This document shows positions 1 to 64,000 of a DNA stretch of 64,000 bases, in pieces. Numbering within the stretch: position 1 is the first letter of the stretch; each line of letters starts with the position of its first letter. The notes beneath the pieces were generated by a model. It was not told the origin of the DNA. It made no database searches and worked only from the letters and a program-made list of their open reading frames with translations. Made by a program: the position numbers and the translations under genes. The stretch comes from Anaerolineae bacterium (lineage in GTDB: Bacteria; Chloroflexota; Anaerolineae; Aggregatilineales; Aggregatilineaceae): positions 62,001-126,000 of the forward strand of contig JAHDWP010000002.1 in assembly GCA_023382715.1 (NCBI GenBank), in the 5' to 3' direction.

Positions 1-35
1 GGTAACTTGACAACTGATCACTCAACGAGGCATTC

Positions 36-1004
36 ATGACCGGCTTAGAAAGCACACTGCGCGGGATTGTGCGCGCCGCCGCTCCCATCGTCATTGCGGG
101 GCAGGGCGAGCTGCTCACCGAGCGCGCCGGCGTGATCAACCTGTCGCTGGACGGGACGATCATGCTGTCGGCCATGACTGCGCACCTGGTGGTGCGCGAG
201 ACGGGCAGCCTGGTGCAGGCGGTGCTGGCAGCGATGGCCGTCGGCGCGGCGGTGGCGCTGATTGTCGTTTTCTCCAGCATTGCCCTCAAGCTCAACCAGG
301 TGGCGGTCGGCTTTGTGCTGACCATCCTGTGCGCAGACCTGGCTATCTTCCTGGGCAAGCCGCACTTCAACCAGCCCGGCAAGGAAATGCCGCACATGCC
401 AATCCCGCTGCTCAAGGACATCCCCCTGCTGGGGCCGGTGCTGTTCAACCACAACATCCTGATCTACTTCAGCCTGTTCCTGATCGTGCTGATGTGGTTT
501 TATATCTACCGCACGCGGCCCGGCCTGACCCTGCGCAGCATCGGCGAGCAGCCCGAAGCGGCCTTCGTGCGCGGCACACCGGTCAACGCGCTGCGCTATG
601 TCTATGTGGTCGTTGGCGGATCGCTGGTGGGGCTGGCCGGGGCGACGTACTCGCTGTCGGTCAAGCTCGGCTGGAAGGAAGACCTCAGCGGCGAGGGCTG
701 GATCGCCCTGGCCATCGTCATCTTCGGGTTGTGGGTGCCGGCGCGGGTGGCCCTGGGCGCGTACCTGATCGTCGGCCTGCGCTCGATCGCCATTGATTTG
801 CAGGGCAACAAGGTGATCGATCTGCCTTCGCAGATCGTCAACATGCTGCCCTGGTTCCTGATGATCATCACGCTGCTGGTGGCGACCAGCGGCGCGCTGA
901 CCCGGCTGGACCGCTACGCGCCGGAGCGCTTCCGCCCGATGATGCGCCGCTTCACGCGGGCCGCGCCGCCGCGCGCGCTGGGCACCACGTTCGAGAAGCA
1001 TTAG
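36..1004 (+). CDS. Nucleoside/simple-sugar ABC transporter permease
   Basis: A 322-residue polytopic membrane protein of the BPL_transp_2 (RbsC/YufQ) family, which forms one half of the channel of an importer for nucleosides or simple sugars. The N-terminal stretch around residues 17-40 (IVIAGQGELLTERAGVINLS) is the hallmark of the second permease in nucleoside importers such as YufQ/NupQ. It is followed by about eight further hydrophobic segments and ends with a basic cytoplasmic tail. ATG at 36 follows a GAGG ribosome-binding site. The ATPase, binding protein and first permease would be expected upstream, outside the window. The xpt-guaA pair downstream supports a purine nucleoside substrate, but that is inference. 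Confidence 0.85.
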   Translation: MTGLESTLRGIVRAAAPIVIAGQGELLTERAGVINLSLDGTIMLSAMTAHLVVRETGSLVQAVLAAMAVGAAVALIVVFSSIALKLNQVAVGFVLTILCADLAIFLGKPHFNQPGKEMPHMPIPLLKDIPLLGPVLFNHNILIYFSLFLIVLMWFYIYRTRPGLTLRSIGEQPEAAFVRGTPVNALRYVYVVVGGSLVGLAGATYSLSVKLGWKEDLSGEGWIALAIVIFGLWVPARVALGAYLIVGLRSIAIDLQGNKVIDLPSQIVNMLPWFLMIITLLVATSGALTRLDRYAPERFRPMMRRFTRAAPPRALGTTFEKH

Positions 1005-1068
1005 CGGGCAGCAGCAGTAACATTTGCCTTCGGAAAATGCGGTCAGTACACCAGGAGGAGATGTTCCG

Positions 1069-1533
1069 ATGTATCCGTGCGAATTGCAGGAACACCCTGT
1101 GAGACCTATCCTGTCTATCCGCTTTCGCTCGCCCGTGCAGGACCTGCCCACACACTTCGGAAGGGTGTGGGGCAGCCTCATGGAGTATCTTGGGACTCTC
1201 GGTGAGCATCCCACAGGCGCGCCGTTCGCGACGTACTACAACATGGATATGCAGGACCTGGACATCGAGGCGGGCTTCCCGGTTGCCAGGCCGCTGCCGG
1301 GCAGGGGCGAGATCCAGGCCTCAGAAATCCCCGGCGGGATGTTCGCCGTCTGTCACTACACCGGCCCCTACAACCAGGTCGGGCCAGCCTACGAGGAACT
1401 CACGCAGTTTGTCCAGCAACAGGGCTACATACCCAGCGGCGTTGCCTACGAATGGTATCTGAACGATCCCGCTGCTGTGCCGCCGCAGGAGCTGAAGACC
1501 GACGTCGTCTTTCCGGTGTCGCGCGCGGGGTAG
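1069..1533 (+). CDS. GyrI-like small-molecule-binding domain protein
   Basis: A 154-residue stand-alone GyrI-like (AraC effector-binding, SHV-fold) domain with no helix-turn-helix. The family signature is the C-terminal block YEWYLNDP followed by a valine-proline and TDVVFPV, together with the central GGMFAVCHYTGPYNQV. Such domains bind hydrophobic or cationic ligands, and some have hydrolase-like activity; the ligand here is unknown. The reading frame is open from a TTG at 1024, but the ATG at 1069 has a perfect AGGAGG at 1053-1058 and is the likely start. It stands alone between the permease and xpt. Confidence 0.75.
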   Translation: MYPCELQEHPVRPILSIRFRSPVQDLPTHFGRVWGSLMEYLGTLGEHPTGAPFATYYNMDMQDLDIEAGFPVARPLPGRGEIQASEIPGGMFAVCHYTGPYNQVGPAYEELTQFVQQQGYIPSGVAYEWYLNDPAAVPPQELKTDVVFPVSRAG

Positions 1534-1570
1534 GGCGCGGGGCTGGATCGGACAGTCATTTGGACATTCT

Positions 1571-1597
1571 CAACAGGGGGCAGAACGCCCCTTGTTG
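1571..1597 (+). promoter_or_regulatory. 11-bp stem hairpin upstream of xpt
   Basis: CAACAGGGGGC at 1571-1581 pairs with GCCCCTTGTTG at 1587-1597 across a 5-nt loop (one G-T pair). A TACAAT (-10-like) follows at 1609-1614, 49 bases before the xpt start. There is no clean T-run, so it may be a weak terminator for the upstream gene or a leader element of xpt-guaA. Confidence 0.4.
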
Positions 1598-1662
1598 TAT
1601 TGGTGGGGTACAATGCAGTGAACGATGATCAGGCAATGAGACCGCGCGGGGGAGAACACACC

Positions 1663-2262
1663 ATGCAGGCGCTCAAGGACAAGATTCGGGCCGAGGGCAC
1701 ATACCTCGGCGACGGCATCCTCAAAATTGACGGCATCCTCAACCACCAGATGGACCCCAGGCTGATCCAGGCGATGGGCGAGGAGATCGCGCGGCGTTAC
1801 CGGGACACCGGGCCGACGCGCATCCTCACCGCCGAAGTGTCGGGCATCGCCCCGGCGCTGATGGCGGCGCTGGCCCTCGACATCCCCATCGTCTACGCAC
1901 GCAAGCACAAGCCGGTCACCATGTATGGCCCCATCTTCCTGGAGACCGCGCCCAGCCACACCAAAGGCGGCGAGATCAACCTGATGGTTGCCGCCGAGTA
2001 CCTGCCGCCGGGCGAGCGCGTGCTGATCGTGGACGATTTCCTGGCCTCTGGCAAGACGCTGTTCGCCCTGGCGCGCATGGTCGGCGAGGCGCGCTGCACG
2101 CTGGTGGGCATCGTCGCCGTCGTCGAAAAGGCTTTTGAGGGCGGGCGCGAGACGCTGGAGCGCAAGTATGGCGTGCCCGTTGACTCGCTGGTGACCATCA
2201 CCCACCTGGACGAGCATCACATTGAGTTCGCCGACGATCCGCCGCGCGGCGCGGAGATCTAG
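1663..2262 (+). CDS. xpt: Xanthine phosphoribosyltransferase
   Basis: A cytoplasmic type I phosphoribosyltransferase of 199 residues that converts xanthine and PRPP to XMP. Start and sequence align with Bacillus Xpt from the first residue (MQALKDKIRAEG), including ILNHQMDP, the SGIAPALM and YARKHKPVT blocks, and the PRPP loop VLIVDDFLASGKT. The frame is open further upstream (GTG at 1600), but homology and the purine-rich GGGGGAG before 1663 favour this start. guaA begins three bases after the stop, so the two are an operon: Xpt makes XMP and GuaA aminates it to GMP. Confidence 0.93.
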   Translation: MQALKDKIRAEGTYLGDGILKIDGILNHQMDPRLIQAMGEEIARRYRDTGPTRILTAEVSGIAPALMAALALDIPIVYARKHKPVTMYGPIFLETAPSHTKGGEINLMVAAEYLPPGERVLIVDDFLASGKTLFALARMVGEARCTLVGIVAVVEKAFEGGRETLERKYGVPVDSLVTITHLDEHHIEFADDPPRGAEI

Positions 2263-2265
2263 CCG

Positions 2266-3822
2266 ATGGCCCTCAAGAACGGCGGCATCGTCATCCTCGA
2301 CTACGGCTCGCAGACCGCCCAACTGATTGCCCGCCGCGTGCGCGAGCTGGGCGTCTTCGCCGCCCTCATCCCCTACGACGCCAGCGCCGCCGAGGCTCAG
2401 GCCGCCGCGCCCGCCTTGCGCGGCGTGATCCTCTCCGGCGGGCCGGCGGGCACCTACGAGCCGGATGCTCCGCCTCTGCCCGATTGGGTGCTGGCCAGCG
2501 GGCTGCCCGTGCTGGGCATCTGCTACGGGATGCAACTGCTCACCCAGCGTTTCGGTGGACAGGTCGCCGCCGCGACACAGCGCGAGTACGGCATGGCGAC
2601 CGTCAGCGTGCGCGCGACGAGCGAACTGTTCGCCGGGCTGGATGCCGAGCAGGCCGTGTGGATGAGTCACGGTGACCGCCTGGAGCACCCGCCGGACGGT
2701 TTCGCCGTCATAGCCTCCACGTCGAACGCCCCCTACGCGGCCATCGCCCACCAGGAGCGCCGCCTGTTCGGCGTGCAGTTCCACCCGGAAGTGCAGCACA
2801 CGGCGCACGGGCGCGCCATCCTGCGCAACTTCGTGATCGGCGTGTGCGGCGCGGCCTCTGGCTGGACGCCGGAGAGCTTCATCGCGGCCAGCATCGAGAG
2901 CATCCGCGCCCAGGTGGGCGGTGGGCGCGTGTTGCTGGGTATGAGCGGCGGGGTGGATTCGTCGGTGGCCGGCGAGCTGATTCACCGCGCGGTGGGCGAG
3001 CAGCTTGTGCCTGTCTTCGTCAATCACGGGATGCTGCGCCTGGGCGAGGCGGACGCCGTGATCGGGCTGGGCAAACAGTTGGGCTGGCGGAACATGATCG
3101 CTGTGGACGCCACCGAGGAGTTCCTTGGCGCGCTGCGCGGCGTGAGCGAGCCGGAAGCCAAGCGCCAGATCATCGGGCGGACGTTCGCCGAGGTCTTCGA
3201 GCGCGAGGCGAGTCGCCTGGGCGCGCTCGACTGGCTGGCCCAGGGCACGATCTACCCGGACGTGATCGAGAGCGCGGATACCGGGCGGCCCGGCGCACGG
3301 CGCATCAAGTCGCACCACAACGTCGGCGGGCTGCCCGACCGCCTGAAGGGGCGGCTGGTCGAGCCGCTGCGCGACCTGTTCAAGGACGAGGTGCGCCAGG
3401 TGGGGGCGCGGCTGGGCATTCCCGACGAGATCGTATGGCGGCAGCCGTTCCCTGGGCCGGGGCTGGGCGTGCGCTGCGTCGGCGAGGTGACGTGGGAGCG
3501 GCTGGAGATTCTGCGCGCCGCCGATCACCTCTTCACCGACGAGCTGCGCCAGGCCGGGCTGCTACGCGAAGGGACAGCCCAGGCGTTCGCCGTGCTGCTG
3601 CCGGTGCGCAGCGTCGGGGTGATGGGCGACCAGCGCACCTATGACGAGGTGATCGTGCTGCGCGCGGTGACGACGACCGATTTCATGACGGCGGACTGGG
3701 CGCGGCTGGCCCCCGACCTGCTGGCCCGCGTCAGCAGTCGCATCGTCAACGAGGTGCGCGGCGTCAACCGCGTGCTCTACGATATCACCAGCAAGCCGCC
3801 CGCCACGATTGAATGGGAGTGA
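2266..3822 (+). CDS. guaA: GMP synthase (glutamine-hydrolysing)
   Basis: A 518-residue two-domain enzyme, normal length for bacterial GuaA, catalysing XMP + ATP + glutamine to GMP. The class I amidotransferase domain has oxyanion motif ILSGGP (55-60), nucleophile Cys86 in GICYGMQ, and His173/Glu175 in FHPE. The ATP pyrophosphatase P-loop is SGGVDSS at 227-233. The C-terminal dimerisation domain ends in the conserved [21 protein letters not shown]. All catalytic residues are present. It is translationally close-coupled to xpt. Confidence 0.97.
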
Positions 3823-3884
3823 GCGCCCGCCTTCACGGGTAGTGTGTTAAATTCGGTTGAAATGGCGTGGGTACTGGCTGCCGT

Positions 3885-3995
3885 GTGCCTCCCCCATCCC
3901 CGGCCCTTCCCCCACGAGGGGGGAAGGGGGAAAAGCGGCGAGCCTGCTTCCCTTCCCTCCGCGCAGCGTGGGGGAAGGGGATGGGAGGGCCATGC
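3885..3995. repeat. Dispersed repeat, family A (CCCCATCCCC...GGGGAAGGGG type)
   Basis: The gap between guaA and hicB holds a C-rich/G-rich imperfect inverted repeat built from CCCCATCCCCGGCCCTTCCC and its complement. Close relatives occur at about 4650, 15600, 24580, 27110, 38220, 47380, 50760, 62970 and 63905. No gene is seen here. Confidence 0.7.
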
Positions 3996-4042
3996 CCGTG
4001 TGACGAGTTTCAACCGCAAAGGATACAGCACGCCTTCACACA

Positions 4043-4071
4043 TTGACCCTCACCTGGCCCCGTGCTATGCT
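4043..4071 (+). promoter_or_regulatory. Promoter of hicBA
   Basis: TTGACC at 4043-4048, 17-bp spacer, TATGCT at 4066-4071 preceded by TG (extended -10). It lies 34 bases before the hicB start and AGGAGAG follows at 4091. Confidence 0.65.
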
Positions 4072-4104
4072 CTGATCAACACAGCCAGCAAGGAGAGTCT
4101 GTCT

Positions 4105-4311
4105 ATGCGCCAGATCGTGATCATCTCCGCTGAAGAAGGGGGCTATATCGTTGAGTGCCCCAGCCTGCCGGGCTGTTATAGCCAGGGTGAAACGCTGGAC
4201 GAGGCTATTGCCAATATCAAGGAAGCCATCGCCCTCTACATCGAGGTCCTGCGAGAAGAGGGCAGGCCCATCCCCGAAGACAAGCTGGATCGTGTGATGA
4301 TGGTGGTATGA
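4105..4311 (+). CDS. hicB: HicB-family antitoxin
   Basis: A 68-residue protein made of the partial RNase H-like HicB fold: short beta strand start (RQIVIISAEEGGYIVECPSL), the conserved PGCYSQGETLDEAIANIKEAI block, then EGRPIPED. It is expected to bind and silence the HicA RNase next door. The frame is open from 3844 through repeat DNA, but the ATG at 4105 with AGGAGAG upstream gives the family's normal length. There is no added DNA-binding domain, so autoregulation, if present, needs the complex. Its stop overlaps the hicA start (ATGA); antitoxin-first order is a common variant. Confidence 0.88.
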   Translation: MRQIVIISAEEGGYIVECPSLPGCYSQGETLDEAIANIKEAIALYIEVLREEGRPIPEDKLDRVMMVV

Positions 4312-4529
4312 GCCGCTTGCCTTCTGTGTCAGGACGCCAGTGCGTCAAGGCACTGGAGAAGGTAGGCTTCACTGTCCGGCGGCGGACCGGCAGTCATCTC
4401 ATCGCCCAGCGAGGCGATCCGTATGCTCAGATCGTAGTCCCCAATCACCGAACGCTCAAGCACGGCCTGCTGCGAAAGATCATCAAAGATGCCGGGCTAA
4501 CGGTCGAGGAATTCGTCGAACTGCTCTGA
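4308..4529 (+). CDS. hicA: HicA-family mRNA interferase toxin
   Basis: A 73-residue YcfA/HicA dsRBD-like RNase expected to cleave mRNA when released from HicB. It has the typical KALEKVGF start, the RRTGSH segment with the catalytic His30, and the ending VPNHRTLKHGLLRKIIKDAGLTVEEF. It is full length with no visible defect. ATGA overlap with hicB means translational coupling. It sits at the edge of a defence-like patch. Confidence 0.9.
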   Translation: MSRLPSVSGRQCVKALEKVGFTVRRRTGSHLIAQRGDPYAQIVVPNHRTLKHGLLRKIIKDAGLTVEEFVELL

Positions 4530-4644
4530 TGGTGGCTCCCTGCTGCATCTCACACGCCGGAAGTTGCCCCACCTTTCGACATTTTGTTGGGCCTGTGATG
4601 TGGGATGTCGCTCATCCGCCTGTGCTACTCGCCGGGTGCGTGCA

Positions 4645-4745
4645 AAACCTGTCAGGGTGGGGCACTGCCCTGCTGCGCCCTGGTTGACCTCACCCCCAGC
4701 CTCGCTGCGCCCGGCACGTCGCTGTCAACCTTGACGCGCACCCTA
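4645..4745. repeat. Dispersed repeat, family A, in 310-base gap before the TIR gene
   Basis: The hicA-TIR gap contains GCAAAACCTGTCAGGGTGGG followed by CTGCTGCGCCCTGGTTGACC and TCACCCCCAGCCTCGCTGCG. The same arrangement recurs at 26855-26905. Small open frames over it are repeat-derived. No clear promoter for the TIR gene was recognised. Confidence 0.6.
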
Positions 4746-4839
4746 CCCTATTTCCCCATTGTCCCGGATTGGTTTCTGTGGCACGATCAGCGGACACTGA
4801 GCGTTCTGTAACAGCACATCGTAGCCGGAAAACCCGCCC

Positions 4840-6237
4840 ATGACCCGCGTCTTCATCAGCTACAGCCGCGTTGACGAGGATTTCGCCCGCCGCCTGGCCA
4901 CCGATCTCGACCGCCTGGGGGCCGAGGTGTGGATTGACGTGGACGACATCCCCCCCGGCGCCAATTGGAGCACCGCCGTCCAGCAGGGCCTCGACACCTG
5001 CGACGCGCTGCTGCTGATCATCTCCCCGGACGCGATGGCTTCTAAAAACGTCGAGGACGAGTGGCAGTACGTCCGCGACGAGGGCAAGGCGATCCTGCCC
5101 GTGCTGTGGCGGCCCGTCCCCAGGCTGCACTTCCAACTGCGCCGCATCCAGTACGTGGACTTTCATCGCCAGGGCTACGAGACGGCGCTGGGCCAACTGC
5201 GCGCCCGCCTGTTTGATGAGGCGCTCACCGCGCCCGCTGCCCCGTCCGCGCCCGGCGCGATCACGGCGAGCAGCGCGCGCCAGGTCGTCGCCCTGCGCGA
5301 GCTGTCTGCTCACCGCGACAGCGTGCGCGCCGTCGCCTTCAGCCCGGACGGGTCGCTGCTGGCCACCGGTTCCGACGACAAGACCGTGCGCCTGTGGCAC
5401 ACGGGCCAGCGGGCGCGCATCCGCGCCCTGATCGGCCACGAGAAGCCGGTCAACGCCGTCGCCTTCAGCCCGGACGGATCGCTGCTCGCCTCGGCGTCGG
5501 ACGATCGCACGGTGCGCCTGTGGGATGTTAAGCGCCGCTTCTGCGTGACGGCGCTGCGTGGACACAGCGAGCGCGTCACCCACCTCGCCTGGCAGGGGAC
5601 GGGCGAGCGGCTTCTTTCGAGCGGCGATGACGGCATGCTGCGCGTCTGGGACGTGTCCGCACGCCGCCCGATCGCCGACGCCGGTCACCAGGGGGCCGCG
5701 CCGCTGGTCTTCGCTGCTGGCCAGGACGGGGTGACGCTGGCCGAAATCGTAGGCGGGGAGCGTGCCCGCGTGTGGGCTGGGGCGCGCCAGAAAGCGCGGC
5801 TGGAGCGCGCTCTGCCCGCCGAAGGGTGCTGCCTGGCCCTCAGTTTGGACGGGGCGCTGCTGGCCGTCGGTTTCACTGACGGCGGGCTGATCCTGCTCGA
5901 CGCGGCTTCCGGCGACGAGCTGGCGCGCGCCTGGTACGCCGACTACAACGCCAACTGCGTGCGCGCCGTCGCCTTCAGCCCGGACGGATCGCTGCTGGTG
6001 GCGGCTTCGCTGGATGGCGGCCTGCGCCTGTGGAAGGTGGCGACGCTTCGCGCGGGGAAGAGCACACGCGCTTTGCGCGCTCTGCACGCGCATGATGGCG
6101 GACTGACCGGCGTGGCCTTCAGCGCGGACGGGACGTGGCTGGCAACCGCTTCGCACGACGGCACGGCGCGGCTGTGGGGGGCGGGGGGAAAGAAGCGCCC
6201 ACCGATTACACAGCGAGATCAAGCGGCAGATCGCTGA
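4840..6237 (+). CDS. TIR domain-WD40 beta-propeller protein
   Basis: 465 residues in two parts. Residues 1-125 are a bacterial TIR (TIR_2) domain: VFISYSRVDEDFARRL, WIDVDDIPPG, then SPDAMASKNVEDEW, in which Glu74 (or Glu72) is the likely NADase catalytic glutamate. Residues about 140-455 carry seven WD40 repeats, two of them nearly identical (AVAFSPDGSLLA...SDD.TVRLW), the fourth degenerate; seven repeats suffice for one closed propeller. Bacterial TIR proteins often consume NAD+ when a sensor domain is triggered, so the propeller could be the sensor; that role is inference. It converges on the restriction gene, overlapping its 3' end by 32 bases. Confidence 0.88.
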   Translation: MTRVFISYSRVDEDFARRLATDLDRLGAEVWIDVDDIPPGANWSTAVQQGLDTCDALLLIISPDAMASKNVEDEWQYVRDEGKAILPVLWRPVPRLHFQLRRIQYVDFHRQGYETALGQLRARLFDEALTAPAAPSAPGAITASSARQVVALRELSAHRDSVRAVAFSPDGSLLATGSDDKTVRLWHTGQRARIRALIGHEKPVNAVAFSPDGSLLASASDDRTVRLWDVKRRFCVTALRGHSERVTHLAWQGTGERLLSSGDDGMLRVWDVSARRPIADAGHQGAAPLVFAAGQDGVTLAEIVGGERARVWAGARQKARLERALPAEGCCLALSLDGALLAVGFTDGGLILLDAASGDELARAWYADYNANCVRAVAFSPDGSLLVAASLDGGLRLWKVATLRAGKSTRALRALHAHDGGLTGVAFSADGTWLATASHDGTARLWGAGGKKRPPITQRDQAADR

Positions 6238-7042
6238 TGTCCCTCAAGCGATTGCCATCTATCATCGTGTGCAACATGTCCAACTGATCTTCGCTCACTG
6301 CTTCAACAGCTTTGACCAGTTCCGGCAGCGCAAAATGATAGACGCAATCCAGGTCGCCCGTTCCCAGCGCCAGCGAAGCCAAGCGCGTTGGCAATGGCTC
6401 AGCAGCTACCACCATGACTTGCGGCGTGTGGCCTTTGCGGTTGCGGATCAGATTCAGGGCTTCCGTCCTGACATTCTGAGAGCGGTCGCTGCGAATCGTC
6501 CATTTGCAGGATATGCTCGCGTGCAGCAAAGGGATACCGCCCGACCGATTGATCGCCCGCAAGGGGGAATGGCGAGCCACAGAATCATCAAGCACTGGCG
6601 CAAAGCGATCTATTTCCTCGTCAGAAAGAGGAAATCTGGCCACGACAATATCCGGCTCGACCAGATAATCGCCACCTAGAGCCGAGGCCAGTTCAGGGTA
6701 TTTAGTCAGCGTTTCCTGCAAATAGGCCAGATGCCTGTACTGCTCAAAGCGGGCAATGCTGGGCCCGACTTCAAAACCCCACTCCCCAGGTCTCACGTGG
6801 AGCAATAATGAAAAAGCTTCATTCAGGAAATCTCTGGTGACTTGCTCAAACCGCTTGCCTTTACTCTGGCCAGTGACCTTGTCCGTAGCGACAGGATATC
6901 CCAGCAGTTCGATCAAGCGCAGCCCGATAGCCATACTGGCCCGGTTGTCCTTGTCGGCCATGTTGGGAACGCCGTTAGTCAGACGTAGCACGTGCTGGCA
7001 AATGCTGCGATGGTACTCTTTCCTCAACGCAGCCAGTCTCAT
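6206..7042 (-). CDS. NgoMIV-type type II restriction endonuclease
   Basis: 278 residues. The PD-(D/E)XK core matches NgoMIV spacing: Glu66, Pro130-Asp131, Ser178-Cys179-Lys180, and Glu194 exactly 14 residues after the lysine. The R-x-D-R recognition segment (Arg184, Asp186, Arg187) sits at the same distance from the lysine as in NgoMIV, where it reads the central CCGG. The enzyme is therefore predicted to cut a site with CCGG at its centre, possibly GCCGGC; the outer bases cannot be read from sequence. Its start overlaps the methyltransferase stop by 4 bases. GC is lower than in the surrounding genes, consistent with transfer. Confidence 0.88.
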   Translation of the reverse strand: MRLAALRKEYHRSICQHVLRLTNGVPNMADKDNRASMAIGLRLIELLGYPVATDKVTGQSKGKRFEQVTRDFLNEAFSLLLHVRPGEWGFEVGPSIARFEQYRHLAYLQETLTKYPELASALGGDYLVEPDIVVARFPLSDEEIDRFAPVLDDSVARHSPLRAINRSGGIPLLHASISCKWTIRSDRSQNVRTEALNLIRNRKGHTPQVMVVAAEPLPTRLASLALGTGDLDCVYHFALPELVKAVEAVSEDQLDMLHTMIDGNRLRDISDLPLDLAV

Positions 7043-8328
7043 TGCGGCCCTCCAGGTTTATAGAAGCCGATGACGTATTCCCGGTGCATTCTGTTTTCGA
7101 TCTGTGAGTTTCGTTCGTGCCCTCTGCGCGCGGGCATCATGCGCCGGTCACGATCCAGGTTGCGCACGCCGATATGCGCGATTTCAAAGCCAACCTGCTG
7201 CCCGATTTCCGCCAGGCAATCATAAGTGCGCGTATCTATGCCCCGGATGACCGAACTGCCCACCACAACGATAGCTGCTCGTCCAGGCCTGATGACACGA
7301 ATCATCTCGCCGAGCACCCGCGCCATTTCGGAGTAGTAGCGTCGCAGTCCGGCTCCCTTACCGCGGTCTCTGGCGGCAATAGCCTGAATAACTCCAGCAG
7401 TCGTAGAGGGCAGTTCCTCCGTCTTGGTACCATCCAGGGCCTCACTGCCGATATACCGCTTGCGATACTGAGACAGAATATCTATCGGATAGCCCATCCA
7501 GACGAGCGAGAATTTATGTGCTCGCATGTAATCTATGGCGTTAGCGGGATAAGGCGGCGAAGTAACAACCAAGTCCACTGAGCCACTCTTGAGAGGCAGA
7601 CTCTGGGCGTCGCCACAGCCCAGCACAACCAGGGGCCGAGCGGCTGGAAGAGCCGCTAGACTGGTCAGATTCTGTTTCAGTCGCTTTTCAAATTCCTTGA
7701 TCGGTGACCGGTATGGCTTGTCTTTGGCACGATGGGGGCGCGTGTGGGCCAGATCGAGCGCCAGGGAGACTCCCCCTGATTTTGTGATAATGACGGACGA
7801 AAATGCCAGCTCCAGGAAACTACGCACGCCATCTTCCTGCAAGACTTCGATCTGCTTTAAGAGAGCCAGCAGCTCAATCTGCGCCTCTGGCGCAAACCAA
7901 TAGTCTACAAACTCCTGGGTCTTGGCATCAAAGCGCCTGGCAAGCTCTGCCTGCAAACCCTCGTTCTGTTCATAGACAGCCGACTTTGCTTTCCTGAGCA
8001 TCATCAATCCCGCCTGGGCAGCCTGGAGCGGGGAGACAGAGGTCGTCTTCGCGTTACACAGACGCAACGCCAGCGGGTCAATATCGAACCCGACAGCACA
8101 GCGACCAGCCAATACAGCCTCCAATAGTGTGGTGCCCGATCCGACCATCGGATCGAGCACCACATCGCCAGGCTGAGTCAGGCCATCTATGAACTTGCGC
8201 GGGAGTTGAGGCGGAAACTTGGCCGGAAATGCGTGTAGATCGTGCGTGAACTCTCGACTTGAACTGCTGTGGAAATCCAAGTCGCTTGAAAGCAGCGAAA
8301 CTAACTTCGACTGATAGGTGTTGGACAT
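7039..8328 (-). CDS. DNA methyltransferase (N4-cytosine/N6-adenine type)
   Basis: A 429-residue SAM-dependent amino-methyltransferase. The order is HAFPAKFPP near residues 32-40, motif I DPMVGSGTT at 59-67, FDIDPLA, and motif IV TSPPYP at 256-261. SPPY favours N4-cytosine methylation, which suits protection of a CCGG-centred site. It is translated first in the operon; the nuclease start overlaps its stop, so methylation precedes cleavage activity. A TTG at 8334 is in frame, but ATG at 8328 seems likelier; neither has a clear Shine-Dalgarno. A good promoter lies at 8372-8399. Confidence 0.88.
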   Translation of the reverse strand: MSNTYQSKLVSLLSSDLDFHSSSSREFTHDLHAFPAKFPPQLPRKFIDGLTQPGDVVLDPMVGSGTTLLEAVLAGRCAVGFDIDPLALRLCNAKTTSVSPLQAAQAGLMMLRKAKSAVYEQNEGLQAELARRFDAKTQEFVDYWFAPEAQIELLALLKQIEVLQEDGVRSFLELAFSSVIITKSGGVSLALDLAHTRPHRAKDKPYRSPIKEFEKRLKQNLTSLAALPAARPLVVLGCGDAQSLPLKSGSVDLVVTSPPYPANAIDYMRAHKFSLVWMGYPIDILSQYRKRYIGSEALDGTKTEELPSTTAGVIQAIAARDRGKGAGLRRYYSEMARVLGEMIRVIRPGRAAIVVVGSSVIRGIDTRTYDCLAEIGQQVGFEIAHIGVRNLDRDRRMMPARRGHERNSQIENRMHREYVIGFYKPGGPQ

Positions 8329-8371
8329 TGGCAATATGCACTCGTTAAGTCAAACCGACTGCCTCAAAGCA

Positions 8372-8399
8372 ATTATACCAATTCAAGGGGAGCAGTAAA
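8372..8399 (-). promoter_or_regulatory. Promoter of the restriction-modification operon
   Basis: On the minus strand TTTACT (8399-8394), 16-bp spacer, TATAAT (8377-8372) with an extended TGG before it. It is about 45 bases before the methyltransferase start. Confidence 0.55.
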
Positions 8400-8413
8400 C
8401 TTCCAACCTATGC

Positions 8414-8419
8414 TACAAT
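8414..8419 (+). promoter_or_regulatory. Extended -10 before the radical SAM gene
   Basis: TGCTACAAT ending at 8419 forms an extended -10; the -35 is not clear. GAGGAG at 8440-8445 is the ribosome-binding site for the ATG at 8452. It diverges from the promoter of the restriction-modification operon, less than 20 bases away. Confidence 0.4.
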
Positions 8420-8451
8420 GCAGGTAGGGTATAGAGCATGAGGAGCAGCCT

Positions 8452-9390
8452 ATGCCTCACCTCGAACCTGCTTACCGCCGTCTGTTGCACGAGGGTGGCT
8501 TCCCCGACCGCGTTCGCGCGGCCCGCATCGCGCTGCAGGACTGCGATCTGTGCGCCTGGGACTGCCACGTAGACCGCACGCAGAAGATCGGCTTCTGCCG
8601 CACGGGAGCGCAGGCTATCGTCAGCAGCGCCTTCCCGCACAGGGGCGAAGAAAACCCGCTGACTGGCGCGCGCGGCTCCGGCACCATCTTTTTCGCCCAG
8701 TGCAACCTGCGCTGCCAGTTCTGCCAGAATTACGAGATCAGCCAGGAAGGGGAAGGGCGCATCACCAGCGCCGAGGAGCTGGCCGGGCTGATGCTGCGGC
8801 TTCAGGCGGCGGGCTGCCACAACATCAACTTCGTCTCGCCCAGCCACGTCATCCCGCCGATCATCGCCGCCACGCACCTCGCCGCCGAAGCTGGGCTGCG
8901 CATCCCGCTCGTCTACAACAGCGGCGGCTACGATTCGCTGGCGGGCCTGCGCCTGCTGGACGGCATCATTGACATCTATATGCCGGACATGAAATACGCC
9001 GATCCCGTCCTGGCCCAACGCTACTCAAAAATCCCCGACTATCCGGCGCACAACCAGGCCGCTGTGCGCGAGATGCACCGCCAGGTGGGCGATTTGCAAC
9101 TGGACGGCGAGGGCATCGCCACGCGCGGGCTGCTGGTGCGTCACCTGGTGCTGCCAGAGGGCATCGCCGGGACGGAAGCCATCGTGCGCTTCCTGGCCGA
9201 GGAGCTTTCGCCCAACACCTACATCAACGTCATGGGCCAATATCACCCGGCGTGGCGCGCTCGCGAGCGGGACATCGTGCCGCTCAATCGCCCGATCACG
9301 CGCCACGAGCTTGAGGAGGCGACGGCCATCGCGCGGCAGGCCGGGTTGCGCCTGGACGAGCATCAGGGCAATCTCTGGCGCTGGTCGTGA
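8452..9390 (+). CDS. Radical SAM protein, PflA-like (COG1313/AmmeMemoRadiSam-type family)
   Basis: 312 residues. The radical SAM cluster motif CNLRCQFC (Cys84, Cys88, Cys91) binds the [4Fe-4S] cluster that cleaves S-adenosylmethionine. An N-terminal cysteine set (CDLCAWDC and GFCRTG) typical of COG1313 may bind a second metal site. Family members are called PflX or pyruvate formate-lyase-activating-enzyme homologues, but the substrate is unknown. VYNSGGYDS and DIYMPDMKYAD are conserved family blocks. A small EF-Tu-domain-like protein follows after 32 bases, probably in the same transcript. Confidence 0.88.
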   Translation: MPHLEPAYRRLLHEGGFPDRVRAARIALQDCDLCAWDCHVDRTQKIGFCRTGAQAIVSSAFPHRGEENPLTGARGSGTIFFAQCNLRCQFCQNYEISQEGEGRITSAEELAGLMLRLQAAGCHNINFVSPSHVIPPIIAATHLAAEAGLRIPLVYNSGGYDSLAGLRLLDGIIDIYMPDMKYADPVLAQRYSKIPDYPAHNQAAVREMHRQVGDLQLDGEGIATRGLLVRHLVLPEGIAGTEAIVRFLAEELSPNTYINVMGQYHPAWRARERDIVPLNRPITRHELEEATAIARQAGLRLDEHQGNLWRWS

Positions 9391-9422
9391 GCAGCAGTCG
9401 CCGCCGGGGAAGGGGGAATGCT

Positions 9423-9677
9423 GTGGACTATCGCTATGTGGGCGTCGTGACGCACTACTTCAGCCGGCTGGGCGTAGCGGCCATCCTGCTCGACGACGAG
9501 CTATACCTCGAAGACTGGGTGCTCTTCAACGGGCCGCACACTCAGTTCGAGCAGCAGATCTTCTCGATGCAGATTAACCACCAGGCCGTTGATCAGGGGT
9601 TGCCCGGCGATGAAGTCGCCGTCCAGGTGGATGACGCGGTGCGCGCCGGCGACGAAGTGTACGTGATCGTAGACTGA
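9423..9677 (+). CDS. EF-Tu domain 2-like small protein
   Basis: 84 residues resembling the stand-alone 'translation elongation factor-like' beta-barrel: YVGVVTHYFSRLGVAAILL, then FSMQINHQAVDQGLPGDEVAVQV and DEVYVIVD at the end. The barrel is the nucleic-acid-contacting domain 2 of translational GTPases, without the GTPase. Function is unknown. I chose GTG 9423 because AAGGGGGA lies 6 bases before it; an in-frame GTG at 9387 overlaps the upstream gene and lacks a site. It is probably co-transcribed with the radical SAM gene. Confidence 0.65.
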   Translation: MDYRYVGVVTHYFSRLGVAAILLDDELYLEDWVLFNGPHTQFEQQIFSMQINHQAVDQGLPGDEVAVQVDDAVRAGDEVYVIVD

Positions 9678-9685
9678 TTCCCCGC

Positions 9686-10360
9686 TCAGCCCAGGTCTTT
9701 GGCTCCGGACAGGCTGGCGATGGCCCGGCGCGGGCTGTCGGCCTCGCTGCCCAGTTCCTCGCCGGCGAACTGGTAATCGCTCTTGCGGATGAATTCGGCC
9801 AGCTCGCCTTGTAGCCGCCCCCAGATCGCCTGCTGGAGCGCCAGGAGCTGCGCTTTGGCGGGGGCACTCGCGCGCGATTCCAGCGCCGCGCGCAGATGGG
9901 GCAGGCATAGCCCTGCCGACGCGCCGAACCTCGCGCCGAAGGCGGGCTGATCCAGGTGATCGAGCAGGCTGCGCAGCAGGTGCCCCTCGATGATGGCGCG
10001 GTGCGCGCAGACGGGGCACGTGGCCCTGGGCTTGAGCGCCTCGGCTGCCGCCGCGACCTGGCGCCGTCCGCTCTTCGGCGTGATCTCTCCCATATCTTTG
10101 AGCAGGTTGCGCACCAGCCCTTCATAGAGCAGGGCGATGCCCAGCGCGCTGGCGTTGATCTGCTCGAGGGCATGCCAGGCGTGCGTCGCGCAGAAGCCGC
10201 GCGCGTCGCGCACGGCGAAATGCGTCGCCGGCTCGTTGACGTACTCGTACACCAGGCTGCCGATGTGAGCGTGCACGCTTTCTGCCACCAGCCGGCAGAC
10301 GGGGCAGCCGGGTTGTTCGAATGCCTGGGCCAGTTGGTGGGCGCGAGCCGAAAGAGTCAT
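9686..10360 (-). CDS. Conserved cysteine-pair protein (DUF6062-like)
   Basis: 224 residues with two repeats of the pattern CPVC ... (F/L)C..H: GCPVC with FCATH in the N-terminal half, and TCPVC with LCLPH in the C-terminal half, suggesting two metal-binding or redox modules in an otherwise helical protein. It resembles a DUF6062-type family common in Gram-positives and Chloroflexota; that identification is from memory and the function is unknown. A TATAAT lies 39-44 bases upstream on the minus strand (10404-10399). It converges with the EF-Tu-like gene. Confidence 0.6.
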   Translation of the reverse strand: MTLSARAHQLAQAFEQPGCPVCRLVAESVHAHIGSLVYEYVNEPATHFAVRDARGFCATHAWHALEQINASALGIALLYEGLVRNLLKDMGEITPKSGRRQVAAAAEALKPRATCPVCAHRAIIEGHLLRSLLDHLDQPAFGARFGASAGLCLPHLRAALESRASAPAKAQLLALQQAIWGRLQGELAEFIRKSDYQFAGEELGSEADSPRRAIASLSGAKDLG

Positions 10361-10423
10361 CGAAATCCGTCCCTTGTGCGTGCCTGATCACCCCAGCCAT
10401 TATAGCGCAGCCTGCACCGGGTA

Positions 10424-10452
10424 TTGCGTTGGCGGGTCGCTTCCGGTAAGAT
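10424..10452 (+). promoter_or_regulatory. tRNA operon promoter
   Basis: TTGCGT at 10424-10429, 17-bp spacer, TAAGAT at 10447-10452, ending 18 bases before the tRNA-Gly 5' end. It probably also serves the intron-split tRNA 41 bases downstream. Confidence 0.6.
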
Positions 10453-10470
10453 TGGGGCAGATTGGTTGCT

Positions 10471-10541
10471 GCGGGCATGGTGTAGCGGTAACACAACAGC
10501 CTTCCAAGCTGTTGTCACGGGTTCGAGTCCCGTTGCCCGCT
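10471..10541 (+). tRNA. tRNA-Gly(TCC)
   Basis: A 71-nt cloverleaf: acceptor GCGGGCA/TGCCCGC, D arm with GTGTAGCGGTAACAC, anticodon stem ACAGC/GCTGT enclosing CTTCCAA (anticodon TCC), T arm with GGGTTCGAGTCCC, discriminator T. CCA is not encoded. All stems pair. Confidence 0.95.
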
Positions 10542-10614
10542 CTGTCAGCGCCCGGCGCATGTGCTGGGTGCTGAGTTTAGCAGGGCCTGTAGCTCAGCGG
10601 TGAGAGCAGCCGGC

Positions 10615-11082
10615 TCAAGGCAGCAGGTCTAAGTTGAGATGAGGATGGTGCAGTTCAGCATGGCAGTTGTGACATACCAGAATGCACTTGTCAATTTCTG
10701 CTAAGACAGCTTGATATGTGCGATTCGACAGGGTTCGCATATCGAGTTTGAAGCTCTTCATGGTTGGATCTGTGTGATGAAATGTCAGCGCAGCCAAGTT
10801 CTTGTTGTAGCCGCAAATCGCACAGGTACCACCAAGTGCAGTGACAAGCTCTAGCTTTCGGGAAAGTCCTCTGCTCTTCTGAGCGTCGTAACTTTGATGG
10901 TGCTGATTCTTACATGTAGGCGAACAAAACTTGGTTTGTCTACCTGTTGGCGGAGTCCCGCAGACGATGCAGCACGCAGAGTCACGCAGGTGTCCCTCGC
11001 TCAATACGATCTGCGCAGCATGGGCTGTCTGGAGAGTAATCACCAGACGAAAACCTGTCAAATTCGGGGGAGCCTTCGTCAT
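10615..11082 (-). CDS. HNH homing endonuclease encoded antisense within the tRNA intron
   Basis: 155 residues from the ATG at 11082. The recognisable part is an HNH nuclease: CIVCG and FCSPTCKN (zinc-finger-like), then GGTCAICGY, the catalytic FHHTDP, KCILVCHNCHAELHH. Two Cys pairs should hold a structural zinc. The gene runs opposite to the tRNA and intron, and its TGA stop is formed across the 5' splice junction (10617-10615). The first roughly 30 residues would overlap the ribozyme core, so the true start may lie later. Base composition is poorer in GC than the neighbours. Role as the intron's homing enzyme is inference. Confidence 0.8.
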   Translation of the reverse strand: MTKAPPNLTGFRLVITLQTAHAAQIVLSEGHLRDSACCIVCGTPPTGRQTKFCSPTCKNQHHQSYDAQKSRGLSRKLELVTALGGTCAICGYNKNLAALTFHHTDPTMKSFKLDMRTLSNRTYQAVLAEIDKCILVCHNCHAELHHPHLNLDLLP

Positions 11083-11220
11083 CGGACATGGTAATCCCGA
11101 GCCAAGCCCCGTGACCTGGGGAAGGTGTAGAGACTGTACGGCAGGCCCCCTCAATCGAGGGGTGAAGAGACAGTCCAGCCCACAAACCCGAAAGGGGCAG
11201 CGAAAGCTGTAGCTGGGAAG
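10616..11220 (+). ncRNA. Group I intron (IC3-like) in tRNA anticodon loop
   Basis: 605 nt. The core lies at about 11055-11220: AATTCGGGG (P3 side), AATCCCGAGCCAAGC (11093-11107, Q-like), GTGTAGAGACTGTACGGC (11125-11142, R-like), ACAGTCC (S-like). P7 pairs GACTGT 11132-11137 with ACAGTC 11170-11175. P8 is CCCCTC/GAGGGG at 11147-11162. Two GAAA-capped hairpins follow at 11187-11196 and 11198-11209, and the intron ends in G 11220. GTCTGG/CCAGAC at 11027-11048 may be P2. The core closely resembles the Azoarcus tRNA-Ile intron. The HNH gene fills the 5' part. Confidence 0.9.
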
Positions 11221-11268
11221 CATAACCGGTCGGTCGCAGGTTCGAATCCTGCCAGGCCCACTCCTCAT

Positions 11269-11302
11269 AACCGCGCCGCACACGAGTCTTGCGGCGGTTT
11301 TT
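11269..11302 (+). terminator. Rho-independent terminator after the tRNA operon
   Basis: AACC and GCCGCA (11275-11280) pair with TGCGGC (11290-11295) and GGTT across a 9-nt loop, leading into TTTTT at 11298-11302. It starts 8 bases after the tRNA. Confidence 0.7.
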
Positions 11303-11328
11303 CATCGTTCCACCAGACAGGCAAAGCA

Positions 11329-11356
11329 CAGGGGCCTCCTGACCGGGAGACCCCTG
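11329..11356 (-). terminator. Hairpin downstream of the beta-propeller gene
   Basis: CAGGGG and CTCC pair with GGAG and CCCCTG (11329-11356), 32 bases past the stop of the minus-strand gene. The following T-run is short, so the call is tentative. Confidence 0.4.
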
Positions 11357-11387
11357 TTGTTGCGCTGCGTGGAAAAGACCTGCCGCG

Positions 11388-12683
11388 CTAAGGGTGCGGC
11401 GGCATCCGCCCTTCCTTGCTGTTGACTTCTTCGTGCGGGTCGGACATCGGGTACAGGTCGTCCGCCTCAACATCCTGCGTCAGGCGCAGAGCAGCAGCGC
11501 CCGGCAGGGCCGGGTTGACCGAGAATAGCTCGCGCTGGTTGGGGTGGGTCGCGTCAGCCGCGGCGTCTGAGTGGAAGACGACAGCGGTGTTGTCGCAGCG
11601 GAAGCTGGGTGCGCGGTCTTCGGCGTCATTGTCGGTCAGGGCCGTCACCTGGGCAGTCGCCACGTTCACCAGGAAGATGTCGTAGTCGCCGTCTACATTG
11701 GCGTGAAAGGCGATGGAGCGCCCGTCCGGTGAGAAGGTATGCCCGGCGACATCCACCCCCAGGTCGGTCAACTGGCGGCTCGCCCGTGTCGCCAGGTCCA
11801 TGAACCACAGGTCATAGACGCCATCCTCGTTAAGCTGGAGCCAGGCCATTGACCGGCCATCGCGCGACAGAATCGGCACCACATCCTCGGTGTCGTTGTC
11901 GGTCAGTTGGGTCAGTTCGCGCGAGAACACGTCCAGCATGTAGATTTCCCAGTCGTGGATGCCGTCCTCGTCGCCCTCGCGCTCGCGGTCGCTCTGGAAG
12001 ACCAGGCGTCCACCGGGCGGCTCATAGCAGCCACCGTCCGGGAACCAGAACGGGTTGATGTCGTTGCCGGGATCGTTGGTCAGGCGAATGGGCAGGCCGC
12101 TGCCGGTCACATCGGCCATGTACAGTTCCCAGTTGCCATCGCGGTTGCTTTCCCAGGCCAGTAAATTGGCTGGCCCCCACACCGGGTTGACATCATTGCC
12201 GCTGTTGTAGGTGAGGCGCACCTGCTGCGACCCGTCGGACCGGGCGAGGTAAATCTCCCAGCCACCGTCCCTCTCTTCGTCACGGTTGCTGGTGAAGGCC
12301 ACCCAGTCACCTTCTGGCGCGTAGCTGGGCTGAATGTCATGGCTCCCGTCGCCCCGGGTGACGTTGTTGGCCGGCGTATTGAGACCCTCATTGGTCAGGC
12401 GATAGATGTCCCAGTCGCCATCGCTGTCGCTGTGGTAGAAGACCAACTCCGGCAGGCATGCCGTGCAGATAAACGGCACAGGGCCACCCACGCCAGATAT
12501 GATAACGCCCAGGCTGATCGGGTCCCAGGCGGGGCGCGGCAGGGCAGTGCCCGGCTCGCCAGGAGTGTCCGGCACTTCTGGGAATCCTGGCTGGTCCGGT
12601 TGCTGCGCCTGGGCGTGCTGGGGCGCTGGCGCGAGCATGGCTAGTAGGACTATCACGCAAAGTATTGCTATTCTAGGATACAT
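11388..12683 (-). CDS. Secreted TolB-like (PD40) beta-propeller protein
   Basis: 431 residues. The N-terminus MYPRIAILCVIVLLAMLAP...AQAQQ is a signal peptide with an AQA cleavage site. Residues about 75-420 contain at least six PD40/WD40-like repeats of the form 'DWDIYRLT..G....PSYAPEGDWVAFTSNRD', each with the Asp-rich turn typical of TolB propellers. It is a likely exported or surface protein; no enzyme motif is seen and the ligand is unknown. The frame is open 36 codons further upstream, but ATG 12683 has GGAGGAG six bases before it. Confidence 0.8.
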   Translation of the reverse strand: MYPRIAILCVIVLLAMLAPAPQHAQAQQPDQPGFPEVPDTPGEPGTALPRPAWDPISLGVIISGVGGPVPFICTACLPELVFYHSDSDGDWDIYRLTNEGLNTPANNVTRGDGSHDIQPSYAPEGDWVAFTSNRDEERDGGWEIYLARSDGSQQVRLTYNSGNDVNPVWGPANLLAWESNRDGNWELYMADVTGSGLPIRLTNDPGNDINPFWFPDGGCYEPPGGRLVFQSDREREGDEDGIHDWEIYMLDVFSRELTQLTDNDTEDVVPILSRDGRSMAWLQLNEDGVYDLWFMDLATRASRQLTDLGVDVAGHTFSPDGRSIAFHANVDGDYDIFLVNVATAQVTALTDNDAEDRAPSFRCDNTAVVFHSDAAADATHPNQRELFSVNPALPGAAALRLTQDVEADDLYPMSDPHEEVNSKEGRMPPHP

Positions 12684-13415
12684 GGATGACTCCTCCGTGC
12701 TCAATACGCCCCTGCACAGGAATCTGCTGTGGGTGCTCACGTGGCGTGAACATGAGCAACCAGGGCCAGGGTACTCTCCACAGGAAGACACTCAATCACC
12801 GCAGGAGATGAGGGCAGCGTATCTGTCTTCTGGTATCAAGCGCGGGATCATCTGGGTTCCATGCTTTCCCTGTTTCTTCATTGAAGGCAGAAATCGGGAA
12901 ATCTGGAAGGATTATCAGGCGTGAGAGTGATCACCCCATAGACCCGCGTATCTCCATCGGAGAAGCCCCGCCCCCCTACAACGCGATAGTCTTGTGTCGT
13001 ATCCCCAACGAAGCAGCGCAGCCCCATCACGCGCCACATCCTGACGTAATGAAGTTCTATTCTGGTGGGCCACCGCTGCAACCAGCGATTCAGCCGGGCA
13101 AACGTCGCCCAGAAAACTCCCCCTTATAGTACATGGTTTGGCCGCGCTAAGCAACTCCCCTAAGAAATATTGGGTTATTTTGCGGAATCTGGCGGGCATG
13201 AGGAACGTTGCTGGGTTTCGGCCCCTCCACCGCCACCTCTGGGCGCAGACTTCCCGGCGCGCGCCAGCCGGAGAGGCCCTCTTTCTGCGCCGTTCTCCGA
13301 CGACTGTTCCCGCGCGCATTTGTGCCTTTTGGGTCATTTCGCGTTATTGTTGCGGGCGAGATGCGGTGGGGCCAGGCGCGCGCTGTCGAGGCTGGTCTCC
13401 GTCTGAAGGCGGTTC
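12684..13415. other. 732-base region without a confident gene
   Basis: The minus-strand frame between a stop near 13123 and 12878 reads FARLNRWLQRWPTRIELHYV then WRVMGL and GDTTQDYRVVGGRGF, which looks protein-like, but it has no ATG or ribosome-binding site (only a TTG at 13081) and I do not recognise it; it could be a gene remnant. Nothing else convincing was seen apart from likely leaders of the two divergent genes. Confidence 0.4.
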
Positions 13416-15458
13416 ATGGAACACAAGCTCATGTCAGATATCGAGACTCCTTCTCTGCCCGACCTGCGCAACCCAGTGGATCAAGGCGCCCGCGAGAAGC
13501 GCCGGCGCCGCCGGCGGAGCAGACGCCGCTGGTACAATCGCGCGCTGCGCCGGCTGGGGCGCTATAACTGGCGTATCCTGCTGCTGATGGCCGTGACTTT
13601 CTCGGCGGCCATTATCATGGGCGGGCTGATCCTGGCCTTCAACGCGCGCACCCAGGTCGAGACTTCGTGGGAGAGCCTGGATCGTATCTGGACTGCGCTG
13701 GGCAAGAAGTCCGGCACGGACCTGACCCTGACCGATTTCGAGCGTCTGCGTTCCGGCGTGCGCGACCTCAACCAAAGCCTGGGCAGCGCCCGCAAGCAAA
13801 CGCTGTTCCTGCGACCGTTCACCTTCCTCAGCGGCGATCTGATCACGACGTTCAACATGCTCGACGCAGCGCAGGAGCTGACCATTGCTGCTGATGACAT
13901 GCTGGCTGGCCTGCAACCAGCGCTGTTCTCCCTGACGGGCGGGGCAGGAGACGAGCGAGTCACGGCGCAGTTTTCGTCTGGCGAGCGGGTGGTCGAGCTA
14001 CTGAGCCTGGGGCGCGGGCGCTTCGCCAGCGCCGGACACCATCTGGACGCGGCCAGGGCCATCATCGAGCGCCTGGAGCCAACGCAAGTCTCACCCGGGC
14101 TGCTGGCAACCGTGGACGGCCTGGCCCAAACCTATGACGACCTGGCCGACTATCATCGCGTGCTGCTCGCCTCGCCCGACCTGCTCACGGCGGCGCTGGG
14201 CCTCAACGAAACACAATCGTATCTGATCCTGGCGCAGAACAACGATGAGCTGCGCCCGTCCGGGGGCTATTTGAGTACCTATGGCTGGATGACGGTGCGC
14301 AATGGGCGCATTACGAGGTACGACTACCAGGCGACAACTACCGCCAGCCCCAACCCGCCGCCGAACTCCCTGGCCAGCCAGGTGCAGATTCCCGAATGGT
14401 GGATTCAGTACCAGGAGCCGCTCTACGCCGCCTGGGACTCTAGCTGGTATGTGGATTTCCCCTCGACGGCGCGCATGGCGGCCTGGTATTACGACAACGG
14501 CAGCAACCCGAACAGCCCGGTTGATGGCGTGATCGGGATGGACCTGGTGGCCTTTGAGTACGTTCTGCAAGAGTTGGGCAACGTGTACGTGCCCGGCTAC
14601 GATGTGACCGTCTCCGGGGCCAACTTCCGCGAGACGGTGTACACTATCCGCGCGGCAGGCGAAGGACACAAGCAGTTCGTGGCGGCGGTCTACCGCCAGA
14701 TTCTAAGCGACTGGCTGCGCGTGGATCAGGAGAAGAGCATCGGGATACGCGGGGCGCTGCTCAAGGCGCTGCTCGAAAAGCACATCATGCTCTACTTCCT
14801 GGACGATGCGCTCAACGATGCAGTGCGGGTGCTCGACTGGCAGGGCGCGCAGAAACCGGCCCAGGATACCGATTACCTGCTGGTGGCCGACGCCAACCTG
14901 GGCAACAAGGCCAACCGCTCGGTCAAGCGCCAGTTCACTTATGACGTGACTATTGAAGACGACGGCTCGCTGAGCGGCAGCCTGGCGATTGCCTACGACT
15001 TCTCAGAGCGCGTCGCCGAGCTGGACCCCGCCGTCGGGCCGGAGCACGGCAGCACTGACTACCGCAGCCTGACCCAGGTCTTCGTGCCCGCGGGCAGCAC
15101 CCTGACCAGAACCGAAGACCTGAGCGGTCCCCCGACCGTCGTCAACACGGACTCGCACACGGCCTTTGTGGCGCGCATGGGCGTGAACTACAACGAGAGC
15201 GAGCGTTACCAGTTCTTTTACACCACGCCGCCCCTGGTCGAGCCTTTCGGGTCGTTCTATCGCTACCGGCTTCTGGCGCAAAAACAGCCCGGCACGCTCA
15301 GCGATCCGGTCAGCGTGCAGCTCCGGCTGCCGCCCGGCGCGCGGACGGTTTACACCGATCCGATGCCAGCGGCCAGCTACAGCCTGGAGCAGCCGGTGCT
15401 GGAGTTCCGGCTCAGCCTGACTTCCGATCAGACGATCGAGGTGGTCTTCACGCGGTGA
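13416..15458 (+). CDS. DUF4012 membrane-anchored protein
   Basis: 680 residues. A very basic N-terminus (about 28-50, KRRRRRRSRRR) precedes a single transmembrane helix at about 53-75, so the bulk is extracytoplasmic. The DUF4012 core starts near residue 270 with the family signature QNNDELRPSGGYLSTYGWMTV. DUF4012 proteins are widespread in Chloroflexota and Actinobacteria beside envelope polysaccharide genes, but their biochemical role is unknown. A second in-frame ATG at 13431 lacks a Shine-Dalgarno; GAAGGCGG precedes 13416. Confidence 0.85.
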   Translation: MEHKLMSDIETPSLPDLRNPVDQGAREKRRRRRRSRRRWYNRALRRLGRYNWRILLLMAVTFSAAIIMGGLILAFNARTQVETSWESLDRIWTALGKKSGTDLTLTDFERLRSGVRDLNQSLGSARKQTLFLRPFTFLSGDLITTFNMLDAAQELTIAADDMLAGLQPALFSLTGGAGDERVTAQFSSGERVVELLSLGRGRFASAGHHLDAARAIIERLEPTQVSPGLLATVDGLAQTYDDLADYHRVLLASPDLLTAALGLNETQSYLILAQNNDELRPSGGYLSTYGWMTVRNGRITRYDYQATTTASPNPPPNSLASQVQIPEWWIQYQEPLYAAWDSSWYVDFPSTARMAAWYYDNGSNPNSPVDGVIGMDLVAFEYVLQELGNVYVPGYDVTVSGANFRETVYTIRAAGEGHKQFVAAVYRQILSDWLRVDQEKSIGIRGALLKALLEKHIMLYFLDDALNDAVRVLDWQGAQKPAQDTDYLLVADANLGNKANRSVKRQFTYDVTIEDDGSLSGSLAIAYDFSERVAELDPAVGPEHGSTDYRSLTQVFVPAGSTLTRTEDLSGPPTVVNTDSHTAFVARMGVNYNESERYQFFYTTPPLVEPFGSFYRYRLLAQKQPGTLSDPVSVQLRLPPGARTVYTDPMPAASYSLEQPVLEFRLSLTSDQTIEVVFTR

Positions 15459-15489
15459 GGCCAGGCCGGCCGCTTTTCTCCCTCATCCC

Positions 15490-15650
15490 GATATTGTTAG
15501 CGAGCGAAGCACGCGCTGGTTTCGTCGGGGCGCTGCTCTGCTGCGGCCTCGTCGGGGTGTATTGCAAGACGCCCCGACGGAAGTATTTCGCCACCAGCAT
15601 CCCCCGAGGAAGAAGGGCCGGGGATGGGGGGCGATCTCTCAAGAGATTTC
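15490..15650. repeat. Dispersed repeats, families C then A
   Basis: The gap before the histidine kinase holds GGGGTGTATTGCAAGACGCC (family C palindrome around TTGCAA) next to GGGGCGCTGCTCTGCTGCGG. The same composite occurs in reverse orientation at 27012-27095. A family A fragment (GAAGAAGGGCCGGGGATGGG) follows at about 15605. Confidence 0.65.
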
Positions 15651-15723
15651 CGGCAATGCTCACCCCGTTCACACATTGATAACAGTTGGGTGCTACGCTG
15701 GCAGAAAACGGGATGTATCTGGA

Positions 15724-17229
15724 ATGCTCAAAACCTTGCGCAGCCGGTTGTTGCTCTCCTACGTGACGATTCTGCTGATCCTGCTCGTGCTGGTCGGCTT
15801 CATCCTGCTCGCTTTTCTGCGGACCCGACCGCTGCCCACCGATGAGATCACTAACGACCTGACCGCCGTGCTGCTCGACGTGCGCGCGCTGGAGACCATC
15901 CGCCTTGAGTTCCGAATGTCTCAGGGGCAGGGCATGGGGATGAGAGCGCGCCTGAACGCCTATGGGCAGTTGCTCACCGACTATCTCGGCGAGCTTAGCG
16001 CAGAGCGCGGGGTGCGGGCGCTGCTCGTCAGCGAAAACGGCGAAGTGCGCTACGATTCCGGGGGCGTTCTTACATCCGGCGACTCTGTCCGCGAGACCGA
16101 GCGCACGCCCCTGGTCCCGCCCAGCCGCATCCGCCTGAACGCCCTGTCCAAAGGCCGCTTCATAGATGCAGATGGCAGCCAGTGGCTGTTCGTCGCGCAG
16201 CCGCTCTTCCCGATGTCTGAGATGCGGACAGACCCGTCGTACCTGCTGATCGCCGCGCCTGTGCCGCGCGCCACCCTGCGCGAGGTCTTTCGCCTGTTCG
16301 GGGACACCTTCTTCGTCCCACTGGCGAAGGCCGGGCTGGTGGCGCTGGTGATCGCGGTGGGGCTGTCTCTGCTGATCGCCGGTTCGGTGGCCGGCCACTT
16401 GCAGCGTATGAGCGCAGCCGCGCAGCGCATCGCCAGCGGCGATTACCGGCAGCGTGTGGAGGTCGCCGGGCCGCACGAAGTGCGCGTGCTGGCCCACTCG
16501 TTCAATGACATGGCCGAGCGGGTGGCGACAGCCCAGCAGGCGCAGCGCGATTTTCTGGCCAACGTGTCGCACGACCTGCGAACGCCGCTGACCAGCATCC
16601 AGGGCTTCTCGCAGGCCATCGCCGAGGGCGTGACCTCCGATCCGGCGGCGGCGCAGCGCGCAGCGCAGATCATCCACGACGAGACGGCGCGCCTGCACCG
16701 CATGGTCGAGTCCCTGCTCGACCTGGCCCGTCTCGATTCCTCCCAGATGAATATGCGGCGCGACCCCGTCACCCCCGGCGATCTGCTGCGCGCCATTGGT
16801 GCGAGCTTCTCTGACCGGGCGCGCGCGCGCCAGATAAGCCTGCGGCTGATCGTTCCCTCCAACCTGCCACCTGTCAGCGGCGACGGTGACCGGCTGGCCC
16901 AGGTCTTCACCAACCTGCTCGATAACGCCCTCAAACACACGCCGCCCGGCGGGACGGTGACGCTGAGCGCGGCGCTTGCGGACGGCGGCATCGTCGTCAG
17001 CGTGCGCGACACGGGCGAAGGCATTCCGCCGGACGAGATCAGCCGCATCTTCGAGCGTTTTTACCAGGTCGACAAGAGCCGCCAGCGCGACCGCCTGGAA
17101 GACGGGTGGGGGCTGGGGCTGGCCATCGCGCGGCAGATCGTCGAGGCGCATGGCGGGACGATCCGGGCGGACAGCCGCGCCGGCCAGGGCACGACGTTCA
17201 CAGTCTGGCTGCCGCTGGGCCGGGAGTAG
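15724..17229 (+). CDS. Sensor histidine kinase (HAMP, HisKA, HATPase)
   Basis: 501 residues. TM1 at about 7-30, an extracytoplasmic sensor of about 170 residues, TM2 at 200-220, HAMP (ASGDYRQRVEV...LAHSFNDMAERV), dimerisation H-box with phospho-acceptor His283 in VSHDLRTPL, N-box Asn401 in NLLDNALKH, G1 DTGEGIPPDE, F-box FERFY, G2 GWGLGLAIA. All kinase motifs are intact. No response regulator lies beside it, so it is an orphan whose partner is elsewhere. Earlier in-frame starts run through repeat DNA; ATG 15724 directly precedes the TM1 helix, though its Shine-Dalgarno is weak. Confidence 0.9.
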   Translation: MLKTLRSRLLLSYVTILLILLVLVGFILLAFLRTRPLPTDEITNDLTAVLLDVRALETIRLEFRMSQGQGMGMRARLNAYGQLLTDYLGELSAERGVRALLVSENGEVRYDSGGVLTSGDSVRETERTPLVPPSRIRLNALSKGRFIDADGSQWLFVAQPLFPMSEMRTDPSYLLIAAPVPRATLREVFRLFGDTFFVPLAKAGLVALVIAVGLSLLIAGSVAGHLQRMSAAAQRIASGDYRQRVEVAGPHEVRVLAHSFNDMAERVATAQQAQRDFLANVSHDLRTPLTSIQGFSQAIAEGVTSDPAAAQRAAQIIHDETARLHRMVESLLDLARLDSSQMNMRRDPVTPGDLLRAIGASFSDRARARQISLRLIVPSNLPPVSGDGDRLAQVFTNLLDNALKHTPPGGTVTLSAALADGGIVVSVRDTGEGIPPDEISRIFERFYQVDKSRQRDRLEDGWGLGLAIARQIVEAHGGTIRADSRAGQGTTFTVWLPLGRE

Positions 17230-17415
17230 CGGGGGGAGTGGCCTGGTGATGGTTGGTGGCTTTCAGCCGTCAGTGATGGGGAGTCTTGAGTCGTGGGGGG
17301 AAGTGGTGGGCCGGGGATTGATGCTCCGGCCCTTGCTCGTGAACCCGGCGGCCTGGGGTGGCCCCGCGCTGCGTTTCGGTGTATGGTACTGGGCAGCTAT
17401 CAGGAGAGGCGCAGC

Positions 17416-17919
17416 ATGATGACAGCAGTCCCCCGTCTTACTGCCCGGCAGTGGCTCGCTGCATTCCTGGCGCTCGTCGCCGCGCTGACCCTGACCGCGT
17501 GCGCTCGCCAGGAGAAGGATGTGCGCCTGTCGCTGGACGAGCGCGCGTCGGCCTATGAGGAATCGCTGCGGGCCGAGCTAGACTGGCTGTGGCAGAACCG
17601 CATTGACGCGGCAAGCCAGGGGCGGCCCGACGAAGGGCGCTGCGTCGCCCCGGACTACGCCCGCGTCGCGCCGACGATGGACGATGAGGCGCGCGCCGCC
17701 GACGATCTCGGCGGCAAAATCGTGGATCAGCTCACCTACGCCAGCCAGTTGATCGCCGACAGCCGCGCGCGCTGGGAGCAATTCTGTGCCGGAGGCCCCA
17801 CCGCCTCAGATACGGTCGCCTTCCTCGATTCGCGCCTGAATGCGGCGGCGCGCAGCCTGAACCTGGCCCGCGAATGGCTCGACGCTCGCGCCGAATCGCG
17901 ACGGCGGGCGGGGAAGTGA
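17416..17919 (+). CDS. Putative lipoprotein
   Basis: 167 residues with a lipoprotein signal: basic start, hydrophobic WLAAFLALVAALTL and lipobox LTAC with Cys29. The mature part is charged and predicted helical (DERASAYEESLRAELDWLW, RLNAAARSLNLAREWLDARA) with two further cysteines that could pair. No family recognised. ATG 17416 is preceded by AGGAGAG at 17402-17408; ATG 17419 is equally possible. It follows the histidine kinase on the same strand after 186 bases. Confidence 0.65.
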   Translation: MMTAVPRLTARQWLAAFLALVAALTLTACARQEKDVRLSLDERASAYEESLRAELDWLWQNRIDAASQGRPDEGRCVAPDYARVAPTMDDEARAADDLGGKIVDQLTYASQLIADSRARWEQFCAGGPTASDTVAFLDSRLNAAARSLNLAREWLDARAESRRRAGK

Positions 17920-17932
17920 GGCCGCCGGGCGG

Positions 17933-19033
17933 CTAGACCCCGATGACGCGCAGACCGCGCGGGAACGTGGTCAGGCTTTCCGCGCCGTTCGCCGTGACCA
18001 GCATATTGTCCTCGATACGCACGCCCACTTCGCCCGGCAGGTAGATGCCCGGCTCGATCGTGAAGACCATGCCCGGCTCCAATACCTGCGCGTTGCCCTC
18101 GACGATGTTCGGCTCTTCGTGCGCCTCCATGCCCAGGCCATGCCCGGTGCGATGCGTGAAGTAAGGGCCGAAGCCCGCTTCCTCGATCACCTGGCGCGTG
18201 GCGCGATCCACTTCCTGCGCGGGCACGCCCGGTTTGGCGGCGGCGCGCCCGGCTTCGTTGGCCGCCCGCACGACCTCGTAGACTTCGACCAGCCGAGGCG
18301 ACGGCTCGCCCACGCTGAACGTGCGCGTGATGTCGGAGGCGTAGCCGCGCACCGTCGTGCCGAAGTCGAGCAGCAGCGGCTCGCCCACTGCCAGGCGGCG
18401 CTCGCCCGGCTCGCCATGCGGCAGGGCGCTGTTCGGCCCGGCCAGGGCGATCGGCTCGAAGGGATGCTTGCCGCCGCCGCGCTCAAGCTGGGCGACGATC
18501 AGCAGCCCGGCGACCTCGCGCTCGGTCATGCCGGGCCGCACCAGGCCGAGGAGTTTCTCCAGTGCCGCCTGGCTGATGGCAATCGCTTCGCGCAGCGCGC
18601 GCACAGCTTCGGCGTCCTTGTACAAGCGCAGCGCGGCCAGGGCCTGGCCCGCCGGCACCAGGGTGGCGTCCAGGTATTCGTCCAGCAGGTTCGCTTCCAG
18701 CACGCGCATGCGCAGCTCTTCGACGCCGACCCGCTTGCTGCGCAGCCTCAGCGCGCCCGCCGCCGCCGCGAACGCCGCGCCGAAGCCTTCGCTATCCGAC
18801 CAGGGGAACAGCGTCATGGGGATGCCGCAGGCGGCCAGGCGCTCCTCTTCGAGCGCGGGGACGACGGCGACCGGGTCTCTGCCCGGCACGAAGAAGACCA
18901 CCAGCGGGCGCTCCATCAGGTGGAAGTCAAGGCCGGTCAGGTGATGCAGGTTCGCGCCGGGCACCAGGGCGATGGCGTCCAGCCCGGCAGCGATAGCGAT
19001 CTCGTGAATCTGGTGCAGCCTGGGGTGAGTCAT
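17933..19033 (-). CDS. M24 family Xaa-Pro aminopeptidase/dipeptidase
   Basis: 366 residues, a cytoplasmic pita-bread metallopeptidase cleaving X-Pro bonds. An N-terminal creatinase-like domain (1-130) precedes the catalytic domain, which carries the full metal set: Asp223 (LDFGTT), Asp234 (SDITRTF), His298 (HRTGHGLG), Glu327 (TIEPGIY) and Glu341 (RIEDNM). Length fits PepQ/YpdF-type enzymes. It stands alone and converges with the lipoprotein gene. Confidence 0.9.
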   Translation of the reverse strand: MTHPRLHQIHEIAIAAGLDAIALVPGANLHHLTGLDFHLMERPLVVFFVPGRDPVAVVPALEEERLAACGIPMTLFPWSDSEGFGAAFAAAAGALRLRSKRVGVEELRMRVLEANLLDEYLDATLVPAGQALAALRLYKDAEAVRALREAIAISQAALEKLLGLVRPGMTEREVAGLLIVAQLERGGGKHPFEPIALAGPNSALPHGEPGERRLAVGEPLLLDFGTTVRGYASDITRTFSVGEPSPRLVEVYEVVRAANEAGRAAAKPGVPAQEVDRATRQVIEEAGFGPYFTHRTGHGLGMEAHEEPNIVEGNAQVLEPGMVFTIEPGIYLPGEVGVRIEDNMLVTANGAESLTTFPRGLRVIGV

Positions 19034-19180
19034 TGGACCATATGCTCCCTGAGTGTGTGAGGCGACTGGCGATCGGCTGCGAGGGGGGGAACGTTTCTGA
19101 GCAGCGCCGGTGTATCCCGCGCTGGCCGATCTCCCGTGATGGTCATGAGCCTATAAGCAGATACGCCGCCTGTCAAGCGG

Positions 19181-20032
19181 TCAGCTTGCGATCAGCGGCA
19201 CGGCGATCACGGCGGCGACAATCCCCATGCCCTGCCAGCGGGCGATGTGCTCGCCGAGCAGCCCACGCGCCAGCAGCACCGTGATCGCCGGGTAGAGCGA
19301 CGACAGCACCGAGGCCACATCGAGCCGCCCCGCCTGGGCCGCCAACAGGAAGAAGGTATTGCCGCCCACGTCGAGCACGCCAGCCAGGGCCACAATGCCC
19401 AGCGCGTGACGCGGTGGACGCCAGGCGCGCCCGTTCGCCAGGGCGACGGCCAGCAGCGCGATCAGCGAGGCGCTGCGCGCCGCCGCCAGCGGCCAGAAGA
19501 CAGCGTCCTGGCTCACCCGGTCAATCAGCACGAAAAACGACCCAAAGCCCAGCCCGGCCAGCACCGCCAGGCCCAGCCCGCTGGGGCCGTCGCCACTGCC
19601 CGCGCGCCGCGAAACCAGCCACACGCCGATCAGCGCCAGGGCGAACCCGGCCATCTGCGCGCCGCCCGGCAGCCCCTCGGCGACCGCTCCGAACAGCACC
19701 GGGATCGCGGTGCCGATCACCGCCGCGACCGGCGCCACCACGCCCATCCGTCCCACCGCCAGCCCGCGATAGTGCGCCGTCAGCCCGCCGCCACCGACCA
19801 CCCCTGCCGCTGCCGCCCAGGCCAGGTCGGCGGGCGCGGGCGCGGATTCGCCCCTGGCCAGCGCCAGCGCGACCAGCAGGACCAGGCCGATACTATAGGA
19901 ACCAGCCATCACGGCGAAGACCGGTATGCGCTTGGCCGCCACCCCACCGGTGAAATCGCTGGTTCCCCACGACAACGCCGCGATCAACCCAAAGCCTGCT
20001 GCGCCTATCCCTGTGCCGTTGCCCATCGTCAC
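19181..20032 (-). CDS. EamA/DMT family transporter
   Basis: 283 residues with ten hydrophobic helices in two EamA halves of five. The first begins GFGLIAALSWGTSDFTGGVAAK; the second half ends at ARWQGMGIVAAVIAVPLI. Such 10-TM transporters export small metabolites; substrate unknown. The GTG at 20032 overlaps the stop of the upstream GT2-TlpA gene (GTGA), so the two are translationally coupled; an ATG two codons later is an alternative start. Confidence 0.85.
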   Translation of the reverse strand: MTMGNGTGIGAAGFGLIAALSWGTSDFTGGVAAKRIPVFAVMAGSYSIGLVLLVALALARGESAPAPADLAWAAAAGVVGGGGLTAHYRGLAVGRMGVVAPVAAVIGTAIPVLFGAVAEGLPGGAQMAGFALALIGVWLVSRRAGSGDGPSGLGLAVLAGLGFGSFFVLIDRVSQDAVFWPLAAARSASLIALLAVALANGRAWRPPRHALGIVALAGVLDVGGNTFFLLAAQAGRLDVASVLSSLYPAITVLLARGLLGEHIARWQGMGIVAAVIAVPLIAS

Positions 20033-21357
20033 CCCACTACCAGTTGGCTGAGTGTGGCGCTCAGATCGTCTTCAGTCAGCTCGCCCAGGTGCCGCAGGCG
20101 CACGATCCCCGCCCGATCCACAAAGACCGTCGTCGGAAGCTGCGCGACCTCGAACAGGCGGAAGAGCGGTCCGTCCTCTTCGGCCAGGGCGACGGGCAGC
20201 GTCAGCGTGTAGCGCGCCAGGAACTCGCGGATCGCCCCTTCGGTCTGGCCCAGGTGCGGGTCGGTGATGGCGATCACGCGCACGTCCGCGCGCTCGTCCT
20301 GAAGCTGCTGGAGCAGCGGCATCTCGCGCTGGCACGGGACGCACCACGTCGCCCAGAAATTGAGCACCACGATCTGCCCGGCCAGGTCGCGAAAGCGGAC
20401 GGAGCGGCCATCCAGCGTCTCCAGCGTCATGTCCGGCAGCGGCATGCCGATCACGTCTTCCAGCGGCGGCAGCGTCGGGGGCAGCGTCGCGGGCAGGGGC
20501 GTCGGCGGGATGAAGGTCACCGGCGCGGGGGTGGGATAGAGGGCGAGCGTCTCGCCGTCGCCGTCCGAGGCATCGCCCTGCGCCAGCACCAGCGCCGCGC
20601 CGAATACGCCGATCAGCGGGAGAGTCAGCAGCGGCAGCCAGCGCGTGCGCCGCCTTTCGCGCCGGCGGGCGCGGCGCATGGCCTGGCGCGTGGCCCAGAC
20701 CATGCGCATGAAGTGGACGGTCTGCGGGATCGGCCTGATGTGGCTCTTCTCGCCCTCGTAGATGGTGCGGATGGGCACACCTGCCAGCCGGTAGCCGCGC
20801 TGCACGCAGGTGACGATCATCTCGACTTCGAACTCGAAGCCCCCTTCGCGGCTGTCCAGCGTGGCTTCCATCATGCGCCGGCTGAGCAGGCGGTAGCCGG
20901 ATTGGTTGTCGCGCACCGGCTGGCCCAGCGCCCACGAGAACAGCGCGCGCCCGATCGTGTTGGACAGGTTGCGCGGGAAGGGCATCTGGCGGAAGGCGCG
21001 CTCGCCGATGATCAGGTCGGCGTTCCGGGCAGTGAAGGCATCCAGAAAGGCGGGAATCTCGGCGGGGTCGTGCTGACCGTCGGCGTCGAGCGTGATCACG
21101 GCATCGCAGCCGGCGTCCAGCGCCCAGCGGAATCCGGCACGCAGAGCCGCACCCTTGCCCTGGTTGGGCTGCTGGCGCAGGACGGTCGCGCCTGCGCCAG
21201 CAGCCAGGCGGGCGGTCTCGTCGGCGGAACCGTCGTCCACGACCAGCACGGGCAGGTACGCCCGCACAGCGGTCACGACGCCGCCGACGCGCCCGGCCTC
21301 GTTATAGGCCGGGATCAGCGCCAGGATACGCGGCGAGGGAGAATCACCCTGGCCCAT
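20029..21357 (-). CDS. GT2 glycosyltransferase fused to TlpA-type thioredoxin
   Basis: 442 residues. Residues 1-225 form a DPM1/DPG-synthase-like GT2 domain (LIPAYNEAGRV, VVDDGSADET, TLDADGQHDP, DNQSGYRLLSRR), acting on polyprenyl phosphate in the cytoplasm. An Arg-rich segment (RRARRRERRRTR) precedes one TM helix (about 241-260), then a Pro/Thr-rich linker and a TlpA/AhpC-TSA thioredoxin fold with Trp338-Cys339-Val-Pro-Cys342. The positive-inside rule places the enzyme inside and the thioredoxin outside. The frame is uninterrupted with no sign of assembly error. This pairing is unusual. The EamA transporter is coupled downstream. Confidence 0.85.
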   Translation of the reverse strand: MGQGDSPSPRILALIPAYNEAGRVGGVVTAVRAYLPVLVVDDGSADETARLAAGAGATVLRQQPNQGKGAALRAGFRWALDAGCDAVITLDADGQHDPAEIPAFLDAFTARNADLIIGERAFRQMPFPRNLSNTIGRALFSWALGQPVRDNQSGYRLLSRRMMEATLDSREGGFEFEVEMIVTCVQRGYRLAGVPIRTIYEGEKSHIRPIPQTVHFMRMVWATRQAMRRARRRERRRTRWLPLLTLPLIGVFGAALVLAQGDASDGDGETLALYPTPAPVTFIPPTPLPATLPPTLPPLEDVIGMPLPDMTLETLDGRSVRFRDLAGQIVVLNFWATWCVPCQREMPLLQQLQDERADVRVIAITDPHLGQTEGAIREFLARYTLTLPVALAEEDGPLFRLFEVAQLPTTVFVDRAGIVRLRHLGELTEDDLSATLSQLVVG

Positions 21358-21374
21358 CGCGATGATCTGGCGGC

Positions 21375-21728
21375 TCAGCGGGGGCGCATCCCGACGGCGC
21401 GTTCGACGGGCAGCACAAAGGCCACGCCGGCGCCCTGCCAGTCGGGGTCTTCCGCGCCGAGCACTTCGCCCGCCGCGTCAATCAGCGAGTCAACCAGGTC
21501 GTCGCTCACCACTGAGAGGATGATCTGGTTGGTCTCTTCCATCTGGCGCATGAGGCTGGTCAGCGACACGATCAGGTTGATCTCCAGCGTCTTACTGCGC
21601 TCGCGGAGCCGATGCAGCCCGTGACTTTCGATCAGGGTGACGCCAGGCGCGCCCAGCTCCTCCCAGGCTTCGGCCACTTGTAGGCCCCGCTCGATCTTGG
21701 TGGTGATCACCAGCACCATTTTATGCAT
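21375..21728 (-). CDS. PII-like signalling protein
   Basis: 117 residues with a PII-like ferredoxin fold start (MVLVITTKIERGLQVAEAWEELGAPGVTLIESHGL) in place of the classic PII KP(F/H)KL...G...GLTV. It lacks the conserved T-loop of GlnB/GlnK, so it is a divergent PII-superfamily member of unknown ligand. AGGAG precedes the ATG by seven bases. It lies 9 bases downstream of a CPA2 antiporter and is surely co-transcribed with it, which suggests it regulates the antiporter. Confidence 0.65.
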   Translation of the reverse strand: MHKMVLVITTKIERGLQVAEAWEELGAPGVTLIESHGLHRLRERSKTLEINLIVSLTSLMRQMEETNQIILSVVSDDLVDSLIDAAGEVLGAEDPDWQGAGVAFVLPVERAVGMRPR

Positions 21729-21737
21729 ATTGCGCTC

Positions 21738-22988
21738 CTACCCTTGCGCCTTCTGACGTTGGGCGGGCTTCATCTCTTCAGGCTCGTGGCCCTTGAAGAC
21801 CCAGCGCACCAGTGGCGGCGTTATGACAGTGGTCAGCAGGATGACCAGAAAGGTTGTCTCGAACAGGCTCTCCGACAACAGGCCCTCGGCCAGGCCCAAC
21901 GCAGCGATGATCAACCCCACTTCGCCGCGCGAGATCATGCACACGCCCAGCCGGAACGACTCGCCGCGCGCAAAGCCGCCCAGCAGCGCGCCAAAGCCAC
22001 TGCCCACGATCTTGGAGACGACCGCGACAACCGACAGCAGAATCGCCAGCGGCACCAGGCTCCCGCCGATCCGCGTCAGGTCAGCGTGCAGCCCGACGTT
22101 GACGAAGAAGATCGGTACCAGAAAGGCGTAGGAGATATGGTGTACCGTCCCGACGATCTGAGCGTGCGGACGCTCGGCAGTCTGGCTCAGCCCGACCCCG
22201 GCGATGAACGCCCCGGTAATGGCTGCCATGCCGCCCAGCACATCCGCCGACCAGCCGAAGAAGAGCGCGGCGATCAGCGCGAACGAGGCTGTGCTGCCCG
22301 AAAGGCGGCGCGAGCGGAAGATACGGTTGAACAGCCGCGGCAGCACGTACCAGGCAATGGCCAGGGCACCGACCAGGTAGAGCACCATGCGCACGAAGAT
22401 CCAGACCAGGTCGCCCGCCGAAGCGCTCGTCCCAGGCCCCATCGTGGCAATCACGACCGAGAGCAACAGGATGGCCAGGATGTCATCCACGACGGCGGTA
22501 GCCAGCAAGCCAACACCCTCTTTGGTGCGCAGCAAGCCTAGCTCCAACAACGTCTGGGCGGAGATGCTCACCGAGGTGGCCGCCAGCACCACGCCGACGA
22601 AGATGGCTTCTTCGCTGGAGAAGTCGAACAGCAGCACCGCGGGGATGCTCATCAGCACTGGCAGCGATGCGCCCAGCACACCGCCCCAGATGGCGACGCG
22701 CCCCACCTGTAGCAGCTCGCGCAGGTGCACTTCCAGGCCGACGGTGAACATCAGGAAGAGCACGCCCAGCTCGGCCAGCTCCTCAATGGTGCGGGAGAGC
22801 AGCTCCGGGTTGTCGAACACATCCCAGTGCAGCATGTTCAGCAGCGTGGGACCCAGGACGATGCCCGCCAACAGCTCGCCGAAGACGCGCGGCTGCCCCC
22901 ACGACCGCGCAGCAGCGCCCGCGAATTGGGCGGCGGCGATCACCAGTCCGATTGCGAGAAACATCTGTGCATAAAACGAACTCTCCAT
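21738..22988 (-). CDS. CPA2 cation:proton antiporter (KefB/GerN-like)
   Basis: 416 residues with about twelve TM helices of the Na+/H+ exchanger fold. It begins FYAQMFLAIGLVIAAAQFAG; GQPRVFGELLAGIVLGP is the CPA2 signature, and VLAATSVSISAQTL and ATAVVDDILAILLL include the ion-binding Asp pair region. There is no C-terminal TrkA-N or USP domain, so ligand control may come from the PII-like protein encoded next. ATG 22988 follows AAGGA; a TTG one codon earlier is an alternative. It exchanges Na+ or K+ for H+ across the cytoplasmic membrane. Confidence 0.9.
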   Translation of the reverse strand: MESSFYAQMFLAIGLVIAAAQFAGAAARSWGQPRVFGELLAGIVLGPTLLNMLHWDVFDNPELLSRTIEELAELGVLFLMFTVGLEVHLRELLQVGRVAIWGGVLGASLPVLMSIPAVLLFDFSSEEAIFVGVVLAATSVSISAQTLLELGLLRTKEGVGLLATAVVDDILAILLLSVVIATMGPGTSASAGDLVWIFVRMVLYLVGALAIAWYVLPRLFNRIFRSRRLSGSTASFALIAALFFGWSADVLGGMAAITGAFIAGVGLSQTAERPHAQIVGTVHHISYAFLVPIFFVNVGLHADLTRIGGSLVPLAILLSVVAVVSKIVGSGFGALLGGFARGESFRLGVCMISRGEVGLIIAALGLAEGLLSESLFETTFLVILLTTVITPPLVRWVFKGHEPEEMKPAQRQKAQG

Positions 22989-23108
22989 CAACGTTCCTTT
23001 CTGCTGCGCGTCTTCCCGATGCCGCTTTGCGGATCGAGAAGAAAGATCGCAGCGTAAGATAGTCCGCGCCGGACGCGCAAGCTCTGGCAGCGAACTATCA
23101 CACCGATT

Positions 23109-23627
23109 TCAGGATGAGAGAGGCTGGGTGTCGTCGCTGGCCGGTTCGCTGTCGCCGGACAGCGTGAATTCCTGTTGATAACCGAAACGCCGCTCGTTGT
23201 CAATCCAGCGCAGCCAGCGCGGGCGCAGCACATAGAACACGCTGGCGGCGATCAGGTCGCTGAACCGCTCGTTCACGAACGGGAACTTGGCACTGTACAC
23301 GGCCAGCGCGCGCTGGCGCTCTTCGTCGTCGGTGACGGGCATGGCCGCGCCCTCGATCTGCACGCCCTTGATGTCCGCCCAGTCCCAGGTGTGAACATAA
23401 ACGGTCGCCGCGACATCGCTCCAGTCTTCGAGGTTGCGGCTGTGACGGCTGTCCGGGTCGGAGACCCAGTACAGGTTGAAGGTATCGTCGCTGGCGAAGA
23501 AGAGCGGAGCCGCCTGCGGGCGACCGTCGTTCAGCCCGGCAGTGGCCAGCGCCAGCGTGGACTGCCCGCCCAGGAAGTTTCGCAGCAGAGGGCGCATTTC
23601 GTCGGGCAGCGGGGGTGGCTTGCCCAT
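23109..23627 (-). CDS. Pyridoxamine 5'-phosphate oxidase-like FMN-binding protein
   Basis: 172 residues of the split-barrel flavin-binding fold: LALATAGLNDGRPQAAPLFFASDD, then VSDPDSRHSRNL and VQIEGAAMPV. Such proteins bind FMN, F420 or haem, and many are reductases of unknown substrate. The N-terminus is coupled to ubiX: the ubiX TGA overlaps GTG/ATG start codons (23630 or 23627). No evidence was seen that it is a true PdxH. Confidence 0.8.
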   Translation of the reverse strand: MGKPPPLPDEMRPLLRNFLGGQSTLALATAGLNDGRPQAAPLFFASDDTFNLYWVSDPDSRHSRNLEDWSDVAATVYVHTWDWADIKGVQIEGAAMPVTDDEERQRALAVYSAKFPFVNERFSDLIAASVFYVLRPRWLRWIDNERRFGYQQEFTLSGDSEPASDDTQPLSS

Positions 23628-24211
23628 CACGACCTGCCTTTCAGGCCCAGCCAGGTGAAGTAAAGATCGTTATCAATGCCCAGCCGCAGCAGAATGCGCC
23701 CCACCGTGCCGTTGATGATGTCGTCCACCGTCTGGGGCCGGCTGTAGAAAGCGGGCACCGGCGGCAGGATCGCCGCGCCGATCTCGGCGGCCTGGGCCAT
23801 CAGGCGCAGATGGCCCAGGTGCAGCGGCGTCTCGCGCACGACCAGCAGCAGGGGACGCCCTTCCTTGAGCTGCACGTCGGCGGCGCGCGCCAGCAGATCG
23901 CCCGCGCTGCTCAGCGCGATGTTGGACAGGCTCTTGATGCTGCACGGCACGACGACCATGCCCATCACCGGGAACGAGCCGCTGGCAATGCTGGCCCCGA
24001 TGTTGTGCGGCTTGTGCAGCACATCGGCCAGCGCCTCGACTTCGCTGATCGGCCAGTCGGTCTCCTGGGCGATGGTGATACGCGCCGCCTCGGTCAGCAC
24101 GAGATGAGTCTCGATGGCGTCGTCCTGGCGCAGCACTTCTAGCAGGCGGATGCCCAGGATGACGCCGCTGGCCCCGGAAATGCCCACGATCAGACGGCGC
24201 GGTGTGCTCAT
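23627..24211 (-). CDS. ubiX: Flavin prenyltransferase UbiX
   Basis: 194 residues. It attaches a dimethylallyl group to FMN to make prenylated FMN, cofactor of UbiD decarboxylases. Signature blocks are GISGASGVILGIRLLEVL at the start, the VVVPCSIKSLSNIA loop, and RETPLHLGHLRLM near the end. Length is typical. No UbiD lies in the window; it is sandwiched between mop and an FMN-binding protein gene in a tight minus-strand operon, suggesting a flavin or decarboxylation context. Confidence 0.92.
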   Translation of the reverse strand: MSTPRRLIVGISGASGVILGIRLLEVLRQDDAIETHLVLTEAARITIAQETDWPISEVEALADVLHKPHNIGASIASGSFPVMGMVVVPCSIKSLSNIALSSAGDLLARAADVQLKEGRPLLLVVRETPLHLGHLRLMAQAAEIGAAILPPVPAFYSRPQTVDDIINGTVGRILLRLGIDNDLYFTWLGLKGRS

Positions 24212-24227
24212 AACGGATCGGGTGGGC

Positions 24228-24440
24228 CTAATGATCCACGCCGACCATGACGTTCGACGCCTTGATCACGGCATACGCTTCTTTGCCGACGGCCAGCCCC
24301 AGGCTCTCGACCGACGCCTGGGTGATGATCGCGGCGATCTCGATGCCGCCGGGCAGGGCGATGATCACTTCGCAGTTGACCGCGCCGGGCGTGATCTGCT
24401 TGACGGTGCCCTTCAGGACGTTGCGCGCGCTCAGTTTCAT
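24228..24440 (-). CDS. mop: Molbindin-type Mop/TOBE protein
   Basis: 70 residues made of a single Mop domain: LSARNVLKGTVKQITPGAVN, CEVIIALPGG, AIITQASVESLGLAVG, AVIKASNVMVGV. Mop proteins form hexamers that store or buffer molybdate/tungstate. It lies 16 bases upstream of ubiX in the same orientation. The tungstate transporter at 49.8-52.4 kb is a functional companion although not adjacent. Confidence 0.9.
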   Translation of the reverse strand: MKLSARNVLKGTVKQITPGAVNCEVIIALPGGIEIAAIITQASVESLGLAVGKEAYAVIKASNVMVGVDH

Positions 24441-24571
24441 GATGGTATCTCCTCAGACTGACTCTCTCGCTAACAATGCTCCACTGCCGCTGCCGCGGCG
24501 CGCTGCGCCCGGCAATATACCAGTTATACCAGATATGCGCAGCGGGCGTAAAGAAACAGAGACGAAACGCA

Positions 24572-24716
24572 GGCCGAAGCTGCCGGGCGGGGGCGCTGCG
24601 CTGCTGCGCCCTGCTTTGCCTCACCCCCGCTCGGCGCTAACGCGCCTCGCCGCCCCCTCTCCATTCGAATGGAGAGGGGGCAAGCCGAGCGCAGCAAGGC
24701 TGGGGGTGAGGCTTTT
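24572..24716. repeat. Dispersed repeat, family A
   Basis: The 286-base gap between mop and the dehydratase gene contains CTGCTGCGCCCTGCTTTGCC, CTCACCCCCGCTCGGCGC and a palindromic CCCCCTCTCCATTCGAATGG...GGGGG (perfect inverted repeat centred near 24666). Nothing else is seen there. Confidence 0.7.
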
Positions 24717-24726
24717 CGCGCCCCGC

Positions 24727-25707
24727 TCAATAGGCATAGCGCTCCGGATCGAAGAGGTGCAGGTGCTCGCTCACCCAGATGATGGTCTGGCGCAACCCCT
24801 CTTCGAGCGTCACCTGCGGCTGCCAGCCGATCAGCTCGCGGGCCAGGCTGTTGTCGGCGCGCAGGCGCAACACCTCGCTCGTCTCCGGGCGGACGCGCGT
24901 CGCATCGCTGACCAGCGGCACGCCGCGCCCGGTCAGCCCGATCGCCAGCCGGGCCAGGTCGCCGATGGTGATCGAGCGGCCCGTCCCCAGGTTGACCGGG
25001 CGACCAATCGCCGCCTCGGATTCCATCGCCAGCAGGAAGCCGCGCACCGTGTCGCTGACGAAGGTCAGGTCGCGGGTGGGATGCAGCGCGCCGAGCCGCA
25101 CTTCGTCACGGGTCAGCGCCTGGCTGATGATCGCCGGGATGACGGCGCGCGCGCTCTGGCGCGGGCCGAACGTGTTGAACGGGCGCACGATGCGCACCGG
25201 CAGGCCATAGGCGGCGTGAAAGCTGATCGCCAGGGCGTCGGCGGCGACCTTCGACGCGGCGTAGGGCGACTGCGGATGCAGCGGGTGCGCCTCGCTGATC
25301 GGCTCAACCTGCGCCGTGCCGTATACTTCGCTGGTGGAGGCGATGGCCACGCCCGCCACACCCAGGTCGCGGGCGGCGCTGAGCACATTGAGCGTACCGC
25401 TCACGTTGACCGCCACTACTTCGCGTGGATGCTGGTATGAGTAGGGGATGGTGATCACCGCCCCCAGGTGATAGACCTGCTCCACGCCGCGCAGCGCTTC
25501 CGTCACGGCGTCGGGGTCGCGCAGATCGCCGAAGAACAGCTCGACCTCGGCGCGGGCGTCCGGCGGCAGCAGCTCTAGGTTGCCGGCACGGTGCGCTGAG
25601 TTGTAGCGCACGAAGGCGCGGACGCGCGTCCCCTGGCGGACGAGCGCCTCCACCAGATGGCTGGCGATAAATCCGGCGGCGCCGGTGACGAGGGCGTGAG
25701 TGCTCAT
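24727..25707 (-). CDS. NAD-dependent 4,6-dehydratase, LegB-like
   Basis: 326 residues, extended SDR. Rossmann motif GAAGFIASHL (9-18), active-site STSEVYGTAQ and YAASK, and the motif RPFNTFGPRQSARAVIP. The combination FVRYNS, TIPYSYQHP and NTFGPRQSARAVIP closely resembles LegB, the UDP-GlcNAc 4,6-dehydratase of legionaminic acid synthesis, rather than GDP-mannose dehydratases. The product would be a 4-keto-6-deoxy sugar nucleotide for envelope glycans. No other leg genes are nearby; a GT2 gene lies just upstream on the same strand. Confidence 0.85.
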   Translation of the reverse strand: MSTHALVTGAAGFIASHLVEALVRQGTRVRAFVRYNSAHRAGNLELLPPDARAEVELFFGDLRDPDAVTEALRGVEQVYHLGAVITIPYSYQHPREVVAVNVSGTLNVLSAARDLGVAGVAIASTSEVYGTAQVEPISEAHPLHPQSPYAASKVAADALAISFHAAYGLPVRIVRPFNTFGPRQSARAVIPAIISQALTRDEVRLGALHPTRDLTFVSDTVRGFLLAMESEAAIGRPVNLGTGRSITIGDLARLAIGLTGRGVPLVSDATRVRPETSEVLRLRADNSLARELIGWQPQVTLEEGLRQTIIWVSEHLHLFDPERYAY

Positions 25708-25724
25708 GGGCAGAGGTTCCTGTG

Positions 25725-25872
25725 GATGGTTATTGGTTAATGGTCGTTGGTTTTCAGTGTTCGGTTTTCAGCGATCAGCGGCTACGTTCTGGCGAATGCC
25801 TTGACTCCTCATCCTCAACTCTGCCCCGTGAGGGATTCTGTTGACCAGCCGCTGACCGCTGACCGCTATCCC
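25725..25872. repeat. Dispersed repeat, family D (CAGCGGTCAGC type)
   Basis: Short near-repeats of TTATTGGTTAATGGTCGTTGG, TTTTCAGCGATCAGCGGC and CCGCTGACCGCTGACCGCTA fill the gap between the GT2 and LegB-like genes. Related strings occur at about 17260, 29610-29690 and 52405-52510. Confidence 0.6.
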
Positions 25873-26751
25873 TCAACTGCCATCATGGGGCGTGGCGCTG
25901 CGGGCATACAGGCCCCGCCGGAGCGCCAGCGCCGCGCGCGTCGGCAGCAACAGCGCCGCCAGCAGCCACGCTGCCGCCCGCCCGTGATACTTGCGCGTGT
26001 AGACCAGCAGATCGGCCCAATAGACGCGCTGCGTCAGGCGCGGCACCTGGCTGAGGCTGGCGTGCTCGTCGTGAACGATCGTCGTCTCGGCCACGAAGTG
26101 AATCGCCGCGCCCGTCCCGACGATCTGGCGGCACAGATCGTCGTCGGTGAAGAACAGCTTGAGCCGCTCGTCGAAGCAGCCGATTCGCGCCAGGATGGCC
26201 CGGCGAGCCATCAGGCACGACCCCGGCGCGACCTCAATCGCCCGCGTGGAGTCGCGCTCCCAGCCGTTGTACCACATGGCGCGGCGGCGACGCTCGCGCC
26301 AGCGCGGGAGCAGCACGCCCAGGAACGTATAGCTGAGCAGGGCGTCGGCGTAGCCGGGGAAGCGCGAGGCGGTGCGCTGGAGCACCCCATCGGCGAAGGT
26401 CATGCGCGGCGTCACTGCGCCGACTTCCGGGTGCCCGTCCAGATAGGCGGCCAGCGTCGCCAGCGCGCCCGGCGGAATGATCGTATCCGGGTTGAGAATC
26501 AGCGCGTATTCGCCCTGCGCGGCGCGCAGCCCCAGGTTGTTGCCGCCGCTGAACCAGCGATTGGCCCCGGCTTCGATCACGGTCACTTCCGGGAAGCGCC
26601 GGCGCACCATCTCCGCGCTGCCATCGCGCGAGGCGTTGTCCACGACGATGATCTCGGCGGCGAGATCGCCCTGCGTCGCCAGCAGCGAGTCCAGGGCGCG
26701 GGCCAGGGCGTCGCGCGTGTTGTAGTTGCAGATGACCGTAGTGAGCTTCAT
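25873..26751 (-). CDS. Family 2 glycosyltransferase (WcaE/rhamnosyltransferase-like)
   Basis: 292 residues, GT-A fold. Nucleotide-sugar motifs: CNYNTRDALARALDSLL, VVDNASRDGSAEMV, the metal-binding-like LNPDTI, and the acceptor-side FDERLKLFFTDDDLC. A C-terminal hydrophobic stretch (AAAWLLAALLLP) may associate with the membrane. Similar enzymes add rhamnose or related sugars to envelope polysaccharide. It is transcribed toward the LegB-like gene and the two could serve the same glycan. Confidence 0.85.
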   Translation of the reverse strand: MKLTTVICNYNTRDALARALDSLLATQGDLAAEIIVVDNASRDGSAEMVRRRFPEVTVIEAGANRWFSGGNNLGLRAAQGEYALILNPDTIIPPGALATLAAYLDGHPEVGAVTPRMTFADGVLQRTASRFPGYADALLSYTFLGVLLPRWRERRRRAMWYNGWERDSTRAIEVAPGSCLMARRAILARIGCFDERLKLFFTDDDLCRQIVGTGAAIHFVAETTIVHDEHASLSQVPRLTQRVYWADLLVYTRKYHGRAAAWLLAALLLPTRAALALRRGLYARSATPHDGS

Positions 26752-26854
26752 CGTCCCCGCAGCGGATGAGTGGCTGGCTCAGCGTGCGGGGAGTATAGCG
26801 CAGATCGCGCCCGCGACGAAGCGGCGATTCGCGGTGGGGCGTGCCAAACCCGCC

Positions 26855-27195
26855 AGGATGGGGCGTTGCGCTGCTGCACCCTGGCTGACCTCACCCCCGC
26901 TCGGCGCGAGCGTCCTCTCTCCACATGTGGCTAATCGTTACCTACATCCTGGATCGTGTCCGCTCCGCCATCCTCGGCCCGTCGCCCGCAAGGGGGACTG
27001 GTGGCGAAATGCGTCCGTAGGGCATATTGCAATACGCCCCTACGGGGGCGCAGCAGAGCAGCGCCCCTGCGAAACCGGCGCGCGCTTCGTCCGCAAAAGC
27101 ATCACACGGGAGAAAGGGGAGAGAGCGGCGGGTCTGCTGCCCTTCCCTTCGCGCAGCGTGGGGGAAGGGGCTGGGGGGCACTTGTGGGCGATATT
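26855..27195. repeat. Repeat cluster (families A, C, A) in 603-base gap
   Basis: The gap 26752-27354 carries no convincing gene. A family A copy lies at 26855-26935 (GATGGGGCGTTGCGCTGCTG). A family C palindrome centred on ATTGCAAT lies at 27015-27045, followed by GGGGGCGCAGCAGAGCAGCG, and another family A block (GTGGGGGAAGGGGCTGGGGG) lies at 27110-27190. Open frames across it are repeat-derived. Confidence 0.7.
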
Positions 27196-27354
27196 TAGCC
27201 ACGCGCGGCGAGGGGCAAGGCTCTGCGTTCGGCGGTCGCTGCCAACCTTGTACACATTCCCCCGCTCGCGCCAGTTGACAGTCGCGCCAATTCGCCGTAC
27301 CGTTGGCGTCAGAGCGGCTTGCGCGCCGCGCCCGCGCACCGCTATGGAGGACGC

Positions 27355-28167
27355 ATGGACCCGGTTGTGATCGAGCTTGGCCCGCTGACGCTGCGCGCCT
27401 ATAACGCCTGGCTGCTCGGCGGGGCGCTGGTGGGCCTGGGCATCATCGGCTGGCGGGCGCGGCGAGTCGATCCGGGGCGAGCCGTGCGCTGGCTCGATGT
27501 GGCGCTTGTCGCGCTGGTCGCCGCTGTCATCGGCGCGCGCGGGCTGGGCGTGGCTCTCGACGGGGATCGCTTCGCCACTTCCCCGCACGAGATCGTGCGC
27601 CTGTCGCTGGGCGGCATGGCCTGGCACGGTGCGCCCCTGGCCGGGCTGCCCGCCGCGCTGATCGCCGCCTGGCTGCGCGGCGTGCCTTTTCGCGCCTGGA
27701 CGGACGCGGCAGCCCTGGCCTGGCCGCCAGGGATGATCGCGGCCTGGGCCGGCTGCCGGGACGCGGGCTGCGGCGCAGGGTACGAGGTCGCCACGCTGGC
27801 GGGCTGGCCCGGCTGGCTGGTCGCCGAGCTGCCGGACGCTTATGGGTTCGTCGCGCCGCGCCTGGATGTTCAATCCGCCGGGATGCTGTTCGGCGGGGCG
27901 CTGTGGGCGCTGGCCGCTCTGCTCACCTGGCGTGGCTGGCTGCGGGGACTGCGCCTGTGGCTGCTCCTGGGGTTGAGCGGGCTGGGCCTGGCTGTGCTCG
28001 GCTTCCTGCGCGCCGACTACGCCCCGGTCCTGCTCGACCGCCGTGCCGATCAGGTCTTCGACCTGGCGCTGCTGCTGGTCAGCGCGGTGATCGGCGGGGT
28101 GCTGTGGTTGCGCGACAGGCGGAAGGGGCGGAGCGCGGGCGGGGGCCTACGCGGTCCGCTGGCGTAG
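27355..28167 (+). CDS. Prolipoprotein diacylglyceryl transferase (Lgt)-like membrane protein
   Basis: 270 residues, about seven TM helices. The Lgt signature is present as LSLGGMAWHGAPLAG, with the conserved His of the HGG motif, and the start LGPLTLRAYNAWLL matches Lgt. The second Lgt motif (GRIGNF.NGE) is replaced by GCRDAGCGAGYE: the Arg remains, but the Asn is gone. It may be a divergent Lgt or a paralogue with another acceptor. ATG 27355 follows GGAGG by four bases. Its 3' end overlaps the converging MFS gene by 21 bases. Confidence 0.7.
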   Translation: MDPVVIELGPLTLRAYNAWLLGGALVGLGIIGWRARRVDPGRAVRWLDVALVALVAAVIGARGLGVALDGDRFATSPHEIVRLSLGGMAWHGAPLAGLPAALIAAWLRGVPFRAWTDAAALAWPPGMIAAWAGCRDAGCGAGYEVATLAGWPGWLVAELPDAYGFVAPRLDVQSAGMLFGGALWALAALLTWRGWLRGLRLWLLLGLSGLGLAVLGFLRADYAPVLLDRRADQVFDLALLLVSAVIGGVLWLRDRRKGRSAGGGLRGPLA

Positions 28168-29430
28168 AAACACGATGAGCGCCCCGACCAGGGCCAGTAA
28201 TGCCGCCACGAACGCGGCCTCGTAGCTGATCAGCTCAACCAGCATGCCGCCGATCAGCGGGGCCACGAGCAGGCCGACCGCTGACATGGAGTTGAACAAT
28301 CCGGCGTAGACGGGGCGTTGGTCGGGCGTGGCATACATGATCACCCAGTTGATGAAGCTGATACCCAGGCAGCCGAGCGCCACGCCGCCCAGTAGAAAAG
28401 CGAAATAGAGGGGCATTGGCCCCACCGCGCTGGCGATCAGCGCCAGCGTCGGCTGGGCGATGGCGAAGCCCAGCGCGCCTTCCATGAACAGCAGCGAGTG
28501 CTCTTCGCCGAAGCGCGAGAAAGCGAGCGCGCCGAAGACGCTGCCCAGGGTCTGCATCAGCAGCAGGCGGCTGACGGCCACATCGCTGGACAGGCCCAGG
28601 CGATCGGTGGCGAAGCCAATGTAGAACGGCGCGGCCAGCGTCGCCAGCGCCACCAGCACGCGGGCGATGACCACCGCGCGGAACGGCGCGTCGCGCTGCA
28701 AGACGCGCACCAGGCCCGGCAGGTACTCGCCCAGCGGCGGGACCGTTTTCACCGGCTTGCCGTCGGGCAGCTCGCGGACGGGCACGACTATCGGCACCGT
28801 GATGGCGAAAAGCACGCCGGAGACGGCGAACAGCAGCGCGTAATTGTTGGGGAAAGCCGGCCCGCTGTCGCTGAGAATGTAGCCGGCCAGGGGAGCCAGG
28901 CCCAGAATGGTGATGCCGACTGCCGTGTTGCCCAGCCCGAACATGCGCGCACGGCGGCGGTCGTCCAGGCTGCTGCCGAGCAGATCCATCCAGGGCACGC
29001 CGACCAGCCCATCGCCCAGCGCCGCCAGCGTGTAGAAAACCAGGAACGCCACCAGGATCAGCCCCGATCGCTGCGGGCCGAGCAGCACGATTACCCCGCT
29101 GAAGAGAAGGATCATCATGCGCATCGGGATGTTCGGCCCCACGAACCACCACTTCTTGTGCTCCACGCGCACCAGTCGCCGGGCCACCACAAGCTGCGGC
29201 AACAGCCAGCCGATCTCGAACATCTGGCTGGAGATGGCGATGAGAATCTCCGAGTCGGTGAGCTTGCGCACGAAGTCGGGGATGACCGTCGTCGGGCCGA
29301 TCAGGTTGAGCGCGATGGCGAAGATCGTGTAATCGGCCAGCAGCAAGACGAAATTGCGCCGGTAGATGCGCTCGCGCTGCTCCGCTGTGAGTGCAGAACG
29401 TCCGGCGGCGCGCGGGGTTGAGTCAGCCAT
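28147..29430 (-). CDS. Major facilitator superfamily transporter
   Basis: 427 residues with about twelve TM helices; the loop sequence RRARMFGLGNTAVGI corresponds to MFS motif A-like loops, and a longer charged central loop (PVRELPDGKPVKTVPPLGEYLPG) separates the halves. Substrate unknown; such proteins in this group are often annotated as drug or sugar efflux. ATG 29430 follows GAGG by five bases; a TTG one codon earlier is in frame. Confidence 0.85.
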   Translation of the reverse strand: MADSTPRAAGRSALTAEQRERIYRRNFVLLLADYTIFAIALNLIGPTTVIPDFVRKLTDSEILIAISSQMFEIGWLLPQLVVARRLVRVEHKKWWFVGPNIPMRMMILLFSGVIVLLGPQRSGLILVAFLVFYTLAALGDGLVGVPWMDLLGSSLDDRRRARMFGLGNTAVGITILGLAPLAGYILSDSGPAFPNNYALLFAVSGVLFAITVPIVVPVRELPDGKPVKTVPPLGEYLPGLVRVLQRDAPFRAVVIARVLVALATLAAPFYIGFATDRLGLSSDVAVSRLLLMQTLGSVFGALAFSRFGEEHSLLFMEGALGFAIAQPTLALIASAVGPMPLYFAFLLGGVALGCLGISFINWVIMYATPDQRPVYAGLFNSMSAVGLLVAPLIGGMLVELISYEAAFVAALLALVGALIVFLRQRTA

Positions 29431-29607
29431 CAACGCCTCATCGGGTGTTGTGTAGAGTGCGGCGATCAGGCGGCTATTCTACGCGAGACCAGGGGCAGTG
29501 TCCAGCATGAGCCGGGCGCAGGCGTGGCGCCTCGCGCGGCGCCTCTTTTTCAGGCGGAATTCACATCAGCCGCTTGGAACAGCCCGCGCCCGCGCATACA
29601 ATCATAG

Positions 29608-29689
29608 GTGAGTCGTGAGTCAGAAGACAGGGAGACGCCCGACTCACAACCACCAACCACCAACCAGCAACCAACAACCAATTACCATC
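29608..29689. repeat. Family D-type low-complexity repeat
   Basis: GTGAGTCGTGAGTCAGAAG, then CAACCACCAACCACCAACC, AGCAACCAACAACCAATTACC run directly up to the start codon of the ABC ATPase gene. Confidence 0.6.
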
Positions 29690-30634
29690 ATGATCGAGAC
29701 CTGCGAGCTGTGCAAAAACTTCAAGGACTTCCGCGCCGTTGACCGGGTGACGTTCACGGTCGCGCCGGGGGAGATCTTCGCCATACTGGGGCCGAACGGC
29801 GCGGGCAAGACGACGACCGTGCGCATGCTCACCTCGATCCTCAAGCCGACGACGGGCTGGGCGCGCGTGGCCGGCTACGACGTGGTCGCCCAGCCGACGG
29901 CGGTGCGCGCGTCGGTGGGCGTGCTCACCGAGCAGCACGGTCTCTACGAGCGCATGAAGGGCGAGGAGTATCTCGACTTTTTCGCGCGCATCTACGACCT
30001 GCCGCCCGCAGTCCGGCGGCAGCGCCCGCGCCAGTTGATGGAGCACTTCGGGCTGGGCGACGCGCTCAACAAGCGGCTGGGCGAGTACTCGAAGGGCATG
30101 AAGCAGAAGCTGGCCCTGGTGCGGGCCATGCTGCACGACCCGCCCGTGCTGCTGCTCGACGAGCCGACCTCGGCGATGGACCCGCAGAGCGCCAAGCTGG
30201 TGCGCGAAGCGATCAAGGAGCTGCGCCGCGAGGAGCGCACCATCGCCATCACCACGCACAACCTGGTCGAGGCCGAAGACCTGGCCGATCACATCGCCGT
30301 CATCCGCCAGGGGCGGATCATCGCGCACGGCACCTTCGCCGAGCTTTCGGGGCGCTTCGTCGGCGCGCCGCTGATGGAGCTGCACCTGACACAGCACCTC
30401 AATGGAGCGGTGGACACTCTGCGCGACCTGATCACCATCGTCGAGACGGGCGATTGCTGGCTGCGCTACCGCGCGCCCGATCCGGCGCTGACCAATCCCC
30501 AGGTGATCCGCCGCCTGACCGGGGCCGGGCTGGATATTGTGACGCTGAGCGAGGTCTCGCGCACGCTTGAAGACGTGTACCTGCAGATCGTCACCGAGGA
30601 CGAAGGGACGGCCTCTCATGATCAGCCTGAGTGA
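29690..30634 (+). CDS. ABC-2 type exporter ATPase (NatA-like)
   Basis: 314 residues. Walker A GPNGAGKTT (34-42), Q-loop-like EQHGLYERM, signature YSKGMKQK, Walker B VLLLDEPTSAMDP, H-loop His in TTHNLVEAE. The C-terminal extension (about 220-314) matches DUF4162-type tails of NatA/drug exporters. ATG 29690 has no Shine-Dalgarno because repeat DNA abuts it; translation may be weak or leaderless. The permease gene overlaps its 3' end by 17 bases. Together they form an exporter of Na+, drug or lipid; substrate unknown. Confidence 0.9.
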   Translation: MIETCELCKNFKDFRAVDRVTFTVAPGEIFAILGPNGAGKTTTVRMLTSILKPTTGWARVAGYDVVAQPTAVRASVGVLTEQHGLYERMKGEEYLDFFARIYDLPPAVRRQRPRQLMEHFGLGDALNKRLGEYSKGMKQKLALVRAMLHDPPVLLLDEPTSAMDPQSAKLVREAIKELRREERTIAITTHNLVEAEDLADHIAVIRQGRIIAHGTFAELSGRFVGAPLMELHLTQHLNGAVDTLRDLITIVETGDCWLRYRAPDPALTNPQVIRRLTGAGLDIVTLSEVSRTLEDVYLQIVTEDEGTASHDQPE

Positions 30635-32132
30635 GCGCACGGCGCAGGGCACGGCCCCGCTCGCCGAGCCGGGCGATCAGCAGAGCCGGGCGACGGTCGC
30701 CCGCACGCTGCGCCGCGCCCTGATCGTCACCCGCCGCGAAGTGCGCGACAGCCTACGCGACTGGCGGATCATGACGCCCATCTTCCTGCTGACGCTCATC
30801 TTCCCGCTGTTGGCCAACCAGATGACGCACGTCTTCACCGGTTTCTTTGAGGACAACGGCGCGGAAGACCTGCTGCCGGCGCTGCTGCCGCTCATGCCGA
30901 TGATCGTCGGCTTCTTCCCGGTGTCTATCTCGCTGGTCATCGCCCTGGAGACGTTCGTCGGCGAAAAAGAGCGGCGCAGCCTGGAGCCGCTGCTCTCCAC
31001 CCCGCTGACCAACACGGAGCTGTACCTGGGCAAATCGTTCGCGGCCATGCTGCCGCCGCTGCTGGCCAGCTACAGCGGCATGACCATCTACATGGGCGCG
31101 CTGATCCTGGGCGAGCAGCAATGGCGCCCGCCCCTGCTGCTGGTCGCGCAGATCGTGCTGCTGACCACCTCGCAGGCGCTGGTGATGGTCACCGGGGCGG
31201 TCGTCGTCTCCAGCCAGACCACCTCGACGCGCGCCGCCAACCTGCTGGCCAGCTTCATCATCATCCCCATGTCCATGCTGGTCATGCTGGAAGCGACGAT
31301 CATGGTGCAGCCGCACCGTCGCTATCTGCTGTGGGTGATCATGGCCGGCGTGCTGGTCGCGGTGATCCTGCTGGTGCGCATGGGCACGCGCCTGTTCAAC
31401 CGCGAAGAATTGCTGGGTCGCGCGCTGGATCAGCTCAACCTGCGCTGGATCGGGCGCACGTTCTGGCGGGGCGTGCGTGGCCCGACGGGGGAACCCTTCT
31501 CGCTGCGGCGCTGGTACCGGCTGAGCGTGTTCCCCGCCGCACGGGGTTTGCGCAAGAACGCCGCCGTCGTGCTGATCTGCGTGAGCGCTGCCTTTGCCGG
31601 TGGGTGGATTGCGGCGGGGCAGTGGCGCGTCCCGCTCGACCAGTTCAGCGCGACCGATGAGACGCTGCTGGACAACCTGCGCTCCTGGTTCGACCTGGGC
31701 CAGGACAACCCACACCTGGTCATCATGGCGCTGGTGCAGAATACGCGCGTGCTGCTGGCTGCCACGCTGCTGGGGATGTTCACCTTCGGGGTGATGGGGC
31801 TGGTGCTGGTCGCCGTGCCCTTTGGCATCCTGGGCTTTGTCCTGGCCCAGGTGACGCTGGCCGGACTCAGCCCGCTGCCCTTCCTGCTGGCCGTGATCCC
31901 GCATGGCGCGCTGGAGATCCCGGCGATTGTGCTGGCCGGGGCGGCGGCGCTGCGCCTGGGCAGCGTGGTTACGTGCCCGCCCGCTGACGTGACCGCCAGC
32001 GAAGCGTGGCTGGCGGCGGCGGCAGACGTGGTCAAGGTTGGCGTGGGGCTGGTGCTGCCGCTGCTGGTGCTGGCGGCGCTGCTGGAAGTGAGCCTGACGC
32101 CGCGCATCGTCGAATTTGTGTTAACGCTGTGA
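30618..32132 (+). CDS. ABC-2 permease fused to a SpoIIM-family domain
   Basis: 504 residues. The N-terminal half is an ABC-2 permease (NatB-like): REVRDSLRDWRIMTPIFLLTLIFPLL, FVGEKERRSLEPLLSTPLTNTELYLGKS, then several TM helices. From about residue 305 the C-terminal half is a SpoIIM/DUF95 domain with its hallmark LAVIPHGALEIPAIVLAGAAALRLG. Normally these are separate proteins; here the frame is continuous. SpoIIM in spore formers acts in the DMP complex; non-sporulating relatives have unknown membrane roles. ATG 30618 lies inside the end of the ATPase gene, implying coupling. Confidence 0.85.
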   Translation: MISLSERTAQGTAPLAEPGDQQSRATVARTLRRALIVTRREVRDSLRDWRIMTPIFLLTLIFPLLANQMTHVFTGFFEDNGAEDLLPALLPLMPMIVGFFPVSISLVIALETFVGEKERRSLEPLLSTPLTNTELYLGKSFAAMLPPLLASYSGMTIYMGALILGEQQWRPPLLLVAQIVLLTTSQALVMVTGAVVVSSQTTSTRAANLLASFIIIPMSMLVMLEATIMVQPHRRYLLWVIMAGVLVAVILLVRMGTRLFNREELLGRALDQLNLRWIGRTFWRGVRGPTGEPFSLRRWYRLSVFPAARGLRKNAAVVLICVSAAFAGGWIAAGQWRVPLDQFSATDETLLDNLRSWFDLGQDNPHLVIMALVQNTRVLLAATLLGMFTFGVMGLVLVAVPFGILGFVLAQVTLAGLSPLPFLLAVIPHGALEIPAIVLAGAAALRLGSVVTCPPADVTASEAWLAAAADVVKVGVGLVLPLLVLAALLEVSLTPRIVEFVLTL

Positions 32133-32216
32133 TCCGTGCTATACAGGGGAGCGTCTTGCCCTCGCCCCTGCGCCGGATTTTCGCTGACGGCTGAGGACAC
32201 TTCCACAGGACACGCG

Positions 32217-32975
32217 ATGGCCCGTCTGATCATCCTCGGCTCGGCGGCGGCGCTCTCGGACGCTGCTCACGACAACACGCATTTCGTGCTGCAAGGCGAT
32301 CACGACCGGGCTGTGCTGGTGGACTGCGGCTCGAACCCGCTGAGCAAGCTGGCCCAGCACGGCATCGGCCCCGACAGCCTGACCGACCTGATCCTGACGC
32401 ACTTCCACCCCGATCACGTCTACGGCGTGCCCATCCTGCTGATGCAGTTGTGGCTGGTAGGGCGGCGCAAGCCGCTGGAAGTCTACGGGCTGCACCATTG
32501 TATGCAGCGCTTCGAGCACATGCTCGACGCCTTCATGGTCAACACCTGGCCCAACTTCTTCGAGGTGCGCATCCACCGCCTGGCCGAGCAGCCGGATGTG
32601 CCCCTGCTGGACAGCGACGATTTCCGCATCCGCGCCTGGCCGACCAAGCACTTCATCCCGACGATCGGGCTGCGCGTGGAGGTCAAGTCGTCCGGCCAGG
32701 TCTTCAGCTATTCGGGCGACACCGAGCCGATCCCGCACATCATCGCCCTGGCCCGCGACGCCGACCTGCTGCTGCACGAGGCTGCCGGCGAAGGCGCCGG
32801 CCATTCCAGCGCGGCGCAGGCGGGCGAGGTGGCGACGCTGGCTGGCGCGCGGCGGCTGGCGCTGGTGCACTACCCGGTGGGCGACGCCGATACTGAGGCG
32901 CTGGTCGCCGAAGCGCGCACGACCTTCGCCGGGCCGGTGGCGCTGGCCAAAGACCACGACGTGTACGCGATTTGA
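32217..32975 (+). CDS. MBL-fold hydrolase, RNase Z-like
   Basis: 252 residues of the metallo-beta-lactamase fold. Metal motif THFHPDH (His-x-His-x-Asp-His), a further His in LLLHEAAGEGAGHSS, Asp in YSGDTEP, and the last His in LVHYPVG. The HEA...GH arrangement is that of RNase Z-type enzymes, but the Pro-rich exosite arm is missing, so it may be a general phosphodiesterase. An upstream in-frame region from 32136 is unlikely to be coding. It follows the ABC exporter on the same strand. Confidence 0.85.
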   Translation: MARLIILGSAAALSDAAHDNTHFVLQGDHDRAVLVDCGSNPLSKLAQHGIGPDSLTDLILTHFHPDHVYGVPILLMQLWLVGRRKPLEVYGLHHCMQRFEHMLDAFMVNTWPNFFEVRIHRLAEQPDVPLLDSDDFRIRAWPTKHFIPTIGLRVEVKSSGQVFSYSGDTEPIPHIIALARDADLLLHEAAGEGAGHSSAAQAGEVATLAGARRLALVHYPVGDADTEALVAEARTTFAGPVALAKDHDVYAI

Positions 32976-32989
32976 GACGTTGGGCGCCC

Positions 32990-33185
32990 CTTCGATTTCC
33001 GCTTCCTGACGCAGCGTCAGGCTCCTTCCCTGGCTCTCTCTCCAGTGGGATGTGCGGCGAGGGAGAGAGATGAGTAGAGTGGGCACTCGAAGGGCAGACT
33101 TCAGAAGCCTAATGCACTGCCAGACCCCTTCTCCTGACTCTCTCCGACGAAGCCAGGGAGAGAGAAGGCACCCCGCTCAGCGATC
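32990..33185. repeat. Intergenic repeat with palindromes
   Basis: A perfect palindrome CCTGACGC-A-GCGTCAGG lies at 33005-33021, followed by CTCTCTCC/GGGAGAGAG inverted repeats near 33035-33070 and 33133-33170. It occupies the gap between the converging MBL and Maf genes and may act as a bidirectional terminator. Confidence 0.5.
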
Positions 33186-33197
33186 AAGGCCCTCTGT

Positions 33198-33890
33198 TTA
33201 GCTCGGCTGGAAAGGGGAATCGGGGGGCAGGGGCGTGTTCAGAATCCCCTCGCTGACATCGCACACATAGGCGAAGTGCGCCTGGCAGCGCTCCGGCACG
33301 TCCGCGCGCGCCGCCACGCCCAACCGGCGCAGGGCGCGCAGCAGGTGGCACAGCGGCAGCCCGACCACGTTGGCGTAGCAGCCGCTCGTCAGCGCGGCGG
33401 GGTGGAAGCCCGCGTGCTGGATGGCATAGCCGCCCGCCTTGTCGAAGGGGTCGCCGCTGGCGATGTAGGCTGCGATCTCGTCGTCGCTGTAGGCGCGCAT
33501 GGGCACGTCGGTCACGGCGATGTCGGTGATCGCCCGCCCCGTCGCCACGTCAATCACCGTCAGCGCCGTGTAGACCTGGTGCGCCCGCCCGCGCAACTGG
33601 CGCAGCATGGCCCATGCTTCGTCCGCGTCGGCGGGCTTGCCCAGGATGGCCTCGCCATCAGCGACGGTGGTGTCGGCGGCCAGCACCAGCGTGTGCCCGG
33701 CAGCAGCCGCGAGCGCCGTTCGCGCCTTGTCCTGGCTGAGCCGGATGGTGTAGGCGCGCGCCGATTCGCCGGGGAGCGGCGTCTCGTCAATGTCGGCGCG
33801 GGTCGTGGCGAAGCTCAGCCCCAGCAGGCGCAGCAACTCGCGGCGGCGGGGCGACCCGGAAGCGAGCAGAAGGGTGGGGGGTGGGGTCAT
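33198..33890 (-). CDS. maf: Maf-family nucleoside triphosphate pyrophosphatase
   Basis: 230 residues. Maf signature LLLASGSPRRRELL at the start, DIDETPLPGE, LAADTTVADGEAILGKP (catalytic Asp), and the end block DKAGGYAIQHAG...GCYANVVGLPLCHLL. It hydrolyses non-canonical or pyrimidine NTPs (dTTP/UTP-type) to monophosphates. The protein carries about 35 extra C-terminal residues (RADVPERCQAHFAYVCDV) beyond the usual family end, of unknown role. Confidence 0.92.
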   Translation of the reverse strand: MTPPPTLLLASGSPRRRELLRLLGLSFATTRADIDETPLPGESARAYTIRLSQDKARTALAAAAGHTLVLAADTTVADGEAILGKPADADEAWAMLRQLRGRAHQVYTALTVIDVATGRAITDIAVTDVPMRAYSDDEIAAYIASGDPFDKAGGYAIQHAGFHPAALTSGCYANVVGLPLCHLLRALRRLGVAARADVPERCQAHFAYVCDVSEGILNTPLPPDSPFQPS

Positions 33891-33928
33891 TGGGCGATCC
33901 TGGCCGGGGGGTGTGTCACGGCGTGCCG

Positions 33929-34567
33929 TCAGCGATCCTGGAACATCAGGCCGAAGCCGCGCCGGGTGATGAGATACTCGTGATCCGGGTCGGCCTCCAG
34001 CAGGCGACGGCGCAGCCGACTGACCAGCGCGTCAATCGTCTGGTCGCTGATCTCCACGCCCGCGCCCCACACCGCGCCCACCACTTCGTCGCGGGTGACG
34101 ATGCGCCCTGGGTTGGCGACCAGCAGCGCCAGCAGCGCGAACTGGTTGGGGCTGAGCGGCGGGTAGAGCAGCGCCCCGCCGACCATCACGCGCGCCACCG
34201 CCACGTCAATTTCCAGGCCGGGCCGGGGCAGCCGCACCGGGGCGACCTGGGCGGTTGTGGCCGGGTCGTCGAAGACCCACACGCCCGCCTGCCCAAAGGT
34301 GACTTCATCGCCCGCGCGCAGCCGGTACTGCTCGCCGGGAGCCAGCCGCCGCCCGTTGACGAACGTACCGTTGGTGCTGCCGGGGTCTTCCAGGTAGATG
34401 TTCTGGTGGTCGCTGGTGCAGCGAGCCTGCAGCCGCGAGATGGCCGTCGAGTCCAGCACGTAGTCGCAGTCGCGGGCGCGCCCGATGGTGAACGGGAAGT
34501 GGGCCAGCTCGACCGTCTTGCCCGCGCCCGGACCCTCTTTGATCAGAAATCGCTGAATGGATGGCAT
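33929..34567 (-). CDS. FHA domain-winged helix (OmpR-type) protein
   Basis: 212 residues. N-terminal FHA domain, about 5-100: FTIGRARDCDYVLDSTAISR and STNGTFVNGRRL, the phosphothreonine-binding residues, are intact. C-terminal trans_reg_C winged helix, about 125-210: LSPNQFALLALLVANPGRIVTRDEV, ISDQTIDALVSRLRRRL, YLITRRGFGLMF. No receiver domain. It probably couples Ser/Thr kinase phosphorylation to transcription; target unknown. It lies between maf and the translin gene on the same strand. Confidence 0.88.
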   Translation of the reverse strand: MPSIQRFLIKEGPGAGKTVELAHFPFTIGRARDCDYVLDSTAISRLQARCTSDHQNIYLEDPGSTNGTFVNGRRLAPGEQYRLRAGDEVTFGQAGVWVFDDPATTAQVAPVRLPRPGLEIDVAVARVMVGGALLYPPLSPNQFALLALLVANPGRIVTRDEVVGAVWGAGVEISDQTIDALVSRLRRRLLEADPDHEYLITRRGFGLMFQDR

Positions 34568-34639
34568 GGTCTTCCCTGCCTGTTCGTGCTGATCGCGCCG
34601 TCCCCAGTCAAGAATACTTCACGCCAGCGGCAAGAGGCT

Positions 34640-34747
34640 TGAACCGCAGAGGCGCAAAGGACGGGCAGAAAGCCTTGACAATTCTTCATCTGGCTCTCCT
34701 CTGCGCTCTCCGCGTCTCGACGGTGATGCTCTTCCCGTAAGGGAGCG
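34640..34747. repeat. Dispersed repeat, family B (CCGCAGAGGCGCA type)
   Basis: GAACCGCAGAGGCGCAAAGG pairs imperfectly with CTCTGCGCTCTCCGCGTCTC about 55 bases on. Same family at 36546, 53583 and 58871. Confidence 0.65.
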
Positions 34748-35446
34748 CTAGGCCGCGTCTCCCTCGTCGTCGCTGAAAGTGGTCTCCACAGCGCCGAAGG
34801 TCGTCTCCAGCCCAATGCGCCGCTCGAAGTCGGCCAGCGCCGCCTGGAGCGCTTCCTGGCGCACGCTGCTGGTCACGTCGCCGCGCGTGCGCTCCAGCAC
34901 GGCGCGCAGCGCGTCCACGCGGCGGCGCAGCCCGCCGGTGATCGCGTCGTGGAAGTCGAAGCCGATCAGCACGCCATAGATGGTGTCCATCGCCGCCAGC
35001 AGGCGCTCGGCGTCGCCGGAATGCCCCCGGCGCAGGATGTCGAGAATCTGCCGGCGCAGCTCGCTGGCCGCTTCGCACAGCCCGTTGAGGTAGGTGGACG
35101 GCTCCACGCCGAGCGACTGCGGCGTGGGCAGGGCCTCGTCGCGGGCCAGGGCGTAGAGGGTCACCGCCTCCACATACTCCTTGAGCGCGTCCTGAGTGTA
35201 GCCGCTGTGGTACAGGTCAGCGTAGTCGGCCACGACCGCGCGGATGGCGTTGGCGGCTTCGCGGGCCGTGTCCAGCCGGGCGCGCGCGGCGTCCCACTCG
35301 CGGCGGTGCACGGCGCGGATGGCGTTGGCGCAGTGCTGAATCAGCCCGCGCGACTGGTTGATCGCCGCGTCGCGGGCGGCGTTCTTGGCCTCGAACTGGG
35401 CACGAATGTCTTCAAAGATGGCGTCGAGGATGTCCAGGTTATTCAC
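34748..35446 (-). CDS. Translin-family RNA-binding protein
   Basis: 232 residues, all alpha. It matches prokaryotic translin (COG2178): R..ARD.AINQSRGLIQHCANAIRAVH, then KEYVEAVTLYAL, STYLNGLCEAASELRRQ, MDTIYGVLIGFD, and LRRRVDALRAVLERTRGDVTSS. Eukaryotic translin with TRAX forms the C3PO RNase; bacterial forms probably bind RNA or ssDNA as oligomers. GTG 35446 has AAGGA eight bases before it and overlaps the DUF3467 stop; ATG 35473 is an in-frame alternative. An acidic tail (DDEGD) ends the protein. Confidence 0.8.
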   Translation of the reverse strand: MNNLDILDAIFEDIRAQFEAKNAARDAAINQSRGLIQHCANAIRAVHRREWDAARARLDTAREAANAIRAVVADYADLYHSGYTQDALKEYVEAVTLYALARDEALPTPQSLGVEPSTYLNGLCEAASELRRQILDILRRGHSGDAERLLAAMDTIYGVLIGFDFHDAITGGLRRRVDALRAVLERTRGDVTSSVRQEALQAALADFERRIGLETTFGAVETTFSDDEGDAA

Positions 35447-35801
35447 GGGGGGCGTCCTTGTCCTCTGGTCCATTCCCGCTCTCGTCCAGCGGGCGGATGG
35501 CGCCGAAAAGCTGGTCGGCGAGCGTCTGCGGGCGCGGCGGCACCTTGATCTCGCCGTGCTGATCTTCGTAGCGGGCGATATTGTCCTGCAGCGCCGTCAG
35601 CAGCATTTTGGCGTTGGTCGGCGTGAGCACCAGGCGCGCCTGCACGCGCGCCTTGGGCACGTTGGGCAGAATCTGGGCGAAATCCAGGAAGACCTCCCAG
35701 GGCGAATGGGTGATGATGGCGAAGTTGGCGTAGGTGGCGGCGAGATCGGCGGGGATTTCCAGGTTGAACCGTCGCTGAACGGGTTGTTGCGGTTCGGCCA
35801 T
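35439..35801 (-). CDS. DUF3467 protein
   Basis: 120 residues. Core NLEIPADLAATYANFAIITHSPWEVFLDFAQILP followed by ARLVLTPTNAKMLLTALQDNI is the DUF3467 family block, a small domain of unknown function common in Chloroflexota and cyanobacteria. GGAGGAG sits nine bases before ATG 35801, which is preferred over earlier in-frame codons. It overlaps the translin gene start, so the two are coupled. Confidence 0.8.
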   Translation of the reverse strand: MAEPQQPVQRRFNLEIPADLAATYANFAIITHSPWEVFLDFAQILPNVPKARVQARLVLTPTNAKMLLTALQDNIARYEDQHGEIKVPPRPQTLADQLFGAIRPLDESGNGPEDKDAPRE

Positions 35802-35939
35802 GTCAGGCGCTCCTCCTCGTTGTAGGGAGCCAATTCCCAGGTAGATTGGCGCAGCACACGCGAAACAGCTACCAGCGCGCCCCGGCCCGGCTGCTCTCAT
35901 GCGCATATTCTACGCCGGAGCGGTGTGCAACGGGATCGG

Positions 35940-36000
35940 CCACGCCAGTCTCGCAGGGGCGTATTGCAATACGCCCCTGCAAAACATTTCGTCACCAGAT
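35940..36000. repeat. Dispersed palindromic repeat, family C
   Basis: GCAGGGGCGTATTGCAATACGCCCCTGC at 35954-35981 is a perfect 28-base palindrome centred on TTGCAA. Relatives lie at 27015, 38345 (part), 50862 and 15545. Confidence 0.8.
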
Positions 36001-36029
36001 CAATCCGCACTACACTGGCGTTCCGCGCG

Positions 36030-36422
36030 CTAGAAGGGCAAATCGTCGGCTTCCGTCGGGGCTTCGCCGCTGACTTCTTCTACCTCACCGCGCCGGCTCA
36101 GGAACTGGATGTCGCGGGCGGTGATCTCCAGCGTCGCGCGCGGCGTGCCATCCTGGCCCAGATAGGCGGAAGCGTCCACTTCGCCGGCGACCATGATCTG
36201 CATTCCCTTGTGCACGTACTGGTTGACGGTCTCGGCCAGTTGCCGCCAGGCCGAGACGCGGAACCAGGTCGTCTTCTCGCGCTGCTCGTTGGAGTTCTTG
36301 TCCATCCAGCGGCGGCTGACAGCGACGCTGAAATCGCACACGGCCACGCCCGACTGCGTGTAGCGCATCTCCGGGTCGCGCCCCACGTTGCCAACGATCA
36401 CCGTATACTGATACCCGGCCAT
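36030..36422 (-). CDS. ssb: Single-stranded DNA-binding protein
   Basis: 130 residues, shorter than E. coli SSB. OB fold: YTVIVGNVGRDPEMRYTQSGVAVCDFSVAVSR, KTTWFRVSAWRQLAETVNQYVHKG, then AYLGQDGTPRATLEITARDIQFL. A short linker ends in the acidic tip EADDLPF, which recruits replication and repair partners. AGGAGG lies five bases before ATG 36422; the in-frame extension upstream runs over the promoter. It binds ssDNA during replication, recombination and repair. Confidence 0.95.
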   Translation of the reverse strand: MAGYQYTVIVGNVGRDPEMRYTQSGVAVCDFSVAVSRRWMDKNSNEQREKTTWFRVSAWRQLAETVNQYVHKGMQIMVAGEVDASAYLGQDGTPRATLEITARDIQFLSRRGEVEEVSGEAPTEADDLPF

Positions 36423-36477
36423 GATGACCTCCTGGAAAGCTCTACTTTCACGTTGTATAGAGCGAGAGATTGCCCAG

Positions 36478-36507
36478 ATTATAACAGAAACAGAACGCAT
36501 GTTTCAA
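36478..36507 (-). promoter_or_regulatory. Promoter of ssb
   Basis: Minus strand TTGAAA (36507-36502), 18-bp spacer, TATAAT (36483-36478), about 56 bases before the ssb start. Confidence 0.65.
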
Positions 36508-36545
36508 TTATTGCCCACCCTGTCTCCCTCTCACGAGGCGGGCGA

Positions 36546-36652
36546 AGTGCCTGAACCGCAGAGACGCAGAGAACGCCGAGATAAGGGGATGAGATTCTCC
36601 GGCAGCTCTTCCGCGTCCTCTGCGCCCCGGCGGTGAAACCACGAGGGCGCTC
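36546..36652. repeat. Dispersed repeat, family B
   Basis: TGAACCGCAGAGACGCAGAG at one side and TCCTCTGCGCCCCGGCGGTG at the other, between ssb and gatB. Confidence 0.65.
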
Positions 36653-36653
36653 C

Positions 36654-38108
36654 CTAACCGCGCCGCTGCGCAAGCTGCGCGGCGAGCAGGCGCGCCACGA
36701 CCTGGGCATCGGCCTGGCCGCGCAGCTCGCGCATGACCAGGCCCATCAGGAACTTGAGCAGCTTCTCCTCGCCCGCCAGGTAGCGCGCCACCTCGCCGGG
36801 ATGCGCGTCCAGGGTGCGGGCGACGGCCTCGCCCAGCACGTCCGCGTCGCTGACCTGGGCCAGCCCGTGCGCCGCGACCAGGGCCGCCGGGTCGCCGCCC
36901 GCCGCGTAGAGCGTCTCCACAAGCTGCCTGGCCACGCCGTGCGTGATCGTCCCCTGCCGAACCAGCGTCACCAGGGCGGCCAGGGCCGGCGGCGTCAGCC
37001 GGATCGCGCCGATGTCCTGGCGGTCGCGGCCTTCGCTGTTCATCAGGCGGAAGACCTCGCCGGTCAGGTAATTGGCGACTCCTTTTGGATCGCCGCCTGC
37101 CGTCACCGCCGCCTCGAAATACGCGGCGACGGCCTGCTCGGCGACGAGCACCGCGGCGTCGTAGCGGCTCAGCCCGAACTGCCCCATGAAGCGATCGCGC
37201 CTGGCGTCGGGCAGCTCTGGCAGGCCCATGCGCACATCTTCCACCCACGCCGGGCCGATCTCCAGCACGGGCAGGTCTGGCTCCGGGAAGTAACGGTAAT
37301 CGTCGGCGCTCTCTTTGACGCGCTGCACCACCGTGACCTGGCGCGCCTCGTCCCAGCCCAGCGTCGCCTGCTGCACCTGGCCGCCGGCTTCCCAGAGCGC
37401 GATCTGGCGCTCGATCTCGTAGGCGGAAGCGCGGGCCAGGCTGCGGATGCTATTGAGGTTCTTGATCTCGGTGCGCGTGCGGAACTCGCTGGAGCCGACC
37501 GGGCGCACGCTGATGTTCGGCTCGATGCGCAGCACGCCCTTGCTCATGTCGCCGCTGTTGACGCCCAGATAGCGCAGGATGGCCACCAGCTTGCGCGCGT
37601 AGATTTCGGCTTCTTCGGCGCTGCGCAGATCCGCCTCGGACACGATTTCCAGCAGCGGCACGCCGGCGCGATTGAGGTCCACCAGGCTGTGCCCGTCGGT
37701 GTGAGTGAGCTTGCCGGTATCTTCTTCCAGGTGCGCGCGCCTGATGCGCACCCGTTTGGTCATGCCGTCGGGTAGATCGATCTCAAGCCAGCCGTTGATC
37801 GCCAGCGGGTACTCGTACTGGCTGATCTGATAACCTTTGGGCAGGTCGGGGTAGAAATAGCTCTTGCGCGCGAACTGGCTGAACGGCGGGATGGCGCAGT
37901 TGAGCGCCAGCCCCACGCGCAGCCCCATCTCCACCGCCCGCTGGTTGACCACCGGCAGCGCGCCGGGCATGCCCAGGCAGACCGGACAGGTGACTGTGTT
38001 CGGCTCGGCGGACGTGCTGTCTACCACCGCGCAGGCACAGAACATCTTAGAGGCAGTTTCTAGCTCGGCGTGGACTTCCAGGCCGATCACGGCTTCGTAG
38101 GCGGGCAT
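36654..38108 (-). CDS. gatB: Aspartyl/glutamyl-tRNA amidotransferase subunit B
   Basis: 484 residues. With GatA and GatC it converts misacylated Glu-tRNA(Gln) or Asp-tRNA(Asn) to the amide. Family hallmarks: [21 protein letters not shown] at the start, [14 protein letters not shown] with its zinc-type cysteines, [20 protein letters not shown], and the C-terminal YqeY-like tail ([17 protein letters not shown]). ATG 38108 begins the homologous region; the earlier ATG at 38138 adds ten unsupported residues. gatA and gatC are not in the window. Confidence 0.96.
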
Positions 38109-38209
38109 CCGGGTCTCTCGCAGCAAGGATGGCGGCACGGGTCATCAGCGCCTAGAGAATAGCGCACAGCGGGGGACGCTGCCAGCTTCGCCAGACGCCG
38201 GGAATGTAT

Positions 38210-38420
38210 CGGATTCAGCCCCCTGTAGTCCCTCCCCGCCGGCGCGGAGGGACAGGCTGCTTCCCTTTCCCTGCTTGCGGGGAAAGAGGCCGGGGGATAG
38301 GGGTTGAAGAGTGCACAACAGGCTCCAGGCACGCGCTGGCTTTGTAGGGGCGCTGCTCCGCTGCGCCCCCGTAAGGGCTTCGCCAACAGAGTAGTATCTC
38401 TCGTGAGGGGATGAGGGAGC
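38210..38420. repeat. Repeats (families A and C) in gatB-aminotransferase gap
   Basis: Family A material (GCGGGGAAAGAGGCCGGGGG) lies at 38270-38300 and a family C composite (GCACGCGCTGGCTTTGTAGG, GGCGCTGCTCCGCTGCGCCC) at 38330-38380. The rest of the 424-base gap holds a TACAAT near 38477-38482 that may be the -10 of the aminotransferase gene. Confidence 0.6.
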
Positions 38421-38532
38421 AGGCACAGCCCCCAAGTGGACTCCCGTTTTCGCTGCCGGGGGTCGTGCACTTCGTGTTACAATCGCGGCTGCACCCCGAA
38501 GCTGTGTCTGCCTTGTGCTGGAGAGTGACCGC

Positions 38533-39663
38533 ATGACCACCGCCCACCTGCCCCCTGTCTATCCCGATCTGGCCGTGCCGGAGCGCGTGCTGCTCGGCCC
38601 CGGCCCCAGCATGGTGGACCCGCGCGTGCTGCAAGCGATGACCGCGCCGGTCGTCGGCCACCTGGACCCGCAATTCGTCGCGCTGATGGATCGCGTGCAG
38701 GACTTGCTGCACTATGTCTTCCAGACCAGGAACGCGCTGACCCTGCCCATTTCCGGCACGGGCACGGCGGCGATGGAGGCGGCAGTCGCCAACATGGTCG
38801 TGCCGGGCGACGCGGTGCTCGTCTGCGCCAACGGCTACTTTGGGCTGCGCATCGCCGAGATGGCCCGCCGCTATGGGGGCGAGGTGAGCGTGCTGGAGCG
38901 GCCCTGGGGCGAGGTCTTCACTGCCGAGGAGATCGGCACGGCGCTGGCGCACTGTCCGGCGCAGGTGGTGGCCCTGGTGCACGGCGAGACTTCGACCGGG
39001 GCGATGCAGCCGCTCGACGGGATAGCGGACGCGGTGCACGCGCACGGCGGCGTGCTGATTGTGGACACGGTGGCCTCGCTGGCGGGCGTCCCACTGGCGG
39101 TAGACGCGCTGGGCATTGACGTGTGCTACAGCGGGGCGCAGAAATGTCTGAGCTGCCCGCCAGGCGTCTCGCCGATCACGCTGAGTCCGCGCGCCGTCGA
39201 GAAGCTGGAACGCCGTCCGGTTCCGGTCGCCAACTGGTATCTCGACCTGGCGCTGCTGCGCCAGTACTGGGGCGCGCCGCGCGTCTACCACCACACCGCA
39301 CCGATCTCGTCCATCTACGCGCTGTACGAGGCGCTGCGTCTGGTCGCCGAAGAGGGGCTGGAGGCGCGTGCGGCGCGTCACCGCCGTCACGCTGAGCTGC
39401 TGTGGGAGGGGCTAGCCGAGCTGGGGCTGGCCCTGCACGTCCCGGCAGCGCACCGCCTGCCGCCGCTGACAACTGTCTGCGTGCCGGATGGCGTAGACGA
39501 GGCGGCCATCCGCCGCCGCCTGCTGGACGAGTACAATATCGAGATCAGCGGCGGGCTGGGATCGCTGAAAGGCAGGGTCTGGCGTGTCGGGCTGATGGGC
39601 CATTCCAGCCGCCGCGAGAACATTGTGCTGCTGCTGGCCGCGCTGCGGCGCCTGCTGCGCTGA
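38533..39663 (+). CDS. Class V PLP aminotransferase (alanine-glyoxylate/serine-pyruvate type)
   Basis: 376 residues, fold type I PLP enzyme. [17 protein letters not shown] opens the family, [17 protein letters not shown] holds the phosphate-binding loop, HGETSTG the pyridine-nitrogen region, and [15 protein letters not shown] the Schiff-base lysine. Closest to alanine-glyoxylate or purine catabolic (PucG-like) transaminases; substrate choice cannot be read. GGAGAG precedes ATG 38533 by seven to eight bases. Confidence 0.9.
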
Positions 39664-39689
39664 CGGGCGCCGATCGGAGACGGCAGCGC

Positions 39690-41288
39690 ATGAGACCGGC
39701 TTCTGTGAGCGCAGATCCGCCCATTCCCCGCCGAGAGCGCATTTTCTGGCTGGCGCTGTTGGCTGGCGCGGCTATCCTGGGCGCGGCGCTGGTCTGGGCG
39801 AGCACGCTGGGCGGGGCCGCCACGTCGCCGGACACGTGGAATTACTTCGCGGCGGCGCGCAACCTGCTGGCCGGAGAGGGCTTCACCCGCTACACAGGCG
39901 ATCCGTTCGTACTCTGGCCGCCGCTCTTCCCCGCGCTGATCGCCGCGCTGATCGGGCTGGCGGACCTGGCCGGGCGCAATCTGCACCTGCTCGACGCGCT
40001 GCGCGTCATTAATGCGCTGACCGTGGCCGCGACGGTGATCGCCGCTGGGCTGCTCTGGCGACGCTTCCTGCGCTCGGCGTGGCTGGCGGCGCTGGCAACG
40101 CTGGCCATCGCCCTGGGCTACCCGCTGCTCTACGTGGCGGCGTTCGCCTGGTCGGAGCCGCTGTTCATTCTGCTGGGCTTGCTGGCCCTGATCGCGCTGG
40201 ATCGTCACCTGGCCGCGCCACGCGACCGGACGCTGTTCGCCGCCGCGATTCTGGCGGGCCTGGCTGCTCTCCAACGCTACACCGGGGCGATGCTGATCGT
40301 CGCCGGCGCACTGGCGCTTGTCCTGCTGGCGCTGCGCGTCCCTCTGCGCCGCCGCCTGCGCGACGCCGCCCTCTTCGCCGGAGTTGCAGCGCTGCCACTG
40401 GCGCTGTGGCTGGCCCACAACCAGGCCCGCGCCGGCACGCTGACCGGCGAGCGCGCCCCCTCCGCGCGCACTCTGCCCGCCAACGTGCGCGCCGTCTACG
40501 ATCTCACCGTCACCTGGCTGACGCCGGAACGGCTGGGGGTCGGCTACCAGGCCGCCGGGCTGATCGCGGGCGGGGCGCTGGCGCTGGGATTCGTTGTGCT
40601 GATCGCGCGCGAGCGGCGCGGGGCGCTGCGCTGGCTGGCCGGGCTGCGCGCGCTGCCGCTGATGCTATTCGCGGCGCTGTACGCGGCTTTTGTGGTGATC
40701 AGCGCGGCGCGCGTCCAGTACGACCCGCTTGACGAGCGGTTGCTCGCCCCGCTGTACGTCCCGACGATCGGGCTGGCTTTCGCCGTCCTCGACGGGGCGG
40801 TGAGCTGGCTGCGGGCGCGCGGCGGACGTCTGCCTGCTCACGCCCTCGTCGTCCTGGCCGCGCTGTGGCTGCTCTACCCGGCAGACCGGCTGCGCGACAA
40901 CATCCCCACGCTGCGCGACATCTCCGAAGCGTCGCAGGTCACCTACGAGACGTGGCGCGAGTCGCCGCTGATGCGCGCAGTGCGCGCGGAATCTCCCGGC
41001 GGGCGCATTGTGACCAACGCGCCGCTGCACCTGCTGGTGCACAGCGGCCTGGCCAACGAGCCGGTGCCGGTGGCGCTCGACGGTTGGGCCGCGCTGCTGG
41101 AGGATGCAGTGGGCGAGGAGATGACGCTTGTCTGGTTCGAGCCGATCGCGCGCTGCGACTGGGGGCGCAGGCATTGCATCGCGACAGACTATACGGTAGA
41201 AACGCTGGCCGGGCTGTGGGATATAACGCCCGCGATCATCGCCAGCGACGGGGGCACATACCGGCTGAGCCGTATCCCTGGCGAGTGA
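39690..41288 (+). CDS. GT39-like integral membrane glycosyltransferase
   Basis: 532 residues with about ten to twelve TM helices. After TM1, the loop ATSPDTWNYFAAARNLL carries the acidic residues typical of GT-C enzymes, and AFAWSEPLFILLGLLAL matches PMT/ArnT-type proteins. A soluble C-terminal part (RAESPGGRIVTNAPLHLLVH) follows. It would transfer a sugar from a polyprenyl carrier on the outer face of the membrane. CGGAGA precedes ATG 39690. It follows the aminotransferase after 26 bases and could share its transcript. Confidence 0.8.
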   Translation: MRPASVSADPPIPRRERIFWLALLAGAAILGAALVWASTLGGAATSPDTWNYFAAARNLLAGEGFTRYTGDPFVLWPPLFPALIAALIGLADLAGRNLHLLDALRVINALTVAATVIAAGLLWRRFLRSAWLAALATLAIALGYPLLYVAAFAWSEPLFILLGLLALIALDRHLAAPRDRTLFAAAILAGLAALQRYTGAMLIVAGALALVLLALRVPLRRRLRDAALFAGVAALPLALWLAHNQARAGTLTGERAPSARTLPANVRAVYDLTVTWLTPERLGVGYQAAGLIAGGALALGFVVLIARERRGALRWLAGLRALPLMLFAALYAAFVVISAARVQYDPLDERLLAPLYVPTIGLAFAVLDGAVSWLRARGGRLPAHALVVLAALWLLYPADRLRDNIPTLRDISEASQVTYETWRESPLMRAVRAESPGGRIVTNAPLHLLVHSGLANEPVPVALDGWAALLEDAVGEEMTLVWFEPIARCDWGRRHCIATDYTVETLAGLWDITPAIIASDGGTYRLSRIPGE

Positions 41289-41341
41289 TCGGTCTGCGGG
41301 CAGGGCGGCGCTGAAACGGATTCTTCGGGGTATCGGGTTTG

Positions 41342-42319
41342 TCAGTAATTGACCTCTCTCAGCGTGTCGAGGAACAGAGAGAGCGCGAGTTTGCGCCTCA
41401 GAAAGCTGGTCAGGTATCCCCGGCGCGTAATGGCGTTGTGGACTATCTGTGACCCCAGGCCCTCAATTCGCTGAGTCCGCAACCAGCCAGTATAGAGTCC
41501 GCTGACGTGATGCTCCTGATAGTCCAGCGCGTACCCGGTCTCGCGCATTGTGTCGCCGCAGATGGACTCGATGAGGGCGATCTGCCGGGCAGTCAGATGG
41601 CTTCGCCAGGCCTCAATCCTGCCCGGATCAGGAGCCTCGTTCAATTTCGCGTGAATCCGCGCGTAGTACCGTCCGTACTCAGCCGTTCCCTTCTCATGGT
41701 AAGCCAGCAACGCCGGCTCGAAATCAATCTGCAGAAACTCGCAGATTTGGCGTAACCATGTTTCTGGAGAAGCAACCAGGTCTTCGTAGCGCACGCTGAA
41801 GGCGTCCGTGGAGTATTTCTGCTGGATGGCGATGCCAGCGCGAACATCGCGGAGCCAGCGACGCGCGGCGAAGTAGGCATTGCTCTTATGTACGTTTGAC
41901 CGGATGAGCGAGCTTGCGACTGCACGCGGATCGCGCATGACGTGAATGAACTTTGCGCCAGGGTAGTGGCGTTTCAGCAGCGGCGCATAACGCACAAATC
42001 TGGGAGTCTTCTGGCCCCAGATGGTCTTGGCAAAATGACGCAGATAAAGCTCATGAGCGCGGTCAACGAATTCCCTGGCCGACGAGCACCCGTCGAAATC
42101 GCGCTCAGTAAACGGGATGTTCCATTCGTGGAATTCGTACTCCTTCAAGATCAGCTTCAGAAAGACTTCTCTCGGCGTCCTGGGATCGCCGCGCAGATAA
42201 TCAATGATGAAGAGCGACTCAAGCGGGATTGCCACTTGAGAGTGCTGGTTCAGCATGGTGCGGAGCAGTGTAGTGCCGGTGCGCGCGCAGCCCACGATGA
42301 AGAAGGGAGGGTGAATCAT
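41342..42319 (-). CDS. PAPS-dependent sulfotransferase
   Basis: 325 residues, Sulfotransfer_3 family. 5'-phosphosulfate loop FIVGCARTGTTLLRTML (8-24), 3'-phosphate motif HVMRDPRAVASSLIRS (about 130), and RYEDLVASPETWLRQICEFL near 200. It transfers sulfate from PAPS to a glycan or lipid hydroxyl. GC is visibly lower than in the flanking glycosyltransferase genes, consistent with horizontal transfer. Position beside the GT39 array suggests it decorates the same glycan; that is inference. Confidence 0.88.
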   Translation of the reverse strand: MIHPPFFIVGCARTGTTLLRTMLNQHSQVAIPLESLFIIDYLRGDPRTPREVFLKLILKEYEFHEWNIPFTERDFDGCSSAREFVDRAHELYLRHFAKTIWGQKTPRFVRYAPLLKRHYPGAKFIHVMRDPRAVASSLIRSNVHKSNAYFAARRWLRDVRAGIAIQQKYSTDAFSVRYEDLVASPETWLRQICEFLQIDFEPALLAYHEKGTAEYGRYYARIHAKLNEAPDPGRIEAWRSHLTARQIALIESICGDTMRETGYALDYQEHHVSGLYTGWLRTQRIEGLGSQIVHNAITRRGYLTSFLRRKLALSLFLDTLREVNY

Positions 42320-42646
42320 GTGAGTGATCCCCGGTTGTGTGTGCCGAATGTCGAAAGGTTTTGCTTGAAGTTAGAGATGGTGCGTGTTGCGCCGCTTGCT
42401 CGCAGGGCGGCAGGCGACGAATTCTGCTTGGTGCTGCTGCCCAGACCCTGTCGCACCGCCTGAATCAGGGGCGCTATGCTGGTATTCCCGATCCTTAAGC
42501 TCTGGGGCTACGATTCTCGTTCAACCGCGCTTTTGGGTGGTATCGTCAAGACACCGATGGTACGATAAGCTATCCTACCTTGAGTGAAGCGTCAGTGCAA
42601 TCACTTCCCGGCATTTGCTAAGGAACTACTGTCCAGGGTCCCCGGC
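42320..42646. other. 327-base gap, no feature recognised
   Basis: The gap between the divergent sulfotransferase and GT39 genes is less GC-rich than the rest. A GTG at 42584 is in frame with the GT39 gene. No repeat family copy or clear promoter was seen. Confidence 0.4.
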
Positions 42647-44608
42647 ATGGTGAGATATGGGTTGAAGCAGGCTGAGTCCTGCGAGCGAGTCAGGGCTGAA
42701 TCCACCCTTGTCATTCTCCTCACCGCTCTGCTCATCGTGGGCGCGGTGGCCCTCTCGACTGTGCGCTATCACGGGCGGGACTACCGCGCCGACGAGGTGA
42801 ACACGGTTCACGCCGGGGTTGTGCTCAATGCCAGCGAGGTCGTCTCGTGGATGGGCGCGAACGGCGTCCATCCAGCCGGCTGGCGCGTCCTGGGCGTGTA
42901 TTGGGTCAAGCTGACCGGCGTGACCGAGAGCGCGACGCGCTGGCTTTCGGCGCTGTGCACCATGCTCACCCTGGCCCTGGTCTACCGCCTGGCTGCGGAC
43001 CTGTTCGACCGGCGGACGGGGCTGGCCGCGTTGTTCCTGCTGGGCACGGCTCCTTTCTTCATCTTCTACATGCGCGAGTTTCGGCCCTACGCGCTGCTGG
43101 CCCTCACTTCTGCCGGGCTGCTGCTGTCGTTCGTGCGCTGGCTGCGCCGCCCCACCTTTGCCCGCGCGCTGCTGTTCGTGGCTTTCGGCGTGATCGCCCT
43201 GCAAACGCACTACTTCGCCGCCTACATCCTGGTTGGGCAGGCGCTCGCTTTCGTCGTCCTGGTGCGCTGGGAGCGAGGCCGCTATCTGCGCGCCTTTGGG
43301 CTGTTCGCGGCGATCGCGCTGTCGTTCACGGCCTGGTTGCTGCCGATTCTGCACCGCTTCATGGCGCGCGGTGGCAAGACCTACGCCTCGCCTTCCGACT
43401 GGGACACGCTGGCTCTCATTCACGACGAGCTACAGATCGCCCCGCTGGCCCTGGGCCAGTTGTTGCTGATCGCCGCGCTGCTGCTGCCGGTCGGAGCGTG
43501 GGGAAAATGGCGGGGAGAGGGCGCCATCTTTCGCGGCGGCCCGGAATGGCGCAAGCGCTACGTGCTGCTCGTCCCGCTGATCGCGCTGGCCACCGCTTTT
43601 GTCGCCAACATCTGGATCAGCAGTATCACCACGCGCAACCTGATCGGGCTGCTGCCACCGCTGGCTGTGCTGCTGGCCTTCGCTCTGCGGCGGATGCCCT
43701 GGCAGGCGCAGGTAGCGCTGGTGGCGCTGGTTGCCCTACCCGCGCTGAAAGACTTCCGCGCTTACCGCGAGAGCGTGCCCTACAAGGCGACGGTCGCCTT
43801 CGTCGCGCCCAATTACCAGCCGGACGATCATTTCCTGGTGAGCGGACTCAAAGAGCCGCGCGAGCTGGCGTATTACTTCTTCGACCGGCTGAAGCCACGC
43901 CCGCAAAATGGCAACATGTACTTCGTCGGCTACCTGACGCAGGAGTCGGCGCAGGCGGAGCACCTGCAGCATCGCGTCTTCACGCCGGAGCCGGAGTACC
44001 TGGCTGAGTTCGCTGACTTTCTGGCTGACGCCGGGCGCGTCTGGTATATCTACGGAGACGAGCAGTTGATCCTGCGAAATGTCGGGCCGTTCCTCGATGT
44101 GCTGCATCAGGAGTTCGCCCTGCATCGCGCGGAGAAGGTGCTGGGCGACCGGCGCGCCTATCACCTGCGCGAATACCGTCGCATCCCGGACGATCTGCGC
44201 GACGCGGCTCACTTCGGCGAAGCGATCAGCCTGCAGGGGTGGCACCTGCCGGACGGGGTGAGCGTGCGCGCCTGCCAGGATGTGCCGTTCGAAAGCTGGT
44301 GGCGCGCGCTCGACGCGCCGAGCGCCGACCTGGGCATTGGCCTCGTGCTGGCCGACGCGAGCGGGCAGGGCGTGGCCAAAGCGGACGCCGGGCCGAGCGG
44401 GGCGCGCACCATTGGCTGGGCGGCGGGCACCTACCACCTGGACGGGCGGGCGCTGGCCGTGCCCTGCGACTTGCCGCCGGGCGACTACTCGCTGCTGATC
44501 GGGCTGCACGACCTGGTGACGGCAGAGGCGTTGCCCGCCTTCGCGCCGGACGGCGTGCCAACCGGCTCGAACCTGGTCTACCTGACCACATTGAGAGTGC
44601 TGCCATGA
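42647..44608 (+). CDS. GT39-type membrane glycosyltransferase, tandem copy 1
   Basis: 653 residues. About eleven TM helices; the first loop YRADEVNTVHAGVVLNASE has the Asp-Glu pair expected of GT-C catalysis, and FYMREFRPYALLALTSA is the paralogue signature. A C-terminal soluble domain (about residue 510 on, FGEAISLQGWHLPDGVSVRA...LPPGDYSLLIGLHDL) is a beta-sandwich common in Chloroflexota GT39 proteins. GTG 42584 would add 21 residues; neither start has a strong ribosome-binding site. Stop overlaps copy 2 (ATGA). The last 399 bases are nearly identical to copy 2. Confidence 0.85.
   Translation: MVRYGLKQAESCERVRAESTLVILLTALLIVGAVALSTVRYHGRDYRADEVNTVHAGVVLNASEVVSWMGANGVHPAGWRVLGVYWVKLTGVTESATRWLSALCTMLTLALVYRLAADLFDRRTGLAALFLLGTAPFFIFYMREFRPYALLALTSAGLLLSFVRWLRRPTFARALLFVAFGVIALQTHYFAAYILVGQALAFVVLVRWERGRYLRAFGLFAAIALSFTAWLLPILHRFMARGGKTYASPSDWDTLALIHDELQIAPLALGQLLLIAALLLPVGAWGKWRGEGAIFRGGPEWRKRYVLLVPLIALATAFVANIWISSITTRNLIGLLPPLAVLLAFALRRMPWQAQVALVALVALPALKDFRAYRESVPYKATVAFVAPNYQPDDHFLVSGLKEPRELAYYFFDRLKPRPQNGNMYFVGYLTQESAQAEHLQHRVFTPEPEYLAEFADFLADAGRVWYIYGDEQLILRNVGPFLDVLHQEFALHRAEKVLGDRRAYHLREYRRIPDDLRDAAHFGEAISLQGWHLPDGVSVRACQDVPFESWWRALDAPSADLGIGLVLADASGQGVAKADAGPSGARTIGWAAGTYHLDGRALAVPCDLPPGDYSLLIGLHDLVTAEALPAFAPDGVPTGSNLVYLTTLRVLP
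44191..44589 (+). repeat. Near-identical direct repeat, copy 1
   Basis: Identical to 46101-46499 except for one base (T 44556 versus C 46466), offset 1910. It covers the end of the GT39 genes only. Confidence 0.97.
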
Positions 44609-46518
44609 CCCGCCTGGAACGCCCTGCCGTTATGTTAATTGCCGTCTTGCTGATTCTGGCTTCGGTGACCATCTCGACCGTTCGCTTCCACGACCGAAAC
44701 TACTTCCGCGATGAGATCAACACCGTCCATGCGGGAGTCACGCTGAATGCCGCCGAGACGACCCGTTGGATGGCCCAGAGTGGCATCCACCCGGCTGGCT
44801 GGCGCGTTCTGGGTGTGTACTGGGTCAAGCTGGTCGGGTTGACCGAGGGAGCGACGCGCTGGCTCTCCGCCCTGTGCACCATGCTGACGCTGGCCCTTGT
44901 CTATCGGCTGGGCGCGGATCTGTTCGACCGGCGGACGGGGTTGTACGCTCTGTTCCTGCTAGGCACAGTGCCCTTTGCCCTGTTCTACATGTACGAGTTA
45001 CGACCTTATCCGATGCTGGCACTGACCACAGCGGGCTTGCTGCTGTCGTTCCTGCGTTGGGTGCACCGTCCGCGCTTCAGCTATGCCTTGCTCTTCGTGC
45101 TGTTCGGCATGGCCGCCCTGCAGACGCACTATTTCGCCGCCTACATTCTGGCTGGGTTAGCGCTCACCTTCGTTATCGTGGTGCGCTGGGAACGCGGGCG
45201 CTACCTGCGCGCCTTTGGGCTGTTCGCGGCTATTGCGTTGTCGTTCACGGCCTGGCTGCCGTCGGTCATTCATGGCCTCTTCTTTCGCGGGCCTAGAGGG
45301 TACACGCTGCCCACCAACTGGGATACGCTGGCCATGGTTCACGACGAATTGCAGCTTGCCCCACCTGCATTGGGGCAACTGTTGCTGCTGTTCGCCCTGT
45401 TGACGCCTGTAGGGGCGCACTATGCACGGCGCAAGGAAAGTCGAGTGTTCCATTTCGGTGAGGAATGGCGCAAAGGATACGTATTGCTGGTGCCACTATT
45501 TACCCTGGTGATCGCTTTCGCCATCAACACCTGGAAGGGCAGCATCACCACGCGCAACCTGATCGGGCTGCTGCCGCCGCTGGCTGTGCTGCTGGCCTTC
45601 GCTCTGCGGCGGATGCCCTGGCGGGCGCAGATGGCGATTGTGGCGCTGATTGCTCTCCCGGCGCTGACCGACTTCCGCTACTACCGCGAGGGATTGCCCA
45701 GCCGCCAGATCGTTAGCTTCATGATGCCTCACTACCAGCCTGACGATCGCTTTCTGATAACGGGTATCCACGATCCGCGCCCGCTGGCTTTCTACCTCTT
45801 CGACCGGCTGCCCACCCGTCCCGACAAGCATAACATGTTCTATATCGGCTATCCGACCTTTCAGCTTCAGCGTATTGAACACCTGGAGAACCTGATCTTG
45901 ACACCGGAACCAGGTGCGCTGGCCGACTTCGCGGAGTCGTTAGCTGGCGCTCAGCGCCTGTGGTATGTCTACGGCAACGAAGACAGGGACCTGATCGATC
46001 CCTTCCTGGATATTCTGCAGGCGGACTTCGCTCTGTATCGCGCAGACCTGGCCACCACCGACGCCACCTACTATTTCCGCGAATACCGTCGCGTCCCGGG
46101 CGATCTGCGCGACGCGGCTCACTTCGGCGAAGCGATCAGCCTGCAGGGGTGGCACCTGCCGGACGGGGTGAGCGTGCGCGCCTGCCAGGATGTGCCGTTC
46201 GAAAGCTGGTGGCGCGCGCTCGACGCGCCGAGCGCCGACCTGGGCATTGGCCTCGTGCTGGCCGACGCGAGCGGGCAGGGCGTGGCCAAAGCGGACGCCG
46301 GGCCGAGCGGGGCGCGCACCATTGGCTGGGCGGCGGGCACCTACCACCTGGACGGGCGGGCGCTGGCCGTGCCCTGCGACTTGCCGCCGGGCGACTACTC
46401 GCTGCTGATCGGGCTGCACGACCTGGTGACGGCAGAGGCGTTGCCCGCCTTCGCGCCGGACGGCGCGCCAACCGGCTCGAACCTGGTCTACCTGACCACG
46501 CTGACGGTGACGCCATGA
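44605..46518 (+). CDS. GT39-type membrane glycosyltransferase, tandem copy 2
   Basis: 637 residues, ATG in the ATGA overlap with copy 1. Same architecture: FRDEINTVHAGVTLNAAE loop after TM1, IHPAGWRVLGVYWVKLVG, FYMYELRPYPMLALTTA, cytoplasmic loop GEEWRKGYVLLVP, then the C-terminal beta-sandwich. The TM part differs widely from copy 1 in the DNA, while the last 399 bases are almost identical, the mark of recent gene conversion. Some mid-gene stretches are less GC-rich. Substrate unknown; GT-C enzymes act on lipid-linked sugars. Confidence 0.85.
   Translation: MTRLERPAVMLIAVLLILASVTISTVRFHDRNYFRDEINTVHAGVTLNAAETTRWMAQSGIHPAGWRVLGVYWVKLVGLTEGATRWLSALCTMLTLALVYRLGADLFDRRTGLYALFLLGTVPFALFYMYELRPYPMLALTTAGLLLSFLRWVHRPRFSYALLFVLFGMAALQTHYFAAYILAGLALTFVIVVRWERGRYLRAFGLFAAIALSFTAWLPSVIHGLFFRGPRGYTLPTNWDTLAMVHDELQLAPPALGQLLLLFALLTPVGAHYARRKESRVFHFGEEWRKGYVLLVPLFTLVIAFAINTWKGSITTRNLIGLLPPLAVLLAFALRRMPWRAQMAIVALIALPALTDFRYYREGLPSRQIVSFMMPHYQPDDRFLITGIHDPRPLAFYLFDRLPTRPDKHNMFYIGYPTFQLQRIEHLENLILTPEPGALADFAESLAGAQRLWYVYGNEDRDLIDPFLDILQADFALYRADLATTDATYYFREYRRVPGDLRDAAHFGEAISLQGWHLPDGVSVRACQDVPFESWWRALDAPSADLGIGLVLADASGQGVAKADAGPSGARTIGWAAGTYHLDGRALAVPCDLPPGDYSLLIGLHDLVTAEALPAFAPDGAPTGSNLVYLTTLTVTP
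46101..46499 (+). repeat. Near-identical direct repeat, copy 2
   Basis: Partner of 44191-44589, one mismatch in 399 bases. The corresponding part of copy 3 (48161-48560) is clearly diverged. Confidence 0.97.
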
Positions 46519-48575
46519 CCCGCCTGGAGCGTTCCGCCGCTCTGTTGTTCGCCGCTGTGCTGGTGCTGGCGCTGACCGCGCTGCACACCTACCACTTTCA
46601 CGGGCGGGACTTCCGCGAGGACGAAATCTACACGGTTCACGCCGCGCAGATTATGAACACGTCTGAGGTGGTGCAGTGGATCGGCACAGGCGGCGTGCAC
46701 CCGGCGGGCTGGCGCGTGATCGCCGTGTGGTGGGTGCAGTTGTTCGGTGAGGCCGGGCTGACTGAGCCGGTCGTGCGTCACTTCTCCACGCTGGTCACGT
46801 TGCTGGCGCTGGCGCTGGTCTGGCGGCTGGGCGCGGATCTCGGCGGCTGGACGGTGGGCGGGTACGCCGCCTTCGTGCTGGGGACGCTGCCCTTCGCCCA
46901 GTTCTACATGGGCGAGTTCCGGCCCTACAGCGCGCTGGTGCTGGTCACGGCGGGCCTGACGCTGACCCTGTTGCGCTGGATCAGGCGACCGACCTTCGCC
47001 CGCGCGCTGCTGTTCGTGGCGTTCGGCGTGGCGGCGCTGCAAACGCACTACTATGCCGGTTACGCCCTGGCGGGCCTGGTCGCTGCCTTTCTGCTGCTGG
47101 TGCGTTGGGAGCGCGGGCTGTATCTGCGCGCGCTGGGCCTGTTTGCCGCCATTGGGCTGTCGTTCAGCGCGTGGCTGCTGCCGCTGGCGCACCGCTTCCT
47201 GGTGGGCGCGGGCGGCGTGACCTACGCCATGCCCTCTGACTGGCGCTTTTTCCGCGAGCTGCACGGCCAGATGATGCTGGAACCGGCGGCGATTGGGCAC
47301 CTGCTGCTGGCCGTCGGCGTGCTGATCGTCCTGGGCGCGGCGCTGGCTGGGGGGAGAAGTTATCCGGGAGATTGCCCTCTCTCACTGCAAACCTCTTCTC
47401 CACAAGGGAGGAAGGGCGTGGCGCGCGTGCTTTTCTCCCTTCCCCCCTCGTGGGAAAAAGGCTGGGGATGGGGGGCAAAGGCAGGGGGCCGCTTCCGCTT
47501 TGGCGCGGCGGGGCCGGCGCTGATCCTGCTGATCGCTCCCGGCGTGGCGCTGACGCTGGCCTTTCTCATCAACCGCTTCGGCACGGGCAACGCCACGCCC
47601 AAGAACCTGATCATCCTGGTGCCGTTCATGGCGCTGGTCGCCGCGCTGGGATTGCGGCGGCTGCCCTGGCAGGCGCGGCTGGCAGCTATTCTGCTGCTGA
47701 CCTATCCCGCTCTGACCGAGTTCCGCACCTATCGCACGAACGCGCCTTACCGCGAGCTGGTCGCCTTCATGACGCCCGCCTACCAGCCCGGCGACCGGGT
47801 GATCGCCCACGTCAACGACTATGCGGCCAGCACGCAGGCGCTCGCCTATTACCTGGACGATCGTCTGCCCGGAGGGCTGGATCGGGCTGACACGTTTCAC
47901 ATCGGCGGCAGCAGTCACCGCTATCCCTTCGATCCGATCGCTCAGCAGGTCTTTACGAGCGACCCGGCGACGCTGGCCCGCTTCGCGCAGTTCCTCGACG
48001 GGGCGCAGCGCGCCTGGCTGATCACCTACAACCGCACAGACCTGCTCGATCCGTTCCTGGACGCGCTGGGCCGGGCCTTTGGCGACGCGCGCAGAGCTGT
48101 GCTGCGCAACGATACGAACGTGTACGAGATCGTGGAATATCGCCGCGTGCCCGCCGATCTGCGCGACGTGGCCCGCTTCGGCGAGGCGATCTACCTGCGG
48201 GGGTGGAGTCTGCCGGACGGGGTGAGCGTGCGCGCCTGCCAGGACGTGCCCTTCGAGAGCTGGTGGTACGCCGCTGACGCGCCGGGCGCTGGCCTGGGCA
48301 TCGGCCTCGTGCTGGCCGACGCGAACGGGCAGGGCGTCGCCCGCGCCGATGCCGAGCCGAGCGGCACCCTGACGGTTGCCTGGCGTGCCGACTCCTACCA
48401 CCTGGACGGGCGGGCGCTGCGCATCCCCTGCGACCTGTCGCCGGGCGACTATCCGCTGCTGATCGGGCTGCACGACCTGGTGACGGCGCAGGCGTTGCCC
48501 GCCTTCGCGCCGGATGACAGCGCGCTGGGGTCTCCGCTGGTCTACCTGACGACGCTGAGCGTGAGCGGCCCCTGA
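46515..48575 (+). CDS. GT39-type membrane glycosyltransferase, tandem copy 3, with in-frame repeat insertion
   Basis: 686 residues, ATG in the ATGA overlap with copy 2. Same fold: FREDEIYTVHAAQIMNTSE, FYMGEFRPYSALVLVTA, and the C-terminal LPDGVSVRACQDVPFESWW domain. At residues about 280-327 it has an extra stretch (SLQTSSPQGRKGVARVLF, LPPSWEKGWGWGAK) absent from copies 1 and 2. It is encoded by a copy of the intergenic family A repeat (about 47351-47495) that keeps the frame. It lies in the loop before a TM helix, where it may be tolerated. Confidence 0.85.
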   Translation: MTRLERSAALLFAAVLVLALTALHTYHFHGRDFREDEIYTVHAAQIMNTSEVVQWIGTGGVHPAGWRVIAVWWVQLFGEAGLTEPVVRHFSTLVTLLALALVWRLGADLGGWTVGGYAAFVLGTLPFAQFYMGEFRPYSALVLVTAGLTLTLLRWIRRPTFARALLFVAFGVAALQTHYYAGYALAGLVAAFLLLVRWERGLYLRALGLFAAIGLSFSAWLLPLAHRFLVGAGGVTYAMPSDWRFFRELHGQMMLEPAAIGHLLLAVGVLIVLGAALAGGRSYPGDCPLSLQTSSPQGRKGVARVLFSLPPSWEKGWGWGAKAGGRFRFGAAGPALILLIAPGVALTLAFLINRFGTGNATPKNLIILVPFMALVAALGLRRLPWQARLAAILLLTYPALTEFRTYRTNAPYRELVAFMTPAYQPGDRVIAHVNDYAASTQALAYYLDDRLPGGLDRADTFHIGGSSHRYPFDPIAQQVFTSDPATLARFAQFLDGAQRAWLITYNRTDLLDPFLDALGRAFGDARRAVLRNDTNVYEIVEYRRVPADLRDVARFGEAIYLRGWSLPDGVSVRACQDVPFESWWYAADAPGAGLGIGLVLADANGQGVARADAEPSGTLTVAWRADSYHLDGRALRIPCDLSPGDYPLLIGLHDLVTAQALPAFAPDDSALGSPLVYLTTLSVSGP
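47351..47495 (+). repeat. Family A dispersed repeat inside a coding sequence
   Basis: CTCTTCTCCACAAGGGAGGA, CTCCCTTCCCCCCTCGTGGG and GGCTGGGGATGGGGGGCAAA match the intergenic family A copies at 3885, 27110 and 62970, yet here they are read as protein without a frameshift. Confidence 0.8.
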
Positions 48576-48585
48576 TCGCTCGCGC

Positions 48586-49680
48586 TCACTCCACCCATTC
48601 GACGCGGCCCGTCGCGCCGGTCTCGTAGCCGCCCAGCGCGGCGATGACCGCGCGCGTTTCGCCCGTCGCCAGCCACGCCGCCAGTTGCTGGACGGGTGCG
48701 GACTGCCATACCTCGGCGGGGATGGCCAGATCGTAGCGTTCGGTGGTCAGCCCGACGAAGCCCAGCCCGTAGTTCAGTGCTGCCGTCTCGACGCCCAGCC
48801 CGGCGTCGGCGCGCCCCTCGGCCACCGCGCGGGCAACTTCCTCGTGCGTGGCGACGCGATCCGCGTAGCCCTGAATGTGCGCCGGGTCGAGATTGAGCCG
48901 CGCCAACTGCGCGTCCAGCCAGACGCGCGTGCCTGCCCCTGCCTGGCGATTGAGGAAGCGCAGGCCGGGCCGGGCCAGGTCGGGCAGGGCGGCCAGGCTC
49001 AGCGGATTGCCCGGCGGCACGATCAGCCCCAGGCGGCGGTGAGCCAGCGTCAGCAGGGCGACGCGGCGACCGGGCAGCAGCCGCCGCACGAACGGGCGGT
49101 TGTAGGTGTCTGTCTCGGCGTCCCACAGGTGGCACCCCGCCAGATCGGCCTTGCCCTCGGCCAGGGCGATCAGCCCGCCCAGGCTGCCGCTGAAGGCGAC
49201 TTCCAGCGTGTAACCGGCAGCCAGCGTGCCGAAGCGCGCGGCGATGGCCGATACCGCCGGATCGTGGCTCCCGGCGAAGCGCAGCACGGCTGGCGGCGGC
49301 GCGGGGACGGCATCGCGCACGCCCCGCCAGCGATCGAGCGCCTGGCGGACGGCCCCCTCGATCTCGCCGGGCGCGTAGCCTTCGGCCAGCGCGGCCAGCA
49401 GGAAGGACTCTGCCCGGTGTACCAGCGCGGCCTGGCGCAGCGGCGACGCTGGGGCAGGGGGCGCCGGCGCGGCTACGCGCGTGCCCTGGCCGGGCCGGCT
49501 GACGACCAGGCCCCCCGCCGCCAGCTCCTGGTAGGCGCGCTGCACCGTCCCTGGCGCGCAGCGCCACTGGGCGGACATCTCGCGCACGGGGGGCAGCTCG
49601 TCGCCGGGCCGCAGCGCCCCGCTGAGGATCGCCTCGCGGATGGATTCGGCGATCTCCTGGAAGAGCGGGGTGGTGGTCAT
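48586..49680 (-). CDS. GntR-type regulator with periplasmic-binding-like (PBP_like) domain
   Basis: 364 residues. An N-terminal GntR winged helix (5-70: LFQEIAESIREAILSGALRPGDELPPVREMSAQW...GTVQRAYQEL) is followed by a PBP_like domain (about 130-340: FAGSHDPAVSAIAARFG, LAEGKADLAGCHLWD, GAGTRVWLDAQL, GRADAGLGVET) related to molybdate/tungstate binding proteins. It is divergent from tupABC, so it is very likely the oxyanion-sensing regulator of that operon. It converges with GT39 copy 3, leaving ten bases. Confidence 0.9.
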   Translation of the reverse strand: MTTTPLFQEIAESIREAILSGALRPGDELPPVREMSAQWRCAPGTVQRAYQELAAGGLVVSRPGQGTRVAAPAPPAPASPLRQAALVHRAESFLLAALAEGYAPGEIEGAVRQALDRWRGVRDAVPAPPPAVLRFAGSHDPAVSAIAARFGTLAAGYTLEVAFSGSLGGLIALAEGKADLAGCHLWDAETDTYNRPFVRRLLPGRRVALLTLAHRRLGLIVPPGNPLSLAALPDLARPGLRFLNRQAGAGTRVWLDAQLARLNLDPAHIQGYADRVATHEEVARAVAEGRADAGLGVETAALNYGLGFVGLTTERYDLAIPAEVWQSAPVQQLAAWLATGETRAVIAALGGYETGATGRVEWVE

Positions 49681-49825
49681 GCCGTGCCTCTCCCTGGTGA
49701 ACGGATAGATCGTAATTTTCGTGTCATTTGTAACGTATCAATTGACACACTGGCCCCCAGCGCGTATACTCCGCGCCGGTTGAGTGCTCTGCACGGCAGT
49801 GCAGACTTGGAGCAGGAGCCGGATC

Positions 49826-50755
49826 ATGACAAAACGTCGCATCCTTATTCTTTTCCTGATCTTCGCCCTGGCGAGCCTGACTACGCTGCTGGCCGCCTGT
49901 GGCGACAAAGAAAAACCCGCGCCAACACCTACTAAAGAAGCTGCCACGCCCCTTCCCACCGAAGAGCCTACCCCCGAACCCGCCGCGCCCGCCCGCCTGA
50001 TCCTGGCGACGACGACCAGCACCGAGGACTCCGGTTTGCTGGAGTATATCCTGCCGGACTTCGAGGCGAAATACAACGCTGAGGTGGATGTGATCGCGGT
50101 GGGCACCGGCCAGGCGCTGGAGCTTGGCCAGAACGGGGACGCGGACGTGGTGCTCGTGCACTCCCGCGCCCGCGAAGATGCGTTCGTCGCCGATGGCTAT
50201 GGCACGGCCCGCTATGATGTGATGTACAACGACTTCATCCTGGTCGGCCCCGCCGCCGATCCCGCCGGGATCAAGGGCATGACCGACGCTGCCGCCGCCT
50301 TCGCCCAGATCGCCGAAAGTGGCAGCACGTTCGTCTCGCGCGGCGATGACAGCGGCACGCACAGCAAGGAAAAAGCGATCTGGACGGCTGCCGAGGTCAC
50401 GCTCGAAGGCGACTGGTACATCTCCGCCGGGCAGGGTATGGGCGAAGTGCTGACCATGAGCGACGAGATGGGCGCTTATACGCTCAGCGACCGCGCCACC
50501 TACGTCGCGCGCCAGGCGACCGGCCTGAAGCTGGAGATCCTCGTCGAGGGCGACCCGATCCTGTTCAATCCCTACGGCGTGATCCCGGTCAACCCGGAGA
50601 AGCACCCGAACATCAACGCTGAGCTGGGCCAGGCATTCGCCGACTGGATCACTTCGCTGGAGACGCAGGAGCTGATCCTCAGCTTCAAGCTCAACGACCA
50701 GTCGCTGTTCACGCCGGACTCCGAGGCGTGGCGCGCCGCGCACAGCGGGGAGTAG
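49826..50755 (+). CDS. tupA: Tungstate ABC transporter substrate-binding lipoprotein
   Basis: 309 residues. Lipoprotein signal with lipobox LAAC (Cys25), a Pro/Thr/Glu-rich linker, then the TupA hallmark ATTTSTEDSGLLEYILPDFE, the family anion-binding segment GDADVVLVHSRAREDAFV and SRGDDSGTHSKEKAIW. The TTTST and SRGDDSGTH motifs distinguish TupA (tungstate) from ModA. Anchored on the outer face of the membrane, it delivers tungstate to TupBC. AGGAG precedes ATG 49826 by seven bases. Confidence 0.93.
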   Translation: MTKRRILILFLIFALASLTTLLAACGDKEKPAPTPTKEAATPLPTEEPTPEPAAPARLILATTTSTEDSGLLEYILPDFEAKYNAEVDVIAVGTGQALELGQNGDADVVLVHSRAREDAFVADGYGTARYDVMYNDFILVGPAADPAGIKGMTDAAAAFAQIAESGSTFVSRGDDSGTHSKEKAIWTAAEVTLEGDWYISAGQGMGEVLTMSDEMGAYTLSDRATYVARQATGLKLEILVEGDPILFNPYGVIPVNPEKHPNINAELGQAFADWITSLETQELILSFKLNDQSLFTPDSEAWRAAHSGE

Positions 50756-50756
50756 T

Positions 50757-50945
50757 GGACGAACCGCACCCCTAGCCTCGCTGCGCTTGGCTTGCCCCCT
50801 CTCTGCAACGGAGAGGGGGCGGCGAGGCCCGTATCAGTGGGCCGAGCGGGGATGAGGTCCGTAGGGGCGTAGTGCACTACGCCCCTACGCTTGCCAACAA
50901 GCAGCCGGGCAGCGCCCCTACGGGCCGGCGGCTGAGCGCTGGCAG
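50757..50945. repeat. Repeats (families A and C) between tupA and tupB
   Basis: CCTAGCCTCGCTGCGCTTGG and CCCCTCTCTGCAACGGAGAG (family A) are followed by the palindrome CGTAGGGGCGTAGTGCACTA/CGCCCCTACG (50860-50889, family C) and GGGCAGCGCCCCTACGGGCC. They separate tupA from tupB by 213 bases and may form mRNA hairpins that lower tupBC expression. Confidence 0.75.
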
Positions 50946-50968
50946 CTGTTCGCTGAAGGAGTCGAACC

Positions 50969-51667
50969 ATTCAAACGATACTCGATGCGCTGCGCGAGGC
51001 GCTGCGCCTGATCATCGCCCTCGATCCGGTAGTCTTCGAAGTGATGTGGCGCTCGCTGCAGGTGACGGCCAGCGCCCTGGTCTTCAGCGCCGCCGTCGGC
51101 GTCCCGGTGGGGACGTGGCTGGCGCTGACCCGTTTTCGCGGCCAGCGGGTGCTCAACGCGCTGATCTACACCGGCATGGGCCTGCCGCCAGTCGTGGTGG
51201 GCCTGGTCGTGTACCTCTTCCTGTCCAACAGCGGGCCGCTGGGCAACCTGGCCTGGCTGTTCACGATCAAGGCGATGGTCGTCGCCCAGGTGATCATCGC
51301 CACGCCGCTGGTTGTCGGCGTGACCATGAGCAGCGTGCGGGCGGTGGACCCGGCGCTGCGCGTGCAGCTTCGCGCGCTGGGCGCCACGCGCTGGCAGGCG
51401 ACGGTGGCGGCGCTGGTCGAAGCGCGCTTCGGCGTGATCGTCGGGCTGGTGGCCGGTTTCGGCTCGATCATCTCCGAGGTCGGTGCGGTGATGCTGGTCG
51501 GCGGCAACATTGACGGGCGCACCCGCGTGCTGACCACCGCCGTCGTGCTGGAAACGCGGCGCGGCAACTTCGACGTGGCCCTGGCGCTGGGCATCATCCT
51601 GCTGACGCTGTCGTTCGCCGCCAATCTGATCATGGTCATGGGACAGGGAAAGCTGGCCGAGTCATGA
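50969..51667 (+). CDS. tupB: Tungstate ABC transporter permease; apparent ATT start
   Basis: 232 residues. The TupB N-terminal helix (ILDALREALRLIIALDPVVFEV) is encoded upstream of the first GTG/ATG (51041/51044). Between the in-frame stop at 50954 and that helix the only plausible initiator is ATT 50969, eight bases after AAGGAG. The membrane part has five TM helices and the permease EAA-like loop (PALRVQLRALGATRWQATVAALVEARFGVIVG). It forms the tungstate channel with TupC. A later start would delete the first helix. Confidence 0.85.
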   Translation: MQTILDALREALRLIIALDPVVFEVMWRSLQVTASALVFSAAVGVPVGTWLALTRFRGQRVLNALIYTGMGLPPVVVGLVVYLFLSNSGPLGNLAWLFTIKAMVVAQVIIATPLVVGVTMSSVRAVDPALRVQLRALGATRWQATVAALVEARFGVIVGLVAGFGSIISEVGAVMLVGGNIDGRTRVLTTAVVLETRRGNFDVALALGIILLTLSFAANLIMVMGQGKLAES

Positions 51668-52401
51668 CGAGCGCACCACTGTACACACTGCGCGACGTGC
51701 GCCAGGTCTATGGGGCGCGCACCGTGCTGGACATCCCCGCGCTGACGGTCCAGCGGGGTGAGGTGCTGGCCGTGGTAGGGCCGAGCGGGGCGGGCAAGAG
51801 CACGCTGCTGCGCCTGATGGCCCTGCTGGAAGCGCCCGCACAGGGCGAGATGCTGCTCCACCTGAACGACGAGCGCGTCACCGCAGAGACGGCTTCTATC
51901 GCTCAGCGTCGCCTGCTGGCGATGGTCTTCCAGCGACCGGCGCTGCTCAGCCGCAACGTGCGGGCTAATGTCGCCTATGGACTGCGCCTGCGCGGCGAGC
52001 GCAACGGCCAGAAGCGCGTGGAGGCCGCCCTGGAGCGCGTCTCGCTGACGCACCTGGCGAACGCTCACCCGCGCACGCTCTCTGGCGGGGAGATGCAGCG
52101 CGTCGCCGTGGCCCGCGCCCTGGTGTTGGAGCCGCGCGTCCTGCTGCTCGACGAGCCGACGGCCAACCTCGACCCGTACAACGTGCGCCTGATCGAGAGC
52201 CTGATCCGCGAGCAGCACACCGCGCACGAGACGACGATCATCCTGGTGACGCACAATATCTTCCAGGCGCGGCGGCTGGCGACGCGCGTCGTCCTGCTGC
52301 TGGAAGGCGCGCTGATCGAGGAAGGCTCCGCCGAAGAATTCTTCGATTCGCCCCGCGACCCGCGTACGGCAGCCTTCCTGTCGGGGGAGTTCGTGTACTG
52401 A
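51664..52401 (+). CDS. tupC: Tungstate ABC transporter ATPase
   Basis: 245 residues. Walker A VGPSGAGKST (39-48), Q-loop MVFQRPALL, signature LSGGEMQRVA, Walker B VLLLDEPTANLDP, switch His in VTHNIFQ. No C-terminal TOBE/Mop domain, unlike ModC. ATGA overlap with tupB. It powers tungstate import. The stop is followed by family D repeats that may end transcription. Confidence 0.93.
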   Translation: MTSAPLYTLRDVRQVYGARTVLDIPALTVQRGEVLAVVGPSGAGKSTLLRLMALLEAPAQGEMLLHLNDERVTAETASIAQRRLLAMVFQRPALLSRNVRANVAYGLRLRGERNGQKRVEAALERVSLTHLANAHPRTLSGGEMQRVAVARALVLEPRVLLLDEPTANLDPYNVRLIESLIREQHTAHETTIILVTHNIFQARRLATRVVLLLEGALIEEGSAEEFFDSPRDPRTAAFLSGEFVY

Positions 52402-52402
52402 G

Positions 52403-52510
52403 GGGCGAACAGCGGTCAGCGAACAGCCGTCAGCTATCAGCCATCAGCGGTCAGCCAAAAGGGCCGGCCTTGTCTTCGCTGAAGGCTGATAGCTGATAGC
52501 TGACCGCTAT
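52403..52510. repeat. Family D repeat between converging tupC and iolG
   Basis: GCGAACAGCGGTCAGCGAAC, CAGCTATCAGCCATCAGCGG and the inverse GGCTGATAGCTGATAGCTGA form a large imperfect inverted repeat that could serve both genes as a terminator. Confidence 0.65.
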
Positions 52511-53521
52511 TCACTCCACTTCGCTCAGCCGCACCGGGCGATGCTCCTGCAGCGACTTGCGCGCGGCCAGGCCCATCACCACCGGCACGCGGCCATCCGG
52601 CCCGCCTACCGGCACCGGGGTGTCGTGCACGATGGCGTCGAAGAAGGCGCGCACTTCGCGCTCGTAGCTGGCCGTGTAGCGATCCATGAAGAAGTTGAGC
52701 GGCAGATCGCGCCGCACGTGCTCGCCCGTGCTGACCGTCACCTCGTTGGGGTAGACGTTGGCGGTCGAGATGCCGCCGCCGCTGCCCAGCGCCTCGACGC
52801 GCTGGTCGTAGCCGTAGACGGCGCGCCGGCTGTTGTCTATGGTGGCGATGACGCCGTTGGCGAAGGTGAGCACCACGACGGCGGTATCCACGTCGCCCGC
52901 CGCGCCGATGGCCGGGTCCACGCGCACCGCTGCCCGCGTGTAGACTTCCTCGACCTCCGCCCCCACCAGAAAGCGGGCCATATCGAAGTCGTGAATCATC
53001 ATGTCCAGGAACAGCCCGCCAGACACCTTGACATACTCGACCGGCGGGGGGGCCGGGTCGCGGCTGATGATGTGCAGCAGATGCAGATCGCCGATCTCGC
53101 CGCTCTGAATGGCCTGGTGCACGCGGGCGAAAGTCGGGTCGAAGCGGCGGTTGAAGCCCACCTGGAACTTGACACCCGCTGCCTTCACCGCCGCCAGCAC
53201 ATTGTCAATGCGCTTCAGGTCGTGGTCAATCGGCTTCTCGGTGAAGATGTGCTTGCCCGCCTGGGCCGCCTCGATGCAGACCGGCGTGTGCGTGTCGGTG
53301 GACGAGCAGACGAGCACCGCGTCCACGCCGGGATCGGCCATGATCTCGCGGTAGTCGCGCGTCACGTGGGGGATGCGCAGCGTCTCGGCGACATGCCGGG
53401 CCGCGTCCTCCGCCACGTCGGCGATGGCCACGACCTCCGCTTCGGGAATGCGGTAGATCACGGTCTCGGCGTGCACTTTGCCAATGCGCCCGGCGCCGAT
53501 GACGCCTACTTTGATAGTCAT
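52511..53521 (-). CDS. iolG: Inositol 2-dehydrogenase (Gfo/Idh/MocA family)
   Basis: 336 residues. NAD-binding IKVGVIGAGRIGKVHAE, the EKPI motif (HIFTEKPID) with the catalytic-site Lys, and the second family motif GGLFLDMMIHDFDMARFL with Asp and His. It oxidises myo-inositol to scyllo-inosose, the first catabolic step. ATG 53521 follows CGAGGA; six extra residues upstream are unsupported. It is last in the iolC-B-D-E-G run, separated from iolE by a 169-base repeat-bearing gap, so it may have separate expression. Confidence 0.9.
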   Translation of the reverse strand: MTIKVGVIGAGRIGKVHAETVIYRIPEAEVVAIADVAEDAARHVAETLRIPHVTRDYREIMADPGVDAVLVCSSTDTHTPVCIEAAQAGKHIFTEKPIDHDLKRIDNVLAAVKAAGVKFQVGFNRRFDPTFARVHQAIQSGEIGDLHLLHIISRDPAPPPVEYVKVSGGLFLDMMIHDFDMARFLVGAEVEEVYTRAAVRVDPAIGAAGDVDTAVVVLTFANGVIATIDNSRRAVYGYDQRVEALGSGGGISTANVYPNEVTVSTGEHVRRDLPLNFFMDRYTASYEREVRAFFDAIVHDTPVPVGGPDGRVPVVMGLAARKSLQEHRPVRLSEVE

Positions 53522-53582
53522 AAGGTCCTCGCTCCTCACTCATTCACGGGCAAGGCGTGTCTCGTGGACGGGGGAGTTTTCT

Positions 53583-53690
53583 TGAGCCGCAGAGGCACAG
53601 AGAACACTGAGAGAAGGCTGTAGACTCTCCGCGATCTTCTCTGTGCTTTCTGCGCCTCTGCGGTGCTCTTCCCGCCCGAAAGACGCGCCG
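53583..53690. repeat. Family B repeat between iolE and iolG
   Basis: AGCCGCAGAGGCACAGAGAA pairs with TTCTCTGTGCTTTCTGCGCC plus TCTGCGGTGCTC in a long imperfect stem; in the iol mRNA it could form a stable hairpin. Confidence 0.7.
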
Positions 53691-54599
53691 CTACAGCCCG
53701 ATGCTGCGCAAATAGTCGCGGTTGCGCTGCGCGCTCTCTTTGGGCGCGCCCAAAGAGGGCAGCACGTCCTGCTCGACAACGATCCAGCCGTCGTAGTTCA
53801 TGGCGATCAGCGCGTCGCGCACCGCCGGGAAGTTCACCGCGCCCCGGCCCAGCTCGCAGAAGATGCCGTGCTGGATCGCCCCGAAGTAGTCCCATTGCCC
53901 GGCGCGAGCCTGGGCGGCCACCGCCGGGTCGAAGTCCTTGAAGTGCACGTGCCAGATGCGCTCCTGGTGGGCGCGCAGCAACTCCAGCGGATCGCCGCCG
54001 CCGAACATGATGTGCCCTGTGTCCAGCACCAGGCCGAGCACCTGCGGGTCGGTGAGGGCCATCAGGCGAGCGACTTCGGCGGGCGTTTCGACGTAGCCGG
54101 CGCAGTGGTGATGGAAGACGGTGCGCAGGCCGGTCTGGGCGCGCACGGCGCGGGCGATGCGATCGGCGCCCTCGGCGAACACTTCCCACTGTGCGTCGCT
54201 CAGCCCCATCTCCGGCGTGATGCGCCCGGCGTTCTGCGTGCGCTGTGGCACGGAGCCGTTGTTGTCGGCCAGGACGATGAAGCACTCCTCGCCGGCGGTG
54301 TCGCGCAGCAGGCTGGCAGTGCGCAGCGCGACCGCTTCGCCGTCGGCGTGCGCGGCGCGGTCGGCCAGGGCCACCGGCACGAAAGCCGCCAGCAGCGCCA
54401 GCCCGCGCCGGTCCAGCTCGGCGCGCAGGGTCGGCGGGTCGGTGGGCATGAAGCCCCAGTCACCCAGCTCGGTGCCGCTGTAGCCGGTCGCGGCGATCTC
54501 GTCGAACACCTGGGCGTAACCGGCGGCTTCGCCCTCCAGGTCGAACTCCAGCACGCCCCACGAACAGGGCGCATTGGCGATGCGGAATGTGTGAGTCAT
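53691..54599 (-). CDS. iolE: Inosose dehydratase
   Basis: 302 residues, TIM barrel of the sugar phosphate isomerase/epimerase family. [13 protein letters not shown] at the start is the IolE signature; metal ligands are seen in [26 protein letters not shown] and [18 protein letters not shown] ends the barrel. It dehydrates scyllo-inosose to the trihydroxycyclohexanedione used by IolD. It follows iolD by 41 bases. Confidence 0.93.
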
Positions 54600-54640
54600 A
54601 GGTGTCTCTGCTCCTCAAAGGCAGGGTATGGCGCGATGCA

Positions 54641-56506
54641 TCACAGGAAATGTCGCTCGCGTTTCTTGTGCTCCACGTACTCGGCACGCGCCCGCTGCAC
54701 GTCGGGATTCTCCGACACTTCGGCAACGGCCACGTCCCACCAGCTTTCATAGCCGCCCACGCGCTGCCGCCGGTCTACCTCGATGACGATGCACACCGGC
54801 CCGCCCTGGTGCGCTTCCGCCTGCCGGAGGGCGTCGGCCAGGTCGTCGCGGTTGTGGGCGCGGAGGACGTGCGCGCCCAGGCTGGCGGCGTTGGCAGCGT
54901 AGTCAATGGGCAGCACGTCGCCGTCCAGGTGCCCGGACTCGGTGCGGCGGCGATACTTGGTGCCGAAGCCGTCCGACCCCACGCTCTTGGACAGGCCGCC
55001 GATGCTGGCGAAACCGTGATTGTCCAGCAGGACGATGATCACCTTGATCTCTTCCTGGACCATGGTGGCGATCTCGCTGTTCATCATCAGGTACGAGCCA
55101 TCGCCGATCATGACGTAGACCTCGCGCTCTGGCGCGGCGAGCTTGGCCCCCATGCCGCCGGCGATCTCGTAGCCCATGCACGAGTAGCCATATTCCAGGT
55201 GATAGCCCTTCGGGTCGCGCGTGCGCCACAGCTTGTGCAGGTCGCCGGGCAGGCTGCCCGCCGCGCAGAAGACCACGTCCTGCGGGCGCGAGAGCGTGTT
55301 GACCACGCCGATGACTTCGCCCTGGCTGATCAGCGGGCCGTGCTCCAGCGTGTAGATACGCTCCACCTCGGCGTCCCACTCGCGGTTGTGCTGCGCGGCC
55401 TGGGCGCGGTACTCCGCCGCGACCTGCCAGCCTTCCAGCAGCGGCAGCAGCTCCTCCAGCGTGGCGCGGGCATCGCCCACCAGCGGGATGGCGCTGTGCT
55501 TGTAGGCGTCGAACTCGGCGGCGTTGATGTTGATGAAGCGCACGTGCGGGTGCTGGAACTGCGTTTTGGAGGCAGTGGTGAAGTCGCTGTAGCGCGTGCC
55601 GATGCCGATCACCAGGTCGGCATCGCGGGCGACCAGGTTGGCCCCCAGCGTGCCGGTGACACCGATCGCGCCCAGGTTGAGCGGGTGATCGTAGGGCAGC
55701 GCGCCCTTGCCCGCCTGCGTCTCGCCGACGGGGATGCCCGTCCGCTCGGCGAACTGGCGCAGCGTCTCGGTTGCCTCGCTGTAGTGCACGCCGCCCCCGG
55801 CGACGATCAGCGGGCGCTGGCTCTGCCTGATCCACTGCGCCGCCTGGTGCAGCGCGGCGGTGTCGGGCCGGTTGCGCGGGATGCGCCAGACGCGCTTGTG
55901 GAAGAACGCCTCCGGATAGTCGAAGGCCATCGTCTGCACATCCTGGGGCAGGGCCAGCGTCACCGCGCCGGTGTCGGCGGGCGAGGTCAGGACGCGCAGC
56001 GCTTCTGGCAGGGCGGTCAGCAGTTGCTCCGGGCGGGTGATGCGGTCCCAGTAGCGCGAGACCGGCCTGAAGCAGTCGTTGACCGAAGTGTCCTGCGAGT
56101 GCTCCCACTCAAGCTGCTGGAGCACGGGGGCCGGGGTGCGCTCGGCGAAGATGTCACCGGGCAGCAGCAGCACGGGGATGCGGTTGATCGTGGCCGTGGC
56201 TGCGCCGGTGACCATGTTGGTCGCGCCGGGGCCGATGGACGATGTGCAGGCAAAGGTTTGCAGGCGGTTCTTCATCTTGGCGTAGGCGATGGCCGCGTGG
56301 ACCATCGCCTGCTCGTTGCGCGTCTGGTAGTAACGGAAAGACGCTGCGGCCTGTTGCAGCGCCTGCCCGATCCCGGCGACGTTGCCGTGCCCGAAGATGC
56401 CCCAGCACCCGGCGAAGAACGGGTTCTCGACGCCGTCGCGCTCGACATACTGGGCCTGCAAGAAGGTGATGAGCGCCTGGGCCATCGTCAGCCGTCTGGT
56501 GGTCAT
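54641..56506 (-). CDS. iolD: 3D-(3,5/4)-trihydroxycyclohexane-1,2-dione hydrolase
   Basis: 621 residues, normal for IolD. TPP-dependent fold: N-terminal Pyr domain with LTMAQALITFLQAQYVERDG and HGNVAGIGQAL, a central Rossmann-like domain (RPLIVAGGGVHYSEATETL), and the C-terminal TPP motif GDGSYLMMNSEIATMVQ ending IIVLLDN. It opens the ring to 5-deoxy-glucuronate. The family block FACTSSIGPGATNMVTGAA is present. It sits between iolB and iolE, 13 and 41 bases away. Confidence 0.95.
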   Translation of the reverse strand: MTTRRLTMAQALITFLQAQYVERDGVENPFFAGCWGIFGHGNVAGIGQALQQAAASFRYYQTRNEQAMVHAAIAYAKMKNRLQTFACTSSIGPGATNMVTGAATATINRIPVLLLPGDIFAERTPAPVLQQLEWEHSQDTSVNDCFRPVSRYWDRITRPEQLLTALPEALRVLTSPADTGAVTLALPQDVQTMAFDYPEAFFHKRVWRIPRNRPDTAALHQAAQWIRQSQRPLIVAGGGVHYSEATETLRQFAERTGIPVGETQAGKGALPYDHPLNLGAIGVTGTLGANLVARDADLVIGIGTRYSDFTTASKTQFQHPHVRFININAAEFDAYKHSAIPLVGDARATLEELLPLLEGWQVAAEYRAQAAQHNREWDAEVERIYTLEHGPLISQGEVIGVVNTLSRPQDVVFCAAGSLPGDLHKLWRTRDPKGYHLEYGYSCMGYEIAGGMGAKLAAPEREVYVMIGDGSYLMMNSEIATMVQEEIKVIIVLLDNHGFASIGGLSKSVGSDGFGTKYRRRTESGHLDGDVLPIDYAANAASLGAHVLRAHNRDDLADALRQAEAHQGGPVCIVIEVDRRQRVGGYESWWDVAVAEVSENPDVQRARAEYVEHKKRERHFL

Positions 56507-56519
56507 GCGTGTCTCCTCT

Positions 56520-57413
56520 CTAGCGCGGTGGCTCCATGCCCAGGTCTACGATGGGCAGGCGCGGATCGAGGTACGTCCACGTCCCCTTGACCCAGGCGTA
56601 GGCGGGATCGTCGCTGTTGGCCAGCGATTGCGCCGACCCGGCCAGGAAGTTCAGGTAGTAAGTGGTGTAGCCGTGCGCGCTGACGACCGGGTGGTAGCCT
56701 TCCGGCACCAGCACGGCATCGTGCTGCTCGGCCAGCATCAGCCCGTCAATGCTGCGATCGTCGTTGTAGACGCGCTGGTAGGCGTAGCCGCCGGGCCGGT
56801 CCATCTTGTAGAAGTAGATTTCTTCCAGGTCGGCTTCGAGAAGCGTTCCGTCCGGCGCGGTGCGGTGCACGTCGTGCTTGTGCGGCGGGTAGCTCGACCA
56901 GTTGCCGCCGGGCGTGTAGACCTCGACACAGACCAGGCGGTGACAATCGGAGCCGGGCGGGAGGATGCTGACGATCTGGCGCGAGGCGTTGGCGCCGCCG
57001 CGCAGCTCGACGGCACAGCCAGCGGGCGTGATCAGCCGCGCCGGGTGATCCTGGTCGGTGGGCACCCAGCACGTGGCCACCTCGAAGCCGTCGGTCAGCG
57101 CCTCGATGACGAAATCCGTGCGGCGCGACAGATAGGCGGCGTAGGGCATCCCGCTGAAGACGTTCGGGCGGCGGCCCACATCGGAGAAGCCACCGCTGCT
57201 GCTGTGCACGTGGCAGACCCCGCCCAGGATGACGTGCACGTACTCGTGCTCACCGGTCGCGCCCGCCCAAGTCTCGCCGCGATTCAGCCGCCGCACCTGC
57301 ATGTTGAGGAACTGCCAGCCCGCCTGCGCGGCCAGCACCTCGGCGAAGACGCCGGTTCCGCCCGTGTCGCGCGATCGGACGCGCATGGTTTCTGCGGTGT
57401 AGCGCATGGTCAC
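56520..57413 (-). CDS. iolB: 5-deoxy-glucuronate isomerase
   Basis: 297 residues, bicupin. Start ...MRVRSRDTGGTGVFAEV, RLNRGETWAGATGEHEYVHVILGG (first cupin), WSSYPPHKHDV with metal-binding His and Glu in LEEIYFYKM (second cupin), and PVVSAHGYTTYYLNFLAG at the end. It converts 5-deoxy-glucuronate to 5-dehydro-2-deoxygluconate, the IolC substrate. It begins six bases after the iolC stop. Confidence 0.93.
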   Translation of the reverse strand: MTMRYTAETMRVRSRDTGGTGVFAEVLAAQAGWQFLNMQVRRLNRGETWAGATGEHEYVHVILGGVCHVHSSSGGFSDVGRRPNVFSGMPYAAYLSRRTDFVIEALTDGFEVATCWVPTDQDHPARLITPAGCAVELRGGANASRQIVSILPPGSDCHRLVCVEVYTPGGNWSSYPPHKHDVHRTAPDGTLLEADLEEIYFYKMDRPGGYAYQRVYNDDRSIDGLMLAEQHDAVLVPEGYHPVVSAHGYTTYYLNFLAGSAQSLANSDDPAYAWVKGTWTYLDPRLPIVDLGMEPPR

Positions 57414-57419
57414 CTACTC

Positions 57420-58433
57420 TCACTCCAGTCCGCCGTAGCCCTCGGCGAAGGCCAGCACTTCGTCCAGCGTTGGCATGAAGTTGGCGCAGCCGTGCTTGGT
57501 GACGACAATCGCGCCGCAGGCGTTGCCCAGCCGCGCCGCTTTGTACCAGCTCCAGCCCTTGACATAACCGTAGAGGAACCCCGCCCCGAACGCATCGCCT
57601 GCGCCGAGGATGTTGTAGACTTCCACGGGGAAGCCAGGCGCATCTGTGCGCTCGCCGCTCGCCAGGTGAATGCGCGCGCCTTGCTCGCCGCGCTTCTCGA
57701 TCACCGCCGTCGGGCCGAAAGCCAGCAGCCCGGCGATGGCCGCGTCCAGGTCGCCGCGCACGCGCGTGTCGGACATCTGCGAGTCGGTGATGGTCATCTG
57801 CGCCGGATCGGAGAGCATGGCCGCGTTGATCTCGTCCTGCGTGCCGATCACCACATCCACGCTGCGCAGCACGGCGCGAATCGCCACGCCGAAGGCGCGC
57901 GGGTCGTGCCACTGGTCGGGGCGGAAATCAATATCCAGCACCACTTTCGCGCCCGCACTGCGCCCTAGCTCGGCGGCGAACATGGTCGCGCTGCGGCTTG
58001 GCTCCTGGGAAAGGTTCGTCCCGGCGAACTGCACGACACGCGCGTCGGTCACCGGCGCGGCGAGCACATCGTCAATGGTCAGGGCGATGTCGGCGCAGTT
58101 GTCGCGGTAGAAGACCAGCGGGAACCTGTCCGGCGGCTCGATGCCGAGCACGACGGCGCTGCTGCGACGGCCCGGCTTGCGCACGATGAAGCGCGTTTCG
58201 ACGCCCTCGTTGTTCAGGAAGTGCAGGATGAAGTCGCCGACCGGGTCCTGGCCCAGGCCGGTCAGCAGGGCCGAGCGCAGCCCCAGCCGTCGCGCGCCCA
58301 CGCTGATGTTGGTCGGCGATCCGCCCACGTAGGCGGCGAAACTGGTGATGTCCACAAAAGGGGTGCCAACGTCGTTCGAGTAGAGGTCAATCGAGCTGCG
58401 CCCGATGCTCAGGAGGTCGTAAGTTTTCTGCAC
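57420..58433 (-). CDS. iolC: 5-dehydro-2-deoxygluconokinase
   Basis: 337 residues, PfkB ribokinase family. Start TYDLLSIGRSSIDLYSNDVG is the IolC hallmark; substrate loop YVGGSPTNISVGARRLGL; C-terminal anion hole NILGAGDAFGAGFLYGY with catalytic Asp. It phosphorylates 5-dehydro-2-deoxygluconate. Standard IolC lacking the extra C-terminal DUF2090 domain. First gene of the catabolic run; an own promoter and a structured leader of about 340 bases precede it. Confidence 0.93.
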   Translation of the reverse strand: MQKTYDLLSIGRSSIDLYSNDVGTPFVDITSFAAYVGGSPTNISVGARRLGLRSALLTGLGQDPVGDFILHFLNNEGVETRFIVRKPGRRSSAVVLGIEPPDRFPLVFYRDNCADIALTIDDVLAAPVTDARVVQFAGTNLSQEPSRSATMFAAELGRSAGAKVVLDIDFRPDQWHDPRAFGVAIRAVLRSVDVVIGTQDEINAAMLSDPAQMTITDSQMSDTRVRGDLDAAIAGLLAFGPTAVIEKRGEQGARIHLASGERTDAPGFPVEVYNILGAGDAFGAGFLYGYVKGWSWYKAARLGNACGAIVVTKHGCANFMPTLDEVLAFAEGYGGLE

Positions 58434-58498
58434 GGTGGCGATCCTGTAACACTATGAGGTTGCGCGTGAGCAGGTTCCGCGCGCGACGCGCCTGCCAC

Positions 58499-58585
58499 AA
58501 AAAACGTGCGCCGTCCGAAAGTAACGCAGCATGTGTGCCAGCCTGCTTGCGTCAGAGGGTCGTGTCGCCTCTTCGGACGGCGCAC
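58499..58585 (-). terminator. Terminator-like hairpin in the iolC leader
   Basis: On the minus strand a perfect 14-bp stem (58585-58572 with 58519-58506, GTGCGCCGTCCGAA/complement) closes a 52-nt loop and is followed at once by GTTTTTTG (58505-58498). It sits between the promoter and iolC. The loop has an inner imperfect stem (TGACGCAAGCA with TGCTGCGTTA). Confidence 0.6.
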
Positions 58586-58762
58586 CCGCCTTCTCTGGCA
58601 GCTGGCAGATTGCCCTGGGAGCGGTGCCGCGCGCCCAGAGCGCCAGGCCAGATATGGGGCAGGGTCTACTGCGCTCGTGCGTTACAATGCGCCCGGTTTG
58701 TGCGGGACGCGCCCGCGCCGGCGCACTGCGGCAGGCGAAGCTGCGTCGCCGCGCAGAGCGTA

Positions 58763-58776
58763 TGTAAACGTTTCCT
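58763..58776. promoter_or_regulatory. LacI/CcpA-type operator at the iolC promoter
   Basis: TGTAAACGTTTCCT fits every position of the cre consensus TGWAARCGYTWNCW. It starts five bases downstream of the -10 on the minus strand, so a bound repressor would cover the start point. A LacI-family regulator is expected; none is in the window. Confidence 0.65.
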
Positions 58777-58780
58777 CAAG

Positions 58781-58807
58781 ATTATAGCATTCTGCGGCGC
58801 GTGTCAA
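58781..58807 (-). promoter_or_regulatory. Promoter of the iolCBDE(G) run
   Basis: Minus strand consensus TTGACA (58807-58802), 15-bp spacer, consensus TATAAT (58786-58781) with an extended TGC. The spacer is short by two, offset by perfect boxes. Confidence 0.75.
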
Positions 58808-58867
58808 GAAATGCGCGGGGGTGAGGCGCGGCAGCGCAACGCCCACTCGACGCGGACTCTGGAGCGA

Positions 58868-58958
58868 AGGATCACCGCAGAGACGCAGAGAGCGCAGAGG
58901 AAAACAGATGATACGTTCTTCTCCGCGCCCTCTGCGTCTCTGCGGTTCCAGAATTCGG
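58868..58958. repeat. Family B repeat upstream of the iolC promoter
   Basis: GATCACCGCAGAGACGCAGA and CCCTCTGCGTCTCTGCGGTT form an almost perfect inverted repeat around a loop of about 45 bases. Confidence 0.75.
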
Positions 58959-58980
58959 CAGCGAGCAGGGTGAGGGATGT

Positions 58981-59859
58981 TTACTTATCCCGTGTGAGCG
59001 TGAAGCCGCTCATGAACTGCTTTTGCAGCAGGATGAACACGATCACCGGCGGCAGACTGACGATCACCGTGCCCAGCATCAGCGGGCCGAAGCGCAACGC
59101 CCCGCCGCCGAGGCGCAGCGTGCCGATACCCGTCTGGATGGTCTGCATGTCCGGGTTGGAGATGATCATGTTCGGCCACAGGTACATGTTCCAGGCGTAG
59201 ATCGTCTGGACTACCGCCAGCGCCCCGATCGTGTTCCAGCTCATCGGCACCAGCACCCGGAACAGGAACTGCAGCGGATTGGCCCCGTCAAGCTGGGCCG
59301 CTTCCGACATCTCCGCCGGGATACTGGCGAAATGTTGGCGAAACAGAAAGGTACCTGTCGCGCTGGCCGTGAAAGGCACGATCAGCGCGTAGAACGTGTT
59401 CTGCCAGTCCAGATCGTTGATGAAGCGGAACAGGGCGATGATCAGCACCTCGGTGGGCATCATCAGCGTGATCAGCACAAAGCCAAAGACGAGCCACTTG
59501 CCCGGAAAGCGGAAATAGACAAACGCCAGGCCGGACAGCAGCGAGAAGATCGTCTTGAAAAAGGTGATGCCCGCTGTCATGATCACGCTGTTGATCATGT
59601 ACGTGTGCAGGTGGCGCTCGTGGAAGACCACATTCCAGTTAGCCTCCAGGCCGCTGCCCGCAGAAAACTGGTAGCGGAAGACCTCGGCGTTGGTCTGCGT
59701 GCTGACCAGCAGCGCGTAGAACAGCGGAATGCCGGACATGAAGCAGGCCACAATCAGGATCAGGTGGGCGTACCAGCGCTTGGGCACCCACGAGCGCACC
59801 GTCTTTTTCCAGGATGGAGCCTGCGCCACGCGGACAGTTTCTCGGTAAGCAGCAGTCAT
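58981..59859 (-). CDS. Sugar ABC transporter permease (MalG/UgpE type)
   Basis: 292 residues with six TM helices. Permease loop EAA motif: IPAEMSEAAQLDGANPLQFLFRVLVP. Start chosen at ATG 59859, four bases after the upstream permease stop, with GAGG before it; an in-frame earlier codon would overlap that gene. It pairs with the MalF-type subunit to import a sugar or polyol; inositol is likely from context. No ATPase gene is nearby, so a shared MsiK-like ATPase is expected. Confidence 0.9.
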   Translation of the reverse strand: MTAAYRETVRVAQAPSWKKTVRSWVPKRWYAHLILIVACFMSGIPLFYALLVSTQTNAEVFRYQFSAGSGLEANWNVVFHERHLHTYMINSVIMTAGITFFKTIFSLLSGLAFVYFRFPGKWLVFGFVLITLMMPTEVLIIALFRFINDLDWQNTFYALIVPFTASATGTFLFRQHFASIPAEMSEAAQLDGANPLQFLFRVLVPMSWNTIGALAVVQTIYAWNMYLWPNMIISNPDMQTIQTGIGTLRLGGGALRFGPLMLGTVIVSLPPVIVFILLQKQFMSGFTLTRDK

Positions 59860-59863
59860 GACC

Positions 59864-61060
59864 TCACACTCCGTAATTGACCTGCCGCCCGCCGGTGCGG
59901 AACAGCACAATTGTCATGCCGATGACCGTCAGGAACAGGACGATGGACTGTGCGGCGGCCTTGCCCATGTCGTTGTTCTGCACGCCCAGTTGGATGACCC
60001 GGTACATCATCGTCGTCGTGGACTGAAGAGGCCCGCCGCCGGGGGTCAGGTAGTCAATGGTGGCGTAGGTCTCGAAGAAGGCATAGGTCAGGTTGGTGAC
60101 GATCAGGAAGAACGTGATCGGCGAGAGCATAGGCCAGACGATGTGCCAGAAGCGGCGCAGCAATCCCGCGCCGTCAATCGCGCCCGCTTCGATCAGGTCC
60201 TTAGGCACGTTCTGCAGCCCGGCAATGTAGAACAGGATGTTGAAGCCCATAGATTTCCACACGCTGGCCAGGATGATCGTCCAGGGAGCGACCGCCGGGT
60301 CGTTGAGCCAGCCTAGCTTGATTCCGAACCACTTGCCGAAAAGATGGTTGACCAGCCCTCCCGAAGGGTTGAACATCAGCAGGAAGATGATGCCGGCCAC
60401 TGCCGGGGACATAGCGTAGGGCCAGACGAGCAGGATCCGGTAAATGGACGCGCCGCGCAACGGCAGATAGGCCATTGAGGCGATCAGCAGCGACAGGCTC
60501 ATGCTCAGCACGACGATGGAGAATGAGATGAACATCGTGCGGACGAACGTGTCCACGTAGGCGGGATCATTCACCAGCCGGGTGAAATTGTCCACGCACA
60601 CGAAGACCTCGCGCCGTGCGCCCAGCCGCGAGAGCATGGTTGAAAGGCGCAGCGTCTCCAGCGAAGGGTAGTACAGAAACAGCACGAGGATGGTCAGCGT
60701 CGGCGCGAGCAGGGGCAGGGCGATCCACCAATGGCGGAACGTCCCCTGCGTCTGGTCGTCGGCCATCAGGCTCTCGCGGCGCAGCAGCTTGCCGCTCAGC
60801 CAGCTTACAGGGGTCACGACGAGAGCAATGCCCGCCAGCACGAAGATCATCCCAAACACGCGATCCAGGGACTGGCGCTCGGCCTCGAAGGTGCAGTAGT
60901 CCAGCGGCACCATGAACAGCGCCGAGCCGAACGCCCCGGCGATGGCCCCAATCCCCAGCCCAATCAGCGGGCGACCGCCTGCTCGCCGGAAGACAAAGGC
61001 CAGAGCAGCGGCACCCACTACCGCACCCATGATCATAAGAACTACCGGAGAGACGACCAT
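59864..61060 (-). CDS. Sugar ABC transporter permease (MalF/UgpA type) with N-terminal membrane extension
   Basis: 398 residues. The C-terminal 300 (from MADDQTQGTFRHWWIALPLL) are a normal MalF/UgpA permease with the EAA loop VPKDLIEAGAIDGAGLLRRFWHIVWP. Residues 1-98 add three TM helices (VVLMIMGAVVGAAALAFVF; PLIGLGIGAIAGAFGSALF; FGMIFVLAGIALVVTPVS) not found in typical relatives. The frame is open through, but an internal ATG at 60766 would give the standard form. It is translated between the binding protein and MalG-type genes. Confidence 0.85.
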   Translation of the reverse strand: MVVSPVVLMIMGAVVGAAALAFVFRRAGGRPLIGLGIGAIAGAFGSALFMVPLDYCTFEAERQSLDRVFGMIFVLAGIALVVTPVSWLSGKLLRRESLMADDQTQGTFRHWWIALPLLAPTLTILVLFLYYPSLETLRLSTMLSRLGARREVFVCVDNFTRLVNDPAYVDTFVRTMFISFSIVVLSMSLSLLIASMAYLPLRGASIYRILLVWPYAMSPAVAGIIFLLMFNPSGGLVNHLFGKWFGIKLGWLNDPAVAPWTIILASVWKSMGFNILFYIAGLQNVPKDLIEAGAIDGAGLLRRFWHIVWPMLSPITFFLIVTNLTYAFFETYATIDYLTPGGGPLQSTTTMMYRVIQLGVQNNDMGKAAAQSIVLFLTVIGMTIVLFRTGGRQVNYGV

Positions 61061-61155
61061 GATGACGTTTATTCTTTCTGCTACAAGAAAGAAACCCGAT
61101 CGCGGAGGGGCGGCGCGCTGCCGCCCCTCCATGACTGGTGCTGAGGCGCGCCGGC

Positions 61156-62508
61156 TTACGGCGCGTTCAGCAGGTTGTACTCTTCGATGATCACGTTGGA
61201 CTCAGCAGCCGCCTGTGCCAGGACTTCTGCCGGGTCGGCGTCGGTCAGCAGCACGCGGTCAATCGCCGCGGTGACCACATTGCGGATGGACGGGAAGCCG
61301 CCCACCAGCGCGCCGCTGGTCGCCGGGGTGATCGTGCTCTGAGCAAGCTGCTCCAGCGCCACCGTCTGGTTCGGATTGGCCTCGTAGTAGCCTTCTTCCG
61401 TCAGCATCTGGTAGGCGCTCATGCGGATCGGGATGTAGCCGGTGACCTTGTGCCAGTCCGCGGCGTTCTCGGTGTTGGTGAAGTACACCAGGAAGGTCAG
61501 CGCGCCTTCTTCAACCGCCGGGTCGAGGCCGTCCACCAGCCACAGCGTCGCGCCGCCGATCAGGTTGCCCGTCCAGCCGACTTCGCCGTTGTAGGGGTAG
61601 AACGAGGCCACGCTCTCGAAGCCGCCTTCTTCACCCATTTCGGTGTAGAGGGTCGTGTCCGAGCTGCTGTAGACAGCGATAGCGATCTGCTGCGTCGAGT
61701 AGGCCTGGTCAACCGTGGACCAGGAGTCGCCACCCTGCGCGCCGCTGTAGTACAGGTAGCCCTTGTTGTACTGGTCATCCAGCCATTCCAGCAGGGCCAC
61801 ACCAGCGTCACTGTTGAAGGCCACCTCGGTTGCGCGCTCCTCGCGGCCATTGCCGTTGTTGACATACAGCGCGTTCTGGACGGCCATCCACTGCTCGAAG
61901 AACCAGCCGTGGTTGGGGAAGGTCCAGCAGTACTCAGGCGCCTTGTCCAGAGCCATCACCGCTTCGCAGGCAGCGTCAATTTCCTGCCAGGTCGCCGGCG
62001 GCTTGTCCCAGCCCGCAGCCCGCAGGTAGTTCATGTTGGTGAAGGTGATCGCCGAGGAGGTGTTCCAGGGCATGGAGGTGAACTTGCCATCGAGGGTGTA
62101 GTAGGCGATCACGGGGGCTACGTAGTCTTCCATGTCCACCGTCAGCCCGTTGATCTCGGTGCGGTCGCCCAGGGCATCGGCGATCGGCTTGAACAGCCCG
62201 CTATCGCGCGCATCCTGTGTGGCTGCCTCGAAGTACTGCACGACCGCAGGAAGCTGACCCTGCTCGGCAGCAACGGCGACCTGAGCGAACATGGTCTCGT
62301 AGCTGTAGCCGCCGGTGACGACGACTTCATACTGCGGGAACATCTCGTTGAACTCGGCGGCCACTGCCTTGGCCCAGTCCCAACGATAGTCCTGGAAGGC
62401 GATCCACACGTCAATCTTGGTCTTTTCCTGCGCGCTGATCGGCGACGCTGGCAGGGCCAGGGCGATCACCATGACCAGTGCGATAGACAGGAACACGAGC
62501 TTCTTCAT
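61156..62508 (-). CDS. Sugar ABC transporter substrate-binding protein
   Basis: 450 residues, family 1 extracellular binding protein (UgpB/MalE-like). Sec signal MKKLVFLSIALVMVIALALP ending ISAQ; mature start TKIDVWIAFQDYRWDWAKAVAAEF; hallmark YETMFAQVAVAAEQGQLPAVVQYFE; later PWNTSSAITFTNMNYLRAAG. Probably cleaved rather than lipid-anchored, since no lipobox Cys is seen. Ligand is probably inositol or a related polyol (context). AGGAG stands seven bases before ATG 62508. First gene of the transporter run. Confidence 0.9.
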   Translation of the reverse strand: MKKLVFLSIALVMVIALALPASPISAQEKTKIDVWIAFQDYRWDWAKAVAAEFNEMFPQYEVVVTGGYSYETMFAQVAVAAEQGQLPAVVQYFEAATQDARDSGLFKPIADALGDRTEINGLTVDMEDYVAPVIAYYTLDGKFTSMPWNTSSAITFTNMNYLRAAGWDKPPATWQEIDAACEAVMALDKAPEYCWTFPNHGWFFEQWMAVQNALYVNNGNGREERATEVAFNSDAGVALLEWLDDQYNKGYLYYSGAQGGDSWSTVDQAYSTQQIAIAVYSSSDTTLYTEMGEEGGFESVASFYPYNGEVGWTGNLIGGATLWLVDGLDPAVEEGALTFLVYFTNTENAADWHKVTGYIPIRMSAYQMLTEEGYYEANPNQTVALEQLAQSTITPATSGALVGGFPSIRNVVTAAIDRVLLTDADPAEVLAQAAAESNVIIEEYNLLNAP

Positions 62509-63089
62509 CGATCTTCTCCTTTTAAGTCTGATAATCTGCGGACGAATCGCGCCCTTGCGGCATACTCCTGTCAGACTATACCGCGTGCGCCAAACCCGCC
62601 CTGACACACCATGAAACTGAGCTTATGCCTGTGCAATCTGCTTCGTCTTGTCCCTTATCTTAGCCGATGGCGGCCTCCTTTCCCATCAATATCTATGCAT
62701 CACAAGGGATGGCTACTTACTTGGATGACATACACGACGCCTGGTTGCACAGGCAGACAAGACAGGGCCGGTCGGCGCAAATGATTTGCACAGCCCGCTT
62801 CCTTACCGCGCCTCTCCCGTCTACTGCCGTTTATACCGCCATTGTAAGACATAATGCGCCGTTATGCCACCAGGAACCAACATATGTTTGTTGATTCGCG
62901 CACACCGAACGAACAGCAGGCCGGGTTCTGGCGCGTCGGGGCGAGAATAGCCATGCGGTGTGGCCTGGCCCGGCCCCCCATCCCCGGCCCTTCCCCCACG
63001 CGGGGGGAAGGGAGAAAGGCGGCTTTCAAGCTCCTCCCTCCTTGTGGGGGAGGGGTTGGCGGTGGGGGGCGATAAGCGCATAACAGGTT
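62509..63089. other. 581-base regulatory and repeat region upstream of the transporter
   Basis: A 13-base palindrome GCAAATGATTTGC lies at 62777-62789 and could be an operator. A TATAGT on the minus strand (about 62582-62577) is the best -10 for the binding protein gene. A family A repeat (CCCCCATCCCCGGCCCTTCC with its inverted partner) fills 62970-63075. No gene is seen. Confidence 0.5.
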
Positions 63090-63854
63090 CTAGAAGTAGT
63101 TGTGCGTGATCCCGCCATCCACCACCAGGCTGGCCCCGTTCACCCACGACGCTTCGTCCGAGGCCAGGTACAGCGCGGCATAGGCCACGTCCGGCGGCTG
63201 GCCGAAGCGCCCCATCGGGATGCGGTTCAGGCGCAGCATCTTGGCCGCTTCGGTGGCGAAGAGCGTCTCCATCAGCGGGGTGATGATCGGGCCGGGGCAG
63301 ATGGCGTTGGAGCGCACCTTCTTGGGGCCGAACTGCACCGCCAGCGAGTGCGTCAGGGCGATGACCGCGCCCTTGCTGGCCGTGTAGGCGTCCTGCGGGA
63401 CAGAGCAGCCGACCAGGGCCACAAACGAGGCCACGTTGACCACCGCGCCGCCGCCTGCCTTGATGATCTCCGGGATGCCGTACTTGCAGCACAGGGCGAC
63501 GCCCTGCACGTTCACATCCAGGATGCGCCGCCACACGTCCTGCTCCATCGTCAGCACGGACACATCTTCGTTGGGCATGATCCCCGCGTTGTTGAACAGC
63601 GTGTCCACCTTGCCGAACTTGGCCACGCCCGCTTTGACCGTCTTCTCGACATCGGCGTCCACCGCCACGCTGCCTGCCACAGCAATCGCCTGGCCGCCCG
63701 CGCTGACGATCATCTGCGCGGTCTCTTCGACGGTCTCGGCCACCACGTCGTTGAGCACCAGGCGCGCGCCCTCTTTGGCGAAGAGCAGCGCCGTCTCGCG
63801 GCCCAGGCCGCTGCCCGCGCCGGTGATCAAGGCCACTTTGTTTTCGAGTCGCAT
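63090..63854 (-). CDS. Short-chain dehydrogenase/reductase
   Basis: 254 residues, classical SDR. Cofactor motif TGAGSGLG (11-18), NNAG, catalytic Ser region [11 protein letters not shown], Tyr-Lys in YTASKGAV, then [10 protein letters not shown]. It most resembles glucose/polyol dehydrogenase-type SDRs; substrate unknown, but location upstream of the inositol transporter on the same strand suggests polyol oxidation. An AGGAG lies 13 bases before ATG, somewhat far. Confidence 0.88.
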
Positions 63855-63904
63855 GGGTTTTGCTTAGCTCCTTTTGTGTGAATACGCACATGCCGCAAGA
63901 AACA

Positions 63905-64000
63905 ATTGCCGGTTCGATGGGGCGCAGCGGAACAGCACCCCTGCGATTTGCCTCACTTCCAGCCTCGTTGCGCCGGGCGGGGGTGAGGTCTCAAATCTGC
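63905..64000. repeat. Family A repeat at the window end
   Basis: GGGGCGCAGCGGAACAGCAC, CCTCACTTCCAGCCTCGTTG and CCGGGCGGGGGTGAGG; same arrangement as at 4645 and 24572, running up to the edge. Confidence 0.6.

Follow-up and report, generated by a model that had tools for sequence, protein, structure and literature searches.

An antisense HNH gene within a group I intron at U33|C34 of a tRNA-Ile2(CAU) gene from an Anaerolineae bacterium, and its relatives in other bacteria and in phage contigs

Group I introns are known in bacterial tRNA-Ile2 and tRNA-fMet genes, with tRNA-Ile2(CAU) examples in Acidovorax and Burkholderia (tRNAscan-SE 2.0 paper, PMC8450103), and the tRNA-fMet intron of Synechocystis is described, in a 2014 review, together with its endonuclease (Bonocora and Shub 2001, cited in PMC3984707). 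Antisense homing endonuclease genes have been reported from group I introns in myxomycete nuclear rDNA, among them I-DsqI (PMC9548176), and F-CphI and the psbA intron of cyanophage S-PM2 provide the case termed 'collaborative homing' (PMC6083498). The 2014 review states that every phage intron known at that time was in a protein gene, although phages have many tRNA genes (PMC3984707). How ribozymes and endonuclease genes come together as a single mobile element has so far been argued from a few cases.

The locus described here lies within the window, the 64,000-nucleotide stretch of an Anaerolineae genome that was analysed, and shares its tRNA type with the tRNA-Ile2 introns of Azoarcus, Acidovorax and Burkholderia. 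However, it differs from the Azoarcus type in following U33, not U36, and in holding an antisense HNH gene in its P1 loop. The Azoarcus intron is reportedly inserted after U36, from which the initial annotation expected a different insertion point here; that expectation is correct, and the U36 site has its own example in one relative (L083, below). As in Synechocystis, going by the review's account, a bacterial tRNA(CAU) intron carries its own endonuclease gene. The I-DsqI gene likewise lies opposite the ribozyme strand in a peripheral loop, P9.2 there and P1 here; however, that type is a eukaryotic His-Cys box gene found in rRNA genes, with spliceosomal introns within, whereas the present gene is of a bacterial and phage HNH type and sits in a tRNA gene. 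The F-CphI layout, a free-standing endonuclease gene by an intron-bearing target, is not that of the window, where the HNH gene is nested, but it is also found in phage relatives (L225, L235, L256 and L268). The S-PM2 system has a protein-gene target and an EndoVII motif, whereas here the probable target is tRNA(CAU) genes and one HNH family occurs both free-standing and nested.

The locus comprises the following elements:

10471..10542 (+): tRNA-Gly(TCC), conserved neighbour upstream of the interrupted tRNA (tRNA search; family comparison)
10583..10615 (+), 33 nt: 5' exon of tRNA-Ile2(CAU), positions 1-33, 3' end CCGGCU33 (rejoining; intact homologues in 10 family genomes)
10616..11220 (+), 605 nt: group I intron, last base G (RF00028; ends set by tRNA rejoining and P1)
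10612..10616 (+): P1 5' strand GGCU|C, the exon end and first intron base (P1 comparison)
10615..11004 (-): HNH endonuclease ORF in the P1 loop, 129 aa, proposed TTG start, TGA stop at 10617-10615 overlapping the splice junction (PHROG; homologues in place; dN/dS; AlphaFold)
11007..11200 (+): ribozyme core, as the extent of the Rfam match (RF00028)
11022..11026 (+): P1 3' strand, internal guide sequence GGGCU (P1 comparison; compensatory change G31-C to A31-U)
11027..11048 (+): P2 hairpin, 11027-11032 with 11043-11048 (both-side changes in 5 of 6 pairs)
11132..11175 (+): P7, the guanosine-binding helix, 11132-11137 with 11170-11175, enclosing P3' and P8 (A-U/G-C/U-A covariation)
11221..11260 (+), 40 nt: 3' exon of tRNA-Ile2(CAU), positions 34-73, 5' end CAUAA (rejoining; intact homologues)

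Joined, 10583-10615 and 11221-11260 yield an intact 73-nt tRNA(CAT) that ARAGORN folds as such, so that the faultless rejoining claimed in the initial annotation is exact to the base. Its central reading, a CAT tRNA with a group I intron, is borne out but was incomplete: the antisense HNH gene had been missed and the isotype, Ile2, not named. By default ARAGORN does not detect the interrupted gene; when permitted to place introns, it sets the boundary wrongly and labels the window gene Leu(CAA), a call that was rejected, together with one of Val(AAC), as an artefact of its intron placement. Because ordinary tRNA finding misses or misnames such a gene, genomes of this kind appear to be without tRNA-Ile2.

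Two intact CAT tRNAs, one of elongator-Met type (GGCGACG...) and the initiator (TGCGGGG...), are among the 42 tRNA matches in the genome; a Met or fMet isotype for the interrupted gene is ruled out, as both are intact elsewhere. The interrupted tRNA has both C4-G69 and C5-G68, which are known TilS determinants, and tilS is found in the genome. Since the elongator and initiator tRNA-Met are accounted for and these features are present, the interrupted gene is, as judged from its sequence, the third CAT type, tRNA-Ile2(CAU), and the sole copy detected in the genome. This tRNA needs lysidine at C34. Another intact CAT tRNA of the same type, which the initial annotation held would speak against its reading, is not among the 42 matches, nor is any other Ile2 or Ile(TAT) tRNA; a search of the genome for a second copy with an Ile2 T-arm pattern also gave no match, the pattern being too strict to weigh. 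The genome is a draft in 82 contigs from which some tRNAs, such as Ile(GAT) and Ala(TGC), were not recovered, so that the absence of a second Ile2 copy is likely rather than proven. These gaps leave a little room for the idea that the interrupted gene is an inactive pseudo-tRNA, unspliced, whose function another isoacceptor supplies. We regard this as scarcely credible, given that no such isoacceptor was detected, that tilS is retained, that the ribozyme shows covariation, and that the spliced sequence is 95-99% identical to its intact homologues in the family.

The 605 nt between the halves, taken in the initial annotation for a group I intron ending in G, reach an RF00028 score of 57.2 bits (cut-off 50; E 6.8e-12; 11007-11200, plus strand), the sole RF00028 match in the genome, and the covariance-model check suggested there thus came out positive. 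Membership of group I is supported by this core, with P4, P6, P7, P8 and motifs Q, R and S, above the Rfam cut-off, by a P1 with its U.G pair, a terminal G and covariation in P3 and P7. The break after U33 also stands: in P1, the guide at 11022-11026 (GGGCU) has GGCU|C as its pairing partner, placing the insertion point at U33|C34 with U33 in the splice-site U.G pair, which is kept in 20/20 sequences compared. Acidobacteriota and phage copies have exon GACU with guide GGUU, a compensatory change from G31-C to A31-U. When an alignment of 14 sequences was scored against a hand-written P1-P9 structure, 93.2% of cells in the core were paired and 23 pairs showed changes on both sides, equalled by 0 of 500 shuffles; shifting the pairing partners along abolishes the covariation signal. 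Most of it lies in P2, P6a, P7, P9 and P9.2, and double changes occur in both P3 (100% of cells paired) and P7 (86.9%). Chance is not the explanation, because relatives have the same intron at the same site and tRNA locus, beside tRNA-Gly(TCC), and because the core carries compensatory changes.

Among the 18 genomes of the family, 10 carry the tRNA uninterrupted beside tRNA-Gly(TCC), one of them from the same genus, and 5 carry the intron. The intron is thus optional: its site is fixed but its presence varies among close relatives, as is characteristic of a mobile intron. One genome of the same genus has an intron of 238 nt without the HNH gene, in flanks 88-90% identical; the HNH gene is likewise optional, being found in 0 of the 17 other family genomes, including all four other family introns. 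Across the class Anaerolineae, 67 of 298 sampled genomes give group I intron matches. Two loci (L003 and L059) are initiator tRNAs with the intron at the same U33|C34 site. The suggestion that this might be an undescribed Chloroflexota example is upheld insofar as relatives occur in the same class and phylum; its implied rarity is not, as the site recurs in several phyla and many phage contigs. As separate observations, group I introns are found in other Anaerolineae tRNAs, including Asn and Tyr (L040-L043, L050, L051, L058, L062, L063 and L065), with a sense-strand HNH in L051 and a different sense-strand ORF in L063, and within an apparent thyX (flavin-dependent thymidylate synthase) in two genomes of the same order (L002 and L004, in G030 and G040).

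About 370 nt of extra length, the antisense HNH frame, takes up most of the intron. HNH families of PHROG (phage) match the ORF with E 2.8e-20, and the best Pfam HNH match (E 0.23) stays below the cut-off. The alignment of the family conserves CxxC...FHH...CxNCHxE-H, and the window copy keeps every conserved Cys, His and Asn. The AlphaFold model of the protein reaches pLDDT 89.6, and its predicted fold is weakly similar to solved HNH structures, the best being Gme HNH (Foldseek, E 0.2). The start codon is uncertain; TTG was chosen in a frame that is open up to 11283, and a start of the long ORF at 11283 was rejected, since homologues begin near the first Cys pair. The endonuclease of the Synechocystis tRNA-fMet intron is said to be encoded on the sense strand and to have a fold other than HNH, unlike the present one. 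L045 and L047 hold homologues of 67-69% identity at the matching position and in the same orientation, and further nested antisense copies are present in L084-L088, in four viral contigs and, again in the same place and orientation, in L275 from a different Chloroflexota lineage.

Possibly, a working ribozyme carries the HNH gene as a non-mobile passenger, inactive in homing and being lost. Such a history would suit the four family introns that lack the gene, the failure to recognise a sigma-70-like promoter on either strand, and the frequency of decay: L081 has two in-frame stops, the ORF of L061 is truncated, and the introns of L009, L044 and L061 retain HNH fragments whose alignment beats 200/200 shuffles. 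These fragments and stops indicate that the gene has been gained and lost. However, the window frame is intact with all its conserved residues, and its divergence from L047 (window copy L001) is concentrated at third codon positions, with changes at the three positions of 29/17/56 and a dN/dS of 0.08. By this substitution pattern the HNH gene is under purifying selection, and we consider the passenger reading unlikely.

We consider it probable, instead, that the locus is a tRNA-Ile2(CAU) gene with a mobile group I intron whose HNH enzyme is aimed at CAU-tRNA genes; splicing, expression, cutting and homing are steps that we infer. The intron would be transcribed with the tRNA, P1 (exon GGCU|C with guide GGGCU) and then the P3-P9 core would fold, and self-splicing followed by end processing would give the mature tRNA, in which TilS would convert C34 to lysidine. 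The 129-aa protein, a putative homing endonuclease expressed from the minus strand, would most likely cleave CAU-anticodon tRNA genes that lack the intron, in the anticodon loop or close to it; when the break is repaired from a copy that has the intron, intron and HNH gene would be inserted together. The insertion site, U33|C34 in CUCAUAA, is nearly invariant among CAU tRNAs, which would explain a spread between Ile2 genes and initiator genes such as L003 and L059.

Turning to viral sequences, members of the HNH family in viral contigs are mostly free-standing within tRNA arrays. A CAT tRNA is the nearest tRNA in 13 of 20 viral loci with at least four tRNAs, where 2.0 would be expected, a proximity that gives no cut position and whose probability is optimistic because the loci share ancestry; nearly all HNH genes in this test are antisense and within ~70 nt of the nearest tRNA. 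A scan of IMG/VR with the 3' end of the intron joined to GCATAA matched 54 contigs. Of these, 49 have two exons that can be joined to give an acceptor stem of 7 bp, in 20 clusters at 90% identity, and 54/54 match a covariance model derived from the bacterial introns; of 15 viral contigs tested, 3 exceed the Rfam cut-off, the others falling below. The HNH gene is nested antisense in four contigs (L238, L240, L243 and L244), and a second layout, with a free-standing antisense HNH gene ~10 nt or less downstream of a tRNA that carries the intron, is seen in L225 (with its near-copies), L235, L256 and L268. In some viral loci the intron at this site holds no endonuclease gene, and the HNH gene stands next to the tRNA. 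The L090/L244 contig encodes phage exonuclease, endolysin and helicase and gives an RF00028 match of 56.9 bits, other intron contigs encode tail-fibre or other phage families, and the viral assignment of the remainder rests on IMG/VR. No named phage isolate with a U33|C34 tRNA intron was found in phage records at blastn sensitivity.

The HNH genes of tRNA arrays in T5-like, FelixO1 and PAK_P4 phages belong to the same wider family and adjoin tRNAs, but are 35-45% identical, lie outside introns and stand mostly by tRNAs other than CAT (for instance Ala, Lys, Ile, Cys and Asn). Such relatives are what might be expected if the HNH gene had entered the P1 loop by chance, through intron-targeting or relaxed insertion, with no functional tie to the tRNA site. 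We think this very unlikely, since most of the closest relatives, whether free-standing or nested, have a CAT tRNA as their neighbour, and since nested copies from separate phyla share both the loop and the orientation.

In a scan of bacterial and archaeal genomes, the nested antisense form was found in CAT tRNAs of Chloroflexota, of Acidobacteriota (L084-L088) and of one Patescibacteria contig, the copy in the last being decayed. In L082 (Anaerolineales) a free-standing antisense copy with a damaged motif (CHNYHMEIR) lies between tRNA-Gly(TCC) and an intact tRNA-Ile2, and in L083 (Granulosicoccaceae) another lies upstream of a tRNA-Ile2 with an intron after U36. In the HNH tree, L082 is the sister of the clade of nested Chloroflexota copies (91/82); nested copies do not form one clade, deeper branches are weak, and a single and a multiple origin of nesting are both compatible with it. 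Copies that stand free beside a CAT tRNA, whether intact or intron-bearing, may have preceded the nested form or may have escaped from it, and the tree is compatible with both directions. Somewhat more tentatively than for the window locus, we favour a single CAU-tRNA-aimed HNH lineage that would move among bacterial chromosomes and the tRNA arrays of phages. It would take three forms, two of them free-standing, by a tRNA that is either intact or intron-bearing, and the third nested antisense within the loop of P1 in a U33|C34 group I intron.

The literature search found no publication on group I introns in tRNA genes of Chloroflexota or phages, which does not prove that none exists. As far as the literature searched shows, three things are new: a tRNA intron with an antisense HNH gene in its P1, the recurrence of this arrangement in several phyla, and the tRNA(CAU) introns of many phage contigs. 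Twenty distinct tRNA introns in phage contigs speak against a restriction to protein genes as a general rule and, if the 54 viral contigs are read correctly, phage tRNA group I introns would be a widespread and so far unrecognised class. The loci would also form a natural series for the assembly of a mobile intron: across several bacterial phyla and phages, a single small HNH family shows every arrangement to be expected at this tRNA site, which makes order and direction testable.

Some further features of the viral contigs and the HNH family stand apart. In the L090 intron, ~47 bp before the ribozyme core are tandemly duplicated, giving two possible guide sequences. Intron-like matches lie between pieces of a capsid gene in Pelagibacter phage HTVC120P and a related uncultured phage (L272 and L274), and some viral contigs (L241, L269, L257, L262, L236 and L268) have two or three introns matching model R1. 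Finally, a protein from a Syntrophomonas MAG (L089) has the N-terminal zinc-finger part common to the HNH family joined to a different C-terminus.
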